Of a DNA stretch of 64,000 nucleotides, positions 1 to 64,000 are shown in pieces. The position numbers and the translations under genes are program-made. Origin of the DNA: an uncultured bacterium (GTDB taxonomy: Bacteria > Bacillota > Clostridia > Oscillospirales > Oscillospiraceae); contig CAMCCC010000010.1 in the NCBI GenBank assembly GCA_945873205.1, positions 1 to 64,000 of the forward strand. Reading direction: 5' to 3'. How positions within the stretch are numbered: position 1 is the stretch's first letter; each line of letters starts with the position of its first letter. The notes under the pieces were generated by a model. It made no database searches. It had not been told where the DNA came from and worked only from the letters and a program-made list of their open reading frames with translations.

Positions 1-175
1 TTTTCAGGCGGTTTTCATCGTGTACTCTGCCATTGACCGTGAAAAATGCTCCGTTCACCGTGATCATTGGATAGTCCCGGAGAAATTCTTCGCAGAACAT
101 GGCTTCGTTGATTTTCTTACCGTCAAACCACGCCGGATTTTCAAAGTGCGTGGCCTGCGTCATTTCCTCGCTCAT
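1..175 (-). CDS. Plasmid/phage-type primase-helicase, N-terminal end only
   Basis: The reading frame opens with MSEEMTQATHFENPAWFDG and runs off the left edge after about 58 codons, so only the N-terminus is visible. GGGGAGG sits 9 bases before the ATG at 175; an in-frame ATG at 184 is too close to that site. The frame overlaps the end of the CHC2 zinc-finger gene by 35 bases, so the two are translationally linked. From memory, P4-type primase/D5-like helicases of Clostridia mobile elements follow a CHC2 protein in this order, which is the main reason for the call. No catalytic motif is visible in the part present. It could be another replication protein of the element. Confidence 0.45.
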   Translation of the reverse strand, partial: MSEEMTQATHFENPAWFDGKKINEAMFCEEFLRDYPMITVNGAFFTVNGRVHDENRLK

Positions 176-773
176 GGCGTACATCCTCCCCTCTCTTTCT
201 TACGGTGTAGTCCTGGAGAAATGCAATCTTGCCATCCTTCATCAGCTCATCCACCACAGCAACACGTTCTTCCAAATCTCCTACGGTCAGAATGTCAGTC
301 AGATACTCGGTGCGGTCAAGCATCTGGCAGGCTTCCACAAAACGGTCATCCAGATCATCGTCCGGCGTTTTCGGGGCATACCAAACCTTCCAATCTTCCA
401 ACAGATGCAGATAATCCGTCAGCACACGGAAGCAGAGCATTTCATCTTCCCGAAACTGCCGGATGTGGAGTCGCTTTGGTTTGTGGGGAGCTGCCACCGC
501 TTGTCCCTGCTCGGTGCTGATACCGAAGTCCGCAGCAAGCCTTTGCGCCGCTTCATAGCTGCTCAGATCAAACAGCCTCGCCGCAAAGTCAATCACATCC
601 CCATTGGCTCCGCAGCCGAAGCAGAAGAAATATTCCTCGTTCAGCTTCATGCTGGGATGCTTGTCATTGTGGAACGGGCAACAAGCCATGCCGTTTCTGT
701 TGACTTTCAGCCCGTAGTGTTCGGCAGCTTGTCTTACGGAGACTGCTGCCTTCACAGTTTCAAAAATATTCAA
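141..773 (-). CDS. CHC2 zinc-finger primase-like protein
   Basis: A 210-residue protein with a DnaG-type CHC2 zinc ribbon near its N-terminus: CPFH, then CFGC 18 residues later, followed by GANGDVIDFAARLF. This domain binds template DNA during primer synthesis. No TOPRIM catalytic domain follows, so this is a split or accessory primase of a mobile element. The frame is open to 1094, but AGCAGGAGG lies 10 bases before a TTG at 773, giving the expected start MNIFETVKAAV; the upstream ATG codons have no ribosome site. The 3' end overlaps the next replication gene. Together they mark the replication module of an integrative element. Start choice is an inference; the domain is clear. Confidence 0.8.
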   Translation of the reverse strand: MNIFETVKAAVSVRQAAEHYGLKVNRNGMACCPFHNDKHPSMKLNEEYFFCFGCGANGDVIDFAARLFDLSSYEAAQRLAADFGISTEQGQAVAAPHKPKRLHIRQFREDEMLCFRVLTDYLHLLEDWKVWYAPKTPDDDLDDRFVEACQMLDRTEYLTDILTVGDLEERVAVVDELMKDGKIAFLQDYTVRKRGEDVRHERGNDAGHAL

Positions 774-1038
774 ATAGTGATAATCCTCCTGCTTGCTCTT
801 GGTTAAGCCGTTCTTCCCATTCCGTTTCCTGACAGGCAACCCTGCTCGGCGCTGTGTCGTCTCCTTTGTGGAGCGCTCGTTCCTTTTACAGAAGTCATGG
901 CGGTTTATCTCGGTCTGGACGGTCATTCGATTTTCAAAGTGTCTTTTCGATCGATCGTGAGCCAAGTTTACCGCAAAAAATAAGCGGCCTTCGCTTATGC
1001 ACGAAAGCCGCAAATATCGGAAGTATAGACTTAAGAAA
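774..1038. other. Non-coding leader between divergent primase and XRE genes
   Basis: About 265 bases without a convincing gene. The primase frame stays open across most of it but has no start signal. It contains the hairpin listed at 984-1011 and nothing else I recognise. Confidence 0.5.
984..1011 (-). terminator. Intrinsic terminator/attenuator ahead of the primase genes
   Basis: Arms GCGGCCTTCG and CGAAAGCCGC pair with one mismatch around an 8-base loop. Read leftwards the hairpin is followed by TTATTTTTT. It lies upstream of the primase pair and just behind the rightward XRE promoter, so it could stop leftward antisense RNA or attenuate transcription into the replication genes. Confidence 0.55.
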
Positions 1039-1067
1039 TTGCAAATTTGCACAGGGTAGATTATAAT
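1039..1067 (+). promoter_or_regulatory. Promoter of the XRE regulator with an internal palindrome
   Basis: TTGCAA (1039-1044), 17 bases, TATAAT (1062-1067). The perfect palindrome TGCAAATTTGCA (1040-1051) overlaps the -35 box and spacer, a good place for an autorepressor to bind. The box covers the ATG at 1066, so translation must start downstream, at 1093. Confidence 0.7.
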
Positions 1068-1092
1068 GATAGTAGGTTGGGAGGCGTTGCAC

Positions 1093-1920
1093 ATGAAGAA
1101 GAGCTATGACGATGAGCAGGAAAATACCACTGCGTACCGTGTCCGCCTATTACGCCAGGACAGGGGATGGAGCCAAAAAGAGCTGGCAGACAAAATATTT
1201 GTTGCCCACTCCCAGATCAGCCGTTTGGAGAGTGGAGAAACCACAAATATAGGCAGCGCTTTGTTAGTCTCGCTGGCTAAGGTATTCCATGTTTCAGCAG
1301 ATTATCTACTTTGCCTTACGCCCATCAGCGTACCGAAAAGCTATGATATTTCCCAGCTGGGATTATCAGAGGAAGTAATCCGCAGGTTGATTTTGAAAAC
1401 GATTGACCCCGATGTGTTAAACAGGCTTTTGGAGCATGACCAGTTCCCAAAACTTTGTGCTTTGATGAAGAACTATTTTAGCAACACCGTTGCAAATGGC
1501 ATCATGGCAAGAAACCAGATCATTGACCTCGCCACTGATCCTCTTGCAGAGCTGATGAGCGCCGATCCTTCAAAGCGAACGGAAATGATAAAAGATCTGA
1601 GTTTTCTGAATTCCAGCAAAATTCAGAGTAATGAAGCAGACATAGAGAAAATCAAAAACATATTGATGAAGATCATCCGGGACATAAAAGAGAATATGGC
1701 AGAGGAGCAACCCAGCGGAGCGCTTGCTACAGCAGAAGCAGTAAAGGGGATTCGTGCCGCATTACCGGACAAGCCTCAATCAGAGTTGACAGCCGATGAT
1801 GTGTCAACAGCCATTACTGCCTACATAGGAACGATGATCACAATGGACGAGCATACTTCAGAACTGTTCCAGCAGCTTGCCAAACAAGTTCTTGAGCTTC
1901 CCTTAGACGAGAAAAACTAA
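1093..1920 (+). CDS. XRE-family transcriptional regulator of the mobile element
   Basis: A 275-residue protein with an N-terminal helix-turn-helix (about residues 10-65: YRVRLLRQDRGWSQKEL, then HSQISRLESGE) typical of XRE/Cro DNA-binding proteins. The remaining ~200 residues are helical and charged with no family I recognise; they may dimerise or sense a signal. GGGAGG lies 8 bases before the ATG at 1093; the ATG at 1066 falls inside the promoter -10 box and is rejected. It stands alone between the replication genes and the putative transfer origin, the usual place for a master regulator of an integrative element. Autoregulation through the TGCAAATTTGCA palindrome is inferred. Confidence 0.75.
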   Translation: MKKSYDDEQENTTAYRVRLLRQDRGWSQKELADKIFVAHSQISRLESGETTNIGSALLVSLAKVFHVSADYLLCLTPISVPKSYDISQLGLSEEVIRRLILKTIDPDVLNRLLEHDQFPKLCALMKNYFSNTVANGIMARNQIIDLATDPLAELMSADPSKRTEMIKDLSFLNSSKIQSNEADIEKIKNILMKIIRDIKENMAEEQPSGALATAEAVKGIRAALPDKPQSELTADDVSTAITAYIGTMITMDEHTSELFQQLAKQVLELPLDEKN

Positions 1921-2089
1921 GCGTGTCGCTGCGGCGGGTTTTATATACCTCTTGCGCCCTCGTTGACACAGCAAATCTTTTCGCACAGCTACAAGGTTTT
2001 CTGCGCCAACTACACCCGAACAGCCGGATTTTGCTCATGACAAATCCTTCATTTTGTGTATCTTGCAGCCCACAAAATCCGCCTGTTCT

Positions 2090-2173
2090 GCTGACGCTGA
2101 AAACGGTCTGTCTGGCGTGGGACAGCCCCTTTCCAGCGTCAGCGGTCGCAAAAGGTATAACACACTAGACTTT
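2090..2173 (-). other. oriT: Candidate origin of transfer (MOBV/pMV158-type nick site)
   Basis: On the minus strand 2158-2167 reads TAGTGTGTTA. From memory this equals the TAGTGTG/TTA nick consensus of the pMV158 (MOBV, Mob/Pre) relaxase family. As in that family it lies between imperfect arms (AAAGTCTA on one side, TATACCTTT on the other). A perfect 10-bp inverted repeat (2090-2099 and 2134-2143) lies 7 bases away. No relaxase is in the window, so the cognate enzyme would have to be left of position 1. The motif match is seen; the function is inferred. Confidence 0.5.
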
Positions 2174-2329
2174 GCAAGCAAAATCGTGTGCCAACAGGGA
2201 TGCTTCTCGCCCCTATTGGAAGACCCAGAGCCAAGGGGATTCTCCCCTCTGGACACCCTATATTTTCGGTTAAAGGTGGATAGCCAAACCTTCATACAGC
2301 TTTGGGCATTTCCACTTTTACCGACAATA

Positions 2330-2380
2330 AAAAACGCTACAGGATTCATCTACTAAAGAAGTGAATCCTGTAGCGTTTTT
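2330..2380. terminator. Strong bidirectional hairpin terminator
   Basis: Perfect 19-bp arms (2330-2348 and 2362-2380; AAAAACGCTACAGGATTCA and its complement) enclose a 13-base loop, with A and T runs at the two ends. It can end leftward transcription of the restriction operon and rightward transcription from the XRE gene. Confidence 0.85.
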
Positions 2381-2465
2381 CATGTTATACGCATACACAC
2401 GTATAAGGATCATCTTGTGCGCCATACGCTAAGCCCACACTAATTCTTGCGAAAACACACTGGGC

Positions 2466-4160
2466 TTAATCCGATAAAATGCTTGCAAGGGACTCTATCT
2501 GCAGGGCTCGTGAACTTGTTAAAAGGTTGATTTGCTGATCTGTCAAACTCCTCATGTTTTGGTTGCATTTCCTTAGGAGGAATTTACCAACGACATTTTT
2601 ACGTGATGTAGGACAAGCTGTACCGAATAGTTGAATAAAGTCAGGCCATCTAACCTCATCTTCACCTGCTTTCTTTTTCAGCTTTCCATCTCGATACAGT
2701 GATGTACGGATATCATTTCTTTTAGATTCAAACTTGTGTTGAATTTCAACATGGTTTGCTTGGATTATTCCGTTTTGCCATTCCGTCACTTCCTCGGTTG
2801 TTTTACCTGTTATTTCGGCGACATGCTCGGCAGTTGTAAAATATGCTTCTATATCACATTCATCTGTAATCCACAAAGGAAGATGTTCGCTTTCAAAACG
2901 CTGTTTCACCACGGAAATTTCCTCATCCGTCATGAAATCTCTGTCCCTATGGATTATTACTTTGCATGTTCTGGCAGAGGATTTAATAAAGTTAGCTAAT
3001 TGAATCGCGGAATCCAAATGACTACAGCTATTATAAGGGATGACTAAAGTTTGTGCCATCACACATCCGTTTACTTCAAGAATCTTCTTTAAGTATTTGG
3101 TATCACTATCTTCAGTTAATACAACGGTTGTGTATATTCCTTGAAGAATTGCGTCATAAGAGTCCAACGCCCCTAAATCCAGTAAAACATTATAGAAATT
3201 AGATGATTGGTCATCGGTGCACACTGTACCGGATTTCATCCAAATGAAGCGCGCATCACCATCAAGTGCAGATATCATGTGTCGACTATGAGTACTTAAA
3301 ATCACTTGCAGGTTCATTTCATGTACAAGTAATCTTATAGCATCGCACAAAAGAACCTGATTACTGGGGTGCAAATGTTCATCTGGTTCATCTAAAAGCA
3401 TCAGTTTAGGCTTGAAATACACGGAATAAGCCATTATTTGTATAACTTGAAGAAGACCTGTTCCGCAAAGCTCTAAGGGGAGAGTTTTTCCGCCAGTGCT
3501 TACATTTACAGAAATATTAATTTCTGTATCTGGGTCATATGGAACAGAAAGACTATAGTTTGGGAACACTGTGCGGATAAGCTTATTGAGATTAGTTAAT
3601 CTGCCTTCTTCCTTTATGTAATAAAGAATGTTTCGCAAATAAAGATTTGCATCTCCGTTTGCGGCGGCATTTCGTAGTACTGCCGGAGAAACCAACTTTT
3701 CACTTAATGGAATACCCGCAAGGCCGGGAGTATATGCAGAGTATAGATCCTTGTTAGAAGTAACTTGTTGCCTAAACTTGTTGTTGCCAGAAGTATTGAT
3801 AGAAATATTCCCGAAATTCCGACCTTTACTAAGGGTTATTTGAACTAAATCTGGAGTATCATTTGTCTCGGAATCGCTCATTAGAGTGAGCGAACTGGTT
3901 GCGCCTGAATAATTTGTGTAAGGACTATCATGTCTAAGAACTGCAAAATCAGAGGATGGCAGATACAACAATCTATCCTGTGGCACAGTAGTACCCCCTG
4001 AAACACGTCGTGCCACTTCTGCCATAATGGTAAATTGAATGCCTTGTAGCACACTACTTTTTCCCGAATTATTAGTGCCTACTAAAACATTGATATCATC
4101 TAAATCCGTTTCAAATTCGATCACACGCTTAAATTTTTCAAGTTTAATATGAGTAATCAT
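2466..4160 (-). CDS. AAA ATPase fused to a TOPRIM-like nuclease domain (OLD/PARIS-like)
   Basis: A 564-residue protein, last gene of the restriction operon. Residues 1-310 form an SMC/RecF-like ATPase: Walker A GTNNSGKSS (28-36), signature-like CGTGLLQ, Walker B LMLLDEPDEHLHP (253-264), H-loop STHS (289-292). Residues ~340-564 look like a TOPRIM/DUF4435-type nuclease: VLTEDSDTKYLKKIL with E350, IIHRDRDF with D406 and D408, then DECDIEAYF. This domain pair occurs in OLD nucleases and, as separate genes AriA/AriB, in the PARIS anti-phage system; the RDRDF motif resembles DUF4435 more than classical OLD. AGGAGG lies 9 bases before the ATG at 4160, 19 bases after the hsdR stop. A defence role follows from domain type and operon; the exact family is inferred. 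Confidence 0.72.
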   Translation of the reverse strand: MITHIKLEKFKRVIEFETDLDDINVLVGTNNSGKSSVLQGIQFTIMAEVARRVSGGTTVPQDRLLYLPSSDFAVLRHDSPYTNYSGATSSLTLMSDSETNDTPDLVQITLSKGRNFGNISINTSGNNKFRQQVTSNKDLYSAYTPGLAGIPLSEKLVSPAVLRNAAANGDANLYLRNILYYIKEEGRLTNLNKLIRTVFPNYSLSVPYDPDTEINISVNVSTGGKTLPLELCGTGLLQVIQIMAYSVYFKPKLMLLDEPDEHLHPSNQVLLCDAIRLLVHEMNLQVILSTHSRHMISALDGDARFIWMKSGTVCTDDQSSNFYNVLLDLGALDSYDAILQGIYTTVVLTEDSDTKYLKKILEVNGCVMAQTLVIPYNSCSHLDSAIQLANFIKSSARTCKVIIHRDRDFMTDEEISVVKQRFESEHLPLWITDECDIEAYFTTAEHVAEITGKTTEEVTEWQNGIIQANHVEIQHKFESKRNDIRTSLYRDGKLKKKAGEDEVRWPDFIQLFGTACPTSRKNVVGKFLLRKCNQNMRSLTDQQINLLTSSRALQIESLASILSD

Positions 4161-4179
4161 TCGTGGTTTCCTCCTGCGC

Positions 4180-7173
4180 TCATATTGGCCGCTGAACATC
4201 TTTCTGCCTTAAGCGATCATACACAACGCCGATCAGAAGATCTCGAACTGTATCACCGAATTTAGCATCGTCCAGAACCCTTTCGCAGAATTGTTGATTC
4301 TGTGCCATACGTCCAATGACAACATCCATAAAAGCATCGTTGAATGGGAAACGGAAATGCTCCTGAGAATTGTTGCGAGCCTGGATACGCAATTCTTCGT
4401 TGGCATCCATGTCAGAAACAATCTGCTCCAGAACCTTATCAATGTTGGTAAACTCGGTGCCGAACTTCTCATTGATCTTGTCGATCAACTCGGATAGCGG
4501 TGCCTTTTCTTCTTCCGGCTTTGGTTTGCCGGGATGAATTTTGTTTGGCAGAGGATCGCTCTGCTCCAAAGCTATGGAACCTTCGAAAATTTTCTGAACC
4601 CGGTAATACTGCAATGCAACTTCATCATCCAAGAACACCTGTCCACCGCCCTCACGCTTCGGCAGCTTCTTTTGCAGGAACTTGGCATAGGCGTGGAATT
4701 TATGGAGGTCTGCATCATCCAGCCGGATAATATTTGTCAGGAATGTATAGGCACGGACAAACTTAGTCAGCGTAGATTTGAATTCTTCCTGCTCATTTTC
4801 TTCCAATCCCTTGTACCGATCCACAGCAGGGTCGAGGAAGCTATTGAGGATGCCAAAGTCCATATTGCCCTGTTTTTTGCTGGGCTTGAAAAATACCTTT
4901 GCAAAAGATTCAATCTCACTTGCCCAGTAGACTCGGAATTCGTCCAGCTTGGATTTTAGTTCATAGACAATATTTGCGTCAGTAGTTTCTTCGATGGTAG
5001 TTTCCTCGTAATACGGGGCAAATGCCGCACGGATATCTTCTGCTGAATTTACGAAATCCAGCACGAAAGTATCTTCTTTACCAAAGCAGGTTCGATTCAG
5101 GCGTGAAAGGGTCTGTACAGCCTTTACGCCGCTGAGCTTCTTATCCACAAACATGGTATGCAGCAGCGGTTCGTCAAAGCCAGTCTGATACTTTTCTGCA
5201 ACCAGCAGCACCTGATATTCACCGCCGTGGAACTTCTCTGGCAGTTCGCTTTCCTTAATTCCATTCAGGCTGACTTCGGTGTATTCCACGCCGCCGTCAC
5301 GTACAGTCCCAGAGAAAGCAATCAGGATTCCAAGCTCATTTTCATAACCCATCTTCTTGATATACCGCTGGAATTCCTGATAGTAGCGAACAGCGTGCAA
5401 ACGGGAACCGGTGACAACCATGGCCTTAGCCTTGCCGCCAATCTTGTTCTTGGTGACGGTACGGAAATGCTCTACAATAATCTGCGTTTTTTGCGCCAAA
5501 TTATGCGGATGCAGGCTCAGGAATTTGCCCAGAGCCTTGTTCGCCTTACTCTTTTCATAGCGAGGATCATCCGCAATCTTCTTGCCGATCTTGAAGTAGG
5601 TATCATAGGTCACATAGTTTTTCAAGACATCCAGGATAAAACCCTCCTGAATTGCCTGCTTCATAGAGTAGATATGGAACGCCCGAGGAATTCCGTTTGC
5701 ATCAGGCGTACCGAACATTTCCAGAGTCTTTGCCTTGGGTGTTGCGGTAAATGCAAAGAAGGACAAATTTGCCAAACGGCCGTGAGTGGCCATTTCCTTG
5801 GTGATCTCATCCTCGCTATCAGACTGTTTATGCTCCTCTTTGGCTTCTTCGTCGGCAACCTTCTGAAGCTGTTCTTCTTCGGTCAGCCCTTCTGTATCAC
5901 CCAGAATTGCTTTCATCTTTTTGCTGGCTTCGCCGGTCTGTGAAGAATGAGCCTCATCAACGATGATGGCAAACCGTTTTCCACTCAGATCGTCCACTTT
6001 TTCAAGAATGAATGGGAACTTCTGCAACGTAGTGATGATAATCTTCTTGCCTGTGTTTAGAGCGTCCGCCAGTTGAGCCGCATTGTTGTCAATCTTAACA
6101 ACAACACCTTCCACGTGTTCAAACTGATAGATTGTGTCCTGCAGCTGCTTGTCCAGCACCAGACGGTCAGTAATCACAATAATGCTGTTGAATATAACTT
6201 TATCATTTTTGTCGTGCAGATTGGACAGGTGGTGTGCCAGCCAGGAGATGGAATTGGATTTACCGCTGCCTGCGCTGTGCTGAATCAAGTAGTTACGTCC
6301 GGTGCCATGCTCGTATACATCGGCAACCAATTTGCGAACAACATCCAACTGATGATAGCGTGGGAAGATCATTACGGACTTCTTGGGATTCTTTTTGTCC
6401 TCCTGAAGATGGATAAATCGCTGAACGATATCCAGCAAGCTGTCCTTCTGCAACACTTCGTCCCACAAATAGGAAGTGCGGTATGTTCCACTGCCGATGG
6501 GATTTCCCTTGCCACCATTATTGCCTTTGTTGAATGGCAGGAAGTATGTATTGATACCGTCCAGCTTGGTGGTCATCCATACTTCGTCGGTATCTACAGC
6601 AAAGTGAACCAGGCACCGGGATTTGAAAGAAAGTAGCAGCTCTCGAGGATCACGATCTTTCATGTACTGATGCTTTGCATTTTCTACGGTCTGACCGGTC
6701 GCCGGATTTTTCAATTCCAAAGTTGCCATCGGCAAGCCGTTGATAAATAATACGACATCAATAGAGTTTTCGTTTTTCAGGCTGTAATGTACCTGCCGGG
6801 TAATGGAGAGAATATTTTTCTCATAAAGTGCCTGACTGGTCTGGTTCATACCGCTGGCAGGTTTGAAGAAACACATGGAGAACTTTGCCGGGGCATCCAC
6901 GATGCCGTGGCGAAGAACATACAGCATACCATGGGTATCCAAATCCCGGTACAGCTTTTTTAGAAAGCCGGTTTCCACGTCATCGCCATGCTTCTTGCAT
7001 AGTTTGGCCCATTCCGCAGGTTGACTCTCCTGGAGGAAGCGGAACAGTTGTTTTGTGTCAACAGCAAACTCCCGATTATAGTCACGAGGATTACCCTTGA
7101 TGTATCCGCCGTGGTCAAGCAGGCTGTATTCAATTTCACGCTCAAAGGTAATCTCCTTGGTTTCGATTGCCAT
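4180..7173 (-). CDS. hsdR: Type I restriction enzyme, restriction/translocase subunit
   Basis: A 997-residue HsdR, the motor and nuclease of a type I restriction-modification complex; it translocates DNA with ATP and cleaves at a distance from unmethylated targets. The PD-(D/E)xK nuclease is near residues 138-155 (IDVVLFINGLPMATLELK, D139, E153, K155). The superfamily 2 helicase follows: Walker A HSAGSGKSNS, DEAH-box IVDEAHSSQ, and FAFTATPKAKT. Length is normal and no frame break is seen. The start lies 14 bases after the stop of the membrane-protein gene, and the ATPase-TOPRIM gene follows 19 bases downstream. Its codon use is more AT-rich than the chromosome right of 12.6 kb, in keeping with transfer. 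Confidence 0.95.
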   Translation of the reverse strand: MAIETKEITFEREIEYSLLDHGGYIKGNPRDYNREFAVDTKQLFRFLQESQPAEWAKLCKKHGDDVETGFLKKLYRDLDTHGMLYVLRHGIVDAPAKFSMCFFKPASGMNQTSQALYEKNILSITRQVHYSLKNENSIDVVLFINGLPMATLELKNPATGQTVENAKHQYMKDRDPRELLLSFKSRCLVHFAVDTDEVWMTTKLDGINTYFLPFNKGNNGGKGNPIGSGTYRTSYLWDEVLQKDSLLDIVQRFIHLQEDKKNPKKSVMIFPRYHQLDVVRKLVADVYEHGTGRNYLIQHSAGSGKSNSISWLAHHLSNLHDKNDKVIFNSIIVITDRLVLDKQLQDTIYQFEHVEGVVVKIDNNAAQLADALNTGKKIIITTLQKFPFILEKVDDLSGKRFAIIVDEAHSSQTGEASKKMKAILGDTEGLTEEEQLQKVADEEAKEEHKQSDSEDEITKEMATHGRLANLSFFAFTATPKAKTLEMFGTPDANGIPRAFHIYSMKQAIQEGFILDVLKNYVTYDTYFKIGKKIADDPRYEKSKANKALGKFLSLHPHNLAQKTQIIVEHFRTVTKNKIGGKAKAMVVTGSRLHAVRYYQEFQRYIKKMGYENELGILIAFSGTVRDGGVEYTEVSLNGIKESELPEKFHGGEYQVLLVAEKYQTGFDEPLLHTMFVDKKLSGVKAVQTLSRLNRTCFGKEDTFVLDFVNSAEDIRAAFAPYYEETTIEETTDANIVYELKSKLDEFRVYWASEIESFAKVFFKPSKKQGNMDFGILNSFLDPAVDRYKGLEENEQEEFKSTLTKFVRAYTFLTNIIRLDDADLHKFHAYAKFLQKKLPKREGGGQVFLDDEVALQYYRVQKIFEGSIALEQSDPLPNKIHPGKPKPEEEKAPLSELIDKINEKFGTEFTNIDKVLEQIVSDMDANEELRIQARNNSQEHFRFPFNDAFMDVVIGRMAQNQQFCERVLDDAKFGDTVRDLLIGVVYDRLRQKDVQRPI

Positions 7174-7187
7174 TACTGACCACCCCC

Positions 7188-7775
7188 TTATTTTTTGTTC
7201 TTAATAATCTCTCCAACCTTCTTAATTTCACCGGTCATTTTTTCTTGTTGTTTTTCAATTGCTTCAAGAGCCTTGGCCATTTTTTCAAAATGGCGAGAGT
7301 CCGATTCATTAAGCTTGGTGGAGTTTTTCTGGATTGTGATATCTACATCAAACGTGGATGAAGTTTTTCCCATCGTAAGAACAACAGGAATTGTCGTTGT
7401 TTCGTCAGTCACTTTTATTCTTTCTGCAAATGCAATTTTATGATCCGATGCGTGGATGAAATAGGAAACAGGAATCAAATAGTCTTCACCAGGTTTCAGG
7501 AAAGGAATTGTGCCAAAATCTACATCCTGAATTTTTACATTGATATTCTGTGCCACAGCATTCCCGTAGTTGTACACCTCAACATATAGGTTGCTATTAC
7601 CACTTGCGGCAGGTTTTTCAATACTTTTGCAAAAAAGCTTTGTGGACTGCTTGGTCTGAAAAAAGTATGTTTTTGCCGCAAAAATCACAAGGCCAATAGT
7701 CAAAATGATGAAAGCGACATAATAGATGAGTTCCCACTGTTCTGTACAAAGCCACAAAAAGTAATAATTGCTCAT
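7188..7775 (-). CDS. Membrane-anchored protein of unknown function inside the hsd operon
   Basis: A 195-residue protein I cannot assign to a family. It has one hydrophobic segment near the N-terminus (about residues 16-36, YYVAFIILTIGLVIFAAKTYF), then a ~110-residue stretch of short alternating segments that looks like an immunoglobulin-like beta-sandwich (NLYVEVYNYGNAVAQNINVKI). A lysine/glutamate-rich predicted coiled coil closes the protein (FEKMAKALEAIEKQQEKMTGEI). Its ATG overlaps the hsdS stop (ATGA), and hsdR starts 14 bases after its stop, so it is a fixed part of the operon. Membrane proteins are not part of known type I enzymes. It may tether or sense, or be a separate effector. The N-in topology is a guess. 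Confidence 0.75.
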   Translation of the reverse strand: MSNYYFLWLCTEQWELIYYVAFIILTIGLVIFAAKTYFFQTKQSTKLFCKSIEKPAASGNSNLYVEVYNYGNAVAQNINVKIQDVDFGTIPFLKPGEDYLIPVSYFIHASDHKIAFAERIKVTDETTTIPVVLTMGKTSSTFDVDITIQKNSTKLNESDSRHFEKMAKALEAIEKQQEKMTGEIKKVGEIIKNKK

Positions 7776-9052
7776 TCTACTGCCACCTTTCCGGTTACCA
7801 CTTCAGAGATAACACTCTGACGGTATTCCTTTAGTTTTTCGATCTGCTCGGTAACATCAGAAATGATGCTGTCAATTCGAGCGGTTTTTCTGTTGAGATA
7901 TTCGGCAATCTTCTTTTGTTCATCCTTTGGGATCAGCGGAAGTGGTACTTGAACAAAATTAGAGAATCTCAGATCCTGTCCATCCCGGATAAAGTTGGCT
8001 GTGCGCTGCAATGCCTGAATATATCGTGGTGACTTGAACAGCCATTTGAAATACTCTGATTCCACTCCGTCCTTGGGTTTTAGCACAATATAGTGCCATG
8101 TAATGCAGCCAGGAACGTAACTGATTTCCAGACCTCCCTGGAAGCTGCGTAAGCTAATTATGAAATCATTCGGTTCCACATGTTTCCAGTCATCCAACCC
8201 TTTGTCGGCGAGAACAATTTTGGTGCTCTGTAAAGCCATATAGTCTTCTTGGGAGATAATACCGTATTTCTGACTGGCAGTTAACTGAATATCATCATCT
8301 TGCCGAGTTTCTTTGCTCTGTGAAAACAGTGCCTTTGCAGGAACAACTTGCCAGTGCGCAGGAATTTCCCCAAGCCATTCAACACCACTGTCTTTCATTT
8401 TGGCAGTAGCGTCAATTCCTTTGGTTACTGCAGAACATATTATTGATGTGCGCTGCTCTTCCAAAAGTTGAATGAGCTTTTCTTTGTCAGAAATCGCAGT
8501 GTCAACTGCCGCGGTCTTTCTATCCAAATAATCAGCTATACATTTCTGGACATCATTCGGCGGTAATACATTCTTGATATCAACCATTTCAGAAGCGTTA
8601 ATTGCTGGATAACTAACACCTACCGATCGTGAAGACACCGTTTCGACAAAGTAGTGATTTGCAAGAGAATATGCAAGGAATCTGGAGTCAACTTCTTTAG
8701 GCCGTATAACTGCAAACCCGGTGGATGCAATAACATCTTTGTCGTCCTGGATACTCGCTACAGCCTTCAAATAAGTTCGCACGGTAGAAACGATTACGTC
8801 ACCGGTTCGAACAATACGTCTTGCCCGAGATGGAGCATCCTCAAAAGAAAAACCTTGATAGTGTTCAATCCCGTTTTGCAAAGTCACACTTCCGATATCA
8901 ACATAACGGAATTCATAGTTTGGGGCAGTGTTTTCTGTTAATACCTCGTCATTGGTCGTTGTGTAGTATTTTAATTTCTTTATGCTCCAGTCGACAGGTA
9001 TTTCGCCTATCCACGAAACACCGCTATCTTTATATGCTTGATATCTCTTCAT
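7772..9052 (-). CDS. hsdS: Type I restriction-modification specificity subunit
   Basis: A 426-residue HsdS with two target-recognition domains, each followed by a conserved helical spacer: DYLDRKTAAVDTAISDKEKLI near residue 175 and YLNRKTARIDSIISDVTEQI near the C-terminus. Each domain starts with the usual W(I/L)GEIP motif (VSWIGEIPVDW, VEWLGEIPAHW). It chooses the bipartite DNA site methylated by HsdM2HsdS and cut by HsdR. The ATG overlaps the hsdM stop by 4 bases, and its own stop overlaps the next start by 4. The target sequence cannot be read from the protein. Confidence 0.93.
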   Translation of the reverse strand: MKRYQAYKDSGVSWIGEIPVDWSIKKLKYYTTTNDEVLTENTAPNYEFRYVDIGSVTLQNGIEHYQGFSFEDAPSRARRIVRTGDVIVSTVRTYLKAVASIQDDKDVIASTGFAVIRPKEVDSRFLAYSLANHYFVETVSSRSVGVSYPAINASEMVDIKNVLPPNDVQKCIADYLDRKTAAVDTAISDKEKLIQLLEEQRTSIICSAVTKGIDATAKMKDSGVEWLGEIPAHWQVVPAKALFSQSKETRQDDDIQLTASQKYGIISQEDYMALQSTKIVLADKGLDDWKHVEPNDFIISLRSFQGGLEISYVPGCITWHYIVLKPKDGVESEYFKWLFKSPRYIQALQRTANFIRDGQDLRFSNFVQVPLPLIPKDEQKKIAEYLNRKTARIDSIISDVTEQIEKLKEYRQSVISEVVTGKVAVE

Positions 9053-10764
9053 TCCGCAAACACCTCCGCCAAACTCGTCTGGATACGAGCTTCTAAAGCT
9101 TTGATGTCCTCCATAATCACGGAGCTGTCACGCAGCGGAGTGAACTTATAGAAATAGCGGGTAAAGGGAATTTCATAGCCGATCTTAGTCTTGCTCTCAT
9201 CAATCCAGGCATCGGGAACGAATGGCAAAACCTCTCGGCGGAAATATTCGTGGATGTCTTCCTTCAGTGGTACTATCTCGTAGTCACGAAGGGAGGCATC
9301 CGCTTTTCTGTTACCCTTACGGTCAGTTACTGGGGTGCCGTCCTCATTCAGCAAAGGACGCTCCACAACGATTTTCCGATAGCCAAAATCATCGTTGCCC
9401 AAATCCATATAATTCTCATCCGGTTCATAAGTGCTGTACAGACGAACAATTTCTGCTCGGTTTTCCGGGCTGATCATATTTCGTTTATTACCCAGTCCTT
9501 TACGCATCTTCTCATAGAAACCGGCACCGTTGATCAGACGCACCTTGCCCTTTCTGCGATTCTCTTTCCGGTTGGTGAGAATCCAAATGTATGTGGTAAT
9601 CCCGGTGTTGTAGAACAGCTGGTCAGGCAGACCGATAATGGCTTCTAACAGATCGTTTTCGATGATCCAGCGGCGGATCTCACTTTCGCCGCTGCCAGCA
9701 TCGCCAGAAAACATGGGAGACCCGTTAAAGACAATCCCAATGCGGCTGCCGCCATTTTCCGGCGCATTCATCTTGGAGATCAGATGCTGTAGGAATAAGA
9801 AAGAACCATCAGAAATACGTGGCAAACCAGCGCCAAAACGGCCACTATAGCCTTTGTTTTTAGCTTCGTCCTTGATAAATTTCTCAACTTTCTTCCATTC
9901 CACGCCAAAAGGAGGATTGCTCAGCATATAGTCGAAGGTCTGTCCTTGAAAACCATCTTCATTAAAGCTGTTGCCCAGAACAATTCGACTGTTAGTATTT
10001 CCCTTAAGGATCATGTCAGAGCAACAGGTGGCATATGTTTCGGGATTCAATTCTTGACCAAAGGGGATCACTCTGGTAGTGGCGTTCAATGCCTGCATCT
10101 TATTCTGAGCCACAGAGAGCATACCGCCCGTGCCACAGGCAGGATCAAGAATGGTGATAACCTTGCCATCGGTGGTGGCAATCTCGTCCATATCAGGATC
10201 AAGCAGTACTTCCACCATCAGCTCAATAACCTCACGGGGCGTAAAGTGTTCACCAGCGGTCTCGTTCGATTGTTCAGAGAACCGACGGATCAGTTCTTCA
10301 AACATATAGCCCATTTCCAGGTTATCAATCTGGGTATCGCTCATGTCGATCTCGGCAAATCGCTGCACAACTAAATACAACAGGTTTGCACGGGAGAGCT
10401 TGTCAATTACACCGAAGATTTCAAAGTTATCCATGATCTCACGGACATCCTCGGAGAAACCATTTATGTAATCACGCAGGTTCGCTTCGATGGCATTGCT
10501 GTCATCCATCAGCTTTTCAAAATCAAACTGGCTGATGTTGTAGTAGTCGTGGCCGGTCATACGCTTGAAAATAGGTCGTTTGTTGCTGACAGTCAGCGTT
10601 TTGTTTGCTTCCAGGATCTTTGCTTTGGAAGGGGCCAGCACACAGTCAAAACGGCGCAGGACAGTAAATGGCAGGATCACCTTGCCGTATTCGCTTTGCT
10701 TAAAATCACCACGGAGCAGGTCTGCGATACTCCATATGAAATTTGCTTGTTCGTTAATGTTCAT
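9049..10764 (-). CDS. hsdM: Type I restriction-modification DNA methyltransferase
   Basis: A 571-residue N6-adenine methyltransferase. The N-terminal HsdM bundle (NFIWSIADLLRGDFKQSEYG) is followed by the SAM-binding motif I DPACGTGGM (207-215) and the catalytic NPPF (283-286). It methylates the HsdS-defined site and protects host DNA. Its ATG overlaps the stop of the small Phd-like gene (ATGA), and hsdS overlaps its own stop, so all three are translationally coupled. Length and motifs are complete, so the enzyme is probably active. Confidence 0.95.
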   Translation of the reverse strand: MNINEQANFIWSIADLLRGDFKQSEYGKVILPFTVLRRFDCVLAPSKAKILEANKTLTVSNKRPIFKRMTGHDYYNISQFDFEKLMDDSNAIEANLRDYINGFSEDVREIMDNFEIFGVIDKLSRANLLYLVVQRFAEIDMSDTQIDNLEMGYMFEELIRRFSEQSNETAGEHFTPREVIELMVEVLLDPDMDEIATTDGKVITILDPACGTGGMLSVAQNKMQALNATTRVIPFGQELNPETYATCCSDMILKGNTNSRIVLGNSFNEDGFQGQTFDYMLSNPPFGVEWKKVEKFIKDEAKNKGYSGRFGAGLPRISDGSFLFLQHLISKMNAPENGGSRIGIVFNGSPMFSGDAGSGESEIRRWIIENDLLEAIIGLPDQLFYNTGITTYIWILTNRKENRRKGKVRLINGAGFYEKMRKGLGNKRNMISPENRAEIVRLYSTYEPDENYMDLGNDDFGYRKIVVERPLLNEDGTPVTDRKGNRKADASLRDYEIVPLKEDIHEYFRREVLPFVPDAWIDESKTKIGYEIPFTRYFYKFTPLRDSSVIMEDIKALEARIQTSLAEVFAE

Positions 10765-10967
10765 CAGATATCTGCTCCTTCTTCTCTGAGCCGTAAATAT
10801 CGCTCGTATGAGATAACAACGTTTTGCGGCTTGTTTTGCTTGTTGACGATCAGAACCTTATCCCGTTCTTTCACTTCCTTGAAAATACGTGATGCCTGAC
10901 CTTTCTGAAAACTTGTAATCGCTTCATAATCAGGATTCACATTGGAAGATGCCCTCCTTTTTGCCAC
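10764..10967 (-). CDS. Phd/YefM-like small DNA-binding protein leading the hsd operon
   Basis: A 67-residue protein: basic N-terminus (MAKRRAS), then SFQKGQASRIFKEVKERDKVLIVNKQNKPQNVVISYERYLRL. This matches the Phd/YefM antitoxin N-terminal fold (helix, KV.. strand, PxxVxIS strand, YERYLxL helix). The C-terminal toxin-wrapping tail is very short and no toxin gene follows; hsdM starts on its stop codon. I therefore read it as a transcriptional regulator of the restriction operon, not as part of a toxin-antitoxin pair. Start is GTG at 10967 with GAGGTGG upstream. A paired 15-bp inverted repeat surrounds the promoter just ahead. Confidence 0.65.
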   Translation of the reverse strand: MAKRRASSNVNPDYEAITSFQKGQASRIFKEVKERDKVLIVNKQNKPQNVVISYERYLRLREEGADI

Positions 10968-11002
10968 AAAACCACCTCTTTTCGACGAAATCTGTCATCG
11001 TC

Positions 11003-11062
11003 ATTATAGCACAAAGTCATTACTTTTAGCAAGTTAAAAATCTATATAAAAGTAATGACTTT
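11003..11062 (-). promoter_or_regulatory. Promoter and inverted-repeat operator of the restriction operon
   Basis: Reading leftwards: TTGCTA (11032-11027), 18 bases, TATAAT (11008-11003). Two perfect 15-bp arms (AAAGTCATTACTTTT at 11013-11027 and its complement at 11048-11062) stand 20 bases apart, one upstream of the -35 box and the other between -35 and -10. The arrangement fits two binding sites for a dimeric repressor; the first gene of the operon is the obvious candidate. Confidence 0.65.
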
Positions 11063-11083
11063 TTAGTTGGCTAAAGACGATCT

Positions 11084-11533
11084 TTACAGCATTGTCACTG
11101 TAATCAAGCCCTTTCTCTCCCGCTTCTGCGCATACTCTGCCAATTCTCTGGCGTTGCTTGCAGAATGCCATGCATAGGCGATCAGATAATCAACATGATC
11201 CACCACATATCGGTTTGCTCTGACAATTGCAAGGCGACGGGGCACCTTTTCCATGTCCGGAGGATAATAGGTACTGTCAAAACCTTTCGGCTTTTCAATC
11301 GGTCGTTCAGCCGGATGATATGGGAGCAACAGTACCAGCGTAATCTGCGGGTGTTGCCGTTTTGCCCGAATTACAGCGCTGGCTGCAAGACGGTCAAACC
11401 CGCCATAGCCACCAACAATAAACTCTGTAACGCTATATTCAGAAATATGTTGTTCAATTGCTCTCTCCAGGGCGGGAAGAATCTCCGTTGAGGCTTCCCG
11501 ATGACCAATAAAAAAGCAGCTTTTGTTATTCAT
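11084..11533 (-). CDS. SLOG-family (DUF1273-like) protein
   Basis: A 149-residue protein with a Rossmann-like SLOG fold: CFFIGHREA at the N-terminus and the ligand-binding glycine motif GGYGGFDRLAA (41-51). SLOG proteins bind nucleotide-derived ligands, and some are sensors in defence systems; small ones like this are frequent in Clostridia mobile elements with no defined role. GGGGG lies 9 bases before the ATG. It is divergent from an XRE regulator and sits upstream of, but separately promoted from, the restriction operon. Whether it belongs to that defence cluster is open. Confidence 0.7.
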   Translation of the reverse strand: MNNKSCFFIGHREASTEILPALERAIEQHISEYSVTEFIVGGYGGFDRLAASAVIRAKRQHPQITLVLLLPYHPAERPIEKPKGFDSTYYPPDMEKVPRRLAIVRANRYVVDHVDYLIAYAWHSASNARELAEYAQKRERKGLITVTML

Positions 11534-11648
11534 AACTTCACGCCCCCTTGCTTTTACATATCGTTAAAATAATACGATGTATACGATTAAAATGCAACGA
11601 CTTGTCGAATTATAATTTACGAAGAAAGCAAGTAAAGGGGTGAGTGTA
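11534..11648. promoter_or_regulatory. Divergent regulatory region between the SLOG and XRE genes
   Basis: AT-rich, 115 bases. It holds TATAAT at 11611-11616 for the rightward gene without a good -35 box, and repeated motifs (ATCGTTAAAAT, ACGATTAAAAT) with ATCGT/ACGAT arms, possible binding sites for the XRE protein. Confidence 0.4.
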
Positions 11649-11954
11649 GTGAAAGATATTCTTACGGCTATAACTGAATACCGTGAAGCAAGAGGCTGGA
11701 CAGAATATCAGCTTGCAGAACACTCAGGCTTGCCACAGTCCACCATTTCTTCCTGGTATCGCAAAAACATGATACCGACAATTCCTTCTCTTGAAAAAAT
11801 CTGTACAGCATTTGGGATCACGCTATCTCAATTGTTTGCTGAAGGCAACACACCTGTTTCTTTGACTGAATCTCAGCAGAAGCTGCTGGAGCGCTGGTCA
11901 AGATTGAGTGAAGATCAGCAAGCCGTTGTGTTTGCTTTGATTGATAAAATGTAA
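11649..11954 (+). CDS. Small XRE-family transcriptional regulator
   Basis: A 101-residue protein. Residues 1-65 are an XRE helix-turn-helix (YQLAEHSGLPQSTISSWYRK, then PSLEKICTAFGITLSQLF), and a short helix (LLERWSRLSEDQQAVVFALIDKM) closes it. This form is common on Clostridia mobile elements. GTG at 11649 is chosen because AAAGGGG lies 8 bases ahead; the GTG at 11640 overlaps that site. It is divergent from the SLOG gene and likely controls the shared region between them. Confidence 0.75.
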   Translation: MKDILTAITEYREARGWTEYQLAEHSGLPQSTISSWYRKNMIPTIPSLEKICTAFGITLSQLFAEGNTPVSLTESQQKLLERWSRLSEDQQAVVFALIDKM

Positions 11955-11960
11955 AAAAGA

Positions 11961-12003
11961 GCCGCCAGTACCGGCACCGTAGGGTGCCAGAACTGGCGGC
12001 TTT
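11961..12003 (+). terminator. Intrinsic terminator of the small XRE gene
   Basis: GCCGCCAGT (11961-11969) pairs with ACTGGCGGC (11992-12000), with an inner GGCACC/GGGTGCC stem, followed by TTT. Confidence 0.85.
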
Positions 12004-12006
12004 CAA

Positions 12007-12252
12007 TTAGTCCAGAGACTTATACTCTGTTATTGTCTTCAAATAGATTTCTGGATTTCCATTAAGAATTAGATCAGCATAGGCAATTGGGTCATTGTAG
12101 ATGAGATAGTCTAACTCTGACCGTTGATACATATTGTCGGCAATCTCGTTCTCCACGGCGATCGTGTCAATGGAAATCATGCTGCCATCGGCAAATTTCA
12201 GTTCAACACAGGCAGTATCCATATTGAACTCACAGGAAATCAAGCGCTCCAT
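12007..12252 (-). CDS. DUF6061-like small protein of the mobile element
   Basis: An 81-residue acidic protein beginning MERLISCEFNMDTACVELKF and containing IDTIAVENEIADNMYQRSELDYL. I recall this family (DUF6061) as a frequent passenger next to the integration end of Clostridia mobile elements; no function is known. GAGG lies 8 bases before the ATG at 12252; the in-frame GTG at 12261 overlaps that site. It ends 10 bases before the element-derived tail of rlmD. Confidence 0.6.
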   Translation of the reverse strand: MERLISCEFNMDTACVELKFADGSMISIDTIAVENEIADNMYQRSELDYLIYNDPIAYADLILNGNPEIYLKTITEYKSLD

Positions 12253-12262
12253 ATTCGTCACC

Positions 12263-13897
12263 TCAAATCATCCCGAAGTGCTTCAATGCTTCCATAATCG
12301 CCTTTTCCTTCTCCGGCGGGCATTGGGGCTGCTTAGCATCTTCGGACTTGGGCTTGTTGTAATTCTCCCGCTCAATGATACCGCACTGTTGCTTCACCTG
12401 TGCGATATACAGGCTGCTGACCTTCAGGCCGCTATGCTCCAGAACATACGCTTTTATCTCATCATAGGTTGCCTTTTTTTCCGCTGCCGTCAAATCCAGC
12501 TCGTCCATATCCAACTCAACTTCAATATGCTGAGTCGATTTTAGTTTGGACAACAGACATACCGTCTCCACATGGCAGGTTCTGGGGAACATGTCCACGG
12601 CGGTGGCGGCCTGCAGCGTATAGCCCAGGGCGTTGAAGCGGAGAATGTCCCGGGCCAGGGTGGCGGGGTTGCAGGAGACGTAGACGATGCGCTCCGGCGT
12701 CATGGAAGCCACGGCGGCAATGGCTGCTTCCTCCATACCCTTTCTGGGCGGGTCCACCACAATGACCTCCGGCTTCAGGCCCCGCTGGGCCAGAGCCTGA
12801 GCGGCCTCCCCCGCGTCGGCACAGAGAAACTCCGCATTGGTGACGCCGTTGGCGGCGGCGTTCCGGCGGGCGTTTTCGATGGCCTGGGGCACGATCTCGG
12901 CGCCAATCACCTTTTCGGCGTGCCGGGTCAGGCACAGGCTGATGGTGCCGGCCCCGCAGTACAGGTCAAAGGCCAGCTTCACCGGGCTGGGGCAGGCGTA
13001 TTCCATGGCCCGCTCGTACAGCCGCTGGGCCTGGGGCGGGTTGATCTGGAAAAAAGCCTGGGGCGCAATGTCAAAGGAAAAGCCGCAGAGAATATCCCGC
13101 ATTTCCGGCCGGCCCCAAAGGGGAAAGAAGTCCCCGGCCAGGACGGTGTTGCCCCGGGTCTTGTTGATATTCAGCACGATGCCGGTCAGCTCCGGGCAGG
13201 CGGCGCGCAGGGCATCCACCAAAGCCTGGGTCTGGCCGCCGAAGCCCCGGGCGGAGACAATGCAGGCCACCGCGTCCCCGGTGTTCACGGCCCGGCGGCA
13301 GAACACATGGCGCACGGTGCCCCGGCCGGTCTCCTCCTCATAGGCGGGGATGCCCCGGCTGTTGAGGAAATCCGTCACGGCGGCGGTACAGCGCTGGGCC
13401 AGCTCATTCTGGATCAGGCAGCGGTCCAGGGGGATCAGCTGATGGCTCCGCTCCCGGTAGAAGCCGTAGGCGGCCTTGCCCTCCACCGGGGCCACGGCAA
13501 AGATGCCCTTGTTTCGGTACTGCTCCAGCCGGGGGCTGCCCAGAATCTCCCCGGCCTGCAATTCCTGCTTGCCGATATGGCGCAGGGCGTCGTTCACCCG
13601 GCGGAGCTTGAAGCGCAGCTCCTCCTCATAGCTCATGTGCCAGCAGTCACAGCCGCCGCATTTGCCGAACCAGGCACAGGCCGGCTCCACCCGGCTGGGG
13701 GAGGGGGAGAGCAGTTTTTCCCCTTTGGCATAGACAGCGCTGTTAGTGACTTTTAATATTTTGATCTCCCAGACCTCGCCGGGGATGGCCCGTGGCACAA
13801 ACACGGCCCTACCGTCAATGTGGCAGACGCCCTGGGCCTCGGAGCCGTAACCGTCGATGGTGACGGTAAAAATGTCGTTCTTATTGAATGTTTTCAT
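12263..13897 (-). CDS. rlmD: 23S rRNA (uracil-C5)-methyltransferase with an element-derived C-terminal tail
   Basis: A 544-residue TrmA/RlmD-type enzyme that methylates a 23S rRNA uracil to 5-methyluridine. The N-terminal TRAM domain is followed by iron-sulphur cysteines (CAWFGKCGGCDC), the SAM motif DLYCGAGTISL, and the catalytic SCNP loop (VYVSCNPATLARD). The family normally ends at HVETVCLLSKL. Here about 91 further residues follow, STQHIEVELDMDELDL to ALKHFGMI, encoded by visibly lower-GC DNA next to the mobile element. I recall this same tail ending rlmD-like genes beside Clostridia integrative elements, where it restores the end of the interrupted gene. Start at MKTFNKND by family likeness; no clear ribosome site is seen there. 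Confidence 0.9.
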   Translation of the reverse strand: MKTFNKNDIFTVTIDGYGSEAQGVCHIDGRAVFVPRAIPGEVWEIKILKVTNSAVYAKGEKLLSPSPSRVEPACAWFGKCGGCDCWHMSYEEELRFKLRRVNDALRHIGKQELQAGEILGSPRLEQYRNKGIFAVAPVEGKAAYGFYRERSHQLIPLDRCLIQNELAQRCTAAVTDFLNSRGIPAYEEETGRGTVRHVFCRRAVNTGDAVACIVSARGFGGQTQALVDALRAACPELTGIVLNINKTRGNTVLAGDFFPLWGRPEMRDILCGFSFDIAPQAFFQINPPQAQRLYERAMEYACPSPVKLAFDLYCGAGTISLCLTRHAEKVIGAEIVPQAIENARRNAAANGVTNAEFLCADAGEAAQALAQRGLKPEVIVVDPPRKGMEEAAIAAVASMTPERIVYVSCNPATLARDILRFNALGYTLQAATAVDMFPRTCHVETVCLLSKLKSTQHIEVELDMDELDLTAAEKKATYDEIKAYVLEHSGLKVSSLYIAQVKQQCGIIERENYNKPKSEDAKQPQCPPEKEKAIMEALKHFGMI

Positions 13898-14008
13898 AAA
13901 ACAAATGATAACATATTCTCCCACATTATTCAATCAATGACAAACATAATATAAGACTTTTAACAGATACTATTCCTGCAAACCCAATATGGAATCAGGA
14001 GGATGGAT

Positions 14009-14371
14009 ATGAAAAAGTCTTTTGCATATCTTGCGGCTGTGCTTCTGTTTGTGCTCTGCCTTTCCGGCTGCGGCAACAGCAGCATGGACAACACCACCGG
14101 GGTCAGCCCTGTGCCTACGGCCATGCCTTCGGCCAGCCCCTATGCTTCCCCCGACGTCAATGACGGTGTTGTGAAGGACCGGGACGGCATCATTGAGGAC
14201 AGAGATACCGGCGGCGCTTACGACGACAACGACATTCTGGACGGCGACAGAAACGGCACCGGCATCCTGGATGACGGCATGACCAACAACGGCAACAGCA
14301 GCCACGCGGGCGGCACGGTTTCCCCTTCGCCCTCGGCCAGCACAAAGCCCAGCGCAAATCCCAATAAGTGA
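14009..14371 (+). CDS. Small Asp/Asn/Ser-rich lipoprotein
   Basis: A 120-residue secreted lipoprotein: signal MKKSFAYLAAVLLFVLCL, lipobox LSGC with the lipidated cysteine at about residue 22. The mature part is low-complexity (SPVPTAMPSASPYASP, DRDGIIEDRDTGGAYDDND, PSPSASTKPSANPNK). No domain is recognised; it is likely disordered and exposed. AGGAGG lies 6 bases before the ATG at 14009. A monocistronic gene closed by its own terminator. Confidence 0.75.
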   Translation: MKKSFAYLAAVLLFVLCLSGCGNSSMDNTTGVSPVPTAMPSASPYASPDVNDGVVKDRDGIIEDRDTGGAYDDNDILDGDRNGTGILDDGMTNNGNSSHAGGTVSPSPSASTKPSANPNK

Positions 14372-14406
14372 AAAAGAAATGGCTGAGAATTCAGCCATTT
14401 CTTTTT
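14371..14406 (+). terminator. Intrinsic terminator after the lipoprotein gene
   Basis: Perfect 16-bp arms (14371-14386 and 14391-14406) around GAAT, ending in CTTTTT. Confidence 0.9.
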
Positions 14407-14438
14407 GAGTTTACATAATATATAAAGCAAAGTTTTTC

Positions 14439-14467
14439 TTGCGTTAAATGGATAAAGGTTGTATATT
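14439..14467 (+). promoter_or_regulatory. Promoter of the HD-protein/PPTase pair
   Basis: TTGCGT (14439-14444), 17 bases, TATATT (14462-14467), 35 bases before the start codon. Confidence 0.55.
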
Positions 14468-14501
14468 GCATCTAACAGCAATTACAAAGGAGAGAAAAAC
14501 C

Positions 14502-15044
14502 ATGAGTTATATCCCCAGCCCGGAGCAGGCCAAAGAGCTTGTGATGCGTTACAACAAGGAAGCCTTCCATATCCAGCACGCCGAAACCGTCTCCAAGGTG
14601 ATGGGTGAGCTTGCCAAGAAGTATGACCCGGAGAATGTGGATTTCTGGCGCACGGTGGGTATGCTGCACGATATCGATTTCGAGCTGTACCCGGAGCAGC
14701 ACTGCGTCAAGGCCAATGAGATGCTGCACGAGCTGGACGTGGACGAGGAGGTCATCCACGCGGTGATCAGCCATGGCTACGGCATCTGCATCGATGTGGA
14801 GCCGGTGAAGTACATGGAGAAAGTGCTTTTCGCGGTGGATGAGCTGACCGGCCTGATCGGCGCGGCGGCTCTCATGCGGCCCACCGGCATTTCCGACATG
14901 GAGCCCAAGTCCGTAATGAAGAAGTTCAAGGACAAGAAGTTCGCCGCCGGCTGCTCCCGGGACGTGATCCGTCAGGGAGCGGAGATGATGGGCGTGGAGC
15001 TGAATGAACTGGTGGCCATGACCCTGGACGCCATGCGGGCCTGA
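14502..15044 (+). CDS. HD-domain phosphohydrolase-like protein
   Basis: A 180-residue HD-superfamily protein. The metal-binding signature is H26 (HIQHAETV), then GMLHDIDFELYPEQH, and a later H in HAVISHGYG. Such small HD proteins hydrolyse nucleotides or phosphoesters; the substrate is unknown. AAAGGAG lies upstream of the ATG at 14502. Its stop overlaps the start of the phosphopantetheinyl transferase gene by one base, so the two are co-translated, but no functional link is obvious. Confidence 0.8.
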   Translation: MSYIPSPEQAKELVMRYNKEAFHIQHAETVSKVMGELAKKYDPENVDFWRTVGMLHDIDFELYPEQHCVKANEMLHELDVDEEVIHAVISHGYGICIDVEPVKYMEKVLFAVDELTGLIGAAALMRPTGISDMEPKSVMKKFKDKKFAAGCSRDVIRQGAEMMGVELNELVAMTLDAMRA

Positions 15045-15670
15045 TGCTGCGAATCTATCACGCATCCGTTCTTCCTCTGCTGGGGCAAAAGGGCGGGGAA
15101 GGACTGTCCCAATACCGGCGGGAGAAGCTGGCAAGGATCAGCAATCCCATGGCCTATGCCCGGAGCCTGGGGGCGGAGCGGCTGCTTATGGCGGCTCTGC
15201 AGGAACTGGGCAGGCCGATGCCGCCGCTGGAGATCACTTGCAGCGAAGCAGGGAAGCCGGCGCTTCAAGACGGCCCGGCGTTCAGCCTCTCCCACTCCGG
15301 GGAGCGGGTGCTCTGCGCCCTTTCTGACGAAGCGGTGGGGGCGGACCTGCAACAGCTGAAACCCTATAATCCGGCTTTGGCCCGGCGCTTTTTCAGCAAG
15401 GAGGAAGCGGTCTGGCTGGAAGAACAGCGGGAGCGGGATCTGGCTTTCAGTCTGCTGTGGAGCCTGAAGGAGAGCTATGTGAAGTTCCTGGGCAGCGGCA
15501 TTGCGGAAACCCATCTGGATTCGTTCACAGTGCGGGTTTTGCCGGATGGCCGGGCATGGATTGACGGCAGCAGTGTGAAGCTGTGGTACGCAGTCTGTGG
15601 CGGCTATGTGATGGCTGTCTGCTCCTGCGCTGATGCAGCGCCGGAGACGGTGAAGGAATGGATTCTATAA
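15044..15670 (+). CDS. 4'-phosphopantetheinyl transferase (Sfp-type)
   Basis: A 208-residue Sfp/AcpT-like enzyme that moves phosphopantetheine from CoA to acyl- or peptidyl-carrier proteins. The motifs are in order: GKPALQDGPAFSLSHSG, VGADLQQL (metal-binding Asp), FFSKEEAVWL, and WSLKESYVKFLGSGI. Length suits the Sfp class, not the ~120-residue AcpS. It starts within the stop of the HD gene. No polyketide or peptide synthetase is nearby, so it may serve a distant pathway or primary metabolism. Confidence 0.9.
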   Translation: MLRIYHASVLPLLGQKGGEGLSQYRREKLARISNPMAYARSLGAERLLMAALQELGRPMPPLEITCSEAGKPALQDGPAFSLSHSGERVLCALSDEAVGADLQQLKPYNPALARRFFSKEEAVWLEEQRERDLAFSLLWSLKESYVKFLGSGIAETHLDSFTVRVLPDGRAWIDGSSVKLWYAVCGGYVMAVCSCADAAPETVKEWIL

Positions 15671-15701
15671 AACAAGCGGTGCGTTTTTGCACCGCTTGTT
15701 T
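15670..15701. terminator. Bidirectional terminator between PPTase and dapA
   Basis: Perfect 13-bp arms AAACAAGCGGTGC (15670-15682) and its complement (15689-15701) lie between convergent genes. Confidence 0.9.
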
Positions 15702-15706
15702 GCTGC

Positions 15707-16597
15707 TTATACATTCATCCCCAGGTCCCGCATGGCGGCCAGGAGACGGCCCCGGTTCTCCTCGCTGATCTCCGTCAGGGGCAGGCGCAGGATGCCGGAA
15801 TCCATGCCCAGCAGCTGCATGGCTGCCTTCACCGGGATGGGATTGGTCTCATAGAACAGGGCGGCGAACAGCCGGGCATACCTGGCGTACAGGGCGGTAG
15901 CCCCGGCAAAGTCCCCCTCCAGGCAGAGGGCGCAGAGCTTGGAGACAACCCCGGGGACGATGTTGCCGGCCACGGAGATCACGCCCAGGGCGCCCAGGGC
16001 CATCATGGCCACGGTGTTGTCGTCGTTGCCGCTCCATATGTAGAGGTCATCCCCACAGAGGCTGCGGGTGGTTCCCACCAGGGCGATATCCCCGGAGGCC
16101 TCCTTGATGCCGTTGATGTTGGGATGCTGGGAGAGCACTTTATAGGTCTCCGGCGCGATGCCGATGCCGGTGCGGCTGGGGACGTTGTAGAGGATCATGG
16201 GAATATCCACCCGGTCGGCCACATAGCTGAAGTGTTCGATCAGCCCCTTCTGGGTGCTCTTGTTGTAATAGGGGGTCACCATGAGGATGCCGTCTGCGCC
16301 GGCGTATCTGGCGTTCTCGGCGTTGCGCAGGGCGGTCTGGGTGTTGTTGCTGCCGATGCCCACGATGACCTTCATGCGGCCCCGGTTGTAATTGATGGCC
16401 TGGCGGACGGTCTCGTTCTGCTCGCACTGGGTTTGGGTGGCGGCCTCGCCGGTGGTGCCGCAGACCACGATGGCGGCGGTGCCGTTCTCATACTGGAAGT
16501 CGATATTCTGTTTCAGCCGTTCAAAATCCACGCCCTCCTGGGTGAAGGGGGTGACGATGGCGGTGCAGGCGCCTTTGAAAATAGGTGTTTTAACCAT
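15707..16597 (-). CDS. dapA: 4-hydroxy-tetrahydrodipicolinate synthase
   Basis: A 296-residue TIM-barrel lyase that condenses pyruvate with aspartate semialdehyde, the first committed step to diaminopimelate, lysine and spore dipicolinate. Visible are TTGEAATQ (pyruvate carboxylate contact), the active-site Tyr in VTPYYNKSTQKG, and the Schiff-base Lys in GIKEASGD. AGGAGG lies 5 bases before the ATG at 16597; the open frame upstream has no start signal. It is monocistronic, divergent from queA and convergent with the PPTase gene. No other lysine genes are adjacent. Confidence 0.95.
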   Translation of the reverse strand: MVKTPIFKGACTAIVTPFTQEGVDFERLKQNIDFQYENGTAAIVVCGTTGEAATQTQCEQNETVRQAINYNRGRMKVIVGIGSNNTQTALRNAENARYAGADGILMVTPYYNKSTQKGLIEHFSYVADRVDIPMILYNVPSRTGIGIAPETYKVLSQHPNINGIKEASGDIALVGTTRSLCGDDLYIWSGNDDNTVAMMALGALGVISVAGNIVPGVVSKLCALCLEGDFAGATALYARYARLFAALFYETNPIPVKAAMQLLGMDSGILRLPLTEISEENRGRLLAAMRDLGMNV

Positions 16598-16667
16598 GAT
16601 AGCCTCCTGATGATCTTGTTTCATCTCAAATTCTACGACAGACAGGGGCTGATTATGACGCTGACCG

Positions 16668-16696
16668 TTGAAATCGTGGGCGCAGTCTGTTATAAT
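16668..16696 (+). promoter_or_regulatory. Promoter of queA-tgt
   Basis: TTGAAA (16668-16673), 17 bases, TATAAT (16691-16696). Confidence 0.8.
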
Positions 16697-16742
16697 GCTT
16701 CTGTTATGCATGCGATATCTACTTTGAAAAAGGTGAAATTCT

Positions 16743-17765
16743 TTGAGAAAATCCGATTTTTATTTTGACCTGCCGGAAGAGCTGATCGCCCAGACTCCGC
16801 TGGAGCGGCGGGACAGCTCCCGCCTGCTGCATCTGGACAAGACCACCGGGGAACTGGAGCACCGGCATTTTTATGATCTGCTGGACTATCTGCGGGAAGG
16901 GGACTGCATGGTCTTTAACGATTCCCGGGTGCTGCCGGCCCGGCTGATCGGCGCCCGGCCCACCGGCGGCAGCGTGGAGCTGGTGTTGCTGCGGGACCTG
17001 GGGGAGGGCCGTTGGGAATGTCTCAGCCGCCCGGGCAGAAAGACCCGGCCCGGCACGGAGATTCTTTTCGGCAACGGGGAACTGAAGGCCACCGTGGAGA
17101 GCGTGGCGGAGGGCGGCAACCGCATCGTCCGCTTTGACTATGAGGGGATCTTCCTGGAGGTGCTGGAGCGCCTGGGCAAAATGCCCCTGCCGCCCTATAT
17201 CAAGGAGGAGCTGCAGGACAGCGAGCGGTACCAGACCGTCTATTCCCGGGAAATCGGCAGCGCCGCGGCCCCCACTGCCGGCTTGCATTTCACAAAGGAA
17301 CTGATGGAGAAGATCGCCGCCAAGGGCGTGAAGCTGTGCTATGTGACGCTGCATGTGGGCCTGGGCACCTTCCGCCCGGTGAAGGCGGAGGAGATCGAGG
17401 ACCATGAGATGCATTCGGAGTTCTGCATCATCCCGGAGGAGACCTCCCGCATTGTCAGCGAGACCAAGAAAAAGGGCGGCCGGGTCATTGCCGTGGGCAC
17501 CACTTCCTGCCGTACCCTGGAGAGCTTTGCCCGGGAGGATGGCAGCCTGCCAGCCACTTCCGGCTGGACCAACATCTTCATTTATCCCGGCTATACCTTC
17601 AAGTGCATTGACGCCCTGGTCACCAACTTCCACCTGCCGGAGAGTACGCTGATTATGCTGGTGTCTGCCCTGGCCGGGCGGGAGCATGTGCTCCACGCCT
17701 ATGAGGAAGCGGTGAAAGAGCGGTATCGCTTCTTTTCCTTTGGCGATGCCATGTTTATTGAGTGA
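16743..17765 (+). CDS. queA: S-adenosylmethionine:tRNA ribosyltransferase-isomerase
   Basis: A 340-residue QueA, which transfers the ribosyl part of SAM to preQ1 at tRNA position 34 to form epoxyqueuosine. The family start [22 protein letters not shown] is intact, as are [11 protein letters not shown], the PTAGLHFT motif, and [17 protein letters not shown] near the end. The start is TTG at 16743 with AAGGTG about 8 bases ahead. Full family length. tgt follows at once, with a start 12 bases past the stop, so the two later steps of queuosine insertion form one operon. Confidence 0.96.
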
Positions 17766-17776
17766 GGAGGGAGAGC

Positions 17777-18907
17777 GTGTTTAAGCTGATCAAACAGGAG
17801 GGCAAGGCCCGCCGGGGACAGTTGGAAACGCCCCACGGCACCGTCCAGACCCCGGTGTTCATGAATGTGGGCACCCAGGGGGCCATCAAAGGCGCCCTCT
17901 CCGCTGACGACCTGAAAACCATCCGCTGCCAGGTGGAGCTTTCCAACACCTATCACCTGCATGTCCGCCCCGGCGACGCGCTGATCAAGGAAATGGGCGG
18001 CCTGCACAGGTTCATGAACTGGGACGGCCCCATCCTCACTGACAGCGGCGGCTTCCAGATTTTCTCCCTGGCCAAGCTGCGGAAGATCAAGGAGGAGGGC
18101 GTCAGCTTCAACTCCCATGTGGACGGGCGGCATATCTTCATGGGGCCGGAGGAAAGCATGCGCATCCAGGCCAACCTGGGTTCGGACATTGCCATGGCCT
18201 TTGACGAGTGCATCAAGATTCCCTCGCCCAGGGACTATGTGCAGCAGTCTTGTGACCGCACTGTCCGCTGGCTGGAGCGCTGCAAGGCGGCTTTGACAGA
18301 GTACAACAGCCAGGAAGATGCGGTGAACCCGGGTCAGATGCTTTTCGGCATCAACCAGGGGGCGGTGTTCCATGACATCCGCGTGGCCCACATGAAGCAG
18401 ATTGCTGCGCTGGACCTGCCCGGTTACGCCATCGGCGGGCTGGCCGTGGGGGAGAGCCACCAGGAGATGTATGACACCATCGAGGCGGTGGAGGAGTATA
18501 TGCCCAAGGACAAGCCCCGTTATCTGATGGGCGTGGGCACGCCGGGAAATATCATTGAGGCTGTTTCCCGGGGTGTGGATTTCTTCGACTGCGTGATGCC
18601 CGCCCGCAACGGCCGCCACGGCCACCTGTTCACCTGGGGCGGCATCATCAACATCAAGAACGAGAAGTATGCCAGGGATGCCCGGCCCATCGACCCGGAA
18701 TGTGACTGCCCGGTGTGCCGCAGCTACAGCAGGGCCTATGTGCGCCATCTGTTCAAGGCGGAGGAGATGCTGGCCATGCGCTTTGCGGTGATGCACAACC
18801 TCTACTTCTATAACCGGCTGATGGAGCGGATCCGCCAGAGCCTGGATGCGGGGGAATTCGCCGCCTTCCGGGGAAAATATTCAGAAATTCTTGATAAACG
18901 CATTTAA
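17777..18907 (+). CDS. tgt: Queuine/preQ1 tRNA-guanine transglycosylase
   Basis: A 376-residue Tgt that swaps guanine 34 for preQ1 in GUN-anticodon tRNAs. The active-site Asp is in LTDSGGFQIFSL, the second Asp in RGVDFFDCVMP, and the zinc ligands in CDCPVCRSYSRAYVRHLF. GTG at 17777 is chosen because AGGAGG lies 6 bases ahead; an upstream GTG at 17762 overlaps the queA stop and would swallow that site. It is the second gene of the queA operon. Confidence 0.96.
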   Translation: MFKLIKQEGKARRGQLETPHGTVQTPVFMNVGTQGAIKGALSADDLKTIRCQVELSNTYHLHVRPGDALIKEMGGLHRFMNWDGPILTDSGGFQIFSLAKLRKIKEEGVSFNSHVDGRHIFMGPEESMRIQANLGSDIAMAFDECIKIPSPRDYVQQSCDRTVRWLERCKAALTEYNSQEDAVNPGQMLFGINQGAVFHDIRVAHMKQIAALDLPGYAIGGLAVGESHQEMYDTIEAVEEYMPKDKPRYLMGVGTPGNIIEAVSRGVDFFDCVMPARNGRHGHLFTWGGIINIKNEKYARDARPIDPECDCPVCRSYSRAYVRHLFKAEEMLAMRFAVMHNLYFYNRLMERIRQSLDAGEFAAFRGKYSEILDKRI

Positions 18908-18912
18908 GCATC

Positions 18913-18941
18913 TTGAAATTTGCGCGCCAAGCATATATAAT
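18913..18941 (+). promoter_or_regulatory. Promoter of yajC
   Basis: TTGAAA (18913-18918), 17 bases, TATAAT (18936-18941), directly after the tgt stop. Confidence 0.8.
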
Positions 18942-18973
18942 AGATTCACTTTGTTTTCGGAGGTAAACCCAGA

Positions 18974-19306
18974 ATGTACTTTATTCTTACAGCAGATGCA
19001 GCAGCCGGCAGCGGTTCCATGATCCTCATGCTGGTGCTGATGTTCGCCGTTTTCTATTTCTTCATTATTCGTCCTGAGAATAAGAAGAAAAAGAAAACCG
19101 AGGAAATGCGCAACTCCCTCAGCATTGGCGATGAGATCACCACCATTGGCGGCATGACCGGCAAGCTGGTTCAGATCACGGAAGATACCGTCACCTTTGA
19201 GACCGGTGAGGACAGAGTCCGTATCCAGATCAAGAAGTGGGGCATTTCCACCACGGCCAAGATGGAAGCCGCTGAGGCGGAGGCCCGCAGCAAGAAGAAA
19301 AAATAA
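18974..19306 (+). CDS. yajC: Preprotein translocase subunit YajC
   Basis: A 110-residue accessory protein of the SecYEG-SecDF translocase. One membrane helix (SMILMLVLMFAVFYFFIIR) is followed by the family signature RPENKKKKKTEEMRNSLSIGDEITTIGGMTGKL split over the membrane edge and a small beta domain, ending in a lysine tail. GGAGG stands upstream of the ATG. Its own promoter sits just behind tgt; the yajC-after-tgt order is widely conserved. Confidence 0.93.
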   Translation: MYFILTADAAAGSGSMILMLVLMFAVFYFFIIRPENKKKKKTEEMRNSLSIGDEITTIGGMTGKLVQITEDTVTFETGEDRVRIQIKKWGISTTAKMEAAEAEARSKKKK

Positions 19307-19323
19307 GCTGCCCGGCAGGGCAT

Positions 19324-19380
19324 AAAAAACACTCCCATGGAAATAGGATGTACTGATCTTATTTCGTGGGGGTGTTTTTT
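19324..19380 (+). terminator. Hairpin after yajC that also holds the next gene's ribosome site
   Basis: 14-base arms (19324-19337 and 19367-19380) pair with one G-T wobble, with an inner AAATA/TATTT pair, ending in a run of T. The right arm GGGGGTG is the only ribosome-site-like sequence for the TTG start at 19380, so the hairpin may also hide that site. Confidence 0.7.
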
Positions 19381-19796
19381 TGCTGCCTAATGTAAAGACC
19401 GGAGCGGGAGAAGCCAGGCTGATCCTTTCGGCGCTGCTGGTGTGGGCGGTCTCGGCCCTGACACTGCTGTGCGTGACGTCGTTCGCGCTGACAAAGCTGA
19501 GCGCCGGGGAGGGGGCCATGGGCTACATCAGCTCGGCGCTGAGTTTTTTGACGGCGGTCTGCGCCGGGGCTTCTGTCGGTAAACACAGCAGCGGCGGGGT
19601 GATCTATCCGGCTCTGCTGACAGCGGCGGTGCTGACCACCGCGCTGCTGACCATTGGCTTCATCGTGGAGGGCAGCGCCATTGAGGCGGCGGGGGTGCTG
19701 AGCGTGGTTAGCTTTACCTTCACCGGCTGCGCCTTCGGGGCAGTACTCTTCGGGGGAAAGAAACGGAAAAATTACAAACAGCGTTACAGAAAATAA
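19380..19796 (+). CDS. TIGR04086-like membrane protein
   Basis: A 138-residue protein with about four membrane helices (LILSALLVWAVSALTLLCVTSFAL, SALSFLTAVCAGASVG, ALLTAAVLTTALLTIGFIV, SFTFTGCAFGAVLFGG). I recall the family TIGR04086 as a small membrane protein found next to yajC in Firmicutes, which fits the position here; its function is unknown. The TTG at 19380 directly follows the yajC terminator, and its ribosome site would lie inside that hairpin. The true start could be slightly downstream. Confidence 0.65.
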   Translation: MLPNVKTGAGEARLILSALLVWAVSALTLLCVTSFALTKLSAGEGAMGYISSALSFLTAVCAGASVGKHSSGGVIYPALLTAAVLTTALLTIGFIVEGSAIEAAGVLSVVSFTFTGCAFGAVLFGGKKRKNYKQRYRK

Positions 19797-19982
19797 TTGA
19801 CATAATTAAAGCCAATAATATAGACAAAATAATTCAAATTTGATACAATACAGGAAAAATAAAAGACGAGCTAAAAACAAGAGTTGACATAAACGAAAAA
19901 ATATTTTGTTATTTTTGAAAAAAGGACTTGATTATTTTGCGGAATTGTAATATATTGTTACCACAGTTAATTATGTCAATCG
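19797..19982 (+). promoter_or_regulatory. AT-rich promoter region with two -35/-10 pairs
   Basis: TTGACA (19797-19802), 16 bases, TATAGA (19819-19824); and TTGACA (19884-19889), 17 bases, TGTTAT (19907-19912). Both point right, towards the membrane-protein gene. Confidence 0.55.
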
Positions 19983-20522
19983 ATGCGTTATTTTCTCCGT
20001 GTCCCTTCGGTGGTGCCTGTGGGTACTAAGGGAGGGGCGGACAGCGGCAGAGCATACGGCGCTTCGGCGGTGATTTTTTTCAGCTTCATCTGCTCGGCCC
20101 TACTGGCCCTGCTGTATTTTAGCGGCAGGGGCTTTGGTGCGATGCCCAGCGTGGGGCAGGTGATGCAGTGCCTGCTGATTCTGCTGTTGTTGACGGCGGC
20201 TTATTCCGGCTCATACCGGGGCGGCTTGTATTTGCCGCTGAACACGGTGCTGATGGGGCTTGTGTGTGCCGGGGCCCTCTGCCTGGTGGCAGAAGGAGTC
20301 AGGGAAGAAAGCGCGACCCAGCTTTATTTGCTGCCGGTGCTTCTGCTGCTGGTTCCGCTGCATTTCGTGATGAGCGTTTCCGGCATGCAGGCGGCGGCCC
20401 TGCTGCGCTGTGCTCTGCGCCAGACGCCGGAAGGGGAAAAGAGATTACAAGCGCAAAATATTATGATGCTGCTGGCATTTGCGGCTTCGGCCGGCGCCAC
20501 AGGATACATCATATTGAGATAG
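19983..20522 (+). CDS. Membrane protein of unknown function
   Basis: A 179-residue protein with about four or five hydrophobic segments (AVIFFSFICSALLALLYFSG, VMQCLLILLLLTAAYSG, LPLNTVLMGLVCAGALCLVAE, LYLLPVLLLLVPLHFVMSVSG, IMMLLAFAASAGATGYIIL). I recognise no family. There is no ribosome site before the ATG at 19983, so the start is uncertain. It lies between yajC/TIGR04086 and the Xer recombinase gene, whose start is 30 bases past its stop, and may be co-transcribed with it. Confidence 0.5.
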   Translation: MRYFLRVPSVVPVGTKGGADSGRAYGASAVIFFSFICSALLALLYFSGRGFGAMPSVGQVMQCLLILLLLTAAYSGSYRGGLYLPLNTVLMGLVCAGALCLVAEGVREESATQLYLLPVLLLLVPLHFVMSVSGMQAAALLRCALRQTPEGEKRLQAQNIMMLLAFAASAGATGYIILR

Positions 20523-20552
20523 ATCATTCTAAGGAGAAAGGAGGGCTTTGCA

Positions 20553-21443
20553 ATGCAGAATCAGGAGTGCTTGGAAATATTTGAAAAGTACCTGAGAGAA
20601 GAAAAGAAAGCATCGGCAAACACCCTCAGTTCGTATTTGAGAGATATCCGGCAGTTGGGAGAGTATCTGGATGAGCACTCCGAGCACGGGATTATTGACG
20701 CTGACGAGGAGGACCTGAGCGGCTACATAGGGATGCTGCGCGCCAACGGCAAATCTGTGGCCACGGTGTCCAGAAGCATTGCGTCCATCAAGTGCTTATA
20801 CTCTTACTTCTGCATCAGGCAGCTGGTAAAGACCAACCCGGCGTTGGGTCTGGTGCCGGACAAGAGCACCCAGAAGCTGCCCCAGATCCTGACCAGCAAG
20901 GAAGTGGAGCTGCTGCTGGAACAGCCCCAGTGCGTGGACGCCAAGGGCTACCGGGACAGGGCCATGCTGGAGCTGCTCTATGCCACAGGCATCCGGGTCA
21001 GTGAGCTGATCGACCTGAACATCGACGATGTGAACCTGAGCGCCGGCGTCATCCGCTGCCACAGCAGAAACAAGGAGCGGTTCATCCCTATGTACAGCGC
21101 CGCCGTCAAGGCCCTGAGCGAATACATCACCCTTGTGCGGCCTCAGATGATCTCTTCCCCGGAAGAACAGTCCCTGTTCGTGAACGTCAGCGGCGACCGT
21201 ATGTCCCGGCAGGGCTTCTGGAAGATCGTGAAGTACTACCAGAAGAAGGCGGGGATCGAGAAGGACATCACGCCCCACACGCTGCGCCACTCCTTCGCGG
21301 CGCACCTGCTGGAAAACGGCGCGGATATCCACGCTATCCAGGAGATGCTGGGTCATGCGGACATTTCTTCCACCCATATGTACGCCCAGCTGGTGAAGAA
21401 ACAGCTGAAGGACGTGTACAACAAGGCCCACCCCAGGGCATGA
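20553..21443 (+). CDS. xerD: Tyrosine recombinase, XerD/XerC type
   Basis: A 296-residue recombinase. The N-terminal SAM-like DNA-binding domain (SANTLSSYLRDIRQL) is followed by a catalytic domain with Arg in ATGIRVSEL, Lys in NKERFIP, HTLRHSF (His, Arg), LGHADISSTHMY (His and the nucleophile Tyr). All residues needed for strand exchange are present. Length and lack of neighbouring element genes suggest the housekeeping enzyme that resolves chromosome dimers; a resident mobile-element enzyme cannot be excluded. The usual GKGNKER before the beta-hairpin reads HSRNKER. AGGAGGG lies 9 bases before the ATG. No dif site was seen nearby. Confidence 0.85.
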   Translation: MQNQECLEIFEKYLREEKKASANTLSSYLRDIRQLGEYLDEHSEHGIIDADEEDLSGYIGMLRANGKSVATVSRSIASIKCLYSYFCIRQLVKTNPALGLVPDKSTQKLPQILTSKEVELLLEQPQCVDAKGYRDRAMLELLYATGIRVSELIDLNIDDVNLSAGVIRCHSRNKERFIPMYSAAVKALSEYITLVRPQMISSPEEQSLFVNVSGDRMSRQGFWKIVKYYQKKAGIEKDITPHTLRHSFAAHLLENGADIHAIQEMLGHADISSTHMYAQLVKKQLKDVYNKAHPRA

Positions 21444-21461
21444 ACTGCACAAAGGATGATT

Positions 21462-21491
21462 AAAAAACCAGGCTGCAAAGCCTGGTTTTTT
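21462..21491. terminator. Intrinsic terminator after xerD
   Basis: Arms AAAAAACCAGGCT (21462-21474) and its complement (21479-21491) around GCAA. Confidence 0.92.
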
Positions 21492-21746
21492 CAGCTTGTC
21501 AAACAAGTCCCTATTGGACTTTATGGCTGCTTACCATTCTGGTCTCTCTCCAAAACAATACTCGTAAAGATATCCTCTCTTTGTTAGGCAGATCACATTG
21601 AGTGCACATTGACATGCTTTTTTGCGTATTTTACGCGGTTTTATACACTTATCCAAAAATTGACAAAATAAAGTTTAAATAGAAAATACACTTGTTTTTT
21701 TGCTGCGGACGGATTATCATTATATATGTGGAAGGAGGCGGAAAAA
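21492..21746. other. AT-rich intergenic region before the ACT-domain gene
   Basis: 255 bases without a gene. It contains a short hairpin (AAGTCC 21505-21510, GGACTT 21516-21521), the palindrome-like GCGTATTTTACGC, and a possible promoter TTGTTT (21692-21697), 17 bases, TATCAT (21715-21720). I see nothing else. Confidence 0.45.
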
Positions 21747-22184
21747 ATGCTGGATAATTATCTCATTATTCATAAGAGCATTCTGCCGGAGTATTATGAA
21801 AAGGTGCTGGAGGCTCGGCGCCTGCTGGAGGACGGCAAGGTCCATGAGGTGAGCCAGGCGGTCAAGCAGGTGGGCATATCCCGCAGCACATACTATAAAT
21901 ACAAGGACTTCATTCTGGAGCCCACGGATATTGCCGGGGGCAGGAAAGCTGTGCTGTCCATGGTGCTTACCCATGAGCAGGGCGTCCTCAGCGCGCTGCT
22001 GGCCCGCATTTCCCAGGCCGGCAGCAACGTACTGACCATCACCCAGAGCCTGCCGATCCGGGGCAAGGCCAGCGTCACCATCTCCCTGGACATCAGTGAA
22101 ATGTCCTGCACAATGACGGAGCTTATGCAAAAGATTGAGCACAGCGCCGGCGTGGAGCAGGCCCGGCTGGTGGCCGTGGAATGA
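21747..22184 (+). CDS. ACT-domain protein (UPF0735/PheB-like)
   Basis: A 145-residue protein. Residues 1-65 hold a winged/HTH-like segment (VHEVSQAVKQVGISRSTYYKYKDFI), and residues 70-145 an ACT domain (SMVLTHEQGVLSALLARISQAGSNVLTITQSLPIRG). ACT domains bind amino acids, so this is probably an amino-acid-responsive regulator. GGAGG lies 8 bases before the ATG at 21747; the ATG at 21726 has none. The cysteine desulfidase-like gene follows 38 bases downstream, and an ACT sensor would suit it as a regulator, though that is inference. Confidence 0.8.
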   Translation: MLDNYLIIHKSILPEYYEKVLEARRLLEDGKVHEVSQAVKQVGISRSTYYKYKDFILEPTDIAGGRKAVLSMVLTHEQGVLSALLARISQAGSNVLTITQSLPIRGKASVTISLDISEMSCTMTELMQKIEHSAGVEQARLVAVE

Positions 22185-22222
22185 TAAGTAACATAATACA
22201 GTTTACATAACGGAGGAACGCT

Positions 22223-23506
22223 ATGAAAAGAACAGATAATGAATACAAAAACTATGTATCCATCCTCAATGAGGAGCTGCTTCCCGCCATGGGCTGCACC
22301 GAGCCGGTGGCGGTGGCCTATGCCGCGGCCAAGGGCCGGGAGGTTCTCGGATGCCTGCCGGAGCGATGTACGCTCTATGTCAGCGGCAACATCATTAAGA
22401 ATGTAAAGAGCGTCGTTGTGCCCAACACCGGGGGGCTCAAGGGCCTGAAAGCTGCCGCCGCCGCTGGCATAGTTGTAGGGAAAGCGGAGCTGCAAATGAG
22501 CGTGGTGGCCGAGACAAAGCCGGAGGAGATCCCCGGCATACAGAAGTACATCGACGAGCATGAGATCCAGATCGGCCGTAAGGAGGGCGACAGTGCCCTG
22601 TATATTGAAGTGCTTCTGGAGGGAGAAGGGCACAGCTCCCGCGTCATTATCAGCGATTTTCATACCAACATCATCCTGATTGAGAAGGATGGGCAGGTGA
22701 TTTTTGAGAAGGAGCCGGAGCAGCTGGCCAGCTTTGCTTCCGACCACAGCCTGATGAGCCTGGAGAGCATGTGGGACTTCATCAACTCCGTGGAGCTGGA
22801 GGATATCAGCGCCCTGCTGGACAATCAAATCAGCTGCAACAGTGCCATTTCCCAGGAGGGACTGGACCATCCCTGGGGCGCTCAGATCGGCCGCATCCTG
22901 CTCAGCTCCGCCACTGACACCAAGACCCGGGCCATGGCCCGGGCTGCCGCCGGCTCCGACGCCCGGATGAGCGGCTGTGAAAAGCCAGTGATTATCGTGG
23001 GCGGCAGCGGCAACCAGGGCCTCACCGTCACCATGCCGGTGCTGGAATACGCCGAGCGCCTGGGCAGCAGCCGGGAGCAGGTGTACCGGGCCCTGGCCCT
23101 GGCAAACCTGATGGCCGTGTATCTGAAGAAGGACATCGGCCGCCTGTCCGCCTACTGCACCGCCGTTACCGCCGGGGTGGGGGCGGGCTGCGCCGTGGCC
23201 TACCTGGACGGCGGCAGTCTGGAGGCCATACGCCAGACCATCGTCAACGACCTGGCGGTGCTCTCCGGCATGTTCTGCGACGGGGCCAAGCCCTCCTGCG
23301 CCGCCAAGGTGGCCAATTCCGTCAGTGCAGGCATCATGGGCTATGAGATGTATAAAAACGGCCAGAGCTTCAACGGCGGCGACGGCTTCCTGCAAGACTC
23401 TGCCGACGACACCATCGACGTGGTGGCGGAGCTGGCCCGGGAAGGCATGGCTGAGACGGAGGAGAAGATTCTTAACATCATGGTCTCCACCTCCAACGAA
23501 GAATGA
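22223..23506 (+). CDS. UPF0597 / L-cysteine desulfidase (serine dehydratase alpha-like) protein
   Basis: A 427-residue member of UPF0597, the family of the [4Fe-4S] cysteine desulfidase CyuA, also annotated as serine dehydratase alpha-like. It likely breaks L-cysteine to pyruvate, sulphide and ammonia. The N-terminal MGCTEPVAVAYAAA holds the conserved Cys; GGSGNQGLTVTMPV and the cysteine-bearing MFCDGAKPSCAAKVANS towards the end fit the cluster and active site. GGAGG precedes the ATG. It lies right behind the ACT-domain gene with no terminator between, so an amino-acid-regulated pair is plausible. Substrate is inferred from family. Confidence 0.82.
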   Translation: MKRTDNEYKNYVSILNEELLPAMGCTEPVAVAYAAAKGREVLGCLPERCTLYVSGNIIKNVKSVVVPNTGGLKGLKAAAAAGIVVGKAELQMSVVAETKPEEIPGIQKYIDEHEIQIGRKEGDSALYIEVLLEGEGHSSRVIISDFHTNIILIEKDGQVIFEKEPEQLASFASDHSLMSLESMWDFINSVELEDISALLDNQISCNSAISQEGLDHPWGAQIGRILLSSATDTKTRAMARAAAGSDARMSGCEKPVIIVGGSGNQGLTVTMPVLEYAERLGSSREQVYRALALANLMAVYLKKDIGRLSAYCTAVTAGVGAGCAVAYLDGGSLEAIRQTIVNDLAVLSGMFCDGAKPSCAAKVANSVSAGIMGYEMYKNGQSFNGGDGFLQDSADDTIDVVAELAREGMAETEEKILNIMVSTSNEE

Positions 23507-23514
23507 GAAATAAG

Positions 23515-23556
23515 AAAAACGCTTCGCGTGAAGAAAGTCACGCGGAGCGTTTTTTG
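23515..23556. terminator. Bidirectional terminator after the desulfidase-like gene
   Basis: AAAAACGCTTCGCGTGA (23515-23531) pairs with TCACGCGGAGCGTTTTTT (from 23538) with one mismatch, between convergent genes. Confidence 0.9.
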
Positions 23557-23560
23557 ATGG

Positions 23561-24301
23561 TCAGGTAAGCTCAGCCAGCTCCCGGTCAAGATCGTGGCCC
23601 AACTCCCGATAGCGGAGAAGCAGGAAAACTGCGGAGGCGAAGATGCTGGGCGGGATGCCGCCGCCCATGTCGGCAATGGCCTTGGCCCAGATGGCCATGG
23701 CCTCATCGCTGCGCTGGAAAGCGAAGAAGTTCTCCTCCTTGTCGGGGAAGGCGCTTTGAATGTAGAGCTGGAAATTCTCCCACAGCTCATCCACCTTGTA
23801 GATCAGGGGCAGATATTTCATGAAATAGGGGATGGGGCTGTACTGCTCCAGACTGGCGGGCCCCTCCGGCTCCTCCTCCATGTCCAGCCCCCGGCAGTAT
23901 TCTTCCAGCATATCCTTGTAGCCCAGCATATCAAACTCTTCCGCCGTCTCCGGGGAGGACTGACTCAGCCATTGGTCAATCTCTTTTTTCAGCTTGACCC
24001 ACTCCCTGTCGCTGTGGGGCTGCTCCATCAGCTGGCAGTAATGCTTCAGCAGGGGGTGCCTGGCGTCATACAGCTGTTCCTCCCGGGCTTCCGCCTTGCT
24101 TACCGCGGCATTGAGGTCCTTCAATTTGGCCTTCCAGCGCTTGTGGGCCTCCTTTTTGGCTTTCTTCGGCTCCACGCCCAGCAGGTCAATGAAGCACTCC
24201 TGTAAGCTGCCCAAAAGCTCCTCCACGGCCTCCTGCTCCATATTCTCCAGCCCATCACACTGGGCCACCAGCGCGTCAATGGTTTTGATAATCTCGTCCA
24301 T
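23561..24301 (-). CDS. Uncharacterised helical protein
   Basis: A 246-residue soluble protein I do not recognise. It is charged and helical throughout, with a lysine-rich segment (PKKAKKEAHKRWKAKLKDLN) and acidic stretches (LDMEEEPEGPASLEQY). No signal, membrane segment or catalytic motif is visible. GGGAGG lies 6 bases before the ATG at 24301; the upstream in-frame start has no site. It is monocistronic, convergent with the desulfidase-like gene and divergent from gluQ. Confidence 0.65.
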   Translation of the reverse strand: MDEIIKTIDALVAQCDGLENMEQEAVEELLGSLQECFIDLLGVEPKKAKKEAHKRWKAKLKDLNAAVSKAEAREEQLYDARHPLLKHYCQLMEQPHSDREWVKLKKEIDQWLSQSSPETAEEFDMLGYKDMLEEYCRGLDMEEEPEGPASLEQYSPIPYFMKYLPLIYKVDELWENFQLYIQSAFPDKEENFFAFQRSDEAMAIWAKAIADMGGGIPPSIFASAVFLLLRYRELGHDLDRELAELT

Positions 24302-24411
24302 GCTTGTCCTCCCGGCTGTTTTTTGTCCAGTATACCACATCCGGCCCATTTTTCAAAGAAATCTTTTCCCGGCGGGGCAGGGATAAATCAGAAAGAACGG
24401 CCCTGTGCCTA

Positions 24412-24440
24412 TTTACCCGGATTGAAAAACGCGGTATAAT
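24412..24440 (+). promoter_or_regulatory. Promoter of gluQ
   Basis: TTTACC (24412-24417), 17 bases, TATAAT (24435-24440). Confidence 0.65.
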
Positions 24441-24473
24441 CAGCAAAACGGAATTGTAGGGAGATACAGAATT

Positions 24474-25406
24474 ATGTCAACCGAAACAACAGGCCGCTTT
24501 GCCCCCAGCCCCAGCGGCAGGATGCATTTGGGCAATGCCTTTTCCTGCCTGCTGGCCTGGCTTTCCGCCCGGGCTGCCGGCGGGCGCATCATCCTGCGGC
24601 ATGAGGACCTGGACCCGGCCCGCTGCCGCCGGGAATATGCCGACCAGATCGAGGAGGACCTGCGCTGGCTGGGCCTGGATTGGGATGAAGGCGGCAGTCA
24701 GGGCGGCAGCCAGTATTATCAGAGCTGCCGGAGAGAAATTTATGAGCATTATCTTTCTGTCCTGCAGGAGAAGGGTCTGGTTTATCCCTGCTTCTGCACC
24801 CGGGCGGACCTGCACGCCGCCTCCGCGCCCCACGCCGCGGACGGTACCCCCATCTATTCCGGGGCCTGCCGGAACCTGAGCCCCCAGCAGCAGCGGGAGC
24901 GGGCCCTGCTGCGCAGCCCGGCCCTGCGGGCACGGGTGCCGGCGGAGACGGTCAGCTTCCGGGACGGGCTTCAGGGCCTGTACAGCGTCCAACTGCAAGA
25001 GGATTGCGGTGACTTTATCCTCCGCCGCTCTGACGGGGTGTTTGCCTATCAGCTGGCGGTGGTGGTGGACGATGGGCTGATGGGGGTAAACCAGGTGGTG
25101 CGGGGCCGGGACCTGCTGTCCTCCACCCCCTGGCAGCTGTGGCTCCAGGAACAGCTGGGTTTCCCACGGCCGGACTACTGCCATGTGCCGCTGCTGGTGG
25201 CAGCGGAGGGCAGGCGGCTTTCCAAGCGGGATGGGGACATGGACCTGGGGGCCATCCGCGCTTCCGGCGTCACGCCCCAAAGCCTTGTGGGCAGGCTGGC
25301 CTTTCTGGCCGGCATTATCGACCGGGAGGAGCCGGTGACGCCGGAGGAGCTGATCCCCCTCTTTCGCTGGGAAAAAGTCAGGAAAGAGAATATCGTTGTA
25401 AAGTAA
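24474..25406 (+). CDS. gluQRS: Glutamyl-Q tRNA(Asp) synthetase
   Basis: A 310-residue truncated class I glutamyl-tRNA synthetase. It has the HIGH-type motif SGRMHLGNA (residues ~13-21), zinc-binding CFCT with a later Tyr and Cys (YSGAC), and the KMSKS-type RLSKRDG, but lacks the anticodon-binding domain of GltX. This matches GluQRS/YadB, which activates glutamate and attaches it to queuosine 34 of tRNA(Asp) instead of to a tRNA 3' end. queA and tgt, which make the queuosine, lie 7-8 kb away in the same orientation. It could be a small non-discriminating synthetase, but length and missing domain argue for GluQRS. Confidence 0.9.
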   Translation: MSTETTGRFAPSPSGRMHLGNAFSCLLAWLSARAAGGRIILRHEDLDPARCRREYADQIEEDLRWLGLDWDEGGSQGGSQYYQSCRREIYEHYLSVLQEKGLVYPCFCTRADLHAASAPHAADGTPIYSGACRNLSPQQQRERALLRSPALRARVPAETVSFRDGLQGLYSVQLQEDCGDFILRRSDGVFAYQLAVVVDDGLMGVNQVVRGRDLLSSTPWQLWLQEQLGFPRPDYCHVPLLVAAEGRRLSKRDGDMDLGAIRASGVTPQSLVGRLAFLAGIIDREEPVTPEELIPLFRWEKVRKENIVVK

Positions 25407-25411
25407 AACAC

Positions 25412-25454
25412 GCCCCGCTGCCGGCAGATCGCCGGACAGCGGGGCGCGGTTTTG
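25412..25454. terminator. Terminator between gluQRS and the PspC gene
   Basis: GCCCCGCTG (25412-25420) and CAGCGGGGC (25437-25445) with inner CCGGC/GCCGG, followed by GCGGTTTT; it lies between convergent genes. Confidence 0.88.
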
Positions 25455-25473
25455 ATTATTCCTTGCGCTTGCT

Positions 25474-25665
25474 TCATTCCAGAGGCGCGCTGGGGATAAT
25501 GATGGCGGCGATGATATAGGCCAGGATGCCGCTGCCGCCCAGGGCGCAGAAGACCACCCAGGCCAGGCGCACGATGGTGGGGTCAATGCCGAAATACTCG
25601 GCGATGCCGCCGCAGACGCCCTCCAGCATTTTGTTGGTATTGGACTTATAAAGCTTTTTGCTCAT
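25474..25665 (-). CDS. PspC-domain membrane protein
   Basis: A 63-residue protein consisting of one PspC domain: KLYKSNTNKMLEGVCGGIAEYFGIDPT, then one or two hydrophobic segments (IVRLAWVVFCALGGSG, LAYIIAAIIIP). PspC proteins act in envelope-stress sensing; such minimal forms are common in Firmicutes and of unknown precise role. GAAGGGG precedes the ATG. Monocistronic. Confidence 0.9.
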   Translation of the reverse strand: MSKKLYKSNTNKMLEGVCGGIAEYFGIDPTIVRLAWVVFCALGGSGILAYIIAAIIIPSAPLE

Positions 25666-25784
25666 GGTTATTTCCCCTTCAAATTGGTTTTTGTTTTGTA
25701 TGGCTGTATTATATCCGGGAATTGCTCTGGCCGATAGGCGTAATTTGAAGGAGAATGTGTCTTTTTTTCAGCTGCCTGGCCGGC

Positions 25785-26456
25785 TCACAGCTCCCGGTAC
25801 TTGGCCATGGTGATCTTGAACAGCTCCTGAGCGGTGGGCGGGGTGTAGGTGATGGCGTTGGCACCGGCTTCGATGGTGGCGGAGATGCTGTCGTTGGTCT
25901 TGCCGCCGGAGGCGATGATGGGAACATCCGGGTATTCACTGCGGATTTTCCGCACAATGTCCGCGGTGGCGGGGCCGCCGGCCACATTGATGATGGAGGC
26001 GCCGGCCTCCAACCGCCGGGCGACGTTGGTCTCCTCATTCACCACGGTGATGATCACGGGGATATCCACCGCCCTGGCCACTGCCGTCAGATTCAGGTCT
26101 GTGATGGGAGCATTGAGCACCACGCCCATGGCGCCCTGACTCTCCACATCCTTGGCAAGGCCGATGGTGCGCAGCCCCTTGGTGGTGCCGCCGCCCACGC
26201 CGCAGAACACCGGCACATAGGCGGCCTTGATGATGGCGTCGCTGATGGCCTGCTGGGGCGTGAAGGGGTAGACGGCGAAGACGGCGTCCGCGTCGCAATT
26301 GCGGATGATGGCCAGGTCCGTGGTAAAGACCAGGGATTTGATGCGCCTGCCGTTGACAACGATGCCGCTGGCTTCATAACAGGCCTCCGGCATTTTCAGA
26401 ATCCCATGGCGCAGACTGCTCTCCACCTTGGGGACGGGGGGATGATTGTTTTCCAT
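25785..26456 (-). CDS. TIM-barrel protein often annotated as hydrolase
   Basis: A 223-residue predicted (beta/alpha)8 protein. It contains SSLRHGILKMPEACYEASGIVVNGRRIKSL split across its N-terminus, VFCGVGGGTTKGLRT, AMGVVLNAPI, and a phosphate-binding-like end (VPIIASGGKTNDSISATIEAGANAITYTPP). The IASGG and GANAI loops resemble ribulose-phosphate-binding barrels. I know the family only as a Firmicutes protein usually called hydrolase without proof; the reaction is unknown. GGAGG lies 8 bases before the ATG at 26456. Monocistronic. Confidence 0.6.
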   Translation of the reverse strand: MENNHPPVPKVESSLRHGILKMPEACYEASGIVVNGRRIKSLVFTTDLAIIRNCDADAVFAVYPFTPQQAISDAIIKAAYVPVFCGVGGGTTKGLRTIGLAKDVESQGAMGVVLNAPITDLNLTAVARAVDIPVIITVVNEETNVARRLEAGASIINVAGGPATADIVRKIRSEYPDVPIIASGGKTNDSISATIEAGANAITYTPPTAQELFKITMAKYREL

Positions 26457-26653
26457 AGTTACAGCCTCCATTGGTCAGCTTATGCTGCTATTTTTTATGG
26501 GATTATACCGGGAAAAGTTCAAGTTTAGATAAATTAAATATGAATACAGAGAAAACAGACGCGTTACAGCCGGGAAGATTCCGCAGGCCGGGACTTCTTT
26601 GGTTAATAATTCCATGCGGCTTGTCATAGGATGTACCAAAAGGAGTGATGCGC

Positions 26654-27424
26654 TTGTTGGATTTCAAAAGGATAATTCGCAGATACCGGGGCGTCCTGTC
26701 CGGCATTGGGATGATCGTGGCAGTGGTGCTGATATTCTGGACGGTGAACAACCCGGCGCTGGTGGGCGCCTCCGCCTCCACGCGGCAGCTGCCGGTGTAT
26801 TCGGTGCAGCGGGACGAAAAGGTGGTGGCCCTGTCCTTCGACGCGGCCTGGGGAAATGAGGACACCCAGCAGCTGATCGACATTCTGAACAAGTACCAGA
26901 TAAACACCACTTTTTTTGTGGTGGGCGATTGGGTGGATAAATACCCGGAATCGGTAAAGGCCCTGGCGGATAACGGCAATGAGGTGATGAACCATTCCTC
27001 CAACCATGCCCACTTCTCCCAGCTGTCCAGCGAGCAGATCGTTGCGGATATCACCGCCTGCAATGAGAAGATCGCCGCCGTCACCGGCGTTACGCCAACC
27101 CTGTTCCGCTGCCCCTACGGCGAATATGACGACCATGTGATCAACGCCGTGAACTCCATGGGCATGACGGCGGTGCAGTGGGATGTGGACAGTCTGGACT
27201 GGAAGGGCATCTCCGCCCAGGAAATCCAGGGGCGGGTGCTGGACAAAGTGAAGCCGGGGAGCATTGTGCTGTTCCACAACGCGGCGGAGAATACGCCGGA
27301 GGCGCTGCCGGGAATCATTGAAGCCCTCCTTGCTGACGGCTACACCATCGTCCCCATCTCCCAGATCCTTCTCAGCGGCAAGACCATTATTGATAATACC
27401 GGGCGTCAGTGCCCGGCCAAATGA
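26654..27424 (+). CDS. Membrane-anchored polysaccharide deacetylase, PdaB/YlxY-like
   Basis: A ~256-residue NodB-type deacetylase with an N-terminal membrane anchor (GVLSGIGMIVAVVLIFWTVN). Motif 1 reads SFDAAWG, as in the PdaB/YlxY sporulation group, so the second Asp of the classical TFDDG is absent. Motif 2 is NHSSNHAHFS with the metal-binding HxxxH, motif 3 is FRCPYGEYD, and a late His is in VLFHNAAENTP. PdaB-type enzymes trim N-acetyl groups in spore cortex peptidoglycan. AAGGAG lies 8 bases before TTG 26654; ATG 26648 and GTG 26645 are too close. The start is thus uncertain by a few codons. Confidence 0.82.
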   Translation: MLDFKRIIRRYRGVLSGIGMIVAVVLIFWTVNNPALVGASASTRQLPVYSVQRDEKVVALSFDAAWGNEDTQQLIDILNKYQINTTFFVVGDWVDKYPESVKALADNGNEVMNHSSNHAHFSQLSSEQIVADITACNEKIAAVTGVTPTLFRCPYGEYDDHVINAVNSMGMTAVQWDVDSLDWKGISAQEIQGRVLDKVKPGSIVLFHNAAENTPEALPGIIEALLADGYTIVPISQILLSGKTIIDNTGRQCPAK

Positions 27425-27428
27425 ACAT

Positions 27429-27456
27429 AAACCTCTTGCCGTAAGGCAAGGGGTTT
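27429..27456 (+). terminator. Intrinsic terminator after the deacetylase gene
   Basis: AAACCTCTTGCC (27429-27440), loop GTAA, GGCAAGGGGTTTTT. Confidence 0.85.
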
Positions 27457-27507
27457 TTCCTTGCCTCTGAAAAATGTATAAACAGAGAAAAATTGTGAAA
27501 AACACCA

Positions 27508-27537
27508 TTGACAGACAGTATTGAAAAGGAATAATAT
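27508..27537 (+). promoter_or_regulatory. Promoter of nadE
   Basis: TTGACA (27508-27513), 18 bases, TAATAT (27532-27537). Confidence 0.7.
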
Positions 27538-27572
27538 TCTAACAAAAATTGGAAAACAGGAGGCGCGGATAC

Positions 27573-29498
27573 ATGAAGTACGGCTTTATCAAAGTGGCAG
27601 CGGCCAGCCCGGCCCTGCGCCTGGGGGACACGGCGTATAACCTGGAGAGCGCGAAGGCGCGCTTTGACGCGGCCGAGAACCTGGGGGCAAATCTGTTGGT
27701 GCTGCCGGAGCTGCACCTGACGGGCTACACCTGCGGGGACCTGTTCTATTCCGACCTTCTGCTGGACGGGGCGCTGGAGGCCCTGGGCGCCCTGCGGGAC
27801 TTCACGGCAGGGAAGCGCTGCCTGCTGGTGGTGGGGCTGCCCCTGCGTCTGGGCGGCAAGCTGTATAACTGCGCGGCTGTCCTCCAGGGCGGTGAAGTGC
27901 TGGGGCTGGTTCCCAAAACGGTGCTGCCCAACTATGGCGAGTTTTACGAGAAACGGCAGTTCACCTCCGGCGCGGATTACCGGGGACCGGCGGAGATTCC
28001 TCTGCTGGGACAGGAAATTCCCTTTGGCCGGGACCTGCTGTTCTGCTGCCGGGAGATGGCGGACTTTGTGCTGGGCGTGGAGATCTGCGAGGACCTCTGG
28101 GCGCCGGTGACGCCCTCCACCGGGCTGTGCCTGGCGGGAGCCACGGTGATCGCAAACCTCTCCGCCTCCAACGAACTGATCGGCAAGGGGGATTACCGCA
28201 GGCTGCTGATCTCCTCCACCTCTGCCCGGCTGCTCTGCGGCTATGTCTATGCCAACGCAGGCCGGGATGAATCCACCCAGGACATGGTGTTCTCCGGCCA
28301 CAGTCTGATCTATGAGAACGGGCAAAAGCTGGCCGAGCGGCCGCCCTTTGGGAAAGAGAGCCTTGTCAGCACGGAGATTGACCTGTTCCGCCTGCGCAAT
28401 GAGCGGCACCGCAACACCAGCTTCGACCAGGGCGGCGCGCCGCAGTGCCGGCGGATCGCTTTCAGCCAGCAGTGCCTGGTCACAGCTCTGAGCCGCAGCA
28501 TCCCGGCCCGCCCCTTCGTGCCTGCCGATGGGGACACTTTGGCCGGCCGTGCGGAGGAGATTCTCAGCCTGCAAGCCAACGGTTTGCGGCGGCGGATCGA
28601 GCACACCGGCTGCCGCAAGGCGGTGGTGGGCATCTCCGGCGGGCTGGACAGTACCCTGGCCCTGCTGGTGATGGTGCGGGCCATGGACGCTTTGGGACGG
28701 CCCCGGAAGGACATTCTGGCGGTGACCATGCCCTGCTTCGGCACCACCCACCGCACCCGCAGCAACGCGGAAAAGCTGTGTGAAGAGCTGGGTGTGGACT
28801 TTATGACGGTGGACATCAGCGCGGCGGTGCGGCAGCATTTTGCCGATATCGGTCACAGCGAGGCTAACACCGATGTGACCTATGAAAACTGTCAGGCCCG
28901 GGAGCGGACCCAGGTGCTGATGGACCTGGCCAACCGCTGCGGCGGCATTGTGGTGGGCACCGGCGACCTGTCTGAGCTGGCCTTGGGCTGGGCCACCTAT
29001 AACGGCGACCATATGTCCATGTACGGCGTGAACTGCTCAGTGCCCAAGACGCTGGTGCGCTACATCATCGGCTATGAGATGGGGCATTGCAGCCCGGCGG
29101 CGGCAGCGGTACTGAAGGACATTCTGGATACCCCGGTCTCCCCGGAGCTGCTGCCGGCGGAAAACGGGGAAATTGCCCAGAAAACGGAGGATATTGTGGG
29201 TCCCTATGAGCTGCATGACTTCTTCCTGTATCACATGCTGCGCAGTGGAGCGGCTCCGGGCCGGATCCTGCATCTGGCCTGCTACGCCTTCCGGGGCACT
29301 TATGACCGCTCAACGATCCTCTACTGGCTGCGGGTATTTCTGCGGCGTTTCTTCGCCCAGCAATTCAAACGCTCCTGTCTGCCGGATGGGCCCAAGGTGG
29401 GCACCGTGACTCTGTCGCCCCGGGGGGACTGGCGTATGCCCTCCGACGCCTCCGCCCGGCTCTGGCTGGAGGAACTGGACCGACTGGAAAAAGAATAA
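27573..29498 (+). CDS. nadE: Glutamine-dependent NAD+ synthetase
   Basis: A 641-residue two-domain enzyme that turns deamido-NAD into NAD+ with ammonia taken from glutamine. The N-terminal nitrilase-type glutaminase shows the triad Glu (LVLPELHLTGY), Lys (VPKTVLPNYGEFYE) and Cys (GVEICEDLW). The C-terminal synthetase carries the P-loop SGGLDSTLAL and GTGDLSELALGW. AGGAGG lies 9 bases before the ATG at 27573. It is monocistronic with its own promoter and a strong terminator. Confidence 0.96.
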   Translation: MKYGFIKVAAASPALRLGDTAYNLESAKARFDAAENLGANLLVLPELHLTGYTCGDLFYSDLLLDGALEALGALRDFTAGKRCLLVVGLPLRLGGKLYNCAAVLQGGEVLGLVPKTVLPNYGEFYEKRQFTSGADYRGPAEIPLLGQEIPFGRDLLFCCREMADFVLGVEICEDLWAPVTPSTGLCLAGATVIANLSASNELIGKGDYRRLLISSTSARLLCGYVYANAGRDESTQDMVFSGHSLIYENGQKLAERPPFGKESLVSTEIDLFRLRNERHRNTSFDQGGAPQCRRIAFSQQCLVTALSRSIPARPFVPADGDTLAGRAEEILSLQANGLRRRIEHTGCRKAVVGISGGLDSTLALLVMVRAMDALGRPRKDILAVTMPCFGTTHRTRSNAEKLCEELGVDFMTVDISAAVRQHFADIGHSEANTDVTYENCQARERTQVLMDLANRCGGIVVGTGDLSELALGWATYNGDHMSMYGVNCSVPKTLVRYIIGYEMGHCSPAAAAVLKDILDTPVSPELLPAENGEIAQKTEDIVGPYELHDFFLYHMLRSGAAPGRILHLACYAFRGTYDRSTILYWLRVFLRRFFAQQFKRSCLPDGPKVGTVTLSPRGDWRMPSDASARLWLEELDRLEKE

Positions 29499-29504
29499 GA
29501 AAAC

Positions 29505-29535
29505 AAAAAATCCGGACAAAGGTCCGGATTTTTTT
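29505..29535. terminator. Bidirectional terminator after nadE
   Basis: AAAAAATCCGGAC (29505-29517) and GTCCGGATTTTTTT (29522-29535) around AAAG; it lies between convergent genes. Confidence 0.92.
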
Positions 29536-29554
29536 CATTTAAAGAAACTTAATT

Positions 29555-30328
29555 TTACAGATAACAGCCGCAGTCGCAGTCGATGGCCTGGCCGGTGATC
29601 ACGCGGGACTCATCGGAAGCCAGGAAGAGGAGAATGTTGGCAATGTCGATATCCTTGCAGATGCCCACATCCAGGTCGGAGTGCTTGTTGACGATGTTAT
29701 AGAATTCGTCGGCGGCAGGGGAGCGCTCCTCCTTCAGCTGGCCCTTGGCCATGGGCGTCCACACCGTACCGGGGCAGACGCAGTTGGCCCGGATGCCCTG
29801 CCCGGCGAAGCGCAGGGCGATGTGCCGTGTGAGGGCGATCACGGCGCCCTTGGTGGCAGTGTACACGGCACCGCCGCTGCCCAGCTTGCCGGAAATGGAG
29901 GCCACGGAGATGATGTTGCCCCGCTTCTGGGCGGCCATGACCTTGCAGGCCTCCCGGGTGATGGACATGGTGCCCTTGATGTTGATCTTGCTGACAAAGT
30001 CATAGTCGGAATCGGTGAATTCCTCAATGGGCTTCAGCCCGTGCTCCAGCACGCCGGCGCAGTTGACCAGCACGTCGATCTTCCCAAAGGTATCCACCGC
30101 CGCCTGCATCAGCTTCTGGTTGTCCTCGGCGTTGGTGATATCGCCCCGGAGGAAAATGGCCTGGGTGCCGGCGTCATGGATGCGCTTGAGAACCTTGTCC
30201 TTGTTGGATTCGCTCACATCTGTCAGGACCAGTTTGGCCCCTTCTTTGGCAAAAACCTCGGCGGTCTTCATGCCGATGCCGGAGTTGCCGCCGGTGACGA
30301 TGCATACTTTATCATTTAATCTGCCCAC
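29555..30328 (-). CDS. Short-chain dehydrogenase/reductase
   Basis: A 257-residue classical SDR oxidoreductase. The cofactor motif TGGNSGIG is followed by LVLTDVSES (an Asp after the second strand, which favours NAD over NADP), NCAG, and the catalytic Ser in SVASISGKLG and YTATK (Tyr, Lys). The C-terminus ITGQAIDCDCGCYL is cysteine-rich. The substrate is unknown; the closest general type is a sugar-alcohol or 3-oxoacyl reductase. GTG at 30328 is chosen because GGGAGGG lies 6 bases ahead; the ATG at 30343 overlaps that site. No neighbour hints at the pathway. Confidence 0.88.
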   Translation of the reverse strand: MGRLNDKVCIVTGGNSGIGMKTAEVFAKEGAKLVLTDVSESNKDKVLKRIHDAGTQAIFLRGDITNAEDNQKLMQAAVDTFGKIDVLVNCAGVLEHGLKPIEEFTDSDYDFVSKINIKGTMSITREACKVMAAQKRGNIISVASISGKLGSGGAVYTATKGAVIALTRHIALRFAGQGIRANCVCPGTVWTPMAKGQLKEERSPAADEFYNIVNKHSDLDVGICKDIDIANILLFLASDESRVITGQAIDCDCGCYL

Positions 30329-30395
30329 GATGAGCCCTCCCATGTAAGAGATATTTTAAAGATTCTATCCTATTTGGGGCTTTGTGTCAAATACT

Positions 30396-30640
30396 TTATT
30401 GCGCGGCTTTGACCGGCAGGCAGGCCAGCAGCTCAAAGCGGCCATTGTGAGGTCCGGCTTCCAGACTGCCGCCGTAGCGCCCGGCGATCTCCCGCATCCC
30501 CGACAGGCCGAAGCCATGGTGGGCGCTGTCGGCCTTGGTGCTGCGAAGCTCCGCTGTTTCCTCGCCGGTGAGGGCGTTGCTGACCTTCAGCATCAGCACG
30601 CCCTTCTCCACCCGGCAGCGGAGGATGATCTGCTTGTCCG
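30396..30640 (-). pseudogene. Sensor histidine kinase, C-terminal remnant (GHKL ATPase end)
   Basis: Minus-strand frame ending at 30396 encodes DKQIILRCRVEKGVLMLKVSN, then HHGFGLSGMREIAGRYGG and FELLACLP. These are the N-terminal strands, the G2-type glycine box and the last strand of a GHKL ATPase as found at the end of sensor kinases. The upstream part (dimerisation helix, N-box, membrane domain) is missing: at about 30640 the reading becomes the antisense of a permease gene. Only about 80 of perhaps 350-450 residues remain, so it cannot work. Confidence 0.75.
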
Positions 30641-31508
30641 GGGCTACAGCGTGCCCAGCTTCTGCATCCTGACGCTGCACTGGTATCCGCCGGAGGGGTT
30701 GACCGCCATCTTCTATCTGCCGGTGCTGGTGGGGCTTTATATGCTTCTGCTGCACACGGTGGCCAACGATGTGCTCTTTGGCCGCTATGTCTGCGATGAC
30801 GAAGATTTTGCTGCCCTTTCTGCCGGGCTGACCGATGCCTGGCGGGAGACCATGGTGTTCTTCAACGTGGAGGACTGCGCCAGAAGCTACGACTTCGCCA
30901 AGGCGCTCTTTAACCGCATCGTGGACGGCTCCGGGCCGGAGGCGGCAGTGATGGATGCCTGGGACCCGGTGACCCGGGAACGGGAGATCGCGGAGAAGGG
31001 GAGCTACTGGTGTGATAAGTACCCCCTCCGCTATGACCAGCGGAACAGCTCGGAATTCCGGCTGTACTGGCAGTACATGCCCCAGTTCCGGGTGCTGGAT
31101 AAGGCAGATTTTGTAAAGACCATGGCAGTGTTTATCATGCTCTTTGTGTTCATTGCCATCGTCTGCTTCGCTGCGGTGTTTGTCATTGCCTTTACCCGAT
31201 GCATGACCATTGCCCTGAATAACCGCCAGGTCTATGAGGACCTGGGCAAGCTGGGGGCCTCCCGGGCCTACCTGTATGCCTCGGTGAAGGGGCAGGTCTC
31301 CCGGGTGTTCACCGTCCCGGCCATTACCGGCACCGGTGCGATCTATGCCTTTTACGCCATGATCATGTACGCCAATGACGGCCGCCTGACATCGAATGAG
31401 CTTGCCGGCATGGGTGCCTGCCTGCTGCTGATCCTGGCGGTGTCCCTTCTCATGTACGCCGTGTACCGCCTGACGCTGAAGCGTGTCTGCCGGGCGCTGG
31501 AAATTTGA
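30641..31508 (+). pseudogene. FtsX-type ABC transporter permease, C-terminal remnant
   Basis: Plus-strand frame coding for about 285 residues of an FtsX-like permease. It has a TM segment (LTAIFYLPVLVGLYMLLLHTV), a soluble loop, then TM (MAVFIMLFVFIAIVCFAAVFVIAF) followed by the coupling region NNRQVYEDLGKLGASRAYLYASVKGQ and two further TMs. The frame is open back to 30384, but that first part is merely the antisense of the kinase remnant. The N-terminal half and the partner ATPase gene are absent. The pair resembles a BceS/BceB-type peptide-resistance system that lost its middle. The end is intact and followed by a terminator. Confidence 0.75.
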
Positions 31509-31520
31509 TATCATATAAAA

Positions 31521-31546
31521 ACTGCCCCGGTGTGCACCGGGGCAGT
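31521..31546. terminator. Hairpin terminator behind the permease remnant
   Basis: ACTGCCCCGGTG and its perfect complement around TG, followed by AAGTTATTTT; it lies between convergent genes. Confidence 0.8.
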
Positions 31547-31560
31547 AAGTTATTTTGCGA

Positions 31561-31905
31561 TTATTCAGGAATATGGATTTCTTTAATATTAAACTCCTCG
31601 CCGGAGAGCACGTCTTTTTCAAAGCTGCCGCAGTTGGGGCAATAGCCCTCATACTGCACCACATTGAAAATCTCGTCACACTCCCGACATTCCGCAAGAC
31701 CGGGAACCATTTCCATCACCAGCTTGGTGTTTTCCAGCTCCGTCCCTGCCACAACCACAGGGTAAAGCTCATCCACATACTGGGGGATCACCAGGGACAG
31801 TTCGCCGATCTGGCAGACGATCTCGCTGATCTGCTGGATGTTGTTCTCCCTGGCGTAGTCCAGCACAGTCTTGCACATGCTTCTGACAATGCCGATCTCG
31901 TGCAT
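31561..31905 (-). CDS. hypA: Nickel metallochaperone HypA
   Basis: A 114-residue HypA/HybF, which hands nickel to [NiFe]-hydrogenase maturation enzymes. The N-terminal MHE supplies the nickel-binding amine and His2. The zinc loop is CRECDE and CPNCGS. The remainder follows the family (IGIVRSMCKTVLDYA; IGELSLVIPQYVDELYPVV). No hypB-F or hydrogenase gene is visible. Instead it follows, 9 bases apart, a large FAD/4Fe-4S oxidoreductase gene in what looks like one operon, a pairing worth noting. Confidence 0.92.
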   Translation of the reverse strand: MHEIGIVRSMCKTVLDYARENNIQQISEIVCQIGELSLVIPQYVDELYPVVVAGTELENTKLVMEMVPGLAECRECDEIFNVVQYEGYCPNCGSFEKDVLSGEEFNIKEIHIPE

Positions 31906-31914
31906 GGCCGCTCC

Positions 31915-34596
31915 TTACTTTTTGCCCAGCTTTTTCCTGGCCAGGCGGCCCACCGCCAGGGGCGCCTGACTGGCGGCCGTCATCAGCGTGCGGTAGTAGG
32001 TCTTGCCCACGTTGTCGATGGTCTTTTCCAGGCGGATGGCGTCAAACTTGCACTTGGTGGTGCAGATGCCGCAACCCACGCACAGGTCCTCGTCAATGAC
32101 CACGCAGCCACAGCCCAGGCAGCGGCTGGCCTCTTTCTTGATCTGCTCCTCGGTGAGGGTGCCCCGCAGATCCTTAAAGGTCTTTTTGGCCTCGGCGGCG
32201 CTGCCGGAGGCTGCCTTCTGCCGGGGAGCGGTGTCGAAGCTGCCCACGGAGATGGCGATGGTGCTGGCGTCCAGGGCCTTATAATCCCGGTTGTCGCGGC
32301 CCAAATTCTGGGTCTGGCCGGGATGGACAAAGCGGTGGATGGAGATGGAGGCTTCCTTACCGGCGGCAATGGCATCAATGGCGAACTTGGGGCCGGTGAC
32401 CACGTCGCCGCCGGCAAACACGTCTGCTACCGAGGTCTGGTAGCTGGGCAGCGAAACTACCACGTTGCCGCCCTTATCCGTCTTAAAGTCGGCAATGCCG
32501 CTCAGGTCGATCTTCTGCCCGATGGCGGAGAGCACGGCGGTGACGGGGACAGTCTCAAACTTGCCGGTGCCCACGGCCTTGCGGCGGCCCCTGGCGTCAG
32601 CATCGCCCAACTCCATCCGTTCCAGCTTCAGGCTCTCGCACTTGCCGTCGCCCAGAATCTCCACGGGGGAAGCCAGGAAGCGGAACTTCACGCCCTCCTC
32701 CTCTGCCTCTGCGATCTCATCGTCGGCGGCGGGCATCTCGTCCCGGCCACGGCGGTAAATGATGGTCACATTCTCAGCACCCAGGCGCAGCGCGGAGCGG
32801 GCCACGTCGATGGCCACATTGCCGCCGCCGATGACAGCCACATTGCTGCCCACTTCCGGCTTCTCGCCCTGGTTGACCCGGCGCAGGAAGTCAATGCCGG
32901 TGGAAACGCCGCCAAGTTCCTCGCCCGGGCAGCCGAGTCCGGCACCTTTGGAAGCGCCGATGCCCAGATAGAAGGCCTTGAAGCCCTCACTCCGCAGCTG
33001 ATCCAGCGTCACATCCTTGCCCACCTCAACGCCGGTTTTAAACTGGACGCCCAACTCCCGCAGCACATCGATCTCCGCGTTCACCACGGCCTTATCCAGC
33101 CGGAAGCTGGGGATGCCCATGGTCAGCATACCGCCCAGCATCTGCTCCTTCTCAAACACAGTGACCGGGTAGCCCTTGACGGCCAGATAGTAGGCGCAGC
33201 TGAGACCGGCGGGGCCGGCGCCAATGACGGCGATCTTCTCCTCATAGGGGCGGCCGGTCTGGTTGAGCATCCTGGGCACAAAGCGGGTCTCTGCGCTCAG
33301 GTCCTTTTCAGCGATAAACTTCTTGATATCATCAATTGCCACAGAGGCGTCCACGATGCCGCGGGAGCAGGCCTCCTCGCAGACCTTGTTGCAGATGCGG
33401 CCGCAGACGGCGGGGAAGGGGTTCTCCTTCTTGATCAGCTCCAGCGCCTCGGTATAACGTCCCTCGGAGGCCAGCTTGATGTAGCCCTGTACCGGGATGT
33501 GAGCGGGGCAGACCGCCTTACAGGGGGCGGTGCCGCTTTCCATCACGTCGCTGCGGTTGGTGCGGTAATCGATATTGTAGCTCTTCTTATCCCAGGGAAC
33601 GGCCTGGTCGGAGTCGTATGCGTTGGAGATGTCAGGGTCATTGATGCAGCGCTTCTGGCCCAGCCGCAGGGCGTTGGTCTGGCAGTTCTCCACGCACTGG
33701 CCGCAGGCCACGCACTTCTCCTTATCCACCCGTGCCACAAAGTTGGAACGGATGGCGTTCTTGGAGCGGAACATCTCCGCAATGCGCAGGGCAAAGCAGG
33801 AGCAGCCGCAGCAGTTGCAGATGGCGGTGGCGTCCTCAAAGCCGGGAGTCTGGTTGATCTCATGCACCAGGCCGTTGTCCTCCGCCCGGCGGAGAATCTC
33901 ATAGGCCTCCTCCTTGCTGACCAGCCGGTGGGCCCCGGTGTTGGAATAGTTGATGGCATTCTCATTGAGATACATGCACATATCCTCTTCCAGATGGCCG
34001 CAGCCCTCGCCCATGAGCCGGCGGGCCCGGCGGCAGGAGCAGGGGCCGACGGAGATGGCTGTAGCGTTCTCAATCAGGGTAGCCACCTCGTCATAGGAAG
34101 CGGTGCGGGAATCGTTCTCAATGGCGCTCATGACGGGCATGACGCGCATAAAGCTCATGCCGGCCTTGCCGGAGTTCAGCGTAGGCACCAAGACTTCCAG
34201 CCGGCGGCGGGTGTACTCCTCAAAGCAGACGCCCAGATCGGGGTAACGGTCGCACTGCTCCCGGTTGGACAGGATACCCTCCATGATGCCGGGCACCCAA
34301 ATGGGGTAATAATAGCAAATCTGCCCATCCACCTCACGCTGACGGGCCACGCCGGCCACCATCAGCTTTTCCAGCTGCTGCCGGACGAAAGCCACGTCCT
34401 TCTTGCAGCGCCGGGCCAGTTCTTCCGCGGTGCGGTTGGCTTCCAGCCGCATGTGCATCATCACGTCACACATGTCGTCGTCCACAATGGGGGCCAGGAT
34501 GCGGTATTCCGGGTCTTTGTAGGTAATGCCGGTATAGGTCATGCTTTCCAAACTGATCTTGGTAGCCAGCTTCAGTATGTTCGGTCTGTTTGCCAT
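31915..34596 (-). CDS. Multi-cluster FAD/NAD(P)-dependent oxidoreductase (GltD-like core)
   Basis: An 893-residue modular redox protein. The N-terminal ~290 residues carry cysteine groups (GPCSCRRARRL, CNCCGCSC), then a ferredoxin module (CVACGQCVENC). A GltD/DPYD-type iron-sulphur domain follows (CKAVCPAHIPVQGYI, CGRICNKVCEEAC). The FAD fold is marked by AVIGAGPAGLSCAYYL and the NAD(P) fold by VIGGGNVAIDVARSALRLGA and AGGDVVTGP; the C-terminal ferredoxin has CVGCGICTTKC. It is likely soluble and moves electrons between NAD(P)H and ferredoxin-type carriers, as the small subunits of NfnAB or glutamate synthase do. No large partner subunit is adjacent. hypA follows, hinting at a hydrogenase partner elsewhere. 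Confidence 0.8.
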   Translation of the reverse strand: MANRPNILKLATKISLESMTYTGITYKDPEYRILAPIVDDDMCDVMMHMRLEANRTAEELARRCKKDVAFVRQQLEKLMVAGVARQREVDGQICYYYPIWVPGIMEGILSNREQCDRYPDLGVCFEEYTRRRLEVLVPTLNSGKAGMSFMRVMPVMSAIENDSRTASYDEVATLIENATAISVGPCSCRRARRLMGEGCGHLEEDMCMYLNENAINYSNTGAHRLVSKEEAYEILRRAEDNGLVHEINQTPGFEDATAICNCCGCSCFALRIAEMFRSKNAIRSNFVARVDKEKCVACGQCVENCQTNALRLGQKRCINDPDISNAYDSDQAVPWDKKSYNIDYRTNRSDVMESGTAPCKAVCPAHIPVQGYIKLASEGRYTEALELIKKENPFPAVCGRICNKVCEEACSRGIVDASVAIDDIKKFIAEKDLSAETRFVPRMLNQTGRPYEEKIAVIGAGPAGLSCAYYLAVKGYPVTVFEKEQMLGGMLTMGIPSFRLDKAVVNAEIDVLRELGVQFKTGVEVGKDVTLDQLRSEGFKAFYLGIGASKGAGLGCPGEELGGVSTGIDFLRRVNQGEKPEVGSNVAVIGGGNVAIDVARSALRLGAENVTIIYRRGRDEMPAADDEIAEAEEEGVKFRFLASPVEILGDGKCESLKLERMELGDADARGRRKAVGTGKFETVPVTAVLSAIGQKIDLSGIADFKTDKGGNVVVSLPSYQTSVADVFAGGDVVTGPKFAIDAIAAGKEASISIHRFVHPGQTQNLGRDNRDYKALDASTIAISVGSFDTAPRQKAASGSAAEAKKTFKDLRGTLTEEQIKKEASRCLGCGCVVIDEDLCVGCGICTTKCKFDAIRLEKTIDNVGKTYYRTLMTAASQAPLAVGRLARKKLGKK

Positions 34597-34713
34597 ATCG
34601 GAACCTCCTTATGTAATGTGTTTTATGCAGAATTCATATATGTTAATTATGGCACAAACTTCCCAGCATGAGCAATAGACATTTCGTTGAATGTGTACAA
34701 AAAGCCATGCCCC

Positions 34714-34742
34714 TTGATTTTTGCTTCAACCCGGCATATAAT
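34714..34742 (+). promoter_or_regulatory. Promoter of the CYTH gene
   Basis: TTGATT (34714-34719), 17 bases, TATAAT (34737-34742). Confidence 0.75.
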
Positions 34743-34771
34743 CATTTAAAACCGGCAGAGAAGGGGAAAAC

Positions 34772-35272
34772 ATGAACCAAAACGGCTATGAGATCGAGAG
34801 AAAGTTCCTGATTCGCCGCCCCGCGGCGGCCTGGCTGGAAGCAAACTGCGATGGCTCCGATATTATCCAGACCTATCTGAAAACCGAGGCAGCCGGCCAT
34901 AGTGACCGGGTGCGCCGCCGGGCGGGAAAGGACGGCGTGGTCTACACCCACACGGTGAAGCGGCGGATCTCTGACCTGCGCCGGGAGGAGCAGGAGCGGG
35001 AAATCAGCGAAGGGGAGTACCTCGCCCTGCTGCAGCGGGCGGACCCGGAGCGCCGAAGCATTGAGAAGCGCCGCTATGTGCTGGCCTATGAGGGGAAGGA
35101 CTTTGAAATTGACGTCTATCCCTTCTGGCAGGACAGGGCGGTCATGGAGATCGAGCTGGCGGATGAGGCAGAGGCGGTGAAGCTTCCGCCAGAGATTGAA
35201 ATTATAAAGGAAGTGACTCAGGACCGGCGTTATACCAATGCCGCCCTGGCCAAAGCCATCCCGGCGGATTGA
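34772..35272 (+). CDS. CYTH-domain triphosphate tunnel protein
   Basis: A 166-residue CYTH (triphosphate tunnel metalloenzyme) protein. It has the N-terminal EIERKFLI (ExExK) motif and alternating basic/acidic strands lining the tunnel (DRVRRRAGKDGVVYTHTVKRR, FEIDVYPFW, MEIELADEAE). Bacterial members hydrolyse inorganic triphosphate or nucleotides. AGAAGGGG precedes the ATG. The lipoprotein gene follows after 51 bases without a clear terminator, so the two may be co-transcribed. Confidence 0.9.
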   Translation: MNQNGYEIERKFLIRRPAAAWLEANCDGSDIIQTYLKTEAAGHSDRVRRRAGKDGVVYTHTVKRRISDLRREEQEREISEGEYLALLQRADPERRSIEKRRYVLAYEGKDFEIDVYPFWQDRAVMEIELADEAEAVKLPPEIEIIKEVTQDRRYTNAALAKAIPAD

Positions 35273-35323
35273 AACAAAACCGGCCGGAAAGCGTCTGATA
35301 CCCGAAAGGATGATGAACTTAAC

Positions 35324-36595
35324 ATGAAAAGAATACTTGCCCTTTTACTGATGGCAGTTTTTACTTTTGGCCTCTGCGGCTGCGAGAAGATCAGCAGCAT
35401 TGATCTGCCCCCGCTGCCCACGGTGACGCCGGAAGCGGCGGAGCCGTCGGCTGCCCCGTCGGCGGAGCCTGCCGCCCAGACGGAGACAGAGAGCGCCCAC
35501 GGCCTGATTGTCAGCATCAAGCGCACCACCAGGCAGGCCTATGACCCCCAGGAGGGCAGCAAGCTGATCCTGACCTTCTCCTATGACACGCCCACCGTCT
35601 ATATCGAGGGCGGGGAAGCGGCAGCCGCCGCCATCAATGAGCAGACGGCCCTGATGGAGGATGCCTTTTACACCGGCAACGGCTATGGCACCGGCTATAA
35701 CGATATGCTGACCATGGCAGAGGATAACTATAATTATGTTGTCAACGCCGGGATCGAGGGCGGCATGCTGGAGTTGGTCAACAGCCGCACCGTATCGGTG
35801 GAGCGCATGGATGACCGGGTGCTGACCCTGCTGTATAACGACTATTCCTTCACCGGCGGCGCCCACGGGTTTTATGGGGATACCGGCTGCAGCTTCGATG
35901 TGGAGACCGGCAGGCTGCTGAGCCTGGAGGATCTCAGCGGTGATTATGATGCCCTGGCCGCTTTCCTGACAGATTATATGGTAAACACCGTGGAAAACGA
36001 CCCGGAGCTGGCCCAGCGTATCGACCTGGGCCTGTTTGAAGAGGGCACCGGCTATGCCGAAATTCTTGCCCCGCTGCTGCGGCAGGGCGCCTGGTATTTT
36101 GACGGTCAGGGCCTGGTGATCTTTTCCAGCCTCTATGAGATCAGCAGCTACGCTGCCGGTCCCATCGTCTTTTCCATCCCCTACGCCCAGCTGCAGGGCC
36201 ATGTGGACGATCGGTGGCTGCCAGGAGAAATCCAGGACAGCGGCAGCCTGGAGCTGGCGGCCGGCGGGGAGATGCTGCCCGACAATACCCCCATTATCGA
36301 CAAGCTGGATGTGGGCGCAGAGGGCGAGTCCCTCTACCTCATCGCCCGGGGCAGCGTGAAGAATCTGCGTATCGCCAAAGGGGAGTATGTTAACAGCTTC
36401 TATGTGACGGAGAATCTCTGGAACTGCGCCGGCATGGAGAACTGTGCCCTGCAGCTGCAGTGCCTGATCCCGGAGGGAATGCCAAACCTGCGCATCAGTT
36501 ACGATGACGCGGAAGGCAGTCATAGCTATTACCTGAGCCACAGCGGCCTGGACGGCAGCGTCATCCTGACGGATACGGTGGAAGCCGTTGGCTGA
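35324..36595 (+). CDS. Lipoprotein with RsiV-like (DUF4163/DUF3298) domains
   Basis: A 423-residue secreted lipoprotein: signal MKRILALLLMAVFTFGL, lipobox LCGC, then a Pro/Ala/Glu-rich linker (PTVTPEAAEPSAAPSAEP). The ~240-residue globular part fits DUF4163 (ILTFSYDTPTVYIEGGEAAAAAIN) and DUF3298 (LLYNDYSFTGGAHGFYGDTG; DGQGLVIFSSLYEISSYAAGP). This pair is the extracytoplasmic, lysozyme-binding part of RsiV in Bacillus; here it is lipid-anchored and not fused to an anti-sigma domain. About 120 C-terminal residues form an extra domain I cannot name. Function unknown, envelope-located. Confidence 0.8.
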   Translation: MKRILALLLMAVFTFGLCGCEKISSIDLPPLPTVTPEAAEPSAAPSAEPAAQTETESAHGLIVSIKRTTRQAYDPQEGSKLILTFSYDTPTVYIEGGEAAAAAINEQTALMEDAFYTGNGYGTGYNDMLTMAEDNYNYVVNAGIEGGMLELVNSRTVSVERMDDRVLTLLYNDYSFTGGAHGFYGDTGCSFDVETGRLLSLEDLSGDYDALAAFLTDYMVNTVENDPELAQRIDLGLFEEGTGYAEILAPLLRQGAWYFDGQGLVIFSSLYEISSYAAGPIVFSIPYAQLQGHVDDRWLPGEIQDSGSLELAAGGEMLPDNTPIIDKLDVGAEGESLYLIARGSVKNLRIAKGEYVNSFYVTENLWNCAGMENCALQLQCLIPEGMPNLRISYDDAEGSHSYYLSHSGLDGSVILTDTVEAVG

Positions 36596-36645
36596 GATAA
36601 ATGTATGCAACCGTAATTTTTACCGAAAAAAAGCGATAAAAATTG

Positions 36646-36674
36646 TTGACAACGTAGAAAAAGCATGGTATTCT
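36646..36674 (+). promoter_or_regulatory. Promoter of rplU-rpmA-obgE
   Basis: TTGACA (36646-36651), 17 bases, TATTCT (36669-36674). Confidence 0.8.
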
Positions 36675-36680
36675 ATTCAA

Positions 36681-36752
36681 GCCGCATTGAAGGGGTAATT
36701 AAGGTGAGGTATGCCCTCCACCCTAGGAGCGAGACCTGTAAAGAGGGAGGAA
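36681..36752 (+). ncRNA. Probable L21 leader RNA
   Basis: The ~72-base leader before rplU can fold as AGGT (paired with ACCT) and CTCC (with GGAG) around ACCCTA, ending just before the GGGAGG ribosome site. Position, size and hairpin fit the L21 leader, thought to bind L21 for feedback control. Not confirmed against a covariance model. Confidence 0.6.
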
Positions 36753-36758
36753 ATGTTC

Positions 36759-37073
36759 ATGAAGCATGCTGTTATCGTAACTGGTGGCAAGCAGTACCGT
36801 GTTGCAGAGGGCGATGTTATCTTCGTTGAGAAGCTGGATGTCGCTGCCGGCGAGACTGTGAAGTTCGATCAGGTTCTGGCTGTTGTTGACGGTGAGACCG
36901 CCGTTTTTGGCGCACCTGTCATCGAAGGCGCCAGCGTCACTGCCAACGTCGTCAAGACCGGCAAGAGCGCCAAGGTTCGCGTCTACAAGATGAAGCCCAA
37001 AAAGGGCTACCGCCGGACCCAGGGCCACAGACAGCCCTACACCAAGGTTCAGATCGAAGCCATCAACGCATAA
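36759..37073 (+). CDS. rplU: 50S ribosomal protein L21
   Basis: A 104-residue L21 of normal length ([19 protein letters not shown] to [20 protein letters not shown]) that binds 23S rRNA domain V. GGGAGG lies 8 bases before the ATG at 36759; ATG 36753 is too close. Codons are strongly biased (GTT, GCT), as expected for high expression. rpmA follows after 41 bases; the protease gene prp, normally between the two in Firmicutes, is absent. Confidence 0.97.
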
Positions 37074-37114
37074 TTTTTCCGCAACTGATAATGACTAATG
37101 GAGGTGTAACCTAA

Positions 37115-37378
37115 ATGGCACATAAAAAAGGTATGGGTTCTACCAAGAACGGCCGCGACAGTGAGTCTAAGCGTCTTGGTGCCAAGAGAGCCGATGGGCA
37201 GTTCGTCCTGGCCGGCAACATCCTTGTCAGACAGCGCGGAACCAAGATCCACCCGGGTACCAACGTTGGTAAGGGTAAGGACGACACTCTGTTCGCCCTC
37301 GTGGACGGCACTGTGAAGTTCGAGCGCATGGGCAAGGACCGCAAGAAGGTCTCTGTTTACGAAGAAATCGCTCAGTAA
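37115..37378 (+). CDS. rpmA: 50S ribosomal protein L27, without the Firmicutes N-terminal extension
   Basis: An 87-residue L27 starting [16 protein letters not shown], the mature form that reaches into the peptidyl-transferase centre. Most Firmicutes make it with a ~9-residue extension ending in FF that the protease Prp removes. No such extension is encoded here and no prp lies between rplU and rpmA, which agrees. GGAGGTG precedes the ATG. Confidence 0.97.
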
Positions 37379-37387
37379 TTGACCATC

Positions 37388-37416
37388 AAGGCCGGACAAG
37401 CATGTCCGGCCTTTTT
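37388..37416 (+). terminator. Terminator/attenuator between rpmA and obgE
   Basis: AAGGCCGGACA (37388-37398) pairs with TGTCCGGCCTTTTT. It lowers read-through from the ribosomal genes into obgE. Confidence 0.88.
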
Positions 37417-37461
37417 CATATATTTTGGATTCCCTTTCAAAAAAACAAAGGAGAAAGAGCA

Positions 37462-38745
37462 ATGGCGTCATCTTTTGTCGATAAGGCCCGCATCAGCATC
37501 CACGCCGGCAAGGGCGGGGATGGGGCGGTGGCCTTCCACAGAGAGAAATATGTGGCGGCCGGCGGCCCGGACGGGGGCGACGGCGGTCGCGGCGGCAACG
37601 TGGTTTTCACCGTGGATGATAATATGTCCACTTTGATGGACTTTCGGTATAAACGCAAATATGTGGCGGGCAACGGCGCCAACGGCCAGGGCAAGCGCTG
37701 CTATGGCAAGGACGGGGAGACCCTGTATATCAAGGTGCCCCGGGGCACCATCATCCGGGACACGGAGACCGGCGCCATCATGCATGATATGTCCACCGGG
37801 GAGGATTGGCTGGCCGCCAGGGGCGGCCGGGGCGGCTGGGGCAATATGCACTTTGCCACGCCTACCCGTCAGGTGCCCCGCTTTGCCAAGCCCGGCCTGC
37901 CCGGGGAGAGCCATGACATTACCCTGGAGCTGAAGCTGCTGGCGGATATCGGCCTGGTGGGCTTCCCCAACGTGGGCAAATCCACTCTGCTCTCCGTGGT
38001 CAGCAAGGCCCATCCCAAGATCGCAAACTATCACTTTACCACCCTGTTCCCCAACCTGGGCGTGGTGTACGTGGACGAAGGGGTTTCCTTCGTCATGGCG
38101 GATATCCCCGGCATTATCGAGGGCGCGGCGGAAGGCGCCGGCCTGGGCCATGACTTCCTGCGGCATATTGACCGCTGCCGCCTGCTGATCCACCTGGTGG
38201 ATGTCTCCGGCAGCGAGGGGCGGGACCCGGTGGAAGATTTTGACGCCATCAATGCCGAACTGAGCCAGTACAGTCCCGACCTGGCCCAGCGGCCTCAGAT
38301 CGTGGCCGCCAATAAGTGCGACCTGCTCTATGGCGACCGGGAGAACATTGACCGGCTCCGGGAGCATGTGGAAGCCCTGGGCTACACCTTCTTTGAGATG
38401 AGTGCCGTCACCCATGAGGGCACCCGGGAACTGGTGAAGGAGTGCGCCCGCCGGCTCCATGAGCTGCCCCCCATCGCCAGCTATGAGGCGGACTATGTGC
38501 CGCCGGAGCCGGTGGTGGATACCTCCGGCGAACTGAATATCCAGCAGTTTGACGATATGTGGATCGTGGAAGGTCCCTGGCTTCAGCGGCTGGTGGCCAC
38601 CGTGAACTTCGCCGATTATGAAAGCCGTATGTACTTTGACCGTGTCCTCCGGGAGGCCGGCGTTTTCCGGCGCATGGAGGAGATGGGCGTCAAGGACGGG
38701 GACACCGTCAGTATGTATGACCTGATGTTTGAGTATAAGGACTGA
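37462..38745 (+). CDS. obgE: GTPase Obg
   Basis: A 427-residue Obg GTPase acting in 50S assembly and stress and sporulation signalling. The glycine-rich Obg fold (GGPDGGDGGRGGNVVF, GKRCYGKDGE) is followed by the G domain: G1 GFPNVGKST, G3 DIPGIIEGA, G4 NKCD, G5 SAV. The C-terminal OCT domain is present (~residues 350-427). AAAGGAG precedes the ATG at 37462. The vanZ-like gene starts inside its stop codon. Confidence 0.97.
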   Translation: MASSFVDKARISIHAGKGGDGAVAFHREKYVAAGGPDGGDGGRGGNVVFTVDDNMSTLMDFRYKRKYVAGNGANGQGKRCYGKDGETLYIKVPRGTIIRDTETGAIMHDMSTGEDWLAARGGRGGWGNMHFATPTRQVPRFAKPGLPGESHDITLELKLLADIGLVGFPNVGKSTLLSVVSKAHPKIANYHFTTLFPNLGVVYVDEGVSFVMADIPGIIEGAAEGAGLGHDFLRHIDRCRLLIHLVDVSGSEGRDPVEDFDAINAELSQYSPDLAQRPQIVAANKCDLLYGDRENIDRLREHVEALGYTFFEMSAVTHEGTRELVKECARRLHELPPIASYEADYVPPEPVVDTSGELNIQQFDDMWIVEGPWLQRLVATVNFADYESRMYFDRVLREAGVFRRMEEMGVKDGDTVSMYDLMFEYKD

Positions 38746-39212
38746 TGAGCGCAGTCATTCGCAAACGCTGGAACATCGTCCTTGTCCTGCTGCTGGTCCT
38801 GACGCTGGCCTTCATCTGGGGCAACTCTCTGCTGCCCCGGACAGAGTCTCAGGAGATCAGCCGGGGGCTTCTGGCGGAGCTCTGCGCGGCCCTGGAACAT
38901 GTGGGCATGCATCTTGATCCGCAGAATGACCATTGGCTGCGGAAGCTGGCCCACTTTGGCGAGTTCGGCCTGCTGGGGGCGGAGTTGTGCACCCTGCTGT
39001 TTCTGAACCGGCGCGCACGGCCCCAGGGCTTCGTCAACTGCGCCTTTGCCGGCCTGGCTGTGGCTGTCACAGACGAGGCCCTGCAGCTGATCTCCAACCG
39101 GGGCTCCCAGGTGCAGGACGTACTGCTGGATTTTGCCGGCTTCCTCGCTGGGCTTCTGCTGTGCGGACTGGTGTGGATGCTGGGGAGCAAAAGCCGGGAA
39201 CAAAAAATTTAG
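38745..39212 (+). CDS. VanZ-family membrane protein
   Basis: A 155-residue protein with four hydrophobic segments and the VanZ signatures RKLAHFGEFGLLG and DEALQLISNRGSQVQDVLLDFAGFLAG. VanZ gives low-level teicoplanin resistance in enterococci; most chromosomal members have no known role. The ATG overlaps the obgE stop by one base, so both are co-translated, and a terminator follows. Confidence 0.88.
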   Translation: MSAVIRKRWNIVLVLLLVLTLAFIWGNSLLPRTESQEISRGLLAELCAALEHVGMHLDPQNDHWLRKLAHFGEFGLLGAELCTLLFLNRRARPQGFVNCAFAGLAVAVTDEALQLISNRGSQVQDVLLDFAGFLAGLLLCGLVWMLGSKSREQKI

Positions 39213-39244
39213 CCAGTCCTCCCAACTGCGGAGGACTGGCTTTT
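39211..39244. terminator. Terminator between vanZ and the ATP-grasp gene
   Basis: AGCCAGTCCTCC and GGAGGACTGGCTTTT, perfect 12-bp stem; it lies between convergent genes. Confidence 0.9.
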
Positions 39245-39259
39245 CGTTAATAAATTTAA

Positions 39260-40456
39260 TTATCTGGGAAATTGCCGAAGGCATAGGTTATCTGGGAAAT
39301 TGCCGAAGGCATAGGTGGCTTTTTCTTTTCTTGTCGTTTTGCGCATGAGCTTCAACCAGCGCAGCACTTCAGGGGTCTTATCCCCGAACGCGCCGCAACC
39401 GTGGGCCATCTGAAGCAGCCATATGCTGCCGCCGGCAGTGTTTGCTTCGATGAGGACGGGCTGCCCGGACCTGTCAATTGTGAAGTCCCAGTTGACTACG
39501 CCCAGCTGAGGAATGAATGCATGGCATTTTTTTGCCGCCTCAATGACAAGCGAAAATTGCGGGATAAGATAATCTTTGAATTTGATTCCTGTATCCGGGT
39601 GCTCTGTATACTCTGATTTGAATTCTGTAAAAGCTTTCTCATGCAAGTGCCCATCGTCATCGACCGCGATAAAAACGCCGCCGGCATGGGCGTTATCTAT
39701 GTTCTTGCCTCCTTGACCAATGCGCATGATTGCAGGCATATGGCAAATTTCATCCCGCCAACGGTAGGTGATGATCCGGAATGTATTGACGCTGTTGGGA
39801 TAGAGCCGGGAAATGCACTCATGGCAAACGACGCGCTCCTGAATCACCCAGTTATTGCCGTAGTTTTTGATCAGGCTTTCCACGTCAAGGCCGGAAACCG
39901 TGTCGACCCCATTTGAAAAATGGACGACGGCACAACCCCTGCCGCTGTCGGAATCTACGGACGGCTTGATGAAAGCCTCTCCCAGATTTGACAATGCCTC
40001 AACCAGCTGTCCGAGGGACAGAATCTCTCCTTTTTTGCTGCCGCATATAAGCCCGCTGGCGCAGGAGAAAAGCGTCTTGGGCATTGCCACCTCAGCAGCC
40101 AGCGCCAGATAGGGAAGAACATTTTTGTCGGATAACACCTTGACATATTCTTTTTTCAGATTCATATAGCGCTCGAACTCGGGGATGTACAACAGCTCGG
40201 GGAAATAATTGACATCAAAATTTCCGGTGAACGCGGTAAAGTGGCGATGCCATGTGTGAGGAACTTTCTTCCCGTAATTTTCTTCAAACAATCGATCAAC
40301 CGCCAGCGCCTGCTCCCTGCTGAGGGTAACGGTATTGTATATGGCTTTTCTTTTGGGCGACTTGAATTTCCTGATTTCACTGCGATGGGAATCAAAGATG
40401 TAAACACTGTCAATGGCGTCTTTTAAAAAATTACCCAACAAATGTTTTAAATTCAT
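39260..40456 (-). CDS. ATP-grasp protein, sugar-transfer associated type
   Basis: A 398-residue protein matching the ATP-grasp fold linked to capsule and sugar-transfer loci. The ATP-binding part contains EAFIKPSVDSDSGRGC and NWVIQERV, and the metal-binding end is VVNWDFTIDRSGQPVLIEANT. It would ligate a carboxylate to an amine, substrate unknown. Its base composition is clearly lower in GC than both neighbours, it has its own promoter and is bounded by terminators, so it looks acquired. The last codons lie in a 28-bp tandem duplication that shifts frame: the original end was probably TYAFGNFPDN, the present one runs on as NLCLRQFPR. Confidence 0.75.
   Translation of the reverse strand: MNLKHLLGNFLKDAIDSVYIFDSHRSEIRKFKSPKRKAIYNTVTLSREQALAVDRLFEENYGKKVPHTWHRHFTAFTGNFDVNYFPELLYIPEFERYMNLKKEYVKVLSDKNVLPYLALAAEVAMPKTLFSCASGLICGSKKGEILSLGQLVEALSNLGEAFIKPSVDSDSGRGCAVVHFSNGVDTVSGLDVESLIKNYGNNWVIQERVVCHECISRLYPNSVNTFRIITYRWRDEICHMPAIMRIGQGGKNIDNAHAGGVFIAVDDDGHLHEKAFTEFKSEYTEHPDTGIKFKDYLIPQFSLVIEAAKKCHAFIPQLGVVNWDFTIDRSGQPVLIEANTAGGSIWLLQMAHGCGAFGDKTPEVLRWLKLMRKTTRKEKATYAFGNFPDNLCLRQFPR
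39261..39316. repeat. Exact 28-bp tandem duplication
   Basis: Two adjacent identical copies (39261-39288 and 39289-39316) begin TATCTGGGAAATTGCC and end AAGGCATAGGT. It lies over the stop region of the ATP-grasp gene. 28 is not a multiple of 3, so the copies are read in different frames. Confidence 0.97.
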
Positions 40457-40485
40457 AACCAGTTCTCCCTAGATAAAGTGTGGCC

Positions 40486-40570
40486 AGTATATCATACCTG
40501 AAAATTGCTGTCAACTTAAGCGGGTGCCGGGTCGAGGCGTGTTGACAGCAGATTAAAAGTAATATACAAT
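40486..40570. promoter_or_regulatory. Two divergent promoters with mirrored -35 boxes
   Basis: Leftward: TTGACA (40514-40509), 17 bases, TATACT (40491-40486), for the ATP-grasp gene. Rightward: TTGACA (40542-40547), 17 bases, TACAAT (40565-40570), for the HAD gene. The -35 boxes are part of a 9-bp inverted repeat GCTGTCAAC/GTTGACAGC. Confidence 0.8.
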
Positions 40571-40606
40571 CAGCGTACCGTTCCGTTCACAATGGAGGAT
40601 GATGCA

Positions 40607-41224
40607 ATGATAAAAAACATCGTTTTTGACATGGGCAACGTACTCTTCGATTTCAAACCCAGTGAGTATATCCGCCGCCTGGGTTATACCGGCCAGGACG
40701 CGGAGCTGTTGGAGACGGAGGTCTTTCAAACGGCGGAGTGGTGTTCCATGGACAGAGGTACCCTGAAACCTGCCCAGGTCGCCCAAATTCTGGCCCAGCG
40801 TGTGCCGGAGCACTTGAAAGCTGCGGTAGAACCCTTGATCTGCCGTTGGTGGGAGGGGGACCTGATGCCAACGCCGGGTATCGGTGACCTGATTCAGGAA
40901 CTGAAGGCCGGCGGCTATGGCATCTACCTGCTGTCCAACGCCTCCCGGGACATTTATGAATACTTCCACCGCCTGCCCGCTGCCGATTGCTTTGACGGAC
41001 TGCTGGTCTCTGCCGACTGGCTGCTGGCCAAGCCCCAGCATGAGATCTATGAAAAGCTGTATTCCCGCTTTGACCTGATCCCGGCGGAGTGTTTCTTCAT
41101 TGACGACCGCCACGACAATGTGGAGGTGGCCCGGCTCACCGGCATGAACGCCACCGTCTTCCGGGGGGATGTCTCCCGCCTGCGCCGGGAAATGCGGGAT
41201 GCAGGGATCACCGTAAAGCCTTAA
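40607..41224 (+). CDS. HAD-superfamily phosphohydrolase
   Basis: A 205-residue HAD hydrolase, of the YihX-like alpha-D-glucose-1-phosphatase group by general look. It has motif I FDMGNVLFD (the second acidic residue is Asn-Val instead of DxD, as in several subfamilies), motif II LLSNAS, a Lys in LLAKPQHEIY, and motif IV FFIDDRHDNVEVA. GGAGG lies 8 bases before the ATG at 40607. Monocistronic; substrate unknown. Confidence 0.85.
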   Translation: MIKNIVFDMGNVLFDFKPSEYIRRLGYTGQDAELLETEVFQTAEWCSMDRGTLKPAQVAQILAQRVPEHLKAAVEPLICRWWEGDLMPTPGIGDLIQELKAGGYGIYLLSNASRDIYEYFHRLPAADCFDGLLVSADWLLAKPQHEIYEKLYSRFDLIPAECFFIDDRHDNVEVARLTGMNATVFRGDVSRLRREMRDAGITVKP

Positions 41225-41256
41225 AAGTCCTTGCAAGAAAAAGAATAAGCATATAC

Positions 41257-41291
41257 AATAAACACGACACACAGTTGTCGTGTTTATTTTT
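41257..41291 (+). terminator. Terminator between HAD and WYL genes
   Basis: AATAAACACGACA (41257-41269) and TGTCGTGTTTATTTTT (41276-41291) form a perfect stem. The end lies 28 bases before the next gene, so it may also act as a leader hairpin. Confidence 0.82.
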
Positions 41292-41318
41292 GTATCATAG
41301 AAACATGAGGATAGAACT

Positions 41319-42230
41319 ATGAAAATTGACCGGCTGATCGGTATCTTGTCCATCTTGCTCCAGAGGGAAAGCGTCACCGCCCCGGAGCTGGCGGAACATT
41401 TTGAGGTGTCCCGCCGCACTATCAACCGGGATGTGGAGGCCCTTTGCCAGGCGGGCATCCCCATCGTCACCCGGCAGGGGGCAGGGGGCGGCATTTCCAT
41501 CATGGAGGGCTACCGCATGGACAGGACGGTGCTGAGCGTTGCCGATATGCAGGCCATCCTGGCGGGCCTGCAAAGCCTGGACAGCGTCAGCGATACCAAA
41601 CGCTATGCCCAGCTGATGGAAAAGCTGTCCGCTGGGACTTCGGATGTGATCAGCGCCGGGCCGGCCTTTCTCATTGACCTCTCCTCCTGGTATAAGGACA
41701 GCCTGGCCCCCAAGATTCAACTGATCCACGGGGCCATAGAGGCGGCGCTGGTCATCGGCTTTGACTATCTTTCCCCCGGCGGGGAGACCCGGCGGGAGAT
41801 CGAGCCGTATTATCTGGTGTTTCGCTGGTCCAGCTGGTATGTCTGGGGCTGGTGCAGAAGCCGGGAGGATTACCGCCTTTTTAAGCTCAACCGCATGGAC
41901 GGCCTGTACCTGACCGGCTCAGGCTTTGAAAAGCGCCCGGCCCCGCTGCCGGACTTGAGCACCCAGCACATCTTCCCCGGGGGCATCCGGGTGAAAGCCC
42001 TCTTTACACCAGACTGTGCCTGGCGGCTGGCGGAGGAATTCGGCCGGGACTGCTATGCGCCCCAGCCCGACGGCCGGCTGCTGTTTCAGGCGGACTATAC
42101 CGACAAGGAGGGCCTGATCAGCTGGCTGCTGACCTTCGGAGAGAAGGCGGAGCTGCTGGAACCAACAGAGATCCGCCGGGAGCTGGCGGAGAAAATCAAA
42201 CGGATGGGGGAGATCTATGGACTACATTAA
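41319..42230 (+). CDS. WYL-domain transcriptional regulator (DeoR/YafY type)
   Basis: A 303-residue regulator with an N-terminal winged helix (ILLQRESVTAPELAEHFEVSRRTINRDVEAL), a WYL ligand-binding domain (EIEPYYLVFRWSSWYVWGWC) and a C-terminal WCX extension. WYL proteins sense nucleic-acid or small ligands. It overlaps the downstream GNAT gene by 14 bases and so heads a three-gene operon with GNAT-YoaP and GyrI-like proteins, a set I associate with small-molecule stress responses. Confidence 0.9.
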   Translation: MKIDRLIGILSILLQRESVTAPELAEHFEVSRRTINRDVEALCQAGIPIVTRQGAGGGISIMEGYRMDRTVLSVADMQAILAGLQSLDSVSDTKRYAQLMEKLSAGTSDVISAGPAFLIDLSSWYKDSLAPKIQLIHGAIEAALVIGFDYLSPGGETRREIEPYYLVFRWSSWYVWGWCRSREDYRLFKLNRMDGLYLTGSGFEKRPAPLPDLSTQHIFPGGIRVKALFTPDCAWRLAEEFGRDCYAPQPDGRLLFQADYTDKEGLISWLLTFGEKAELLEPTEIRRELAEKIKRMGEIYGLH

Positions 42231-42969
42231 ACTGACAACCGAGAACCTGGACAGCGAGCACATCTGCTGCGCCATATCCAGCAACAAAGACCCCCAGGTG
42301 CTGACCAAAAAACAGTGGCTGCGGGACCGTCTGGAAGAGGGTCTGGTGTTTCTCAAAGGCGATATCCGGGGCAAATGCTTCATTGAGTACATCCCGGCGG
42401 AGTATGCCTGGGTGCCCATCGAGGCACCGGGCTATATGCACATCAACTGCTTCTGGGTCTCCGGCGCCTGCAAAGGCCAGGGATATGCCAATGAGCTGCT
42501 GGCGGCCTGCATCGAGGATGCCAAGGCCCGGGGCATGCAGGGCCTGACGGTGATTTCCTCCCACAAGAAGCAGTCCTTCCTGTCAGACCCCAGGTATCTG
42601 GCCCATAAGGGCTTCCGTCTGGCGGACACGGCGGAACCCTATTTCACCCTGCTGTATCTGCCCTTTGACGGCAGCGGGGAAAAGCCCCGCTTCAAAGCGG
42701 CGGTAAAGGCGCCTGCCACCGGGGATGCGGGCTTCAGCCTGTATTACACCCCCGGTTGCCCCTTTACCGCCAAGTATGTTCCGCTGATTGAAGCCTGTGC
42801 CCGAGAGCGGGGGATTCCCTTCCAGAGCATCCTGCTGGACAGCCGGGAGAAAGCCCAAAACGCCCCGGCAGCCTGGACAAACTATGCGCTGTTCTATAAT
42901 GGCAAGTATGTGACCAACGAGATTCTGTCCGAGAAGAAGTTCCTTGCCCTGTGGGAAGAGCTGGAATAA
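42217..42969 (+). CDS. GNAT acetyltransferase with C-terminal YoaP domain
   Basis: A 250-residue protein: residues ~1-150 form a GNAT fold (INCFWVSGACKGQGYANELLAACIEDA with the acetyl-CoA loop KGQGYA), and residues ~165-250 a YoaP-type thioredoxin-like domain (FSLYYTPGCPFTAKYVPLIE). The Cys-Pro-Phe may be redox active. The substrate is unknown. It begins inside the WYL gene and is followed 13 bases on by the GyrI-like gene. Confidence 0.88.
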   Translation: MDYIKLTTENLDSEHICCAISSNKDPQVLTKKQWLRDRLEEGLVFLKGDIRGKCFIEYIPAEYAWVPIEAPGYMHINCFWVSGACKGQGYANELLAACIEDAKARGMQGLTVISSHKKQSFLSDPRYLAHKGFRLADTAEPYFTLLYLPFDGSGEKPRFKAAVKAPATGDAGFSLYYTPGCPFTAKYVPLIEACARERGIPFQSILLDSREKAQNAPAAWTNYALFYNGKYVTNEILSEKKFLALWEELE

Positions 42970-42982
42970 GGAGGAAATAACC

Positions 42983-43615
42983 ATGGCCTTTGATTACAAG
43001 AAGGAGTACAAGGAATTCTACCTGCCGAAGAAAAAGCCGGAGCTTGTGGAGGTTCCGCCCATGAACTACATCGCCGTCCGTGGCACCGGCGACCCCAACC
43101 AGGAGGACGGGGATTACAAAAAGGCCATCGGCCTGCTGTATGCCATCGCCTTCACCATCAAGATGAGCAAGCGCAGCGGTCACCGGATCGACGGCTACTT
43201 TGATTATGTGGTGCCGCCGCTGGAGGGCTTCTGGTGGCAGGAGGGCGTGGAGGGCTTCGACTATACCCGCAAGGAGCAGTTTCACTGGATCTCCGTCATC
43301 CGCCTGCCGGATTTCGTGAGCCGGGCAGATTTCGACTGGGCCGTGGCCGAAGCCACGGCAAAGAAAAAGCAGGATTTCTCTCAGGTGGAGTTTATCACTG
43401 TGGAGGAAGGCCTCTGCGTCCAGATGCTGCACATCGGCCCCTATGACGATGAACCGGCCAACGTGGCCCTGATGGATGCTTTCATCGCGGAGCAGGGCTA
43501 TGGCAACGACTTTTCTGATACCCGCCTCCACCATGAGATCTACCTCTCCGATGTCAGAAGGACGGCGCCGGAAAAGCTGAAAACCGTTATCCGCCACCCC
43601 ATAAGGAAAATATAA
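42983..43615 (+). CDS. GyrI-like small-molecule-binding protein
   Basis: A 210-residue stand-alone GyrI-like (SHS2) domain protein: PELVEVPPMNYIAVRGTGDP at the N-terminus, a central GFWWQEG, and FITVEEGLCVQMLHIGPYDDEPA. Relatives bind or hydrolyse cyanogenic or drug-like small molecules. AAGGAGG lies ahead of the ATG at 42983. Third gene of the WYL operon, which ends in a hairpin at 43624-43657. Confidence 0.86.
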   Translation: MAFDYKKEYKEFYLPKKKPELVEVPPMNYIAVRGTGDPNQEDGDYKKAIGLLYAIAFTIKMSKRSGHRIDGYFDYVVPPLEGFWWQEGVEGFDYTRKEQFHWISVIRLPDFVSRADFDWAVAEATAKKKQDFSQVEFITVEEGLCVQMLHIGPYDDEPANVALMDAFIAEQGYGNDFSDTRLHHEIYLSDVRRTAPEKLKTVIRHPIRKI

Positions 43616-43623
43616 AGCGCAGC

Positions 43624-43657
43624 TATCGCCTGACCAAATTTCTCCGGTCGGGCGATA
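43624..43657 (+). terminator. Hairpin after the GyrI-like gene
   Basis: TATCGCCTGACC and GGTCGGGCGATA pair with one mismatch, followed by TTTACTT; a weak T-run. Confidence 0.65.
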
Positions 43658-43662
43658 TTTAC

Positions 43663-43691
43663 TTGCAATTATTGTCTTAATGAGATATAAT
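43663..43691 (+). promoter_or_regulatory. Promoter of the polymerase-YolD-EcsC operon
   Basis: TTGCAA (43663-43668), 17 bases, TATAAT (43686-43691). No LexA-type GAAC..GTTC box was noticed. Confidence 0.8.
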
Positions 43692-43722
43692 AGGGACAGA
43701 AATTCGAAAGGACGGAGAAACC

Positions 43723-45228
43723 ATGGGGGACAGAACCTATATCGCCATTGACCTGAAGTCCTTCTATGCCTCTGTGGAGTGCGTGGAGCGGGGGCTGGAC
43801 CCGCTGGACACCTGCCTTGTGGTGGCTGACAGCAGCCGCACGGAAAAGACCATCTGCCTGGCTGTCACCCCGCCGCTGAAGGCCTACGGCATTTCCGGCC
43901 GGGCCCGGCTGTTTGAGGTGGTGCAGCAGGTGAAGACGGAGAATGCCCGCCGCCGTGGGCGGCTCCGGGGCGGGGACTTTACCGGCAAATCCTGCCTGGC
44001 CAGTGAGCTGAACCGCGATCCCCATCTGGAGCTGGACTATATCGTGGCCCAACCCCGTATGGCCCATTACATGGATTACAGCACCAGAGTATATACTGTC
44101 TATACCCGGTATGTGGCGCCGGAGGATATCCATGTCTACTCCATTGACGAGGTGTTCATGGATGCCACGGATTACCTGAAAACCCGGGGCGTCTCTGCCC
44201 ATGACTTTGCCCGCATGATCATAAGCGATGTGCTGCATGAAACCGGCATCACCGCCACCGCGGGCATCGGCAGCAATCTTTATCTCTGCAAGGTGGCCAT
44301 GGACATCCGGGCCAAGCGGGTCCCGGCGGATCGGGACGGGGTGCGCATCGCGGCGCTGGACGAGGAGAGCTACCGCCGCTTAATGTGGAACCATCAGCCG
44401 CTGACGGACTTTTGGCGGGTGGGCCGGGGCTATGCCCGGAAGCTGGAGGCTGTGGGCCTGCGCACCATGGGGGACATTGCCCGCTGCTCTTTGGGCGGGG
44501 CCAACGAATATTATAATGAGGAGCTGCTGTATAAGCTCTTCGGCGTCAACGCCCAGCTGCTGATCGACCATGCCTGGGGCTGGGAGCCCTGCACCATTAA
44601 GGACATCAAGGCCTACCGGCCGGAGAGCAGCAGCATCAGCGTGGGCCAGGTGCTGCAATGCCCCTATGACTTTGCGGGCGGCAAAATGATCCTGCGGGAA
44701 ATGACCGATGGCCTGGTCCTGGACCTGGTGGATCAGGGCCTGGTTACCAATCAGATCGTCCTCACCGTGGGCTATGACAAGGATAACCCGGAATCGGGCT
44801 ATGCCGGCGAGACCCAGACGGATGCCTATGGCCGGCAGCTGCCCAAGGCCGCCCACGGCAGCGTCAACCTGGGCCGCCATACCTCCTCCACCCGGCTGAT
44901 CATGGATGCCGCTATGGCGCTGTACGAGCGCATTGTGGATCGGAAGCTGCCGGTGCGGCGCATGTATGTGGTGGCGGCCAACGTAATGCGAAGCGGGGAA
45001 GTGCAGGAGCCGGAAACGGAGCAGCTGGACCTGTTCACCGACTACGCGCAGCTTAGTCGACAGCGGGAGGAAGAGCGGGCCGCCCTGGCCCGGGAGCGGA
45101 ACAAGCAGCAGGCCATGCTGGCCATCAAGAAGAAATACGGCAAGAACGCCATCCTCCCCGGCACCAGCTACCAGGAGGGGGCCACCGGCCGGGACAGAAA
45201 CCGGCAGATCGGGGGGCACCGGGCATGA
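43723..45228 (+). CDS. Y-family translesion DNA polymerase (UvrX/DinB-like)
   Basis: A 501-residue Y-family polymerase. Catalytic acids are in AIDLKSFYASVE (palm) and YSIDEVFMD; the thumb contains GIGSNLYLCKVAMD. The C-terminal segment carries the clamp-binding motif QLDLF (in TEQLDLFTDY), followed by a charged tail. Long Firmicutes members of this form (UvrX/YqjW type) are paired with YolD, as here: the next start overlaps the stop (ATGA). It copies damaged DNA with low fidelity. Expression from a strong-looking promoter without an obvious SOS box is notable. Confidence 0.92.
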   Translation: MGDRTYIAIDLKSFYASVECVERGLDPLDTCLVVADSSRTEKTICLAVTPPLKAYGISGRARLFEVVQQVKTENARRRGRLRGGDFTGKSCLASELNRDPHLELDYIVAQPRMAHYMDYSTRVYTVYTRYVAPEDIHVYSIDEVFMDATDYLKTRGVSAHDFARMIISDVLHETGITATAGIGSNLYLCKVAMDIRAKRVPADRDGVRIAALDEESYRRLMWNHQPLTDFWRVGRGYARKLEAVGLRTMGDIARCSLGGANEYYNEELLYKLFGVNAQLLIDHAWGWEPCTIKDIKAYRPESSSISVGQVLQCPYDFAGGKMILREMTDGLVLDLVDQGLVTNQIVLTVGYDKDNPESGYAGETQTDAYGRQLPKAAHGSVNLGRHTSSTRLIMDAAMALYERIVDRKLPVRRMYVVAANVMRSGEVQEPETEQLDLFTDYAQLSRQREEERAALARERNKQQAMLAIKKKYGKNAILPGTSYQEGATGRDRNRQIGGHRA

Positions 45229-45647
45229 ACCATCCATACGACGATATACTTTCCCGGCCCCGCCCGGTCTCGACCGCCCATCCGCCCATGCCGCTGATTG
45301 ACCGGGCGGCCCAGTTTTCCCCCTTCGCCGCCCTCACCGGCTATGAAGCCGCAGTGCTGGAAGCGGCCCGCCTGACCGAGGCGCGGCCGGAGCTGGATGA
45401 GAGCCGCAAAGAGCAGCTGAACGCCTGCCTGCAGCTATTAAAAGCCCATAGCCGGGAGCGGCCCCAGGCGGAGATTTGCTATTTCAAGCCCGATGAACGG
45501 AAAAGCGGGGGTGCCTGCGTCACGGTCGCCGGCACCGTGAAGAAGGTGGATGACTTTACTGGGCGGGTCACCATGGCCGACGGCACCGTGATCCCCATGG
45601 AGGACATTCTGAATATCAAAGCGGAGTATGAGGAGGGCATCCTATGA
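45225..45647 (+). CDS. YolD-like protein
   Basis: A 140-residue YolD-family protein. It has the N-terminal DRAAQFSPFAALTGYEA and a C-terminal beta-rich part (VAGTVKKVDDFTGRVTMADGTVIPMEDILNI). YolD proteins accompany Y-family polymerases in Firmicutes and are thought to act like the UmuD-type partner. It overlaps the polymerase gene and the EcsC gene by 4 bases each. Confidence 0.88.
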   Translation: MNHPYDDILSRPRPVSTAHPPMPLIDRAAQFSPFAALTGYEAAVLEAARLTEARPELDESRKEQLNACLQLLKAHSRERPQAEICYFKPDERKSGGACVTVAGTVKKVDDFTGRVTMADGTVIPMEDILNIKAEYEEGIL

Positions 45648-46432
45648 TCGGCAGGAAAAAACGGCGGGAAACCGCCATACAAAAGGAACTGCTTCTTTTA
45701 CAGAAGCAGGAGGAGAAACTGGCTGAAGCAGCCATGAAAGCCGGCGGCGGCAGCTGGAAGGAAAGCCTGGAGCGCAAGCTGCCGGCAAAGGTGTATGAGG
45801 GGCTGCAAAGCGCCTTCTGCAAGGGGTTTACGCTGGTTTTTGAAAAGGGCCGTGTCCTGATAGAGAAAAGCTATGACAAGGAGGGCCTGCAGGAAGATCA
45901 GCGCATTCGGGACTATGCCTTTCAGGTGAAGGGCAGCCGCCGGGAGCTGAAGCGGCTTCGGAAAAGCGCCCGGCAGTCAGAGTTGGCGAACCTGACCGTG
46001 ACCACGGTGGAGGGGCTGGGCTTGGGAGCCCTGGGCATAGGCCTGCCGGATATTGTCCTTTTTCTCAGTACCCTGCTCCGGGGCATTTATGAGACGGCCC
46101 TGGGCTATGGCTTTGACTATACGCAGCAGAGCGAGCAGATGCTGATCCTGAAAATGATGGCCGCTGCCCTCAGCACCGGCCAGGAATGGGAACGGCTGAA
46201 CAGGGAAGTGGAGCAGGGGCCGCTGCCGCCGGAACAGATTACCGAGGCCGGCTTCCAGGCCCAGCTGCAGGAGACGGCCTCAGCCTTTGCTTTGGATATG
46301 CTGCTGCTGAAATTCATACAGGGCCTGCCGGTGGTGGGCCTGATCGGCGGTGCGGCAAACCCGGTCTATTACCGCAAAGTCATGCGCTATGTGCAGCTGA
46401 AATACCATAAGCGCTACCTGCTGCAGCTGTGA
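45644..46432 (+). CDS. EcsC-family protein
   Basis: A 262-residue EcsC-type protein with a lysine-rich, coiled-coil N-terminus (KRRETAIQKELLLLQKQEEKLAEAAMKA), a glycine-rich hydrophobic centre (GLGLGALGIGLPDIVLFLSTLLRGIYE) and a second hydrophobic stretch near the end (FIQGLPVVGLIGG). EcsC is a peripheral partner of the EcsAB exporter in Bacillus, but no EcsAB is here. Its fixed overlap with YolD puts it in a DNA-damage operon for unknown reasons. Confidence 0.85.
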   Translation: MIGRKKRRETAIQKELLLLQKQEEKLAEAAMKAGGGSWKESLERKLPAKVYEGLQSAFCKGFTLVFEKGRVLIEKSYDKEGLQEDQRIRDYAFQVKGSRRELKRLRKSARQSELANLTVTTVEGLGLGALGIGLPDIVLFLSTLLRGIYETALGYGFDYTQQSEQMLILKMMAAALSTGQEWERLNREVEQGPLPPEQITEAGFQAQLQETASAFALDMLLLKFIQGLPVVGLIGGAANPVYYRKVMRYVQLKYHKRYLLQL

Positions 46433-46464
46433 GGCGTCGCCCATAAAACACAGATAAAGCAACA

Positions 46465-46497
46465 GCCGCGCAGGCACCCAGGGTCCTGCGCGGCTTT
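46465..46497. terminator. Terminator between ecsC-like and arsR-like genes
   Basis: GCCGCGCAGG (46465-46474) and CCTGCGCGGC (46485-46494), followed by TTT; it lies between convergent genes. Confidence 0.88.
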
Positions 46498-46519
46498 GCC
46501 GTCAAATGGATATTTCGGT

Positions 46520-46891
46520 TCAGTGCTGCGGGGGATGGGGACAGGAGATTTCCAGCATCTCCTCAATGAGCCGGTGGAACACCGCGGCCTGCACATTGTC
46601 TGCGGCCTTGTAATAGACCTCCTTCCCCTCCCGGCGGCTGACAATCAGGTCAGCGCTGCGCAGCTGGCGCAGATGGTGGGAGACGGCGGGGCTGCTCATG
46701 TCCATCATGGCGGAGAGGTTAATGACGCACTCCTCACAGTGGCAGAGGATCCAGAACAGCTTGACCCTGGTGCTGTCACCCAGCTGGCGCAGAAGCTCGG
46801 ACACCTTCTGAAAGTCATCGCTGGAAGGGCATTTCTCCATCACCTCATCGGCGGACTGACCGTGGTCATGGGGCAGTTTGTCGTGGTCCAT
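46520..46891 (-). CDS. ArsR/SmtB-family metal-sensing repressor
   Basis: A 123-residue winged-helix repressor (LLRQLGDSTRVKLFWIL, then INLSAMMDMSSPAVSHHLRQLRSADLIVSRREGKEVYYK). Metal ligands are probably the CHCEEC of the alpha-3 region, the His-rich N-terminus (MDHDKLPHDHGQ) and the C-terminal ISCPHPPQH. The Cys-rich helix resembles Cd/Pb/Zn-sensing CadC/CmtR-type members. GGGAGG precedes the ATG at 46891. It is divergent from the HMA-ATPase pair and would bind the shared region, releasing it when metal is high. Confidence 0.88.
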   Translation of the reverse strand: MDHDKLPHDHGQSADEVMEKCPSSDDFQKVSELLRQLGDSTRVKLFWILCHCEECVINLSAMMDMSSPAVSHHLRQLRSADLIVSRREGKEVYYKAADNVQAAVFHRLIEEMLEISCPHPPQH

Positions 46892-46989
46892 TGCATTTCC
46901 TCCCTGGGATTTGTTTTCTCTTGTACCCATTGTAACCGAAACGCTCCACAATGGCAAACAAATTTTCCGGGAAAAAACAGAAAAAAGCC

Positions 46990-47058
46990 TTGACCATTTC
47001 GCCAAAAACGTGTATGATAGTCACACAAAGATTAAACAAGTGCTTAATCGTTTACTTG
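46990..47058 (+). promoter_or_regulatory. Promoter and operator of the metal-efflux genes
   Basis: TTGACC (46990-46995), 17 bases, TATGAT (47013-47018). Two interleaved inverted repeats follow: GATTAA/TTAATC (47030-47049) and CAAGT (47037-47041)/ACTTG (47054-47058). They cover the transcription start, a fit position for the divergent ArsR-type repressor. Confidence 0.7.
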
Positions 47059-47074
47059 ATAGGAGGAAATAAAA

Positions 47075-47293
47075 ATGAAGAAAACCTATAAAATAGAAGT
47101 GGATTGCGCCAACTGCGCCAACCTGATGGAACAGGCTGCCCGTAAGACCCCCGGCGTCAGGGAGGCCACGGTGAACTACATGGCCCTGAAAATGACGGTG
47201 GAGTTTGAGGAAGGGCAGGACCCCAAAGCGGTTATGGCCCAGGTGCTGAAAAACTGCAAAAAGGTGGAAGATGACTGCGAAATCTTCTTCTGA
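47075..47293 (+). CDS. Stand-alone heavy-metal-associated (HMA) domain protein
   Basis: A 72-residue ferredoxin-like HMA domain with the metal-binding Cys pair in VDCANCANLMEQAARKTPGV. It could bind Zn, Cd, Pb or Cu and pass it to the P-type ATPase encoded 51 bases downstream, which lacks its own N-terminal HMA domain. AGGAGG precedes the ATG. Confidence 0.9.
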   Translation: MKKTYKIEVDCANCANLMEQAARKTPGVREATVNYMALKMTVEFEEGQDPKAVMAQVLKNCKKVEDDCEIFF

Positions 47294-47344
47294 TCGGACT
47301 GCTGAAAAAAGACTGTCCTGTGAGGACAGGCGGGAGCGTGTGCT

Positions 47345-49270
47345 ATGACAAAAAAACAAAAGAAAATGCTGACGCGCATCCTTGTGGCGGCGCTGATGCT
47401 GATCGGTTTGAAGCTGATTCCGACGGCGGCTTTTTCCCGGCTGGACGGTCTGCTGTTCCCCGGCGCCGGCCGCTGGCTGAGGCTGGCGCTGTACCTGGTG
47501 GATTATGCCGTCATCGGCTATGACATTCTGCGCAAGGCCGTTAAGGGCATCATCAAGGGCCGGGTCTTTGATGAGAACTTTCTCATGGCCATCGCCACGG
47601 TGGGCGCTCTGGCCCTTGCCATCTACGAAAACGGCGACTATGCGGAAGCCATCGCCGTCATGCTGTTTTACCAGATCGGCGAGCTGTTTGAAAGCTATGC
47701 CGTGGGCAAGAGCCGCCGCAACATCAGCCAGCTGATGGATATCCGGCCGGACTATGCCAATATTGAGCAGGAGGGCCGGCTCATCCAGGTGGACCCGGAG
47801 GAACTGACGGTGGGCACTGTCATCGTGGTGCAGCCGGGGGAGAAGGTGCCTATCGATGGCGTGGTGACGGAGGGCAGCTCCGTACTGGACACCAGCGCCC
47901 TCACCGGGGAAAGCCTGCCCCGGGAGGTGCAGCCCGGGGACGAGATCATCAGCGGCTGCGTCAATCTCAGCGGCCTGCTGCACATTCGCACAACGAAGGA
48001 GTTCGGCCAGTCCACTGTATCCAAAATTCTGGAACTGGTGGAGAATGCCAGCTCCCGCAAGTCCCGGTCGGAGGATTTCATTTCCCGCTTCGCCCGGGTC
48101 TATACCCCAGCTGTCTGCGGCGCGGCCCTGGCTCTGTTCCTGCTGCCGCCGGTGATCCGCATGCTGTTTCTGGGTCTGGAGGCCCAGTGGGGCCAGTGGC
48201 TTTACCGGGCCCTGACCTTCCTGGTCATCAGCTGCCCCTGCGCCCTGGTCATCAGCATCCCTCTCAGCTTCTTTGCCGGCATCGGCGGGGCCAGCCGGGC
48301 GGGCATCCTGGTCAAAGGCTCCAACTATCTGGAAGCCCTGTCCAAGACCCGCTGCGTGGTCTTTGATAAGACCGGCACTTTGACCGAGGGTGTCTTTGCC
48401 GTGGAGGGCATCCACCACAGCAGCATGGAAAACGAAAAGCTGATCGAGTATGCCACCCTGGCGGAAAGCGCCTCCTCCCACCCCATCAGCCGCAGCCTCC
48501 AGCGCTCCTACGGCAAGGAGATCGACCGCAGCCGGGTGACCGATATCCAGGAGATCAGCGGCCAGGGAGTCACCGCCCTGGTGGATGGGACCCGGGTTGC
48601 CGCCGGCAACGACAAGCTGATGCGCCGGCTGGGCATTGACTATGTGCCCTGCCGCAGCGTGGGAACCATTATTCATGTAGCCATTGACGGCACCTATGCC
48701 GGGCATATCGTCATTTCCGACCTGATCAAGGCCCATGCCAAGGCTGCCGTCAGTGCCCTGAAGGCGGCCGGGGTGGAGAAGACCGTCATGCTCACCGGCG
48801 ATGCCTCCGCCGTGGCGGAGCATGTGGCACAAAAGCTGGGCATCGACCAGGTATACAGCCAATTGCTGCCCGGCGACAAGGTGGCAAAGGTGGAGCAGCT
48901 GCTGGCTGAGCGGAAGGGCGGAGGCAAGCTTGCCTTTGTGGGCGACGGGGTCAATGACGCGCCGGTACTGTCCCGGGCGGATATTGGCATTGCCATGGGT
49001 GCCCTGGGCTCTGATGCGGCCATTGAGGCGGCGGACATTGTGCTCATGGACGATGACCCGCTGAAGATCGCCAAAGCCATCAAAATCTCCCGCAAATGCC
49101 TGCGTATCGTCTATGAGAATATCATCTTTGCCATCGGCATCAAGCTGATTTGCCTTGCCTTGGGTGCCCTGGGTCTGGCGAATATGTGGCTTGCCATCTT
49201 TGCCGATGTGGGCGTGATGGTCATCGCGGTGCTCAACGCCATCCGCTGCCTTTTCGTTGATAAGCTCTGA
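47345..49270 (+). CDS. Heavy-metal P1B-type ATPase (Zn/Cd/Pb class)
   Basis: A 641-residue metal-exporting ATPase. It has the actuator TGES (SALTGESLPREV), the metal-site CPC in ISCPCALVISIPLSFFAG, the phosphorylated Asp in DKTGTLTEG, the HP motif SSHPIS, and the hinge GDGVNDAPVL. There are about eight membrane helices. The CPCALVISIPLSFF context resembles ZntA/CadA-type pumps more than Cu-ATPases. There is no N-terminal HMA domain; a separate HMA protein is encoded just upstream, and an ArsR-type repressor is divergent. The metal is inferred. Confidence 0.92.
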   Translation: MTKKQKKMLTRILVAALMLIGLKLIPTAAFSRLDGLLFPGAGRWLRLALYLVDYAVIGYDILRKAVKGIIKGRVFDENFLMAIATVGALALAIYENGDYAEAIAVMLFYQIGELFESYAVGKSRRNISQLMDIRPDYANIEQEGRLIQVDPEELTVGTVIVVQPGEKVPIDGVVTEGSSVLDTSALTGESLPREVQPGDEIISGCVNLSGLLHIRTTKEFGQSTVSKILELVENASSRKSRSEDFISRFARVYTPAVCGAALALFLLPPVIRMLFLGLEAQWGQWLYRALTFLVISCPCALVISIPLSFFAGIGGASRAGILVKGSNYLEALSKTRCVVFDKTGTLTEGVFAVEGIHHSSMENEKLIEYATLAESASSHPISRSLQRSYGKEIDRSRVTDIQEISGQGVTALVDGTRVAAGNDKLMRRLGIDYVPCRSVGTIIHVAIDGTYAGHIVISDLIKAHAKAAVSALKAAGVEKTVMLTGDASAVAEHVAQKLGIDQVYSQLLPGDKVAKVEQLLAERKGGGKLAFVGDGVNDAPVLSRADIGIAMGALGSDAAIEAADIVLMDDDPLKIAKAIKISRKCLRIVYENIIFAIGIKLICLALGALGLANMWLAIFADVGVMVIAVLNAIRCLFVDKL

Positions 49271-49280
49271 AACCCTTTCC

Positions 49281-49312
49281 AATCCCCGCGTCATATGATG
49301 CGGGGATTTTTT
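49281..49312 (+). terminator. Intrinsic terminator after the metal ATPase gene
   Basis: AATCCCCGC and GCGGGGATTTTTT around a 10-base loop. Confidence 0.9.
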
Positions 49313-49432
49313 GCGTTCAGCGGTCCCCACAACAGCTTGTGAAAATTGACTGAAAAATCAAACATGAACACAAGCGATTGTAGATAAAAAAAGCAAATTT
49401 CGACGATGTTCAAATTTTTTTAACATTTTTCC

Positions 49433-49460
49433 TTGCAAATTTTTTCAGCTGTGATATGAT
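49433..49460 (+). promoter_or_regulatory. Promoter of the first amidohydrolase gene
   Basis: TTGCAA (49433-49438), 16 bases, TATGAT (49455-49460), within a very AT-rich stretch. Confidence 0.65.
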
Positions 49461-49562
49461 GTAAGCCAACATCTCAGCGATTTACTGTGACGATGTAAAA
49501 ATGAAAATATGGTTCCCGTTCTTTTGAAACAGAGAGGGAGCATGATGATAAGAGGCAATGAT

Positions 49563-50753
49563 ATGAGCGTAATCAAAGAAAGAGCTGAGGCCTGCTATGA
49601 TGAGATTGTGGGCCTTCGCCGGCAGATTCATCGGCATCCCGAGATCGGACGTAACGAGTTTGTGACTTCCGCCCTCATCCGGGAAAAGCTGGCGGAATAC
49701 GGCGTGGATAAGATTGAGTCCCCGGTGCCCACTGCTGTCGTGGCGCTGATCCATGGCAAAAAGGGCCCTGGCCGCTGCGTGGCCCTGCGGGCGGATATTG
49801 ACGCCCTCCCCGTGCAGGAGGAGACCGGCCTGCCCTTTGCCAGCGAGGTGCCCAACATGATGCATGCCTGCGGTCATGATTTGCACGCCTCCATGCTGCT
49901 GGGCGCGGCAAAGCTGCTGTGCTCCCTGCGGGATGAATTCTGCGGCACCGTGAAGCTGATCTTCCAGCACAGTGAGGATACCTTGCCCGGCGGCGCCAAG
50001 GAACTGGTGGAAAAGGGCGTCATGGAGAATCCCCATGTGGATGCTGCCTATGCCATCCATGTCCTGCCGGATGAAAGCAGGGTGGGAAAGATCGGTATGC
50101 GGAAAGGCCCTGTGACCACCTCTGTTGACCTGTATGATGTAACGGTTGACGGTGTGGGCGGCCATGGCTCTGAACCCCATAAAACCACGGACCCCATCCT
50201 GGCGGCCTGCCAGATGGTGGTGGCCATGCAGCAGATTGTCGCCCGCCGGGTGGACCCGCTGGAGACTGCGGTCATGTCCATCGGCAGCATCAACGCCGGC
50301 GTGGCTCCCAATGTGATCCCCAGCCAGTGCAAGTTTGGCGGCGTTTCCCGGGCCTATAACGAGGAAGTGCGGGAGACCATCCGCCAGCAGATGTTTGCCA
50401 TCGCCAAAGGCATGGAAAGCCTCTCCGGCTGCACCTTTGATGTTTACCATTACTATGGCTATCCCGCAGCCATCAATGATGGGGAACTGGTGGATATTGC
50501 CAGGGCCGCCATCACCGAGGAGCTGGGGGAGGACGCCATTGTTGAGCTGGAAAAGCCCATGGGCTTCAGCGAGGACTTTGCCTATTTCCGCCAGATGGCC
50601 GGGGTGCCCAGCGCCTACTTCATGCTCTACGCCGGCCACCAGGGGGATCAGGTCTATGCCCTGCATAACCCCAAGTGCAGCCCCATGGAGGAGACCATGC
50701 CCTACGGTATCCGCACCCTGGTGAGCATTGCTCTCAAGTATCTCAACGGCTGA
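49563..50753 (+). CDS. M20D-family amidohydrolase
   Basis: A 396-residue metal-dependent amidohydrolase of the IAA-amino-acid hydrolase/N-acyl-amino-acid deacylase type. It shows RRQIHRHPEIG, RADIDALPVQEETGL, the metal-binding HACGHDLHASMLLG, FQHSEDTLPGGAKELV and GGHGSEPHKTTDP. It would free an amino acid from an N-acyl conjugate. Start at 49563 is chosen (AAGAGG 7 bases ahead, family length); in-frame ATGs at 49542 and 49545 remain possible. A transporter and a second M20D enzyme follow, so the three may form an import-and-cleave unit. Confidence 0.88.
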   Translation: MSVIKERAEACYDEIVGLRRQIHRHPEIGRNEFVTSALIREKLAEYGVDKIESPVPTAVVALIHGKKGPGRCVALRADIDALPVQEETGLPFASEVPNMMHACGHDLHASMLLGAAKLLCSLRDEFCGTVKLIFQHSEDTLPGGAKELVEKGVMENPHVDAAYAIHVLPDESRVGKIGMRKGPVTTSVDLYDVTVDGVGGHGSEPHKTTDPILAACQMVVAMQQIVARRVDPLETAVMSIGSINAGVAPNVIPSQCKFGGVSRAYNEEVRETIRQQMFAIAKGMESLSGCTFDVYHYYGYPAAINDGELVDIARAAITEELGEDAIVELEKPMGFSEDFAYFRQMAGVPSAYFMLYAGHQGDQVYALHNPKCSPMEETMPYGIRTLVSIALKYLNG

Positions 50754-50829
50754 GGGCCGTCAACAGGTATTCGCCCGGCGGAGCGCTGCCCCGCCGCTTG
50801 AATAAAGCAAATTTTAGGAGGAAGAAAGA

Positions 50830-52032
50830 ATGTATAACTTCGTGCTTGCCTTCGTCCTCTGTGCTGCCGCTTACATTATTGGCGAAGTGGTCAGCACCGT
50901 GACCAAGGCTTGGATCCCCTCTGTCTTCGTGACAGCCATCGTAATGCTGCTCGGTTACTGGACTGTGTTCCCTCACGACCTGGTTTCCGACTCCAAGCTG
51001 ATCCCCTTCGGCAGCACCCTGGGCATCTATCTGCTTATCACCCACATGGGTACTGTTATCAGCCTCAAGCAGCTGAAGGCCCAGTGGAAGACCATTGTGG
51101 TCTGCCTCTCCGGCCTGGCCGGCATGTGTGTCCTGTCCTGGTTCATCTGCCCCCTGTTTATGGACAAGACCCTGGTTATTGCCGGTCTGCCTCCTCTCAC
51201 CGGTGGTATCATTGCCGCCACCACCATGCAGACTGCTGCTGCTAACGCCGGTCTGGAAGTCGCCGCTGTCTTTGCCATCACCATGTACTGCGTGCAGGGC
51301 TTTGCCGGCTACCCCATCACCGCTGTCTGCCTCCAGGTGGAAGGCAAGCGCCTGCTGAAGGAGTTCCGCGACGGCGGCTCCGTCCCTGTGGCTCTGGCTG
51401 AGAACCCCATGGCTATGGTGGATGAGCCTGACCGCAAGACCCTGATTCCCCCTGTGCCCAAGAAGTTTGACTCCGCTGTTGTCACCCTGATCAAGCTGGG
51501 CATCGTTGCCTGGTTTGCCACTCTGCTGGGCGGCGTCAGCTTCCCCTTTATCGGCAAGATCTCCGGCGCCATCTGGGCCCTGGTCCTGGGCGTTATCTTC
51601 ACCACTCTGGGCTTCCTGGACCGCAACTCCCTGAACCGTGCCAACTCCTACGGCATCGTTATGTTCGCTCTGATGATGTATGTGTTCGATGGCCTGAAGG
51701 ACTGCACTCCTGAGATGCTGGTCTCCATCATCGTTCCCATGCTGGTTCTGATCGTCATTGGCGTTTTCGGTATGGCAGTTGCCTCCTTCATCATCGCCAA
51801 GGTGCTGAAGATGAGCTTCCCCCTCGCCTTTGCCAACGGCCTGACCGCTCTCTATGGCTTCCCCTGCGACGCCATCATCACCGAGTCCACCTGCAAGTCT
51901 CTGGCTCAGACCGATGATGAGTTCAATTTCCTCATGAGCAAGATGTTCCCCAGCATGATCGTTGGCGGCTTTGTCACCGTTACCATCACCTCCGTGTTCA
52001 TCGCCGGTGCTTTCGCCAGCTTCTTTGCCTGA
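50830..52032 (+). CDS. Multi-spanning transporter, GltS-like
   Basis: A 400-residue membrane protein with about 10-12 hydrophobic segments and a central charged loop (KRLLKEFRDGGS to RKTLIPPVPKK). The internal motif PPLTGGIIAATTMQTAAANAGLEVAA resembles the glycine/alanine-rich re-entrant loops of sodium:glutamate (GltS) carriers, but I cannot assign it firmly. AGGAGG precedes the ATG. Its codon use (GCT, GGT, CGT alternating with C-ending codons) matches ribosomal genes, a sign of high expression. It sits between two M20D amidohydrolases, so the substrate may be an N-acyl amino acid or dipeptide, by inference. Confidence 0.6.
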   Translation: MYNFVLAFVLCAAAYIIGEVVSTVTKAWIPSVFVTAIVMLLGYWTVFPHDLVSDSKLIPFGSTLGIYLLITHMGTVISLKQLKAQWKTIVVCLSGLAGMCVLSWFICPLFMDKTLVIAGLPPLTGGIIAATTMQTAAANAGLEVAAVFAITMYCVQGFAGYPITAVCLQVEGKRLLKEFRDGGSVPVALAENPMAMVDEPDRKTLIPPVPKKFDSAVVTLIKLGIVAWFATLLGGVSFPFIGKISGAIWALVLGVIFTTLGFLDRNSLNRANSYGIVMFALMMYVFDGLKDCTPEMLVSIIVPMLVLIVIGVFGMAVASFIIAKVLKMSFPLAFANGLTALYGFPCDAIITESTCKSLAQTDDEFNFLMSKMFPSMIVGGFVTVTITSVFIAGAFASFFA

Positions 52033-52088
52033 TTCCGTCTTAGCCCGAAAGGCGTAGCATTAAACTCAAAGCCTTCCCTCGCCCCTCT

Positions 52089-52116
52089 TGCGGGGGCGGG
52101 GGAATCGTGCTATAAT
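52089..52116 (+). promoter_or_regulatory. Promoter of the second amidohydrolase gene
   Basis: TTGCGG (52089-52094), 16 bases, TATAAT (52111-52116). A GC-rich hairpin (CCCTCGCCCC/GGGGCGGGGG, about 52077-52102) ends the transporter transcript and overlaps the -35 box. A small TTGGCT/AGCCAA hairpin lies in the leader. Confidence 0.6.
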
Positions 52117-52163
52117 CCGCTTTGGCTCAAAGCCAACAATAATTATCAGGAGATAGATACAAA

Positions 52164-53333
52164 ATGGATATCAATCAGATTGCTGCTTCCTATAACGATT
52201 ATCTTATCGAGATGCGCCGCCACTTCCACGCCCATCCCGAGGTCAGCACCAAGGAGTACGAGACCAGCAAGACCATCAAGGCCGAGCTGGATAAGTACGG
52301 GATTGAATGGCGTCCCTGCGGACTGGAGACCGGCGTACTGGCCACCATTAAGGGTGCCAAGCCCGGCAAGACCATCCTGCTTCGCGGCGATATGGACGCA
52401 CTCTCCGTCCAGGAGGAGACCGGCGCTTCCTACGCCAGCCAGAACCCCGGCGTGATGCACGCCTGCGGCCATGACTGCCATACCGCTTCCATGCTTACTG
52501 CTGCCCGTATCCTCAATGACCATAAGGACGAGCTCTGCGGCACCGTCAAGCTGGCCTTCCAGCCGGCGGAAGAGGTGGCCCTGGGCGCCAAATCCATGAT
52601 CGAGCAGGGTGCCATGGACGGTGTGGATGCCTGCTTCGGCATCCATGTCTGGTCCGATGTGGAGGCTGGCAAGGTCTCCATTGAGACCGGCCCCCGTATG
52701 GCAGCAGCCGACCAGTTTATCATCAATGTCCATGGCAGAGGCGGCCATGGTTCCGCCCCTCACCAGTGCGTGGATACCGCCGTTGTCACCAGCGCCATTG
52801 TCCAGAACCTGCAGACCATCGTCAGCCGTGAGATCAATCCTGCTGACGCTGCCGTTCTTACCGTGGGCAAGATCGAGGCTGGCAGCCGCTGGAACGTGAT
52901 TGCCGAGTACGGCACCCTGGAAGGGACTACCCGTTATTATAATCCCGATTTCACCGCCCTGTTCGAGGAGGCCATCGGCCGTGTGGCTGCCCAGACCGCC
53001 GCTTCTTACCGGGCTGAGGCCAAGCTGGAGTACATCCACCTGATCGCCCCCACCGTGAACGAGCCTGCCTTTACGGAGCTGGCTGCCAAGGCCGCCAAGA
53101 AGGCCCTGGGTGAGGATTGCCTCTACCATCAGCCCGCCGTCACCGGCGGTGAGGACTTCTCCTTCTTCCTGGAGAAGGCCCCCGGCGCCATTGCCTTCAT
53201 GGGCGTGCGCAACGAGGCCAAGGGTGCCTGCTGGGCCCAGCACCACTGCAAGTATGATGTGGACGAGGACGCCCTCATCAACAGCGTGAAGCTGTATGTC
53301 CAGGTGGCTCTGGACTTCAACGCCGGCTGCTGA
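52164..53333 (+). CDS. M20D-family amidohydrolase, second copy
   Basis: A 389-residue paralogue of the enzyme at 49563: RRHFHAHPEVSTKEYET, RGDMDALSVQEETGA, HACGHDCHTASMLTAAR, FQPAEEVALGAKSMIE and GGHGSAPHQCVD. It is complete and has the usual second-domain glycines. Its codon bias is like that of the transporter upstream, so both are probably abundant. It has its own promoter after the transporter hairpin. Substrate unknown; likely N-acyl amino acids. Confidence 0.9.
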   Translation: MDINQIAASYNDYLIEMRRHFHAHPEVSTKEYETSKTIKAELDKYGIEWRPCGLETGVLATIKGAKPGKTILLRGDMDALSVQEETGASYASQNPGVMHACGHDCHTASMLTAARILNDHKDELCGTVKLAFQPAEEVALGAKSMIEQGAMDGVDACFGIHVWSDVEAGKVSIETGPRMAAADQFIINVHGRGGHGSAPHQCVDTAVVTSAIVQNLQTIVSREINPADAAVLTVGKIEAGSRWNVIAEYGTLEGTTRYYNPDFTALFEEAIGRVAAQTAASYRAEAKLEYIHLIAPTVNEPAFTELAAKAAKKALGEDCLYHQPAVTGGEDFSFFLEKAPGAIAFMGVRNEAKGACWAQHHCKYDVDEDALINSVKLYVQVALDFNAGC

Positions 53334-53349
53334 ACGCGCATTTCTTCCA

Positions 53350-53381
53350 AAGTCACCGGCCCAAAAGCCGGTGACTTTTTT
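53350..53381 (+). terminator. Intrinsic terminator after the second amidohydrolase
   Basis: AAGTCACCGGC and GCCGGTGACTTTTTT around CCAAAA. Confidence 0.92.
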
Positions 53382-53417
53382 CAACCTGAAATTTTGTCGT
53401 AAAGAGGTCTTAACCCC

Positions 53418-54125
53418 ATGATTGCCACCATCATCAACGTATTCACCATTATCATCGGCGGCCTGATCGGCGTCACCTTCGGCAACCGAATCGGGGAAAA
53501 GTACAGTAAGGGCCTGATGACCGTCATCGGCCTGATCACCTTTACCATCGGCATCCAGAACGTCATGGGTTCCAACAACACCCTGGTGGTCGTGATCTGC
53601 CTGGTGCTGGGTACCCTGATCGGTATGCTGCTGAAGCTGGACGATGCCATCAACACCTCCGGGGACTGGCTGAAAGCCAAGCTGAGCCGCACCCGGCTGG
53701 GCAGCGGTCGCTTTGGTGAGGCCTTTGTCACCTGCACCATCCTTTTCAGTGTGGGCACCATGACCATCCTTGGCTCCATCCAGGCGGGCCTGAACCATGA
53801 CTATACCATCCTGCTGACCAAGAGCATCATGGACTTTGTCAGCTGCCTGGCCTTCTCTGCCGCGCTTGGCCCCGGGGCCATTTTTGCCTGCATCCCGGTG
53901 CTGCTGGTGCAGGGCTCCATTACCCTGCTGGCCGGCGTGGTGCAGCCCGTCCTCACCACCGAGGTGGTGGCGGAGATGTCCGCCGTGGGCGGGGCCATGT
54001 TCCTGGGCATGAGCGTGAACCTGCTGGGCCTGCGTCAGGAGTCGGTGAAGGTGGGGGATATGCTGCCCGCCATCTTCCTGCCCATCCTCTATTTCCCCCT
54101 GGCCCACCTGCTGGGCATCGGCTGA
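53418..54125 (+). CDS. DUF554-family membrane protein
   Basis: A 235-residue integral membrane protein (about seven hydrophobic segments) of DUF554: MIATIINVFTIIIGGLIGVTFG, TVIGLITFTIGIQNV, VTCTILFSVGTMTILGSIQAGL. The family is a putative transporter of unknown substrate. It is monocistronic between two terminators; codons are biased towards those of abundant proteins. Confidence 0.9.
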   Translation: MIATIINVFTIIIGGLIGVTFGNRIGEKYSKGLMTVIGLITFTIGIQNVMGSNNTLVVVICLVLGTLIGMLLKLDDAINTSGDWLKAKLSRTRLGSGRFGEAFVTCTILFSVGTMTILGSIQAGLNHDYTILLTKSIMDFVSCLAFSAALGPGAIFACIPVLLVQGSITLLAGVVQPVLTTEVVAEMSAVGGAMFLGMSVNLLGLRQESVKVGDMLPAIFLPILYFPLAHLLGIG

Positions 54126-54144
54126 CAGCCATACCGATTCATAC

Positions 54145-54180
54145 GAAGCCAAGGGCAATGCCTATTGCCTTTGGCTTCTT
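54145..54180 (+). terminator. Intrinsic terminator after DUF554
   Basis: GAAGCCAAGGGCAAT and ATTGCCTTTGGCTTCTT around GCCT, one mismatch. Confidence 0.85.
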
Positions 54181-54226
54181 TCTATTTTATACTTAGCGTA
54201 TAAGAACTACGAAACGGAGCGGAAGC

Positions 54227-56146
54227 ATGACCAATTACGCAGGATATATGGGCCGCGTGCTGGAGATCGATCTGAGCCTCCGCCGGGAGAGGGAATACCC
54301 CTGGACGGACCGGGACCGGGAGCTGTACATCGGCGGCAAGGCCATGGCCTCCAAAATCATGTACGACAACTTCACCGGCAGGGAGGACCCCTTCGGCCCG
54401 GAGAATATCATCGTCATTGCCACCGGGCCGGTGACGGGCACCTTCGCCCCCTCCTCCAACCGCTTTGATATCTCCACCCTCTCCCCCCTGACAGGGATCA
54501 CCACTTCCTCCAACTGCGGCGGGGACTTCGGTTTTTACCTGAAAAAGGCCGGCATCGACGCACTGGTCATTCGCGGCCAAAGCTCTAAGCCGGTGTGGGT
54601 CGAGATCGACAACGGGCAGGTGTTCTACCACGAGGCCGCCACTCTCTGGGGCCTGAAAACCGGGGACACCCAGGCGGGACTGAAAAAGGAACTGACAGAC
54701 CTCCACGGCCCCAAGGGTCGCTATGGCATGGTGACAATCGGCCCGGCAGGGGAGAACCGGGTGCTTTACGCCGCCGTCACCAGTGGGGAACGGGCGGCAG
54801 GCCGGGGCGGCACCGGCGCCGTTTTCGGCAGCAAGAACCTGAAAGCCATTGTGGCCTCCGGCAGCCATGAAATCAGACTCTACGACCGGGAGAAGGCCAT
54901 GGAACACCATAAGCAGTGGACGGCCGCCCTGAAAGCCCACCCCCTCACCGGCTCCCAGCTGCCCCGCCTGGGCACCGCGGGCCTGGTCAGCACCATGCAG
55001 CTGCGGGGCCAGCTGGCCACCCGGAACTTCTCCGCCGGCCGCTTTGACGGCTTTGAAAAGGTCAGTGGTGAGGCCCTGGCCGAGGAGGAGAACATCACCA
55101 ATTCCGGCTGCCTCTCCTGTCCCATCCGCTGCTCCCGCACCGTGGAGGTAGAGGGCCAGAAGGTGAAGGGGCCGGAGCTGGAGACCCTGGGGCTGTTCGG
55201 CCCCAACCTGCTCAACGATAATCTGAAGCTGGTCTGCCGCTGGAACCGTGAGCTGGACGAGCTGGGCATGGACAGCATCTCCTGCGCCGGCACCATCGCC
55301 TGGGCCATGGAAGCAAGCGAGAAGGGCCTGTGGAACAACGGCCTGGAATTCGGCCAAGTGGAGGGCATTTCCCAGCTGCTGGATGACATCGCTCATCGCC
55401 GGGGCGTCGGGGATGAGCTGGCCCAGGGCAGCAAACGCCTCAGCGAGAAATACGGCGGCAAGGACTTTGCCATCCAGTCCAAGGGCATGGAGCTGTCCGC
55501 TTATGAGCCCCGCCGGGCCGTGGGCCAGGGCCTGGGCTACGCCGTTGCCAACCGGGGCGGCTGTCACCTGAACGGCGGTTACCTGGTGGTGCTGGAGGGC
55601 CTGGGCCTCAGCATCGACCAGCAGACCCCTAAGGCCAAGGCAGACTTCTGTATGCTGATGCAGGATCTGATGGAGTCCATCTCCGCCTGTGGCCACTGTC
55701 TGTTTACCTCCTACGCCGTCTTTCCCAGATTCCTTATCAGCAAGCCCAACAGCCCGGTCACCCGCTTTGTCAATTTCATCATCCCCCATATCGGCTGGGT
55801 TATCCGGCTGCTGAACAAATGCCCCGGTATCGCCCATTTGAACCTGCCCCTGATCCCCTATACTTATGAGCTGCGCTATGCCGTGGGGTTGAGCATGAAC
55901 ATCGGCAAATTCCTGAAAATTGGGGAGCGCAGCTATAACGTGGAGCGAGCGGTGAATGCCCGCTTCGGCGTCTCGGCGGAGAAGGATAAGCTGCCCAGGC
56001 GCCTGACCAATGTGCTCCAGGACCCCAATGACCCCAGCAGCAGGGTGCCCCTGGAGCAGATGAAGCGCATCTATTACAAGGCCCGGGGCTGGGGCGAGAA
56101 CGGCCTTCCTGATGCAAAGAAGCTGAGAAAGCTGGGGATTGAATGA
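54227..56146 (+). CDS. Aldehyde:ferredoxin oxidoreductase family (tungstopterin enzyme)
   Basis: A 639-residue AOR-family protein that would oxidise an aldehyde (or reduce an acid) with ferredoxin as partner. It has the N-terminal pterin-binding domain (IGGKAMASKIMYDN, ATGPVTGTFAPSSNRF). The [4Fe-4S] ligands are CLSCPIRC plus a late ACGHC, with DSISCAGT between. It overlaps the next gene, a MoaD-like protein, by four bases, a pairing typical of tungstoenzyme loci. Full family length. Substrate unknown. Confidence 0.93.
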   Translation: MTNYAGYMGRVLEIDLSLRREREYPWTDRDRELYIGGKAMASKIMYDNFTGREDPFGPENIIVIATGPVTGTFAPSSNRFDISTLSPLTGITTSSNCGGDFGFYLKKAGIDALVIRGQSSKPVWVEIDNGQVFYHEAATLWGLKTGDTQAGLKKELTDLHGPKGRYGMVTIGPAGENRVLYAAVTSGERAAGRGGTGAVFGSKNLKAIVASGSHEIRLYDREKAMEHHKQWTAALKAHPLTGSQLPRLGTAGLVSTMQLRGQLATRNFSAGRFDGFEKVSGEALAEEENITNSGCLSCPIRCSRTVEVEGQKVKGPELETLGLFGPNLLNDNLKLVCRWNRELDELGMDSISCAGTIAWAMEASEKGLWNNGLEFGQVEGISQLLDDIAHRRGVGDELAQGSKRLSEKYGGKDFAIQSKGMELSAYEPRRAVGQGLGYAVANRGGCHLNGGYLVVLEGLGLSIDQQTPKAKADFCMLMQDLMESISACGHCLFTSYAVFPRFLISKPNSPVTRFVNFIIPHIGWVIRLLNKCPGIAHLNLPLIPYTYELRYAVGLSMNIGKFLKIGERSYNVERAVNARFGVSAEKDKLPRRLTNVLQDPNDPSSRVPLEQMKRIYYKARGWGENGLPDAKKLRKLGIE

Positions 56147-56400
56147 TGGTTACCGTGAAGCTTTTCGGCCTTCTCCGGCTGGACAGCGGCGTGAAGCAGC
56201 TGGAGCTGGAAGCCGCCACGGTGCGGGAGCTTTACCCCAAGCTGCTGGAAGCCCTTCACAACGCCCAGCCGAATTCCTCCCTTACTCTCAAAGACCTGAA
56301 GGCCTGCGCCGTGGCGGTGAACGAATGTCCCGCCAAGCCCGGCGCCAGACTCCAAGACGGCGACATTGTCTACCTGATCCCGCCCATCGCAGGAGGATGA
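56143..56400 (+). CDS. MoaD/ThiS-family protein
   Basis: An 85-residue ubiquitin-like sulphur carrier ending in the needed GG (YLIPPIAGG). MoaD supplies the dithiolene sulphur of molybdopterin. Its ATG lies on the AOR stop codon, so it is made with the tungstoenzyme and probably serves its cofactor. No other moa gene is visible here. Confidence 0.9.
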   Translation: MMVTVKLFGLLRLDSGVKQLELEAATVRELYPKLLEALHNAQPNSSLTLKDLKACAVAVNECPAKPGARLQDGDIVYLIPPIAGG

Positions 56401-56410
56401 AACCATAATG

Positions 56411-56440
56411 AAAACCGGCAGAGAAAACTCTGCCGGTTTT
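56411..56440. terminator. Bidirectional terminator between moaD-like and asnB
   Basis: AAAACCGGCAGAG and CTCTGCCGGTTTT around AAAA; it lies between convergent genes. Confidence 0.93.
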
Positions 56441-56468
56441 GCTGTAATAATGTAGGTTATTGATAAAT

Positions 56469-58046
56469 TCAAACGCCGCTGTCGCCGTAGTTGGCCAGTA
56501 CCCGGGCGGAGGGGTCGTTTACGTTGCAGCCCTCCCAGCTCTTGTTGGGCATCCAGAAGTCCACCACCATCTCTGCCTGGCCGGGGTAGTACTTCTCGAA
56601 GATTTCCCGGTACAGCAGGGATTCCTTGGTGAAGGGCTGGGCGTGGCTGTATTTCTGCCGCAGCGTCTCGAATTCCTCGTCGGTATAATAGCTCTCGGCG
56701 TAGGCCTTCAGATGGTCTACCATGGAGTGGCCCACCGCGTCGGAGAAGGCGGCCTTTTCCCGATAGAGAATGTCGTGGGGCAGGTAGTCCCCCTCAAAGG
56801 CGTGGCGCAGCAGATACTTGCCCTTGCCGTAGACGTTCATTTTCTTGGCAGGGTCAACGCTCATGACGTACTGCACAAAGTCCAGGTCGCCGAAGGGTAC
56901 CCGGGCCTCCAGGGAGTTGACGGAGATGCAGCGGTCAGCCCGCAGCACGTCATACATATGCAGCTCCCGGATACGCTTCTCCGCCTCTTTCTGGAACTCC
57001 TCCGCCGAGGGGGCGAAGTCGGTGTACTTATAGCCGAACAGCTCGTCGGAGATTTCGCCGGTCAGCAGCACCCGAATGTCGGTGTTCTCATGAATCCACT
57101 TGCACAGCAGATACATGCCCATGCTGGCCCGGATGGTGGTGATGTCAAAGGTGCCCAGCAGATGAATCACATCCTCCAGAGAATCCAGCACCAGCTGCCG
57201 GGTCATGATCACCTCGGTGTGGTCGCTGCCGATGTAGTCCGCTACCTGCTTGGCGTATTTCAGGTCAATGGCGTCCTCGCTCATACCGATGGCAAAGGTG
57301 CGGATGGGAGCGGCGCTCTTCTTCTGGGCAATGGCACACACCAGGGAGGAATCCAGACCGCCGGAGAGCAGGAAGCCCACCTTGGCGTCGGCTACCAGCC
57401 GTTTCTCCACGCCGGCCACCAGCTTGTCATGAATCTTGCCGCAGACCGTCTCCAGCTCATCGTGACAAACTGCGTCCACATGGGCGATATCCCGGTAGCA
57501 GACGAACTTGCCGTCCTTATAGTAATGGCCGGGAGGGAAGGGCATGATCTTGTCTGTCAGCCCCACCAGACTCTTGGGCTCGCTGGCAAAGAGAATCACA
57601 CCGGCCTTGTCATAGCCGTAGTACAGGGGCCGGATGCCGATGGGGTCACGGGCCGCCACAAAGCTGCCGGACTTGGCATCGAAAAGGATCAGGGCAAACT
57701 CAGCGTCCAGCATGGCGAACATATCCACGCCGTACTTCTCGTAGAGGGGCAGCAGCACCTCGCAGTCGGATTCGCTGACAAAGTGATGGGTCTTGCTCAG
57801 CTCCGCCTTGAACTTGTCAAAGCCGTAGATTTCCCCGTTGCAGACCAGATAGCTGCCGTGCAGCTCAAAGGGCTGCATCCCTTCCGGGTGCAGGCCCATG
57901 ATGGCCAGCCGGTGAAAGCCCAGCAGGCCCTTGCCGGTGTCCACAATGCGGGTGTCGTCCGGCCCCCGGGATTTGGTTGCCTCAAAATGCTGCTTGAAAA
58001 CGTCGAAGGTGACACCGCTACCACAGTAACCCATGATTGAACACAT
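56469..58046 (-). CDS. asnB: Asparagine synthetase B, glutamine-hydrolysing
   Basis: A 525-residue AsnB: catalytic Cys2 (MCSIMGY), glutaminase loops (SRGPDDTR, GFHRLAIMGL, VCNGEIYG), and the ATP-pyrophosphatase loop LLSGGLDSSLVCAI. It makes asparagine from aspartate with glutamine nitrogen. GGAG precedes the ATG. The 5' leader is an Asn T-box, so expression rises when tRNA(Asn) is uncharged. It sits beside glnN and a relic of an ammonium transporter, in a nitrogen cluster. Confidence 0.96.
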   Translation of the reverse strand: MCSIMGYCGSGVTFDVFKQHFEATKSRGPDDTRIVDTGKGLLGFHRLAIMGLHPEGMQPFELHGSYLVCNGEIYGFDKFKAELSKTHHFVSESDCEVLLPLYEKYGVDMFAMLDAEFALILFDAKSGSFVAARDPIGIRPLYYGYDKAGVILFASEPKSLVGLTDKIMPFPPGHYYKDGKFVCYRDIAHVDAVCHDELETVCGKIHDKLVAGVEKRLVADAKVGFLLSGGLDSSLVCAIAQKKSAAPIRTFAIGMSEDAIDLKYAKQVADYIGSDHTEVIMTRQLVLDSLEDVIHLLGTFDITTIRASMGMYLLCKWIHENTDIRVLLTGEISDELFGYKYTDFAPSAEEFQKEAEKRIRELHMYDVLRADRCISVNSLEARVPFGDLDFVQYVMSVDPAKKMNVYGKGKYLLRHAFEGDYLPHDILYREKAAFSDAVGHSMVDHLKAYAESYYTDEEFETLRQKYSHAQPFTKESLLYREIFEKYYPGQAEMVVDFWMPNKSWEGCNVNDPSARVLANYGDSGV

Positions 58047-58062
58047 AATAATTTCTCCTTCT

Positions 58063-58305
58063 AAAAAATCATTACAGCATTCAATAGGGCAAGTGCTGCT
58101 CCTCGCGGTGCCACCTATCTTTTTCTCTCATTGGCGAGCTTCCAACAAAGCTCTGCCGGATAACGCCCGGCCTGCGTCGCACCTACTGGGGCTGTGCCCG
58201 TTGGGATTGAAGCTCATCAGGTGTTCTTAGGCCGGAGCCTTGCTGTATGGTTTTCAGCGCCCCATACTCTCTGTGAACGGTGTTCCGGCTTACTTTTCCT
58301 GATTC
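58063..58305 (-). promoter_or_regulatory. T-box riboswitch, asparagine-specific, before asnB
   Basis: On the minus strand the T-box sequence AGGTGGCACCGCG is at 58116-58104. It is preceded by a stem I with AGAGAGTATGG and a matching CCATAC, and by a loop reading AAGAACACC with specifier AAC (Asn) at 58225-58223. The bulge reads TGGC, which pairs with the GCCA end of tRNA(Asn). A terminator (58098-58075, CAGCA/TGCTG, then ATTTTTT to 58063) follows. Uncharged tRNA(Asn) would favour the antiterminator. Confidence 0.92.
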
Positions 58306-58328
58306 AAACGCCTTTTTCTATTCAGTTT

Positions 58329-58553
58329 TTAAATCCTTTCGTGGATGGCGCAGAAACCTGCGCTGTCACGGAAACCCAACTGGCTGAGCCAGCCACCGCC
58401 CCAGATCCAGTGGGTTTCTATGGGGTAAATGAAGAGAGAGATCACTGCCGAATCAATGCAGTAGGCGGAGAACCTGATACGTTCTGCCATAGCGCCGAAG
58501 ACGGTGGTGGCGGTAGTGGCGCAGAAAACAAAATTAAAAACGAAGGCGGCGCC
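58329..58553 (-). pseudogene. Ammonium transporter Amt, internal relic
   Basis: A 74-codon minus-strand frame, bounded by stops, reads CATTATTVFGAMAERIRFSAY, then FIYPI, HWIWGGGWLSQLGF. This is the unmistakable fourth-to-fifth helix region of Amt/AmtB (family: TIVSGAMAER, FIYPIVGHWIWGGGWL, LGFHDFAGS). Both ends of the ~400-residue gene are gone, and the piece has drifted (FGAMAER, IETHW, RDSAGF). It lies between glnN and the asnB T-box, in the same orientation as both. No start signal is present. Confidence 0.85.
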
Positions 58554-58637
58554 CCGGGAAAGCCATTAAGGCTTGTGATAAAGGACTTGAAGTCTGTCCA
58601 CATATCCGGGTAGGGGAACCCTGCCAATGCTCAGCGA
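58554..58637. other. Short gap between glnN and the amt relic
   Basis: 84 bases; no terminator with a T-run and no recognisable gene. Part may be further decayed amt sequence. Confidence 0.4.
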
Positions 58638-60731
<2,094 letters not shown>

Positions 60732-60857
60732 AGCGGTAACTTCCTTTCAGATTTTTTGTTTTTCTGACCTGCCATCCCCGGCGCCCCGAAGGGCGTGGAA
60801 GGGATGCGGGCAAATCATCATTTTCTATTACTTCAGGAGAGAAAAGTAATAAAAAAG

Positions 60858-60906
60858 AAAAGGCGCCGACGGGTCAGAGATATCCTCTGCGGCGTCAGTG
60901 CCTTTT
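60858..60906 (-). terminator. Attenuator hairpin in the glnN leader
   Basis: AAAAGGC and GCCTTTT close a long imperfect stem (CCGACG/CGGCG, CAGAG/CTCTG inside). On the minus strand it is followed by CTTTTTTATT. It begins only a few bases past the predicted start site. A second hairpin (TATTACTT/AAGTAATA) and a CGCCC-TTCG-GGGCG hairpin follow before the gene. Confidence 0.8.
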
Positions 60907-60916
60907 CATGTGGCGT

Positions 60917-60945
60917 AATATACACGCAAAGTTGAATCTTGTCAA
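60917..60945 (-). promoter_or_regulatory. Promoter of glnN
   Basis: On the minus strand TTGACA (60945-60940), 17 bases, TATATT (60922-60917). Confidence 0.85.
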
Positions 60946-60992
60946 TAGGCAATTTTGAAAAAATTTCAAGATTGGGACGGGATGGAATCGAC

Positions 60993-61026
60993 TTCCATTG
61001 ACAAGAAATGGAACTTGTGGTAAGAT
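60993..61026 (+). promoter_or_regulatory. Promoter of glnA with overlapping inverted repeat
   Basis: TTGACA (60998-61003), 17 bases, TAAGAT (61021-61026). TTCCATT (60993-60999) and AATGGAA (61007-61013) form an inverted repeat over the -35 box, a possible repressor site. Confidence 0.8.
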
Positions 61027-61044
61027 TCAGCCCATGGACATGGA

Positions 61045-61091
61045 CGTTCATCGGTGGGGTAACGCACCCATTTTCCGATGAACGGTTTTTT
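61045..61091 (+). terminator. Attenuator terminator in the glnA leader
   Basis: CGTTCATCGG (61045-61054) pairs perfectly with CCGATGAACG (61075-61084), with GGGT/ACCC inside, followed by GTTTTTT. It starts about 12 bases after the predicted start site and 46 bases before the ATG. Confidence 0.88.
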
Positions 61092-61136
61092 ATTGGTTTT
61101 TATATTTATTTGTTACGGCATTAAGGAGAGAATGTT

Positions 61137-62345
61137 ATGAACTATTCTGCCCAGGAAGTGATGCAGTACGCCAGAGAAGCGGATGTGAAGATGATTCGAC
61201 TGGCCTTCTGTGACGTATATGGGAAGCAAAAGAATATCGTCATCATGCCCCGGGAGCTGGAACGGGCTTTTGGCTATGGCATCGCCATTGACGCCTCGGC
61301 CATCGACGGTTTTGGCGGCGCTGTCCGTTCGGATCTGATCCTTCACCCGGACCCGGCCACCCTGACGCTGCTGCCCTGGCGGCCGGAAACCGGCAAGGTG
61401 GTGCGTATGTTCTGCGACATCTCCTATCCTGACGGCAGCCCCTTTGAGTGTGATACCCGCGGCATTTTGAAGCAGGCCGTGGCCGAGGCTTTGAACCGGG
61501 GCTATATCTTTACCTTCGGCCCGGAGATGGAGTTCTATCTTTTTAAAAATGACGCGGAAGGGGAGCCCACCAAAATCCCCTATGACTGGGCCGGCTATAT
61601 GGACATTGCCCCCGACGACAAAGGGGAGACCGTCCGCCGGGAGATCTGCCTCATGATGGAGGAGATGGGCATCCTGCCGGAAAGCTCCCACCATGAGGAG
61701 GGCCCCGGCCAGAACGAGATCGACTTCCGCTATGCTGACCCGGTCTCCGCTGCGGACAACGCGGTGATCTTCCAGTCCATTGTCAAGTCCGTGGCATCCA
61801 GGAACGGCCTTACCGCCGACTTTTCCCCCAAGCCCCTGATGGATAAACCGGGCAGCGGCATGCACATCAATTTCTCCGTCCGCTCCACCGGCGGGGAGAA
61901 CTGCATGGCGCCCGCCATCGCCGGCATTATGGATAAAATCTATGCCATCACCGCCTTCCTGAATCCCTGTGAAAACTCCTATGCCCGCCTGGGCGGCAAT
62001 AAGGCCCCCGGCTACATCTCCTGGTCCACCCAGAACCGTTCCCAGCTGATCCGCATCCCTGCGGCGGAAGGGGACTTCGTCCGGGCGGAGCTGCGTTCCC
62101 CGGACCCGGCAGCCAATCCCTATGTGGCCTTTGCCCTGCTGATCTATGCCGGCCTGGAAGGGATCGGGCAGCACATGGAACTGCCGGAGAGCGCGGATAT
62201 CAACCTGTTCTCCGCCCCGGCAGAGGTGCTGAAGAAATTCAGGAAGCTGCCGGTTGACCTGGCGGAAGCCAAAGCCGCCGCGGCGTCTTCCGGCTTCGTG
62301 AACGAACGTTTGCCGGCAGAACTGGTGACACTGTATTGCCATTGA
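61137..62345 (+). CDS. glnA: Glutamine synthetase, type I
   Basis: A 402-residue GSI-type enzyme, some 40 residues shorter than usual GSI-alpha. It has AIDASAIDGFG, FCDISYPDGSPFECDTR, the metal-binding GPEMEFYLF and GQNEIDFRYADP, PKPLMDKPGSGMHINFS and NRSQLIRIPAAEG with RAELRSPDPAANPYVAF. The ammonia/glutamate loop reads GMHINFS where most have HxHQS, so a related gamma-glutamyl ligase activity cannot be excluded. AAGGAG precedes the ATG. The ANTAR regulator follows 37 bases downstream in the same operon, and a terminator sits in the leader. Confidence 0.9.
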   Translation: MNYSAQEVMQYAREADVKMIRLAFCDVYGKQKNIVIMPRELERAFGYGIAIDASAIDGFGGAVRSDLILHPDPATLTLLPWRPETGKVVRMFCDISYPDGSPFECDTRGILKQAVAEALNRGYIFTFGPEMEFYLFKNDAEGEPTKIPYDWAGYMDIAPDDKGETVRREICLMMEEMGILPESSHHEEGPGQNEIDFRYADPVSAADNAVIFQSIVKSVASRNGLTADFSPKPLMDKPGSGMHINFSVRSTGGENCMAPAIAGIMDKIYAITAFLNPCENSYARLGGNKAPGYISWSTQNRSQLIRIPAAEGDFVRAELRSPDPAANPYVAFALLIYAGLEGIGQHMELPESADINLFSAPAEVLKKFRKLPVDLAEAKAAAASSGFVNERLPAELVTLYCH

Positions 62346-62382
62346 GCCGCTGGAAGAAAGCGGAAGCAAAGGAGGGAAGCCC

Positions 62383-62967
62383 TTGATCTTTCAGGAACGC
62401 ACCTATGCCGTCCTGCTGGTTTCTGCCGCACAGAACTTTAACAGCTCCATCATGAACCTGCTGCCCATGACCGACTATTGGCCGGTGAACACGGTGGACA
62501 GCGTGGCTGCCGCCAGAAGGGCCCTGCTGGAGCGCAGCTATGACATTGTCATCATCAACGCCCCCCTGCCTGACGATTTCGGCTCCCGCCTGGCCATCGA
62601 TGTCTGCACGGACAGCGGCGCTGCGGCGCTGATCATGGTCAAAAGCGAGCTCTATAACGATGTGTACAGCAAGGTTATGGAGCATGGTGTTTTTACCCTG
62701 TCAAAGCCCACCTCCTCCCAGTTGGTGGAGCAGTTTTTGAAAATTCTCTGCACCACCCGGGAGCGGATGCGTAAACTGGAGGAGAAGCAGCAGAGCGTGG
62801 AGGATAAGATCGCGGAGATCCGCGTGGTGAACCACGCCAAGTGGCTGCTGATCCAGTGCCTGAGCATGACCGAGGGCGAGGCCCAGCGATATATAGAGAA
62901 GCAGGCCATGGACGCGCGAATATCCAAGCGTCAGATGGCCGAGAATGTAATCAAGACCTATGAATGA
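62383..62967 (+). CDS. ANTAR-domain regulator with a degenerate receiver
   Basis: A 194-residue protein: residues ~8-120 form a receiver-like fold, then a coiled coil (RKLEEKQQSVEDKIAEIRVVNHAKWLL) and a C-terminal ANTAR domain (LLIQCLSMTEGEAQRYIEKQAMDARISKRQMAENVI). ANTAR domains bind paired RNA hairpins and stop terminators forming. The phospho-acceptor position reads IIINAPLP-like (DIVIINAPLPDD), Asn instead of Asp, so it is probably not phosphorylated in the usual way. TTG start with AGGAGGG ahead. Adjacent leader terminators of glnA and glnN are the obvious targets. Confidence 0.88.
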   Translation: MIFQERTYAVLLVSAAQNFNSSIMNLLPMTDYWPVNTVDSVAAARRALLERSYDIVIINAPLPDDFGSRLAIDVCTDSGAAALIMVKSELYNDVYSKVMEHGVFTLSKPTSSQLVEQFLKILCTTRERMRKLEEKQQSVEDKIAEIRVVNHAKWLLIQCLSMTEGEAQRYIEKQAMDARISKRQMAENVIKTYE

Positions 62968-63010
62968 TGTATACCTGTTTTCCGCCTTTGGGGCGTCAAA
63001 TGAAAAATAA

Positions 63011-64000
<990 letters not shown>

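What the first reader, a model, noticed from the sequence alone, without database searches (positions are those of the whole stretch)
2466..10967. Six-gene type I restriction operon with three non-canonical members
Overlapping or near-touching genes encode, in order, a Phd-like protein, HsdM, HsdS, a one-helix membrane protein, HsdR and an AAA ATPase-TOPRIM fusion. Stop/start overlaps (10764, 9049-9052, 7772-7775) show one transcription unit. Known type I systems consist of HsdRMS; here a regulator, a membrane partner and a second, OLD/PARIS-like effector are built in. PARIS is triggered by phage anti-restriction proteins, so a restriction enzyme carrying its own back-up effector would make sense. 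This is my best candidate for an undescribed composite defence system.
Basis: partly seen in the sequence, partly recalled or inferred. Interest (0 to 1): 0.85.

Follow-up and report, generated by a model that had tools for sequence, protein, structure and literature searches.

The report
Restriction operon carrying two swappable genes
A normal bacterial DNA-restriction operon, probably switched by its own small repressor, carries two extra defence-type genes that sister bacteria lack or replace, so this is a new example of a known modular design and not a new six-part defence machine.

Summary
They are not a conserved six-gene system. Two other genera of the same family keep the core (HsdM 94.6%, HsdR 93.4%, Phd-like 86.6% identical) in colinear order. 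There the 195-aa gene is replaced, at the same ATGA junction, by an unrelated 126-aa membrane protein, and no ATPase gene follows hsdR. Among 43 loci examined, only the window has the 195-aa gene or this ATPase behind hsdR. The one outside relative of the 195-aa protein found has no hsd gene nearby. Of 90 loci with ATPase relatives, 3 lie in an hsd gene run. Related operons carry Hachiman, Gabija, GmrSD, McrBC-like, SIR2, TIR or AbiJ genes at their junctions. The regulator reading is sharpened: paired palindromes (AAAGTNATNACTTT) overlap the Phd-like gene's promoter, the only two places in the assembly, and recur in three other loci, one before a different methylase. Backbone-plus-cargo is known (EcoprrI/PrrC, TgvAB, RptR-DarTG2). 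Newer points: a Phd-type repressor attached to N6-methylase systems, and repeated small membrane proteins at the hsdS-hsdR junction.

The parts
11003..11032 (-). promoter-like site, -35 TTGCTA, 18-nt spacer, TG-extended TATAAT
   Evidence: by eye the same place as TTGACA..TATGAT in L155
11049..11062 (.). upstream operator-like palindrome AAAGTAATGACTTT
11013..11026 (.). second operator-like palindrome AAAGTCATTACTTT, between -35 and -10
   Evidence: with the other it forms a perfect 16-nt inverted repeat (11013-11028 / 11047-11062)
10764..10967 (-). Phd/YefM-family protein, 67 aa, no toxin gene beside it; probable regulator
9049..10764 (-). HsdM, 571 aa (DPACGTG, NPPF motifs)
7772..9052 (-). 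HsdS, 426 aa, two recognition-domain stretches
7188..7775 (-). cargo gene in the S-R slot: 195 aa, one N-terminal hydrophobic helix, predicted helical C-terminus
   Evidence: homology with sister operons breaks at 7772 and resumes at 7188
4180..7173 (-). HsdR, 997 aa (AGSGKS, DEAH, TATP, QTLSRLNR; ELK in HSDR_N)
2466..4160 (-). cargo gene after hsdR: single-chain ABC ATPase plus Toprim-like domain, 564 aa
   Evidence: absent after hsdR in both sister operons
2327..2383 (-). intrinsic terminator, 22-nt arms then U-run
11084..11533 (-). YspA/SLOG-like gene (below Pfam cut-off), conserved neighbour
   Evidence: 70% identity in both sisters
11640..11954 (+). XRE-type HTH gene, conserved neighbour
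   Evidence: 88%
12007..12261 (-). DUF6061 gene, conserved neighbour
   Evidence: 64-65%

Best explanation
This is a type I restriction-modification operon with a four-gene core (Phd-like regulator, hsdM, hsdS, hsdR) and two interchangeable accessory genes, one at the hsdS-hsdR junction and one behind hsdR. Shown by comparison: the core, the two insertion places, and conservation of the paired palindromes. Inferred: dimers of the Phd-like protein bind the two palindromes, one of which lies between -35 and -10, and repress the whole operon until phage infection or gene transfer relieves it. HsdMS methylates self DNA and HsdRMS cuts unmethylated DNA. The ATPase-Toprim acts as an independent second line: its ABC ATPase senses an invader's activity and its Toprim-like domain cuts DNA or tRNA, as in OLD and PARIS proteins. 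The 195-aa protein is membrane anchored and is either a membrane effector or a tether; this step is the least sure.
For: Sister operons L178 and L179 (two other genera) are colinear from DUF6061 to hsdR; window homology breaks at 7772, resumes at 7188 and ends near 4211. Their S-R slot holds an unrelated 126-aa gene with the same ATGA overlap, and no ATPase gene follows hsdR. 16 of 36 operons with S and R on one stretch have an S-R gap over 200 nt, with varied genes there and behind hsdR. Palindrome pattern: only 2 places in the 2.22-Mb assembly, both before the Phd-like gene; the pair recurs in L155, L178, L179. Of 9 close Phd loci 8 are followed directly by an N6 DNA methylase gene (6 HsdM, 2 other kinds, L155 and L177); the ninth is cut there. 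ATPase tree: the four hsd-linked members are not one clade (3 changes; starred branches force at least 2).
Against: L178 and L179 are 96-98% identical over the shared stretches, so they may be one event. All comparisons rest on assemblies, some incomplete; several of the 43 loci are cut before or after hsdR. The exact palindrome is found in only 4 of the 9 close Phd loci; L132, L176 and L177 have other inverted repeats and L174 and L175 none of 9 nt. The ATPase does recur, though rarely, inside modification-based systems (hsd: L012, L020, L036; type III methyltransferase: L026, L068; BREX: L016; near a cytosine methyltransferase: L015), which may mean real cooperation and not mere cargo. No expression or binding data exist. 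The function given to the two cargo proteins is inferred from distant relatives; the 195-aa fold is unknown (model pLDDT 52.7).
Confidence: 0.8

Rival explanations
1. One reading: six co-adapted genes form one new composite defence system in which the ATPase-Toprim is the dedicated back-up of this very restriction enzyme and the membrane protein its partner.
For: Tight overlaps, a probable promoter and a terminator; precedent in PrrC, which is held inactive by EcoprrI (PMC3874165, PMC3506569 passages).
Against: Neither accessory gene is found with this backbone in any of the 42 other loci examined (some are cut short); sister operons lack both; the 195-aa homologue has no hsd gene in the 20 kb read.
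Confidence: 0.06
2. Guardian reading: the ATPase-Toprim is captured cargo, yet works with whatever modification system it sits in, firing when a phage protein blocks that system, as PrrC and PARIS do.
For: Of 90 relatives, 3 sit in hsd gene runs, 2 beside type III methyltransferases, 1 in BREX and 1 near a cytosine methyltransferase; the hsd cluster is the most recurrent neighbour (4 of 90); Toprim-like domain weakly AriB-like; guardian concept in PMC12707154 (passages).
Against: For the other relatives no such neighbour was seen with the profiles used, though not every gene was annotated and many contigs are short. Integrase, Y-polymerase, YchF and LexA-like genes (named by eye) recur almost as often, in 3 of 90 each. 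No DUF4435; nearest solved structure is the class 1 OLD 6p74 (E 1.7e-16), AriA is far weaker (2.5e-5).
Confidence: 0.3
3. The Phd-like protein is a true antitoxin and one of the other products (195-aa or ATPase) is its toxin.
For: Phd/YefM family membership; antitoxin-like first genes recur before hsdM by annotation (MqsA-type L135, HigA-type L197).
Against: Close Phd relatives are followed by methylase genes and occur without the 195-aa or ATPase genes; toxin-type neighbours were seen only with distant relatives (by eye; HipA in L189 and a sub-threshold ParE match in L187; L181 no match).
Confidence: 0.05
4. The genes lie together by chance in a defence island and are not one transcription unit.
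For: Promoter-like sites are no more numerous than expected.
Against: 4-nt ATGA overlaps at two junctions, a 1-nt overlap at 10764, gaps of 14 and 19 nt at the others; no minus-strand terminator-like site at a junction (two weak ones lie inside hsdM), and a strong hairpin after the last gene.
Confidence: 0.05

Closest known systems
RptR-hsdM-hsdS-DarTG2-hsdR-M48 island of E. coli (PMC12255303, passages read)
   Same: Small repressor as first gene with repeated palindromes at the promoter; foreign defence genes between hsdS and hsdR; a further gene after hsdR
   Different: RptR binds 6-bp TAGCTA sites; here a Phd-type protein and AAAGTNATNACTTT (binding not shown); the cargo is different
EcoprrI with prrC (PMC3874165, PMC3506569, passages read)
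   Same: An ATPase-type effector embedded in a type I operon as second line
   Different: PrrC is an anticodon nuclease; here an OLD/PARIS-like protein behind hsdR, physical coupling unknown
TgvAB within the type I cluster of VPI-2 (PMC11411939, passages read)
   Same: Embedded defence genes that also occur alone (1,341 against 79 five-gene hits in that paper)
   Different: GmrSD-type genes; none in the window operon
Class 1 OLD nucleases, TsOLD 6P74 (PMC10568477, passages read)
   Same: Single-chain ABC ATPase plus C-terminal acidic domain; best profile and Foldseek match among solved structures
   Different: Low overall fold score (TM 0.35); the C-terminal domain alone matches no solved structure by sequence and not GajA, and is nearer AriB/mad4; sits in an operon
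PARIS AriA-AriB (PMC9122126, passages read)
   Same: AAA_15 ATPase with Toprim-type partner; single-gene fusions exist
   Different: No DUF4435 match; trigger unknown

Membership tests
Type I restriction-modification | HsdM with N6-methylase and HsdM_N domains and motifs | tested here: met
Type I restriction-modification | HsdS with two target-recognition stretches | tested here: met
Type I restriction-modification | HsdR with nuclease domain and SF2 motor motifs | tested here: met
Type I restriction-modification | methylation and cleavage activity | not testable with these tools
   needs bench work
PARIS | AAA_15 or AAA_21 ATPase over the published score thresholds (32, 27) | tested here: met
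   88.9 and 63.5 bits; thresholds from PMC9122126
PARIS | DUF4435 domain or partner | tested here: not met
   window protein: 8 Pfam families, none DUF4435; not among the 25 of 29 families listed for 34 relatives
PARIS | AriB-like Toprim | tested here: inconclusive
   9 of 34 members match PADLOC AriB weakly (best 7.5e-5); the window protein matches only mad4 (0.0041)
PARIS | triggered by anti-restriction proteins | not testable with these tools
   needs bench work
OLD nucleases, class 1 | ABC-type ATPase domain in a single-chain protein, nearest to OLD | tested here: met
OLD nucleases, class 1 | C-terminal Toprim domain | tested here: inconclusive
   invariant acidic residues and a whole-chain Foldseek match to 6p74, but no Pfam, PDB-sequence or GajA match for the domain alone
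OLD nucleases, class 1 | lone gene, not beside other defence genes | tested here: not met
   in the window it lies in the hsd operon; 33 of 90 relatives have a co-directional ORF within 30 nt, many of them short
Phd/YefM antitoxins | family profile over curated cut-off | tested here: inconclusive
   TIGR01552 over cut-off; PF02604 20.0 bits, under its 29.8
Phd/YefM antitoxins | adjacent toxin gene | tested here: not met
   next gene is hsdM; a methylase gene also in 7 of 8 other close loci, the eighth cut
RptR-type islands | first-gene repressor with operator at the operon promoter | tested here: inconclusive
   anatomy fits; binding and repression not shown
RptR-type islands | RptR homology | not tested
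   RptR sequence not compared; operator differs
PrrC-type guardians | effector held inactive by the host R-M complex | not testable with these tools
   needs bench work

The most novel reading that the evidence does not exclude
The hsdS-hsdR junction of this type I family is a reserved place for small membrane-anchored proteins of unrelated sequence (195 aa here; 126 aa in the sister operons, whose anchor tail recurs on another head in L153 and L154; L121, L126, L136). They tie the restriction enzyme to the membrane where phage DNA enters, or damage the membrane when the enzyme is blocked. The operon would then be a layered guardian under one Phd-type repressor.
Probability: 0.2. Interest if true: 0.7.

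Novelty: new variant of a known kind. Interest (0 to 1): 0.42.

Why it matters
It gives a clean natural experiment: operon cores 93-95% identical in HsdM and HsdR with different genes at the same nucleotide junction, showing that type I operons are carriers with fixed loading places. It names a testable candidate repressor attached to N6-methylase systems (seen in the window's family, a Corynebacterium plasmid and IMG/VR contigs), and points to an unexplained run of small membrane proteins at one junction. It also warns that tight gene overlap alone does not prove one functional system.

Tried and rejected
Single-protein scan of genome contigs with the ATPase found nothing; the alignment scan did. 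The 195-aa protein gave no relatives in plasmids, viral contigs or 294 other genomes of the order. The 126-aa slot protein gave none in plasmids. The 195-aa single-sequence model is poor, so no fold search was made with it. HsdR in viral contigs: nothing. ATPase in phages: nothing. The C-terminal domain alone found no credible solved structure by sequence (best E 0.97) and no link to GajA. A search for the MADS paper found none; MADS is named from PADLOC/NCBIfam labels and recall. Toxin-antitoxin reading rejected. Membrane-protein census: 6 of 16 wide S-R gaps hold one small protein with a hydrophobic segment (window, L121, L126, L136, L178, L179; the last two near-duplicates), against 18 of 66 background ORFs of 100-220 aa, many perhaps not genes; suggestive, not tested for significance. 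The count of 16-nt perfect inverted repeats (6 in the window, 0 in 60 simulated sequences) is not specific to the operator, so I rest.
Full report
WHAT IS THERE. On the minus strand of the window six genes run head to tail: Phd-like (10967-10764), hsdM (10764-9049), hsdS (9052-7772), a 195-aa gene (7775-7188), hsdR (7173-4180) and a 564-aa ATPase gene (4160-2466). A promoter-like site with an extended -10 lies at 11032-11003 and a 22-nt-arm hairpin with a U-run closes the unit at 2383-2327 (-34 kcal/mol, z -8.3, 0 of 200 shuffles as good). The scan as a whole finds no more promoter-like sites than chance (20 against 18.2), so the promoter rests on its place and conservation. HsdM, HsdR and ATPase motifs are present. 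The genome assembly (91% complete) has this single HSDR_N locus.

THE DECISIVE COMPARISON. A profile of the Phd-like protein, searched in 300 genomes of the family, found 16 with a match, the window's own included. Two of them (G1198 = L178, G1139 = L179; other genera) carry a colinear block: DUF6061 (64-65% amino-acid identity), XRE (88%), SLOG (70%), Phd-like (86.6%), hsdM (94.6%), hsdS (78% in L179, 33% in L178, whose recognition part differs), hsdR (93.4%). By BLASTN homology stops at window 7772, the end of hsdS, and resumes at 7188, the end of the 195-aa gene. In both sisters that place holds an unrelated 126-aa gene that starts on the same ATGA and has a C-terminal hydrophobic segment (mean hydropathy 2.25). 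Homology ends at about 4211, near the hsdR stop; no ATPase gene follows hsdR in either, and TBLASTN finds no credible remnant of either cargo protein (best E 0.78). L178 and L179 are 95.8-97.5% identical over the shared operon stretches, so they may count as one event.

THE EXTRA GENES DRIFT. The 195-aa protein: 1 of 295 genomes of the order (its own), 2 of 391 of the class, 1 of 299 of the phylum with a two-row profile, no plasmid record, no viral contig by pattern scan. The one relative (L149, 38%) has no hsd gene in the 20 kb read and lies beside transposase-like ORFs (by eye). In those 90 loci it lies in an hsd gene run in 3 (L020 and L036 directly touching, L012 with one gene between) and has hsd genes 2.5-8.4 kb away in 3 more (L046, L089, L093). 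It also stands between a type III methyltransferase and a UvrD-like gene in 2 (L026, L068), in BREX in 1 (L016) and two genes from a cytosine methyltransferase in 1 (L015). Many contigs are short and my hsd profiles came from this family, so these are lower bounds. Among neighbour clusters hsd is the commonest (4 of 90), but integrase, Y-polymerase, YchF and LexA-like clusters (named by eye) reach 3 each. In a tree of 91 rows the four hsd-linked members need 3 changes, and well-supported branches force at least 2 (quick method, no bootstrap), so a single inherited linkage is not supported.

THE SAME PLACES CARRY OTHER GENES. HsdR relatives were taken from 17 of 295 genomes of the order, own included, the plasmid search (762 records, of which I opened 15), genus mates (5 of 61 genomes matched, own included), and loci found through the ATPase or Phd. 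Of 43 loci examined, window included, 36 have hsdS and hsdR on one stretch; 16 of those 36 have an S-R gap over 200 nt. Contents include an AAA plus HNH pair (L134, annotation), RhuM (L135, annotation), a TIR match just under Pfam's cut-off (L152), and small membrane proteins (window, L121, L126, L136, L178, L179). At the M-S junction: AbiJ-type (L152) and others. Behind hsdR: HamAB (L116, L128), Gabija (L153), GmrSD (L119), McrBC-like (L124), SIR2 (L121), an AAA_13 pair (L117). Only the window has the 195-aa gene; only the window has this ATPase behind hsdR, L089 having a relative 2.5 kb upstream of hsdM. Several loci are cut at a contig end.

THE REGULATOR. Upstream of the Phd-like gene is a perfect 16-nt inverted repeat (11013-11028 / 11047-11062). 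Each arm holds a near-palindrome, AAAGTNATNACTTT. That pattern occurs at only two places in the 2.22-Mb assembly, these two (reversed control pattern 0). One lies between -35 and -10. L155, a genus mate whose Phd-like gene precedes a different N6-methylase (HSDR_N_2 plus N6_Mtase, 26% identical to HsdM over 199 residues), has two copies of the perfect palindrome AAAGTAATTACTTT in the same layout; L178 and L179 have the pair too. So 4 of the 9 close loci (profile bits 77 or more, window included) share the sequence. L132 (Corynebacterium plasmid), L176 and L177 have inverted repeats of other sequence; L174 and L175 have none of 9 nt. 8 of the 9 are followed by a DNA methylase gene: 6 HsdM (window, L132, L175, L176, L178, L179) and two other N6-methylases (L155, and L177 with a TaqI_C domain); L174 is cut there. 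The 13 distant matches (29-46 bits) include ordinary-looking antitoxins beside toxin-like genes (by eye; HipA in L189, sub-threshold ParE in L187). So the protein is best read as an antitoxin-fold repressor given over to N6-methylase systems. Literature searches showed tvrAT, a Phd-Doc pair inside a pneumococcal type I locus (PMC6265443, passages), and RptR; no lone Phd-type repressor heading a type I operon was seen in those listings, and most subscription papers are not in that library.

THE ATPASE-TOPRIM. AlphaFold model: pLDDT 89.1, pTM 0.68. Best PDB match by profile and by Foldseek E-value is TsOLD 6p74 (E 1.7e-16; Foldseek 4.3e-12 but TM only 0.35); AriA comes far lower by profile (2.5e-5). 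The C-terminal domain alone has no Pfam match in the window protein, no credible PDB sequence match and no link to one GajA, but weak PADLOC matches to AriB (9 of 34), mad4 (6 of 34, the window among them at 0.0041), HEC-01B and ATPase-Toprim_I-B (2 each for one model of each). Its acidic pattern is invariant. It is OLD/PARIS-like, a proven member of neither. By analogy it is an ATPase-gated nuclease that stops phage growth, target unknown.

MECHANISM. Shown: core, slots, palindrome conservation. Inferred: repression and induction; restriction; independent second line. A guardian link to the restriction enzyme is possible (0.3) but not needed. The 195-aa protein could be effector or tether; I lean to effector-like membrane cargo, weakly.

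WHAT IS KNOWN. PrrC in EcoprrI (PMC3874165, PMC3506569), TgvAB inside a type I cluster (PMC11411939), RptR with DarTG2 between hsdS and hsdR (PMC12255303), guardians (PMC12707154), PARIS (PMC9122126), OLD classes (PMC10568477): passages read. The window is a new variant of that kind.

Noticed in passing
L153:16701-17036, L154:1-327, L178:10280-10657: Small proteins with different heads share a membrane-anchor tail (REWRIAV...; 61-72% over 25-31 aa), as if an anchor were kept while heads change.
   Followed up: partly
L115-L116 (G008): Two hsdR genes of one family 8.5 kb apart with Hachiman HamAB and GmrSD genes between them; one hsdR follows hsdM with no hsdS found.
   Followed up: partly
L153:5443-12240: Gabija gajA-gajB directly behind hsdR; hsdR itself appears as two ORFs.
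   Followed up: no
L026:7060-13806, L068:5233-13762: Type III methyltransferase, ATPase-Toprim and UvrD-like helicase as a recurrent trio; L068 also has a DUF262-like gene in front.
   Followed up: partly
L155:6974-10631 and L177:5630-7564: The Phd-like regulator also heads non-hsdM N6-methylase genes, in L155 with the same palindrome pair.
   Followed up: partly
window 141-1094: ORF with a CHC2-type primase motif (by eye) near the contig start, suggesting a mobile element; a similar ORF lies behind the operon in L179.
   Followed up: no
L135, L197, L116, L127: Other antitoxin-like or HTH first genes before hsdM (MqsA-type and HigA-type by annotation, HTH_17 in L116, an HTH-like ORF by eye in L127), so the regulator slot also seems exchangeable.
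   Followed up: no
L007-L096: Y-family polymerase, LexA-like and integrase genes recur near some ATPase-Toprim relatives, in 3 of 90 loci each (named by eye).
   Followed up: no
window 11084-12261: SLOG, XRE and DUF6061 genes travel with the operon in three genera; roles unknown.
   Followed up: partly
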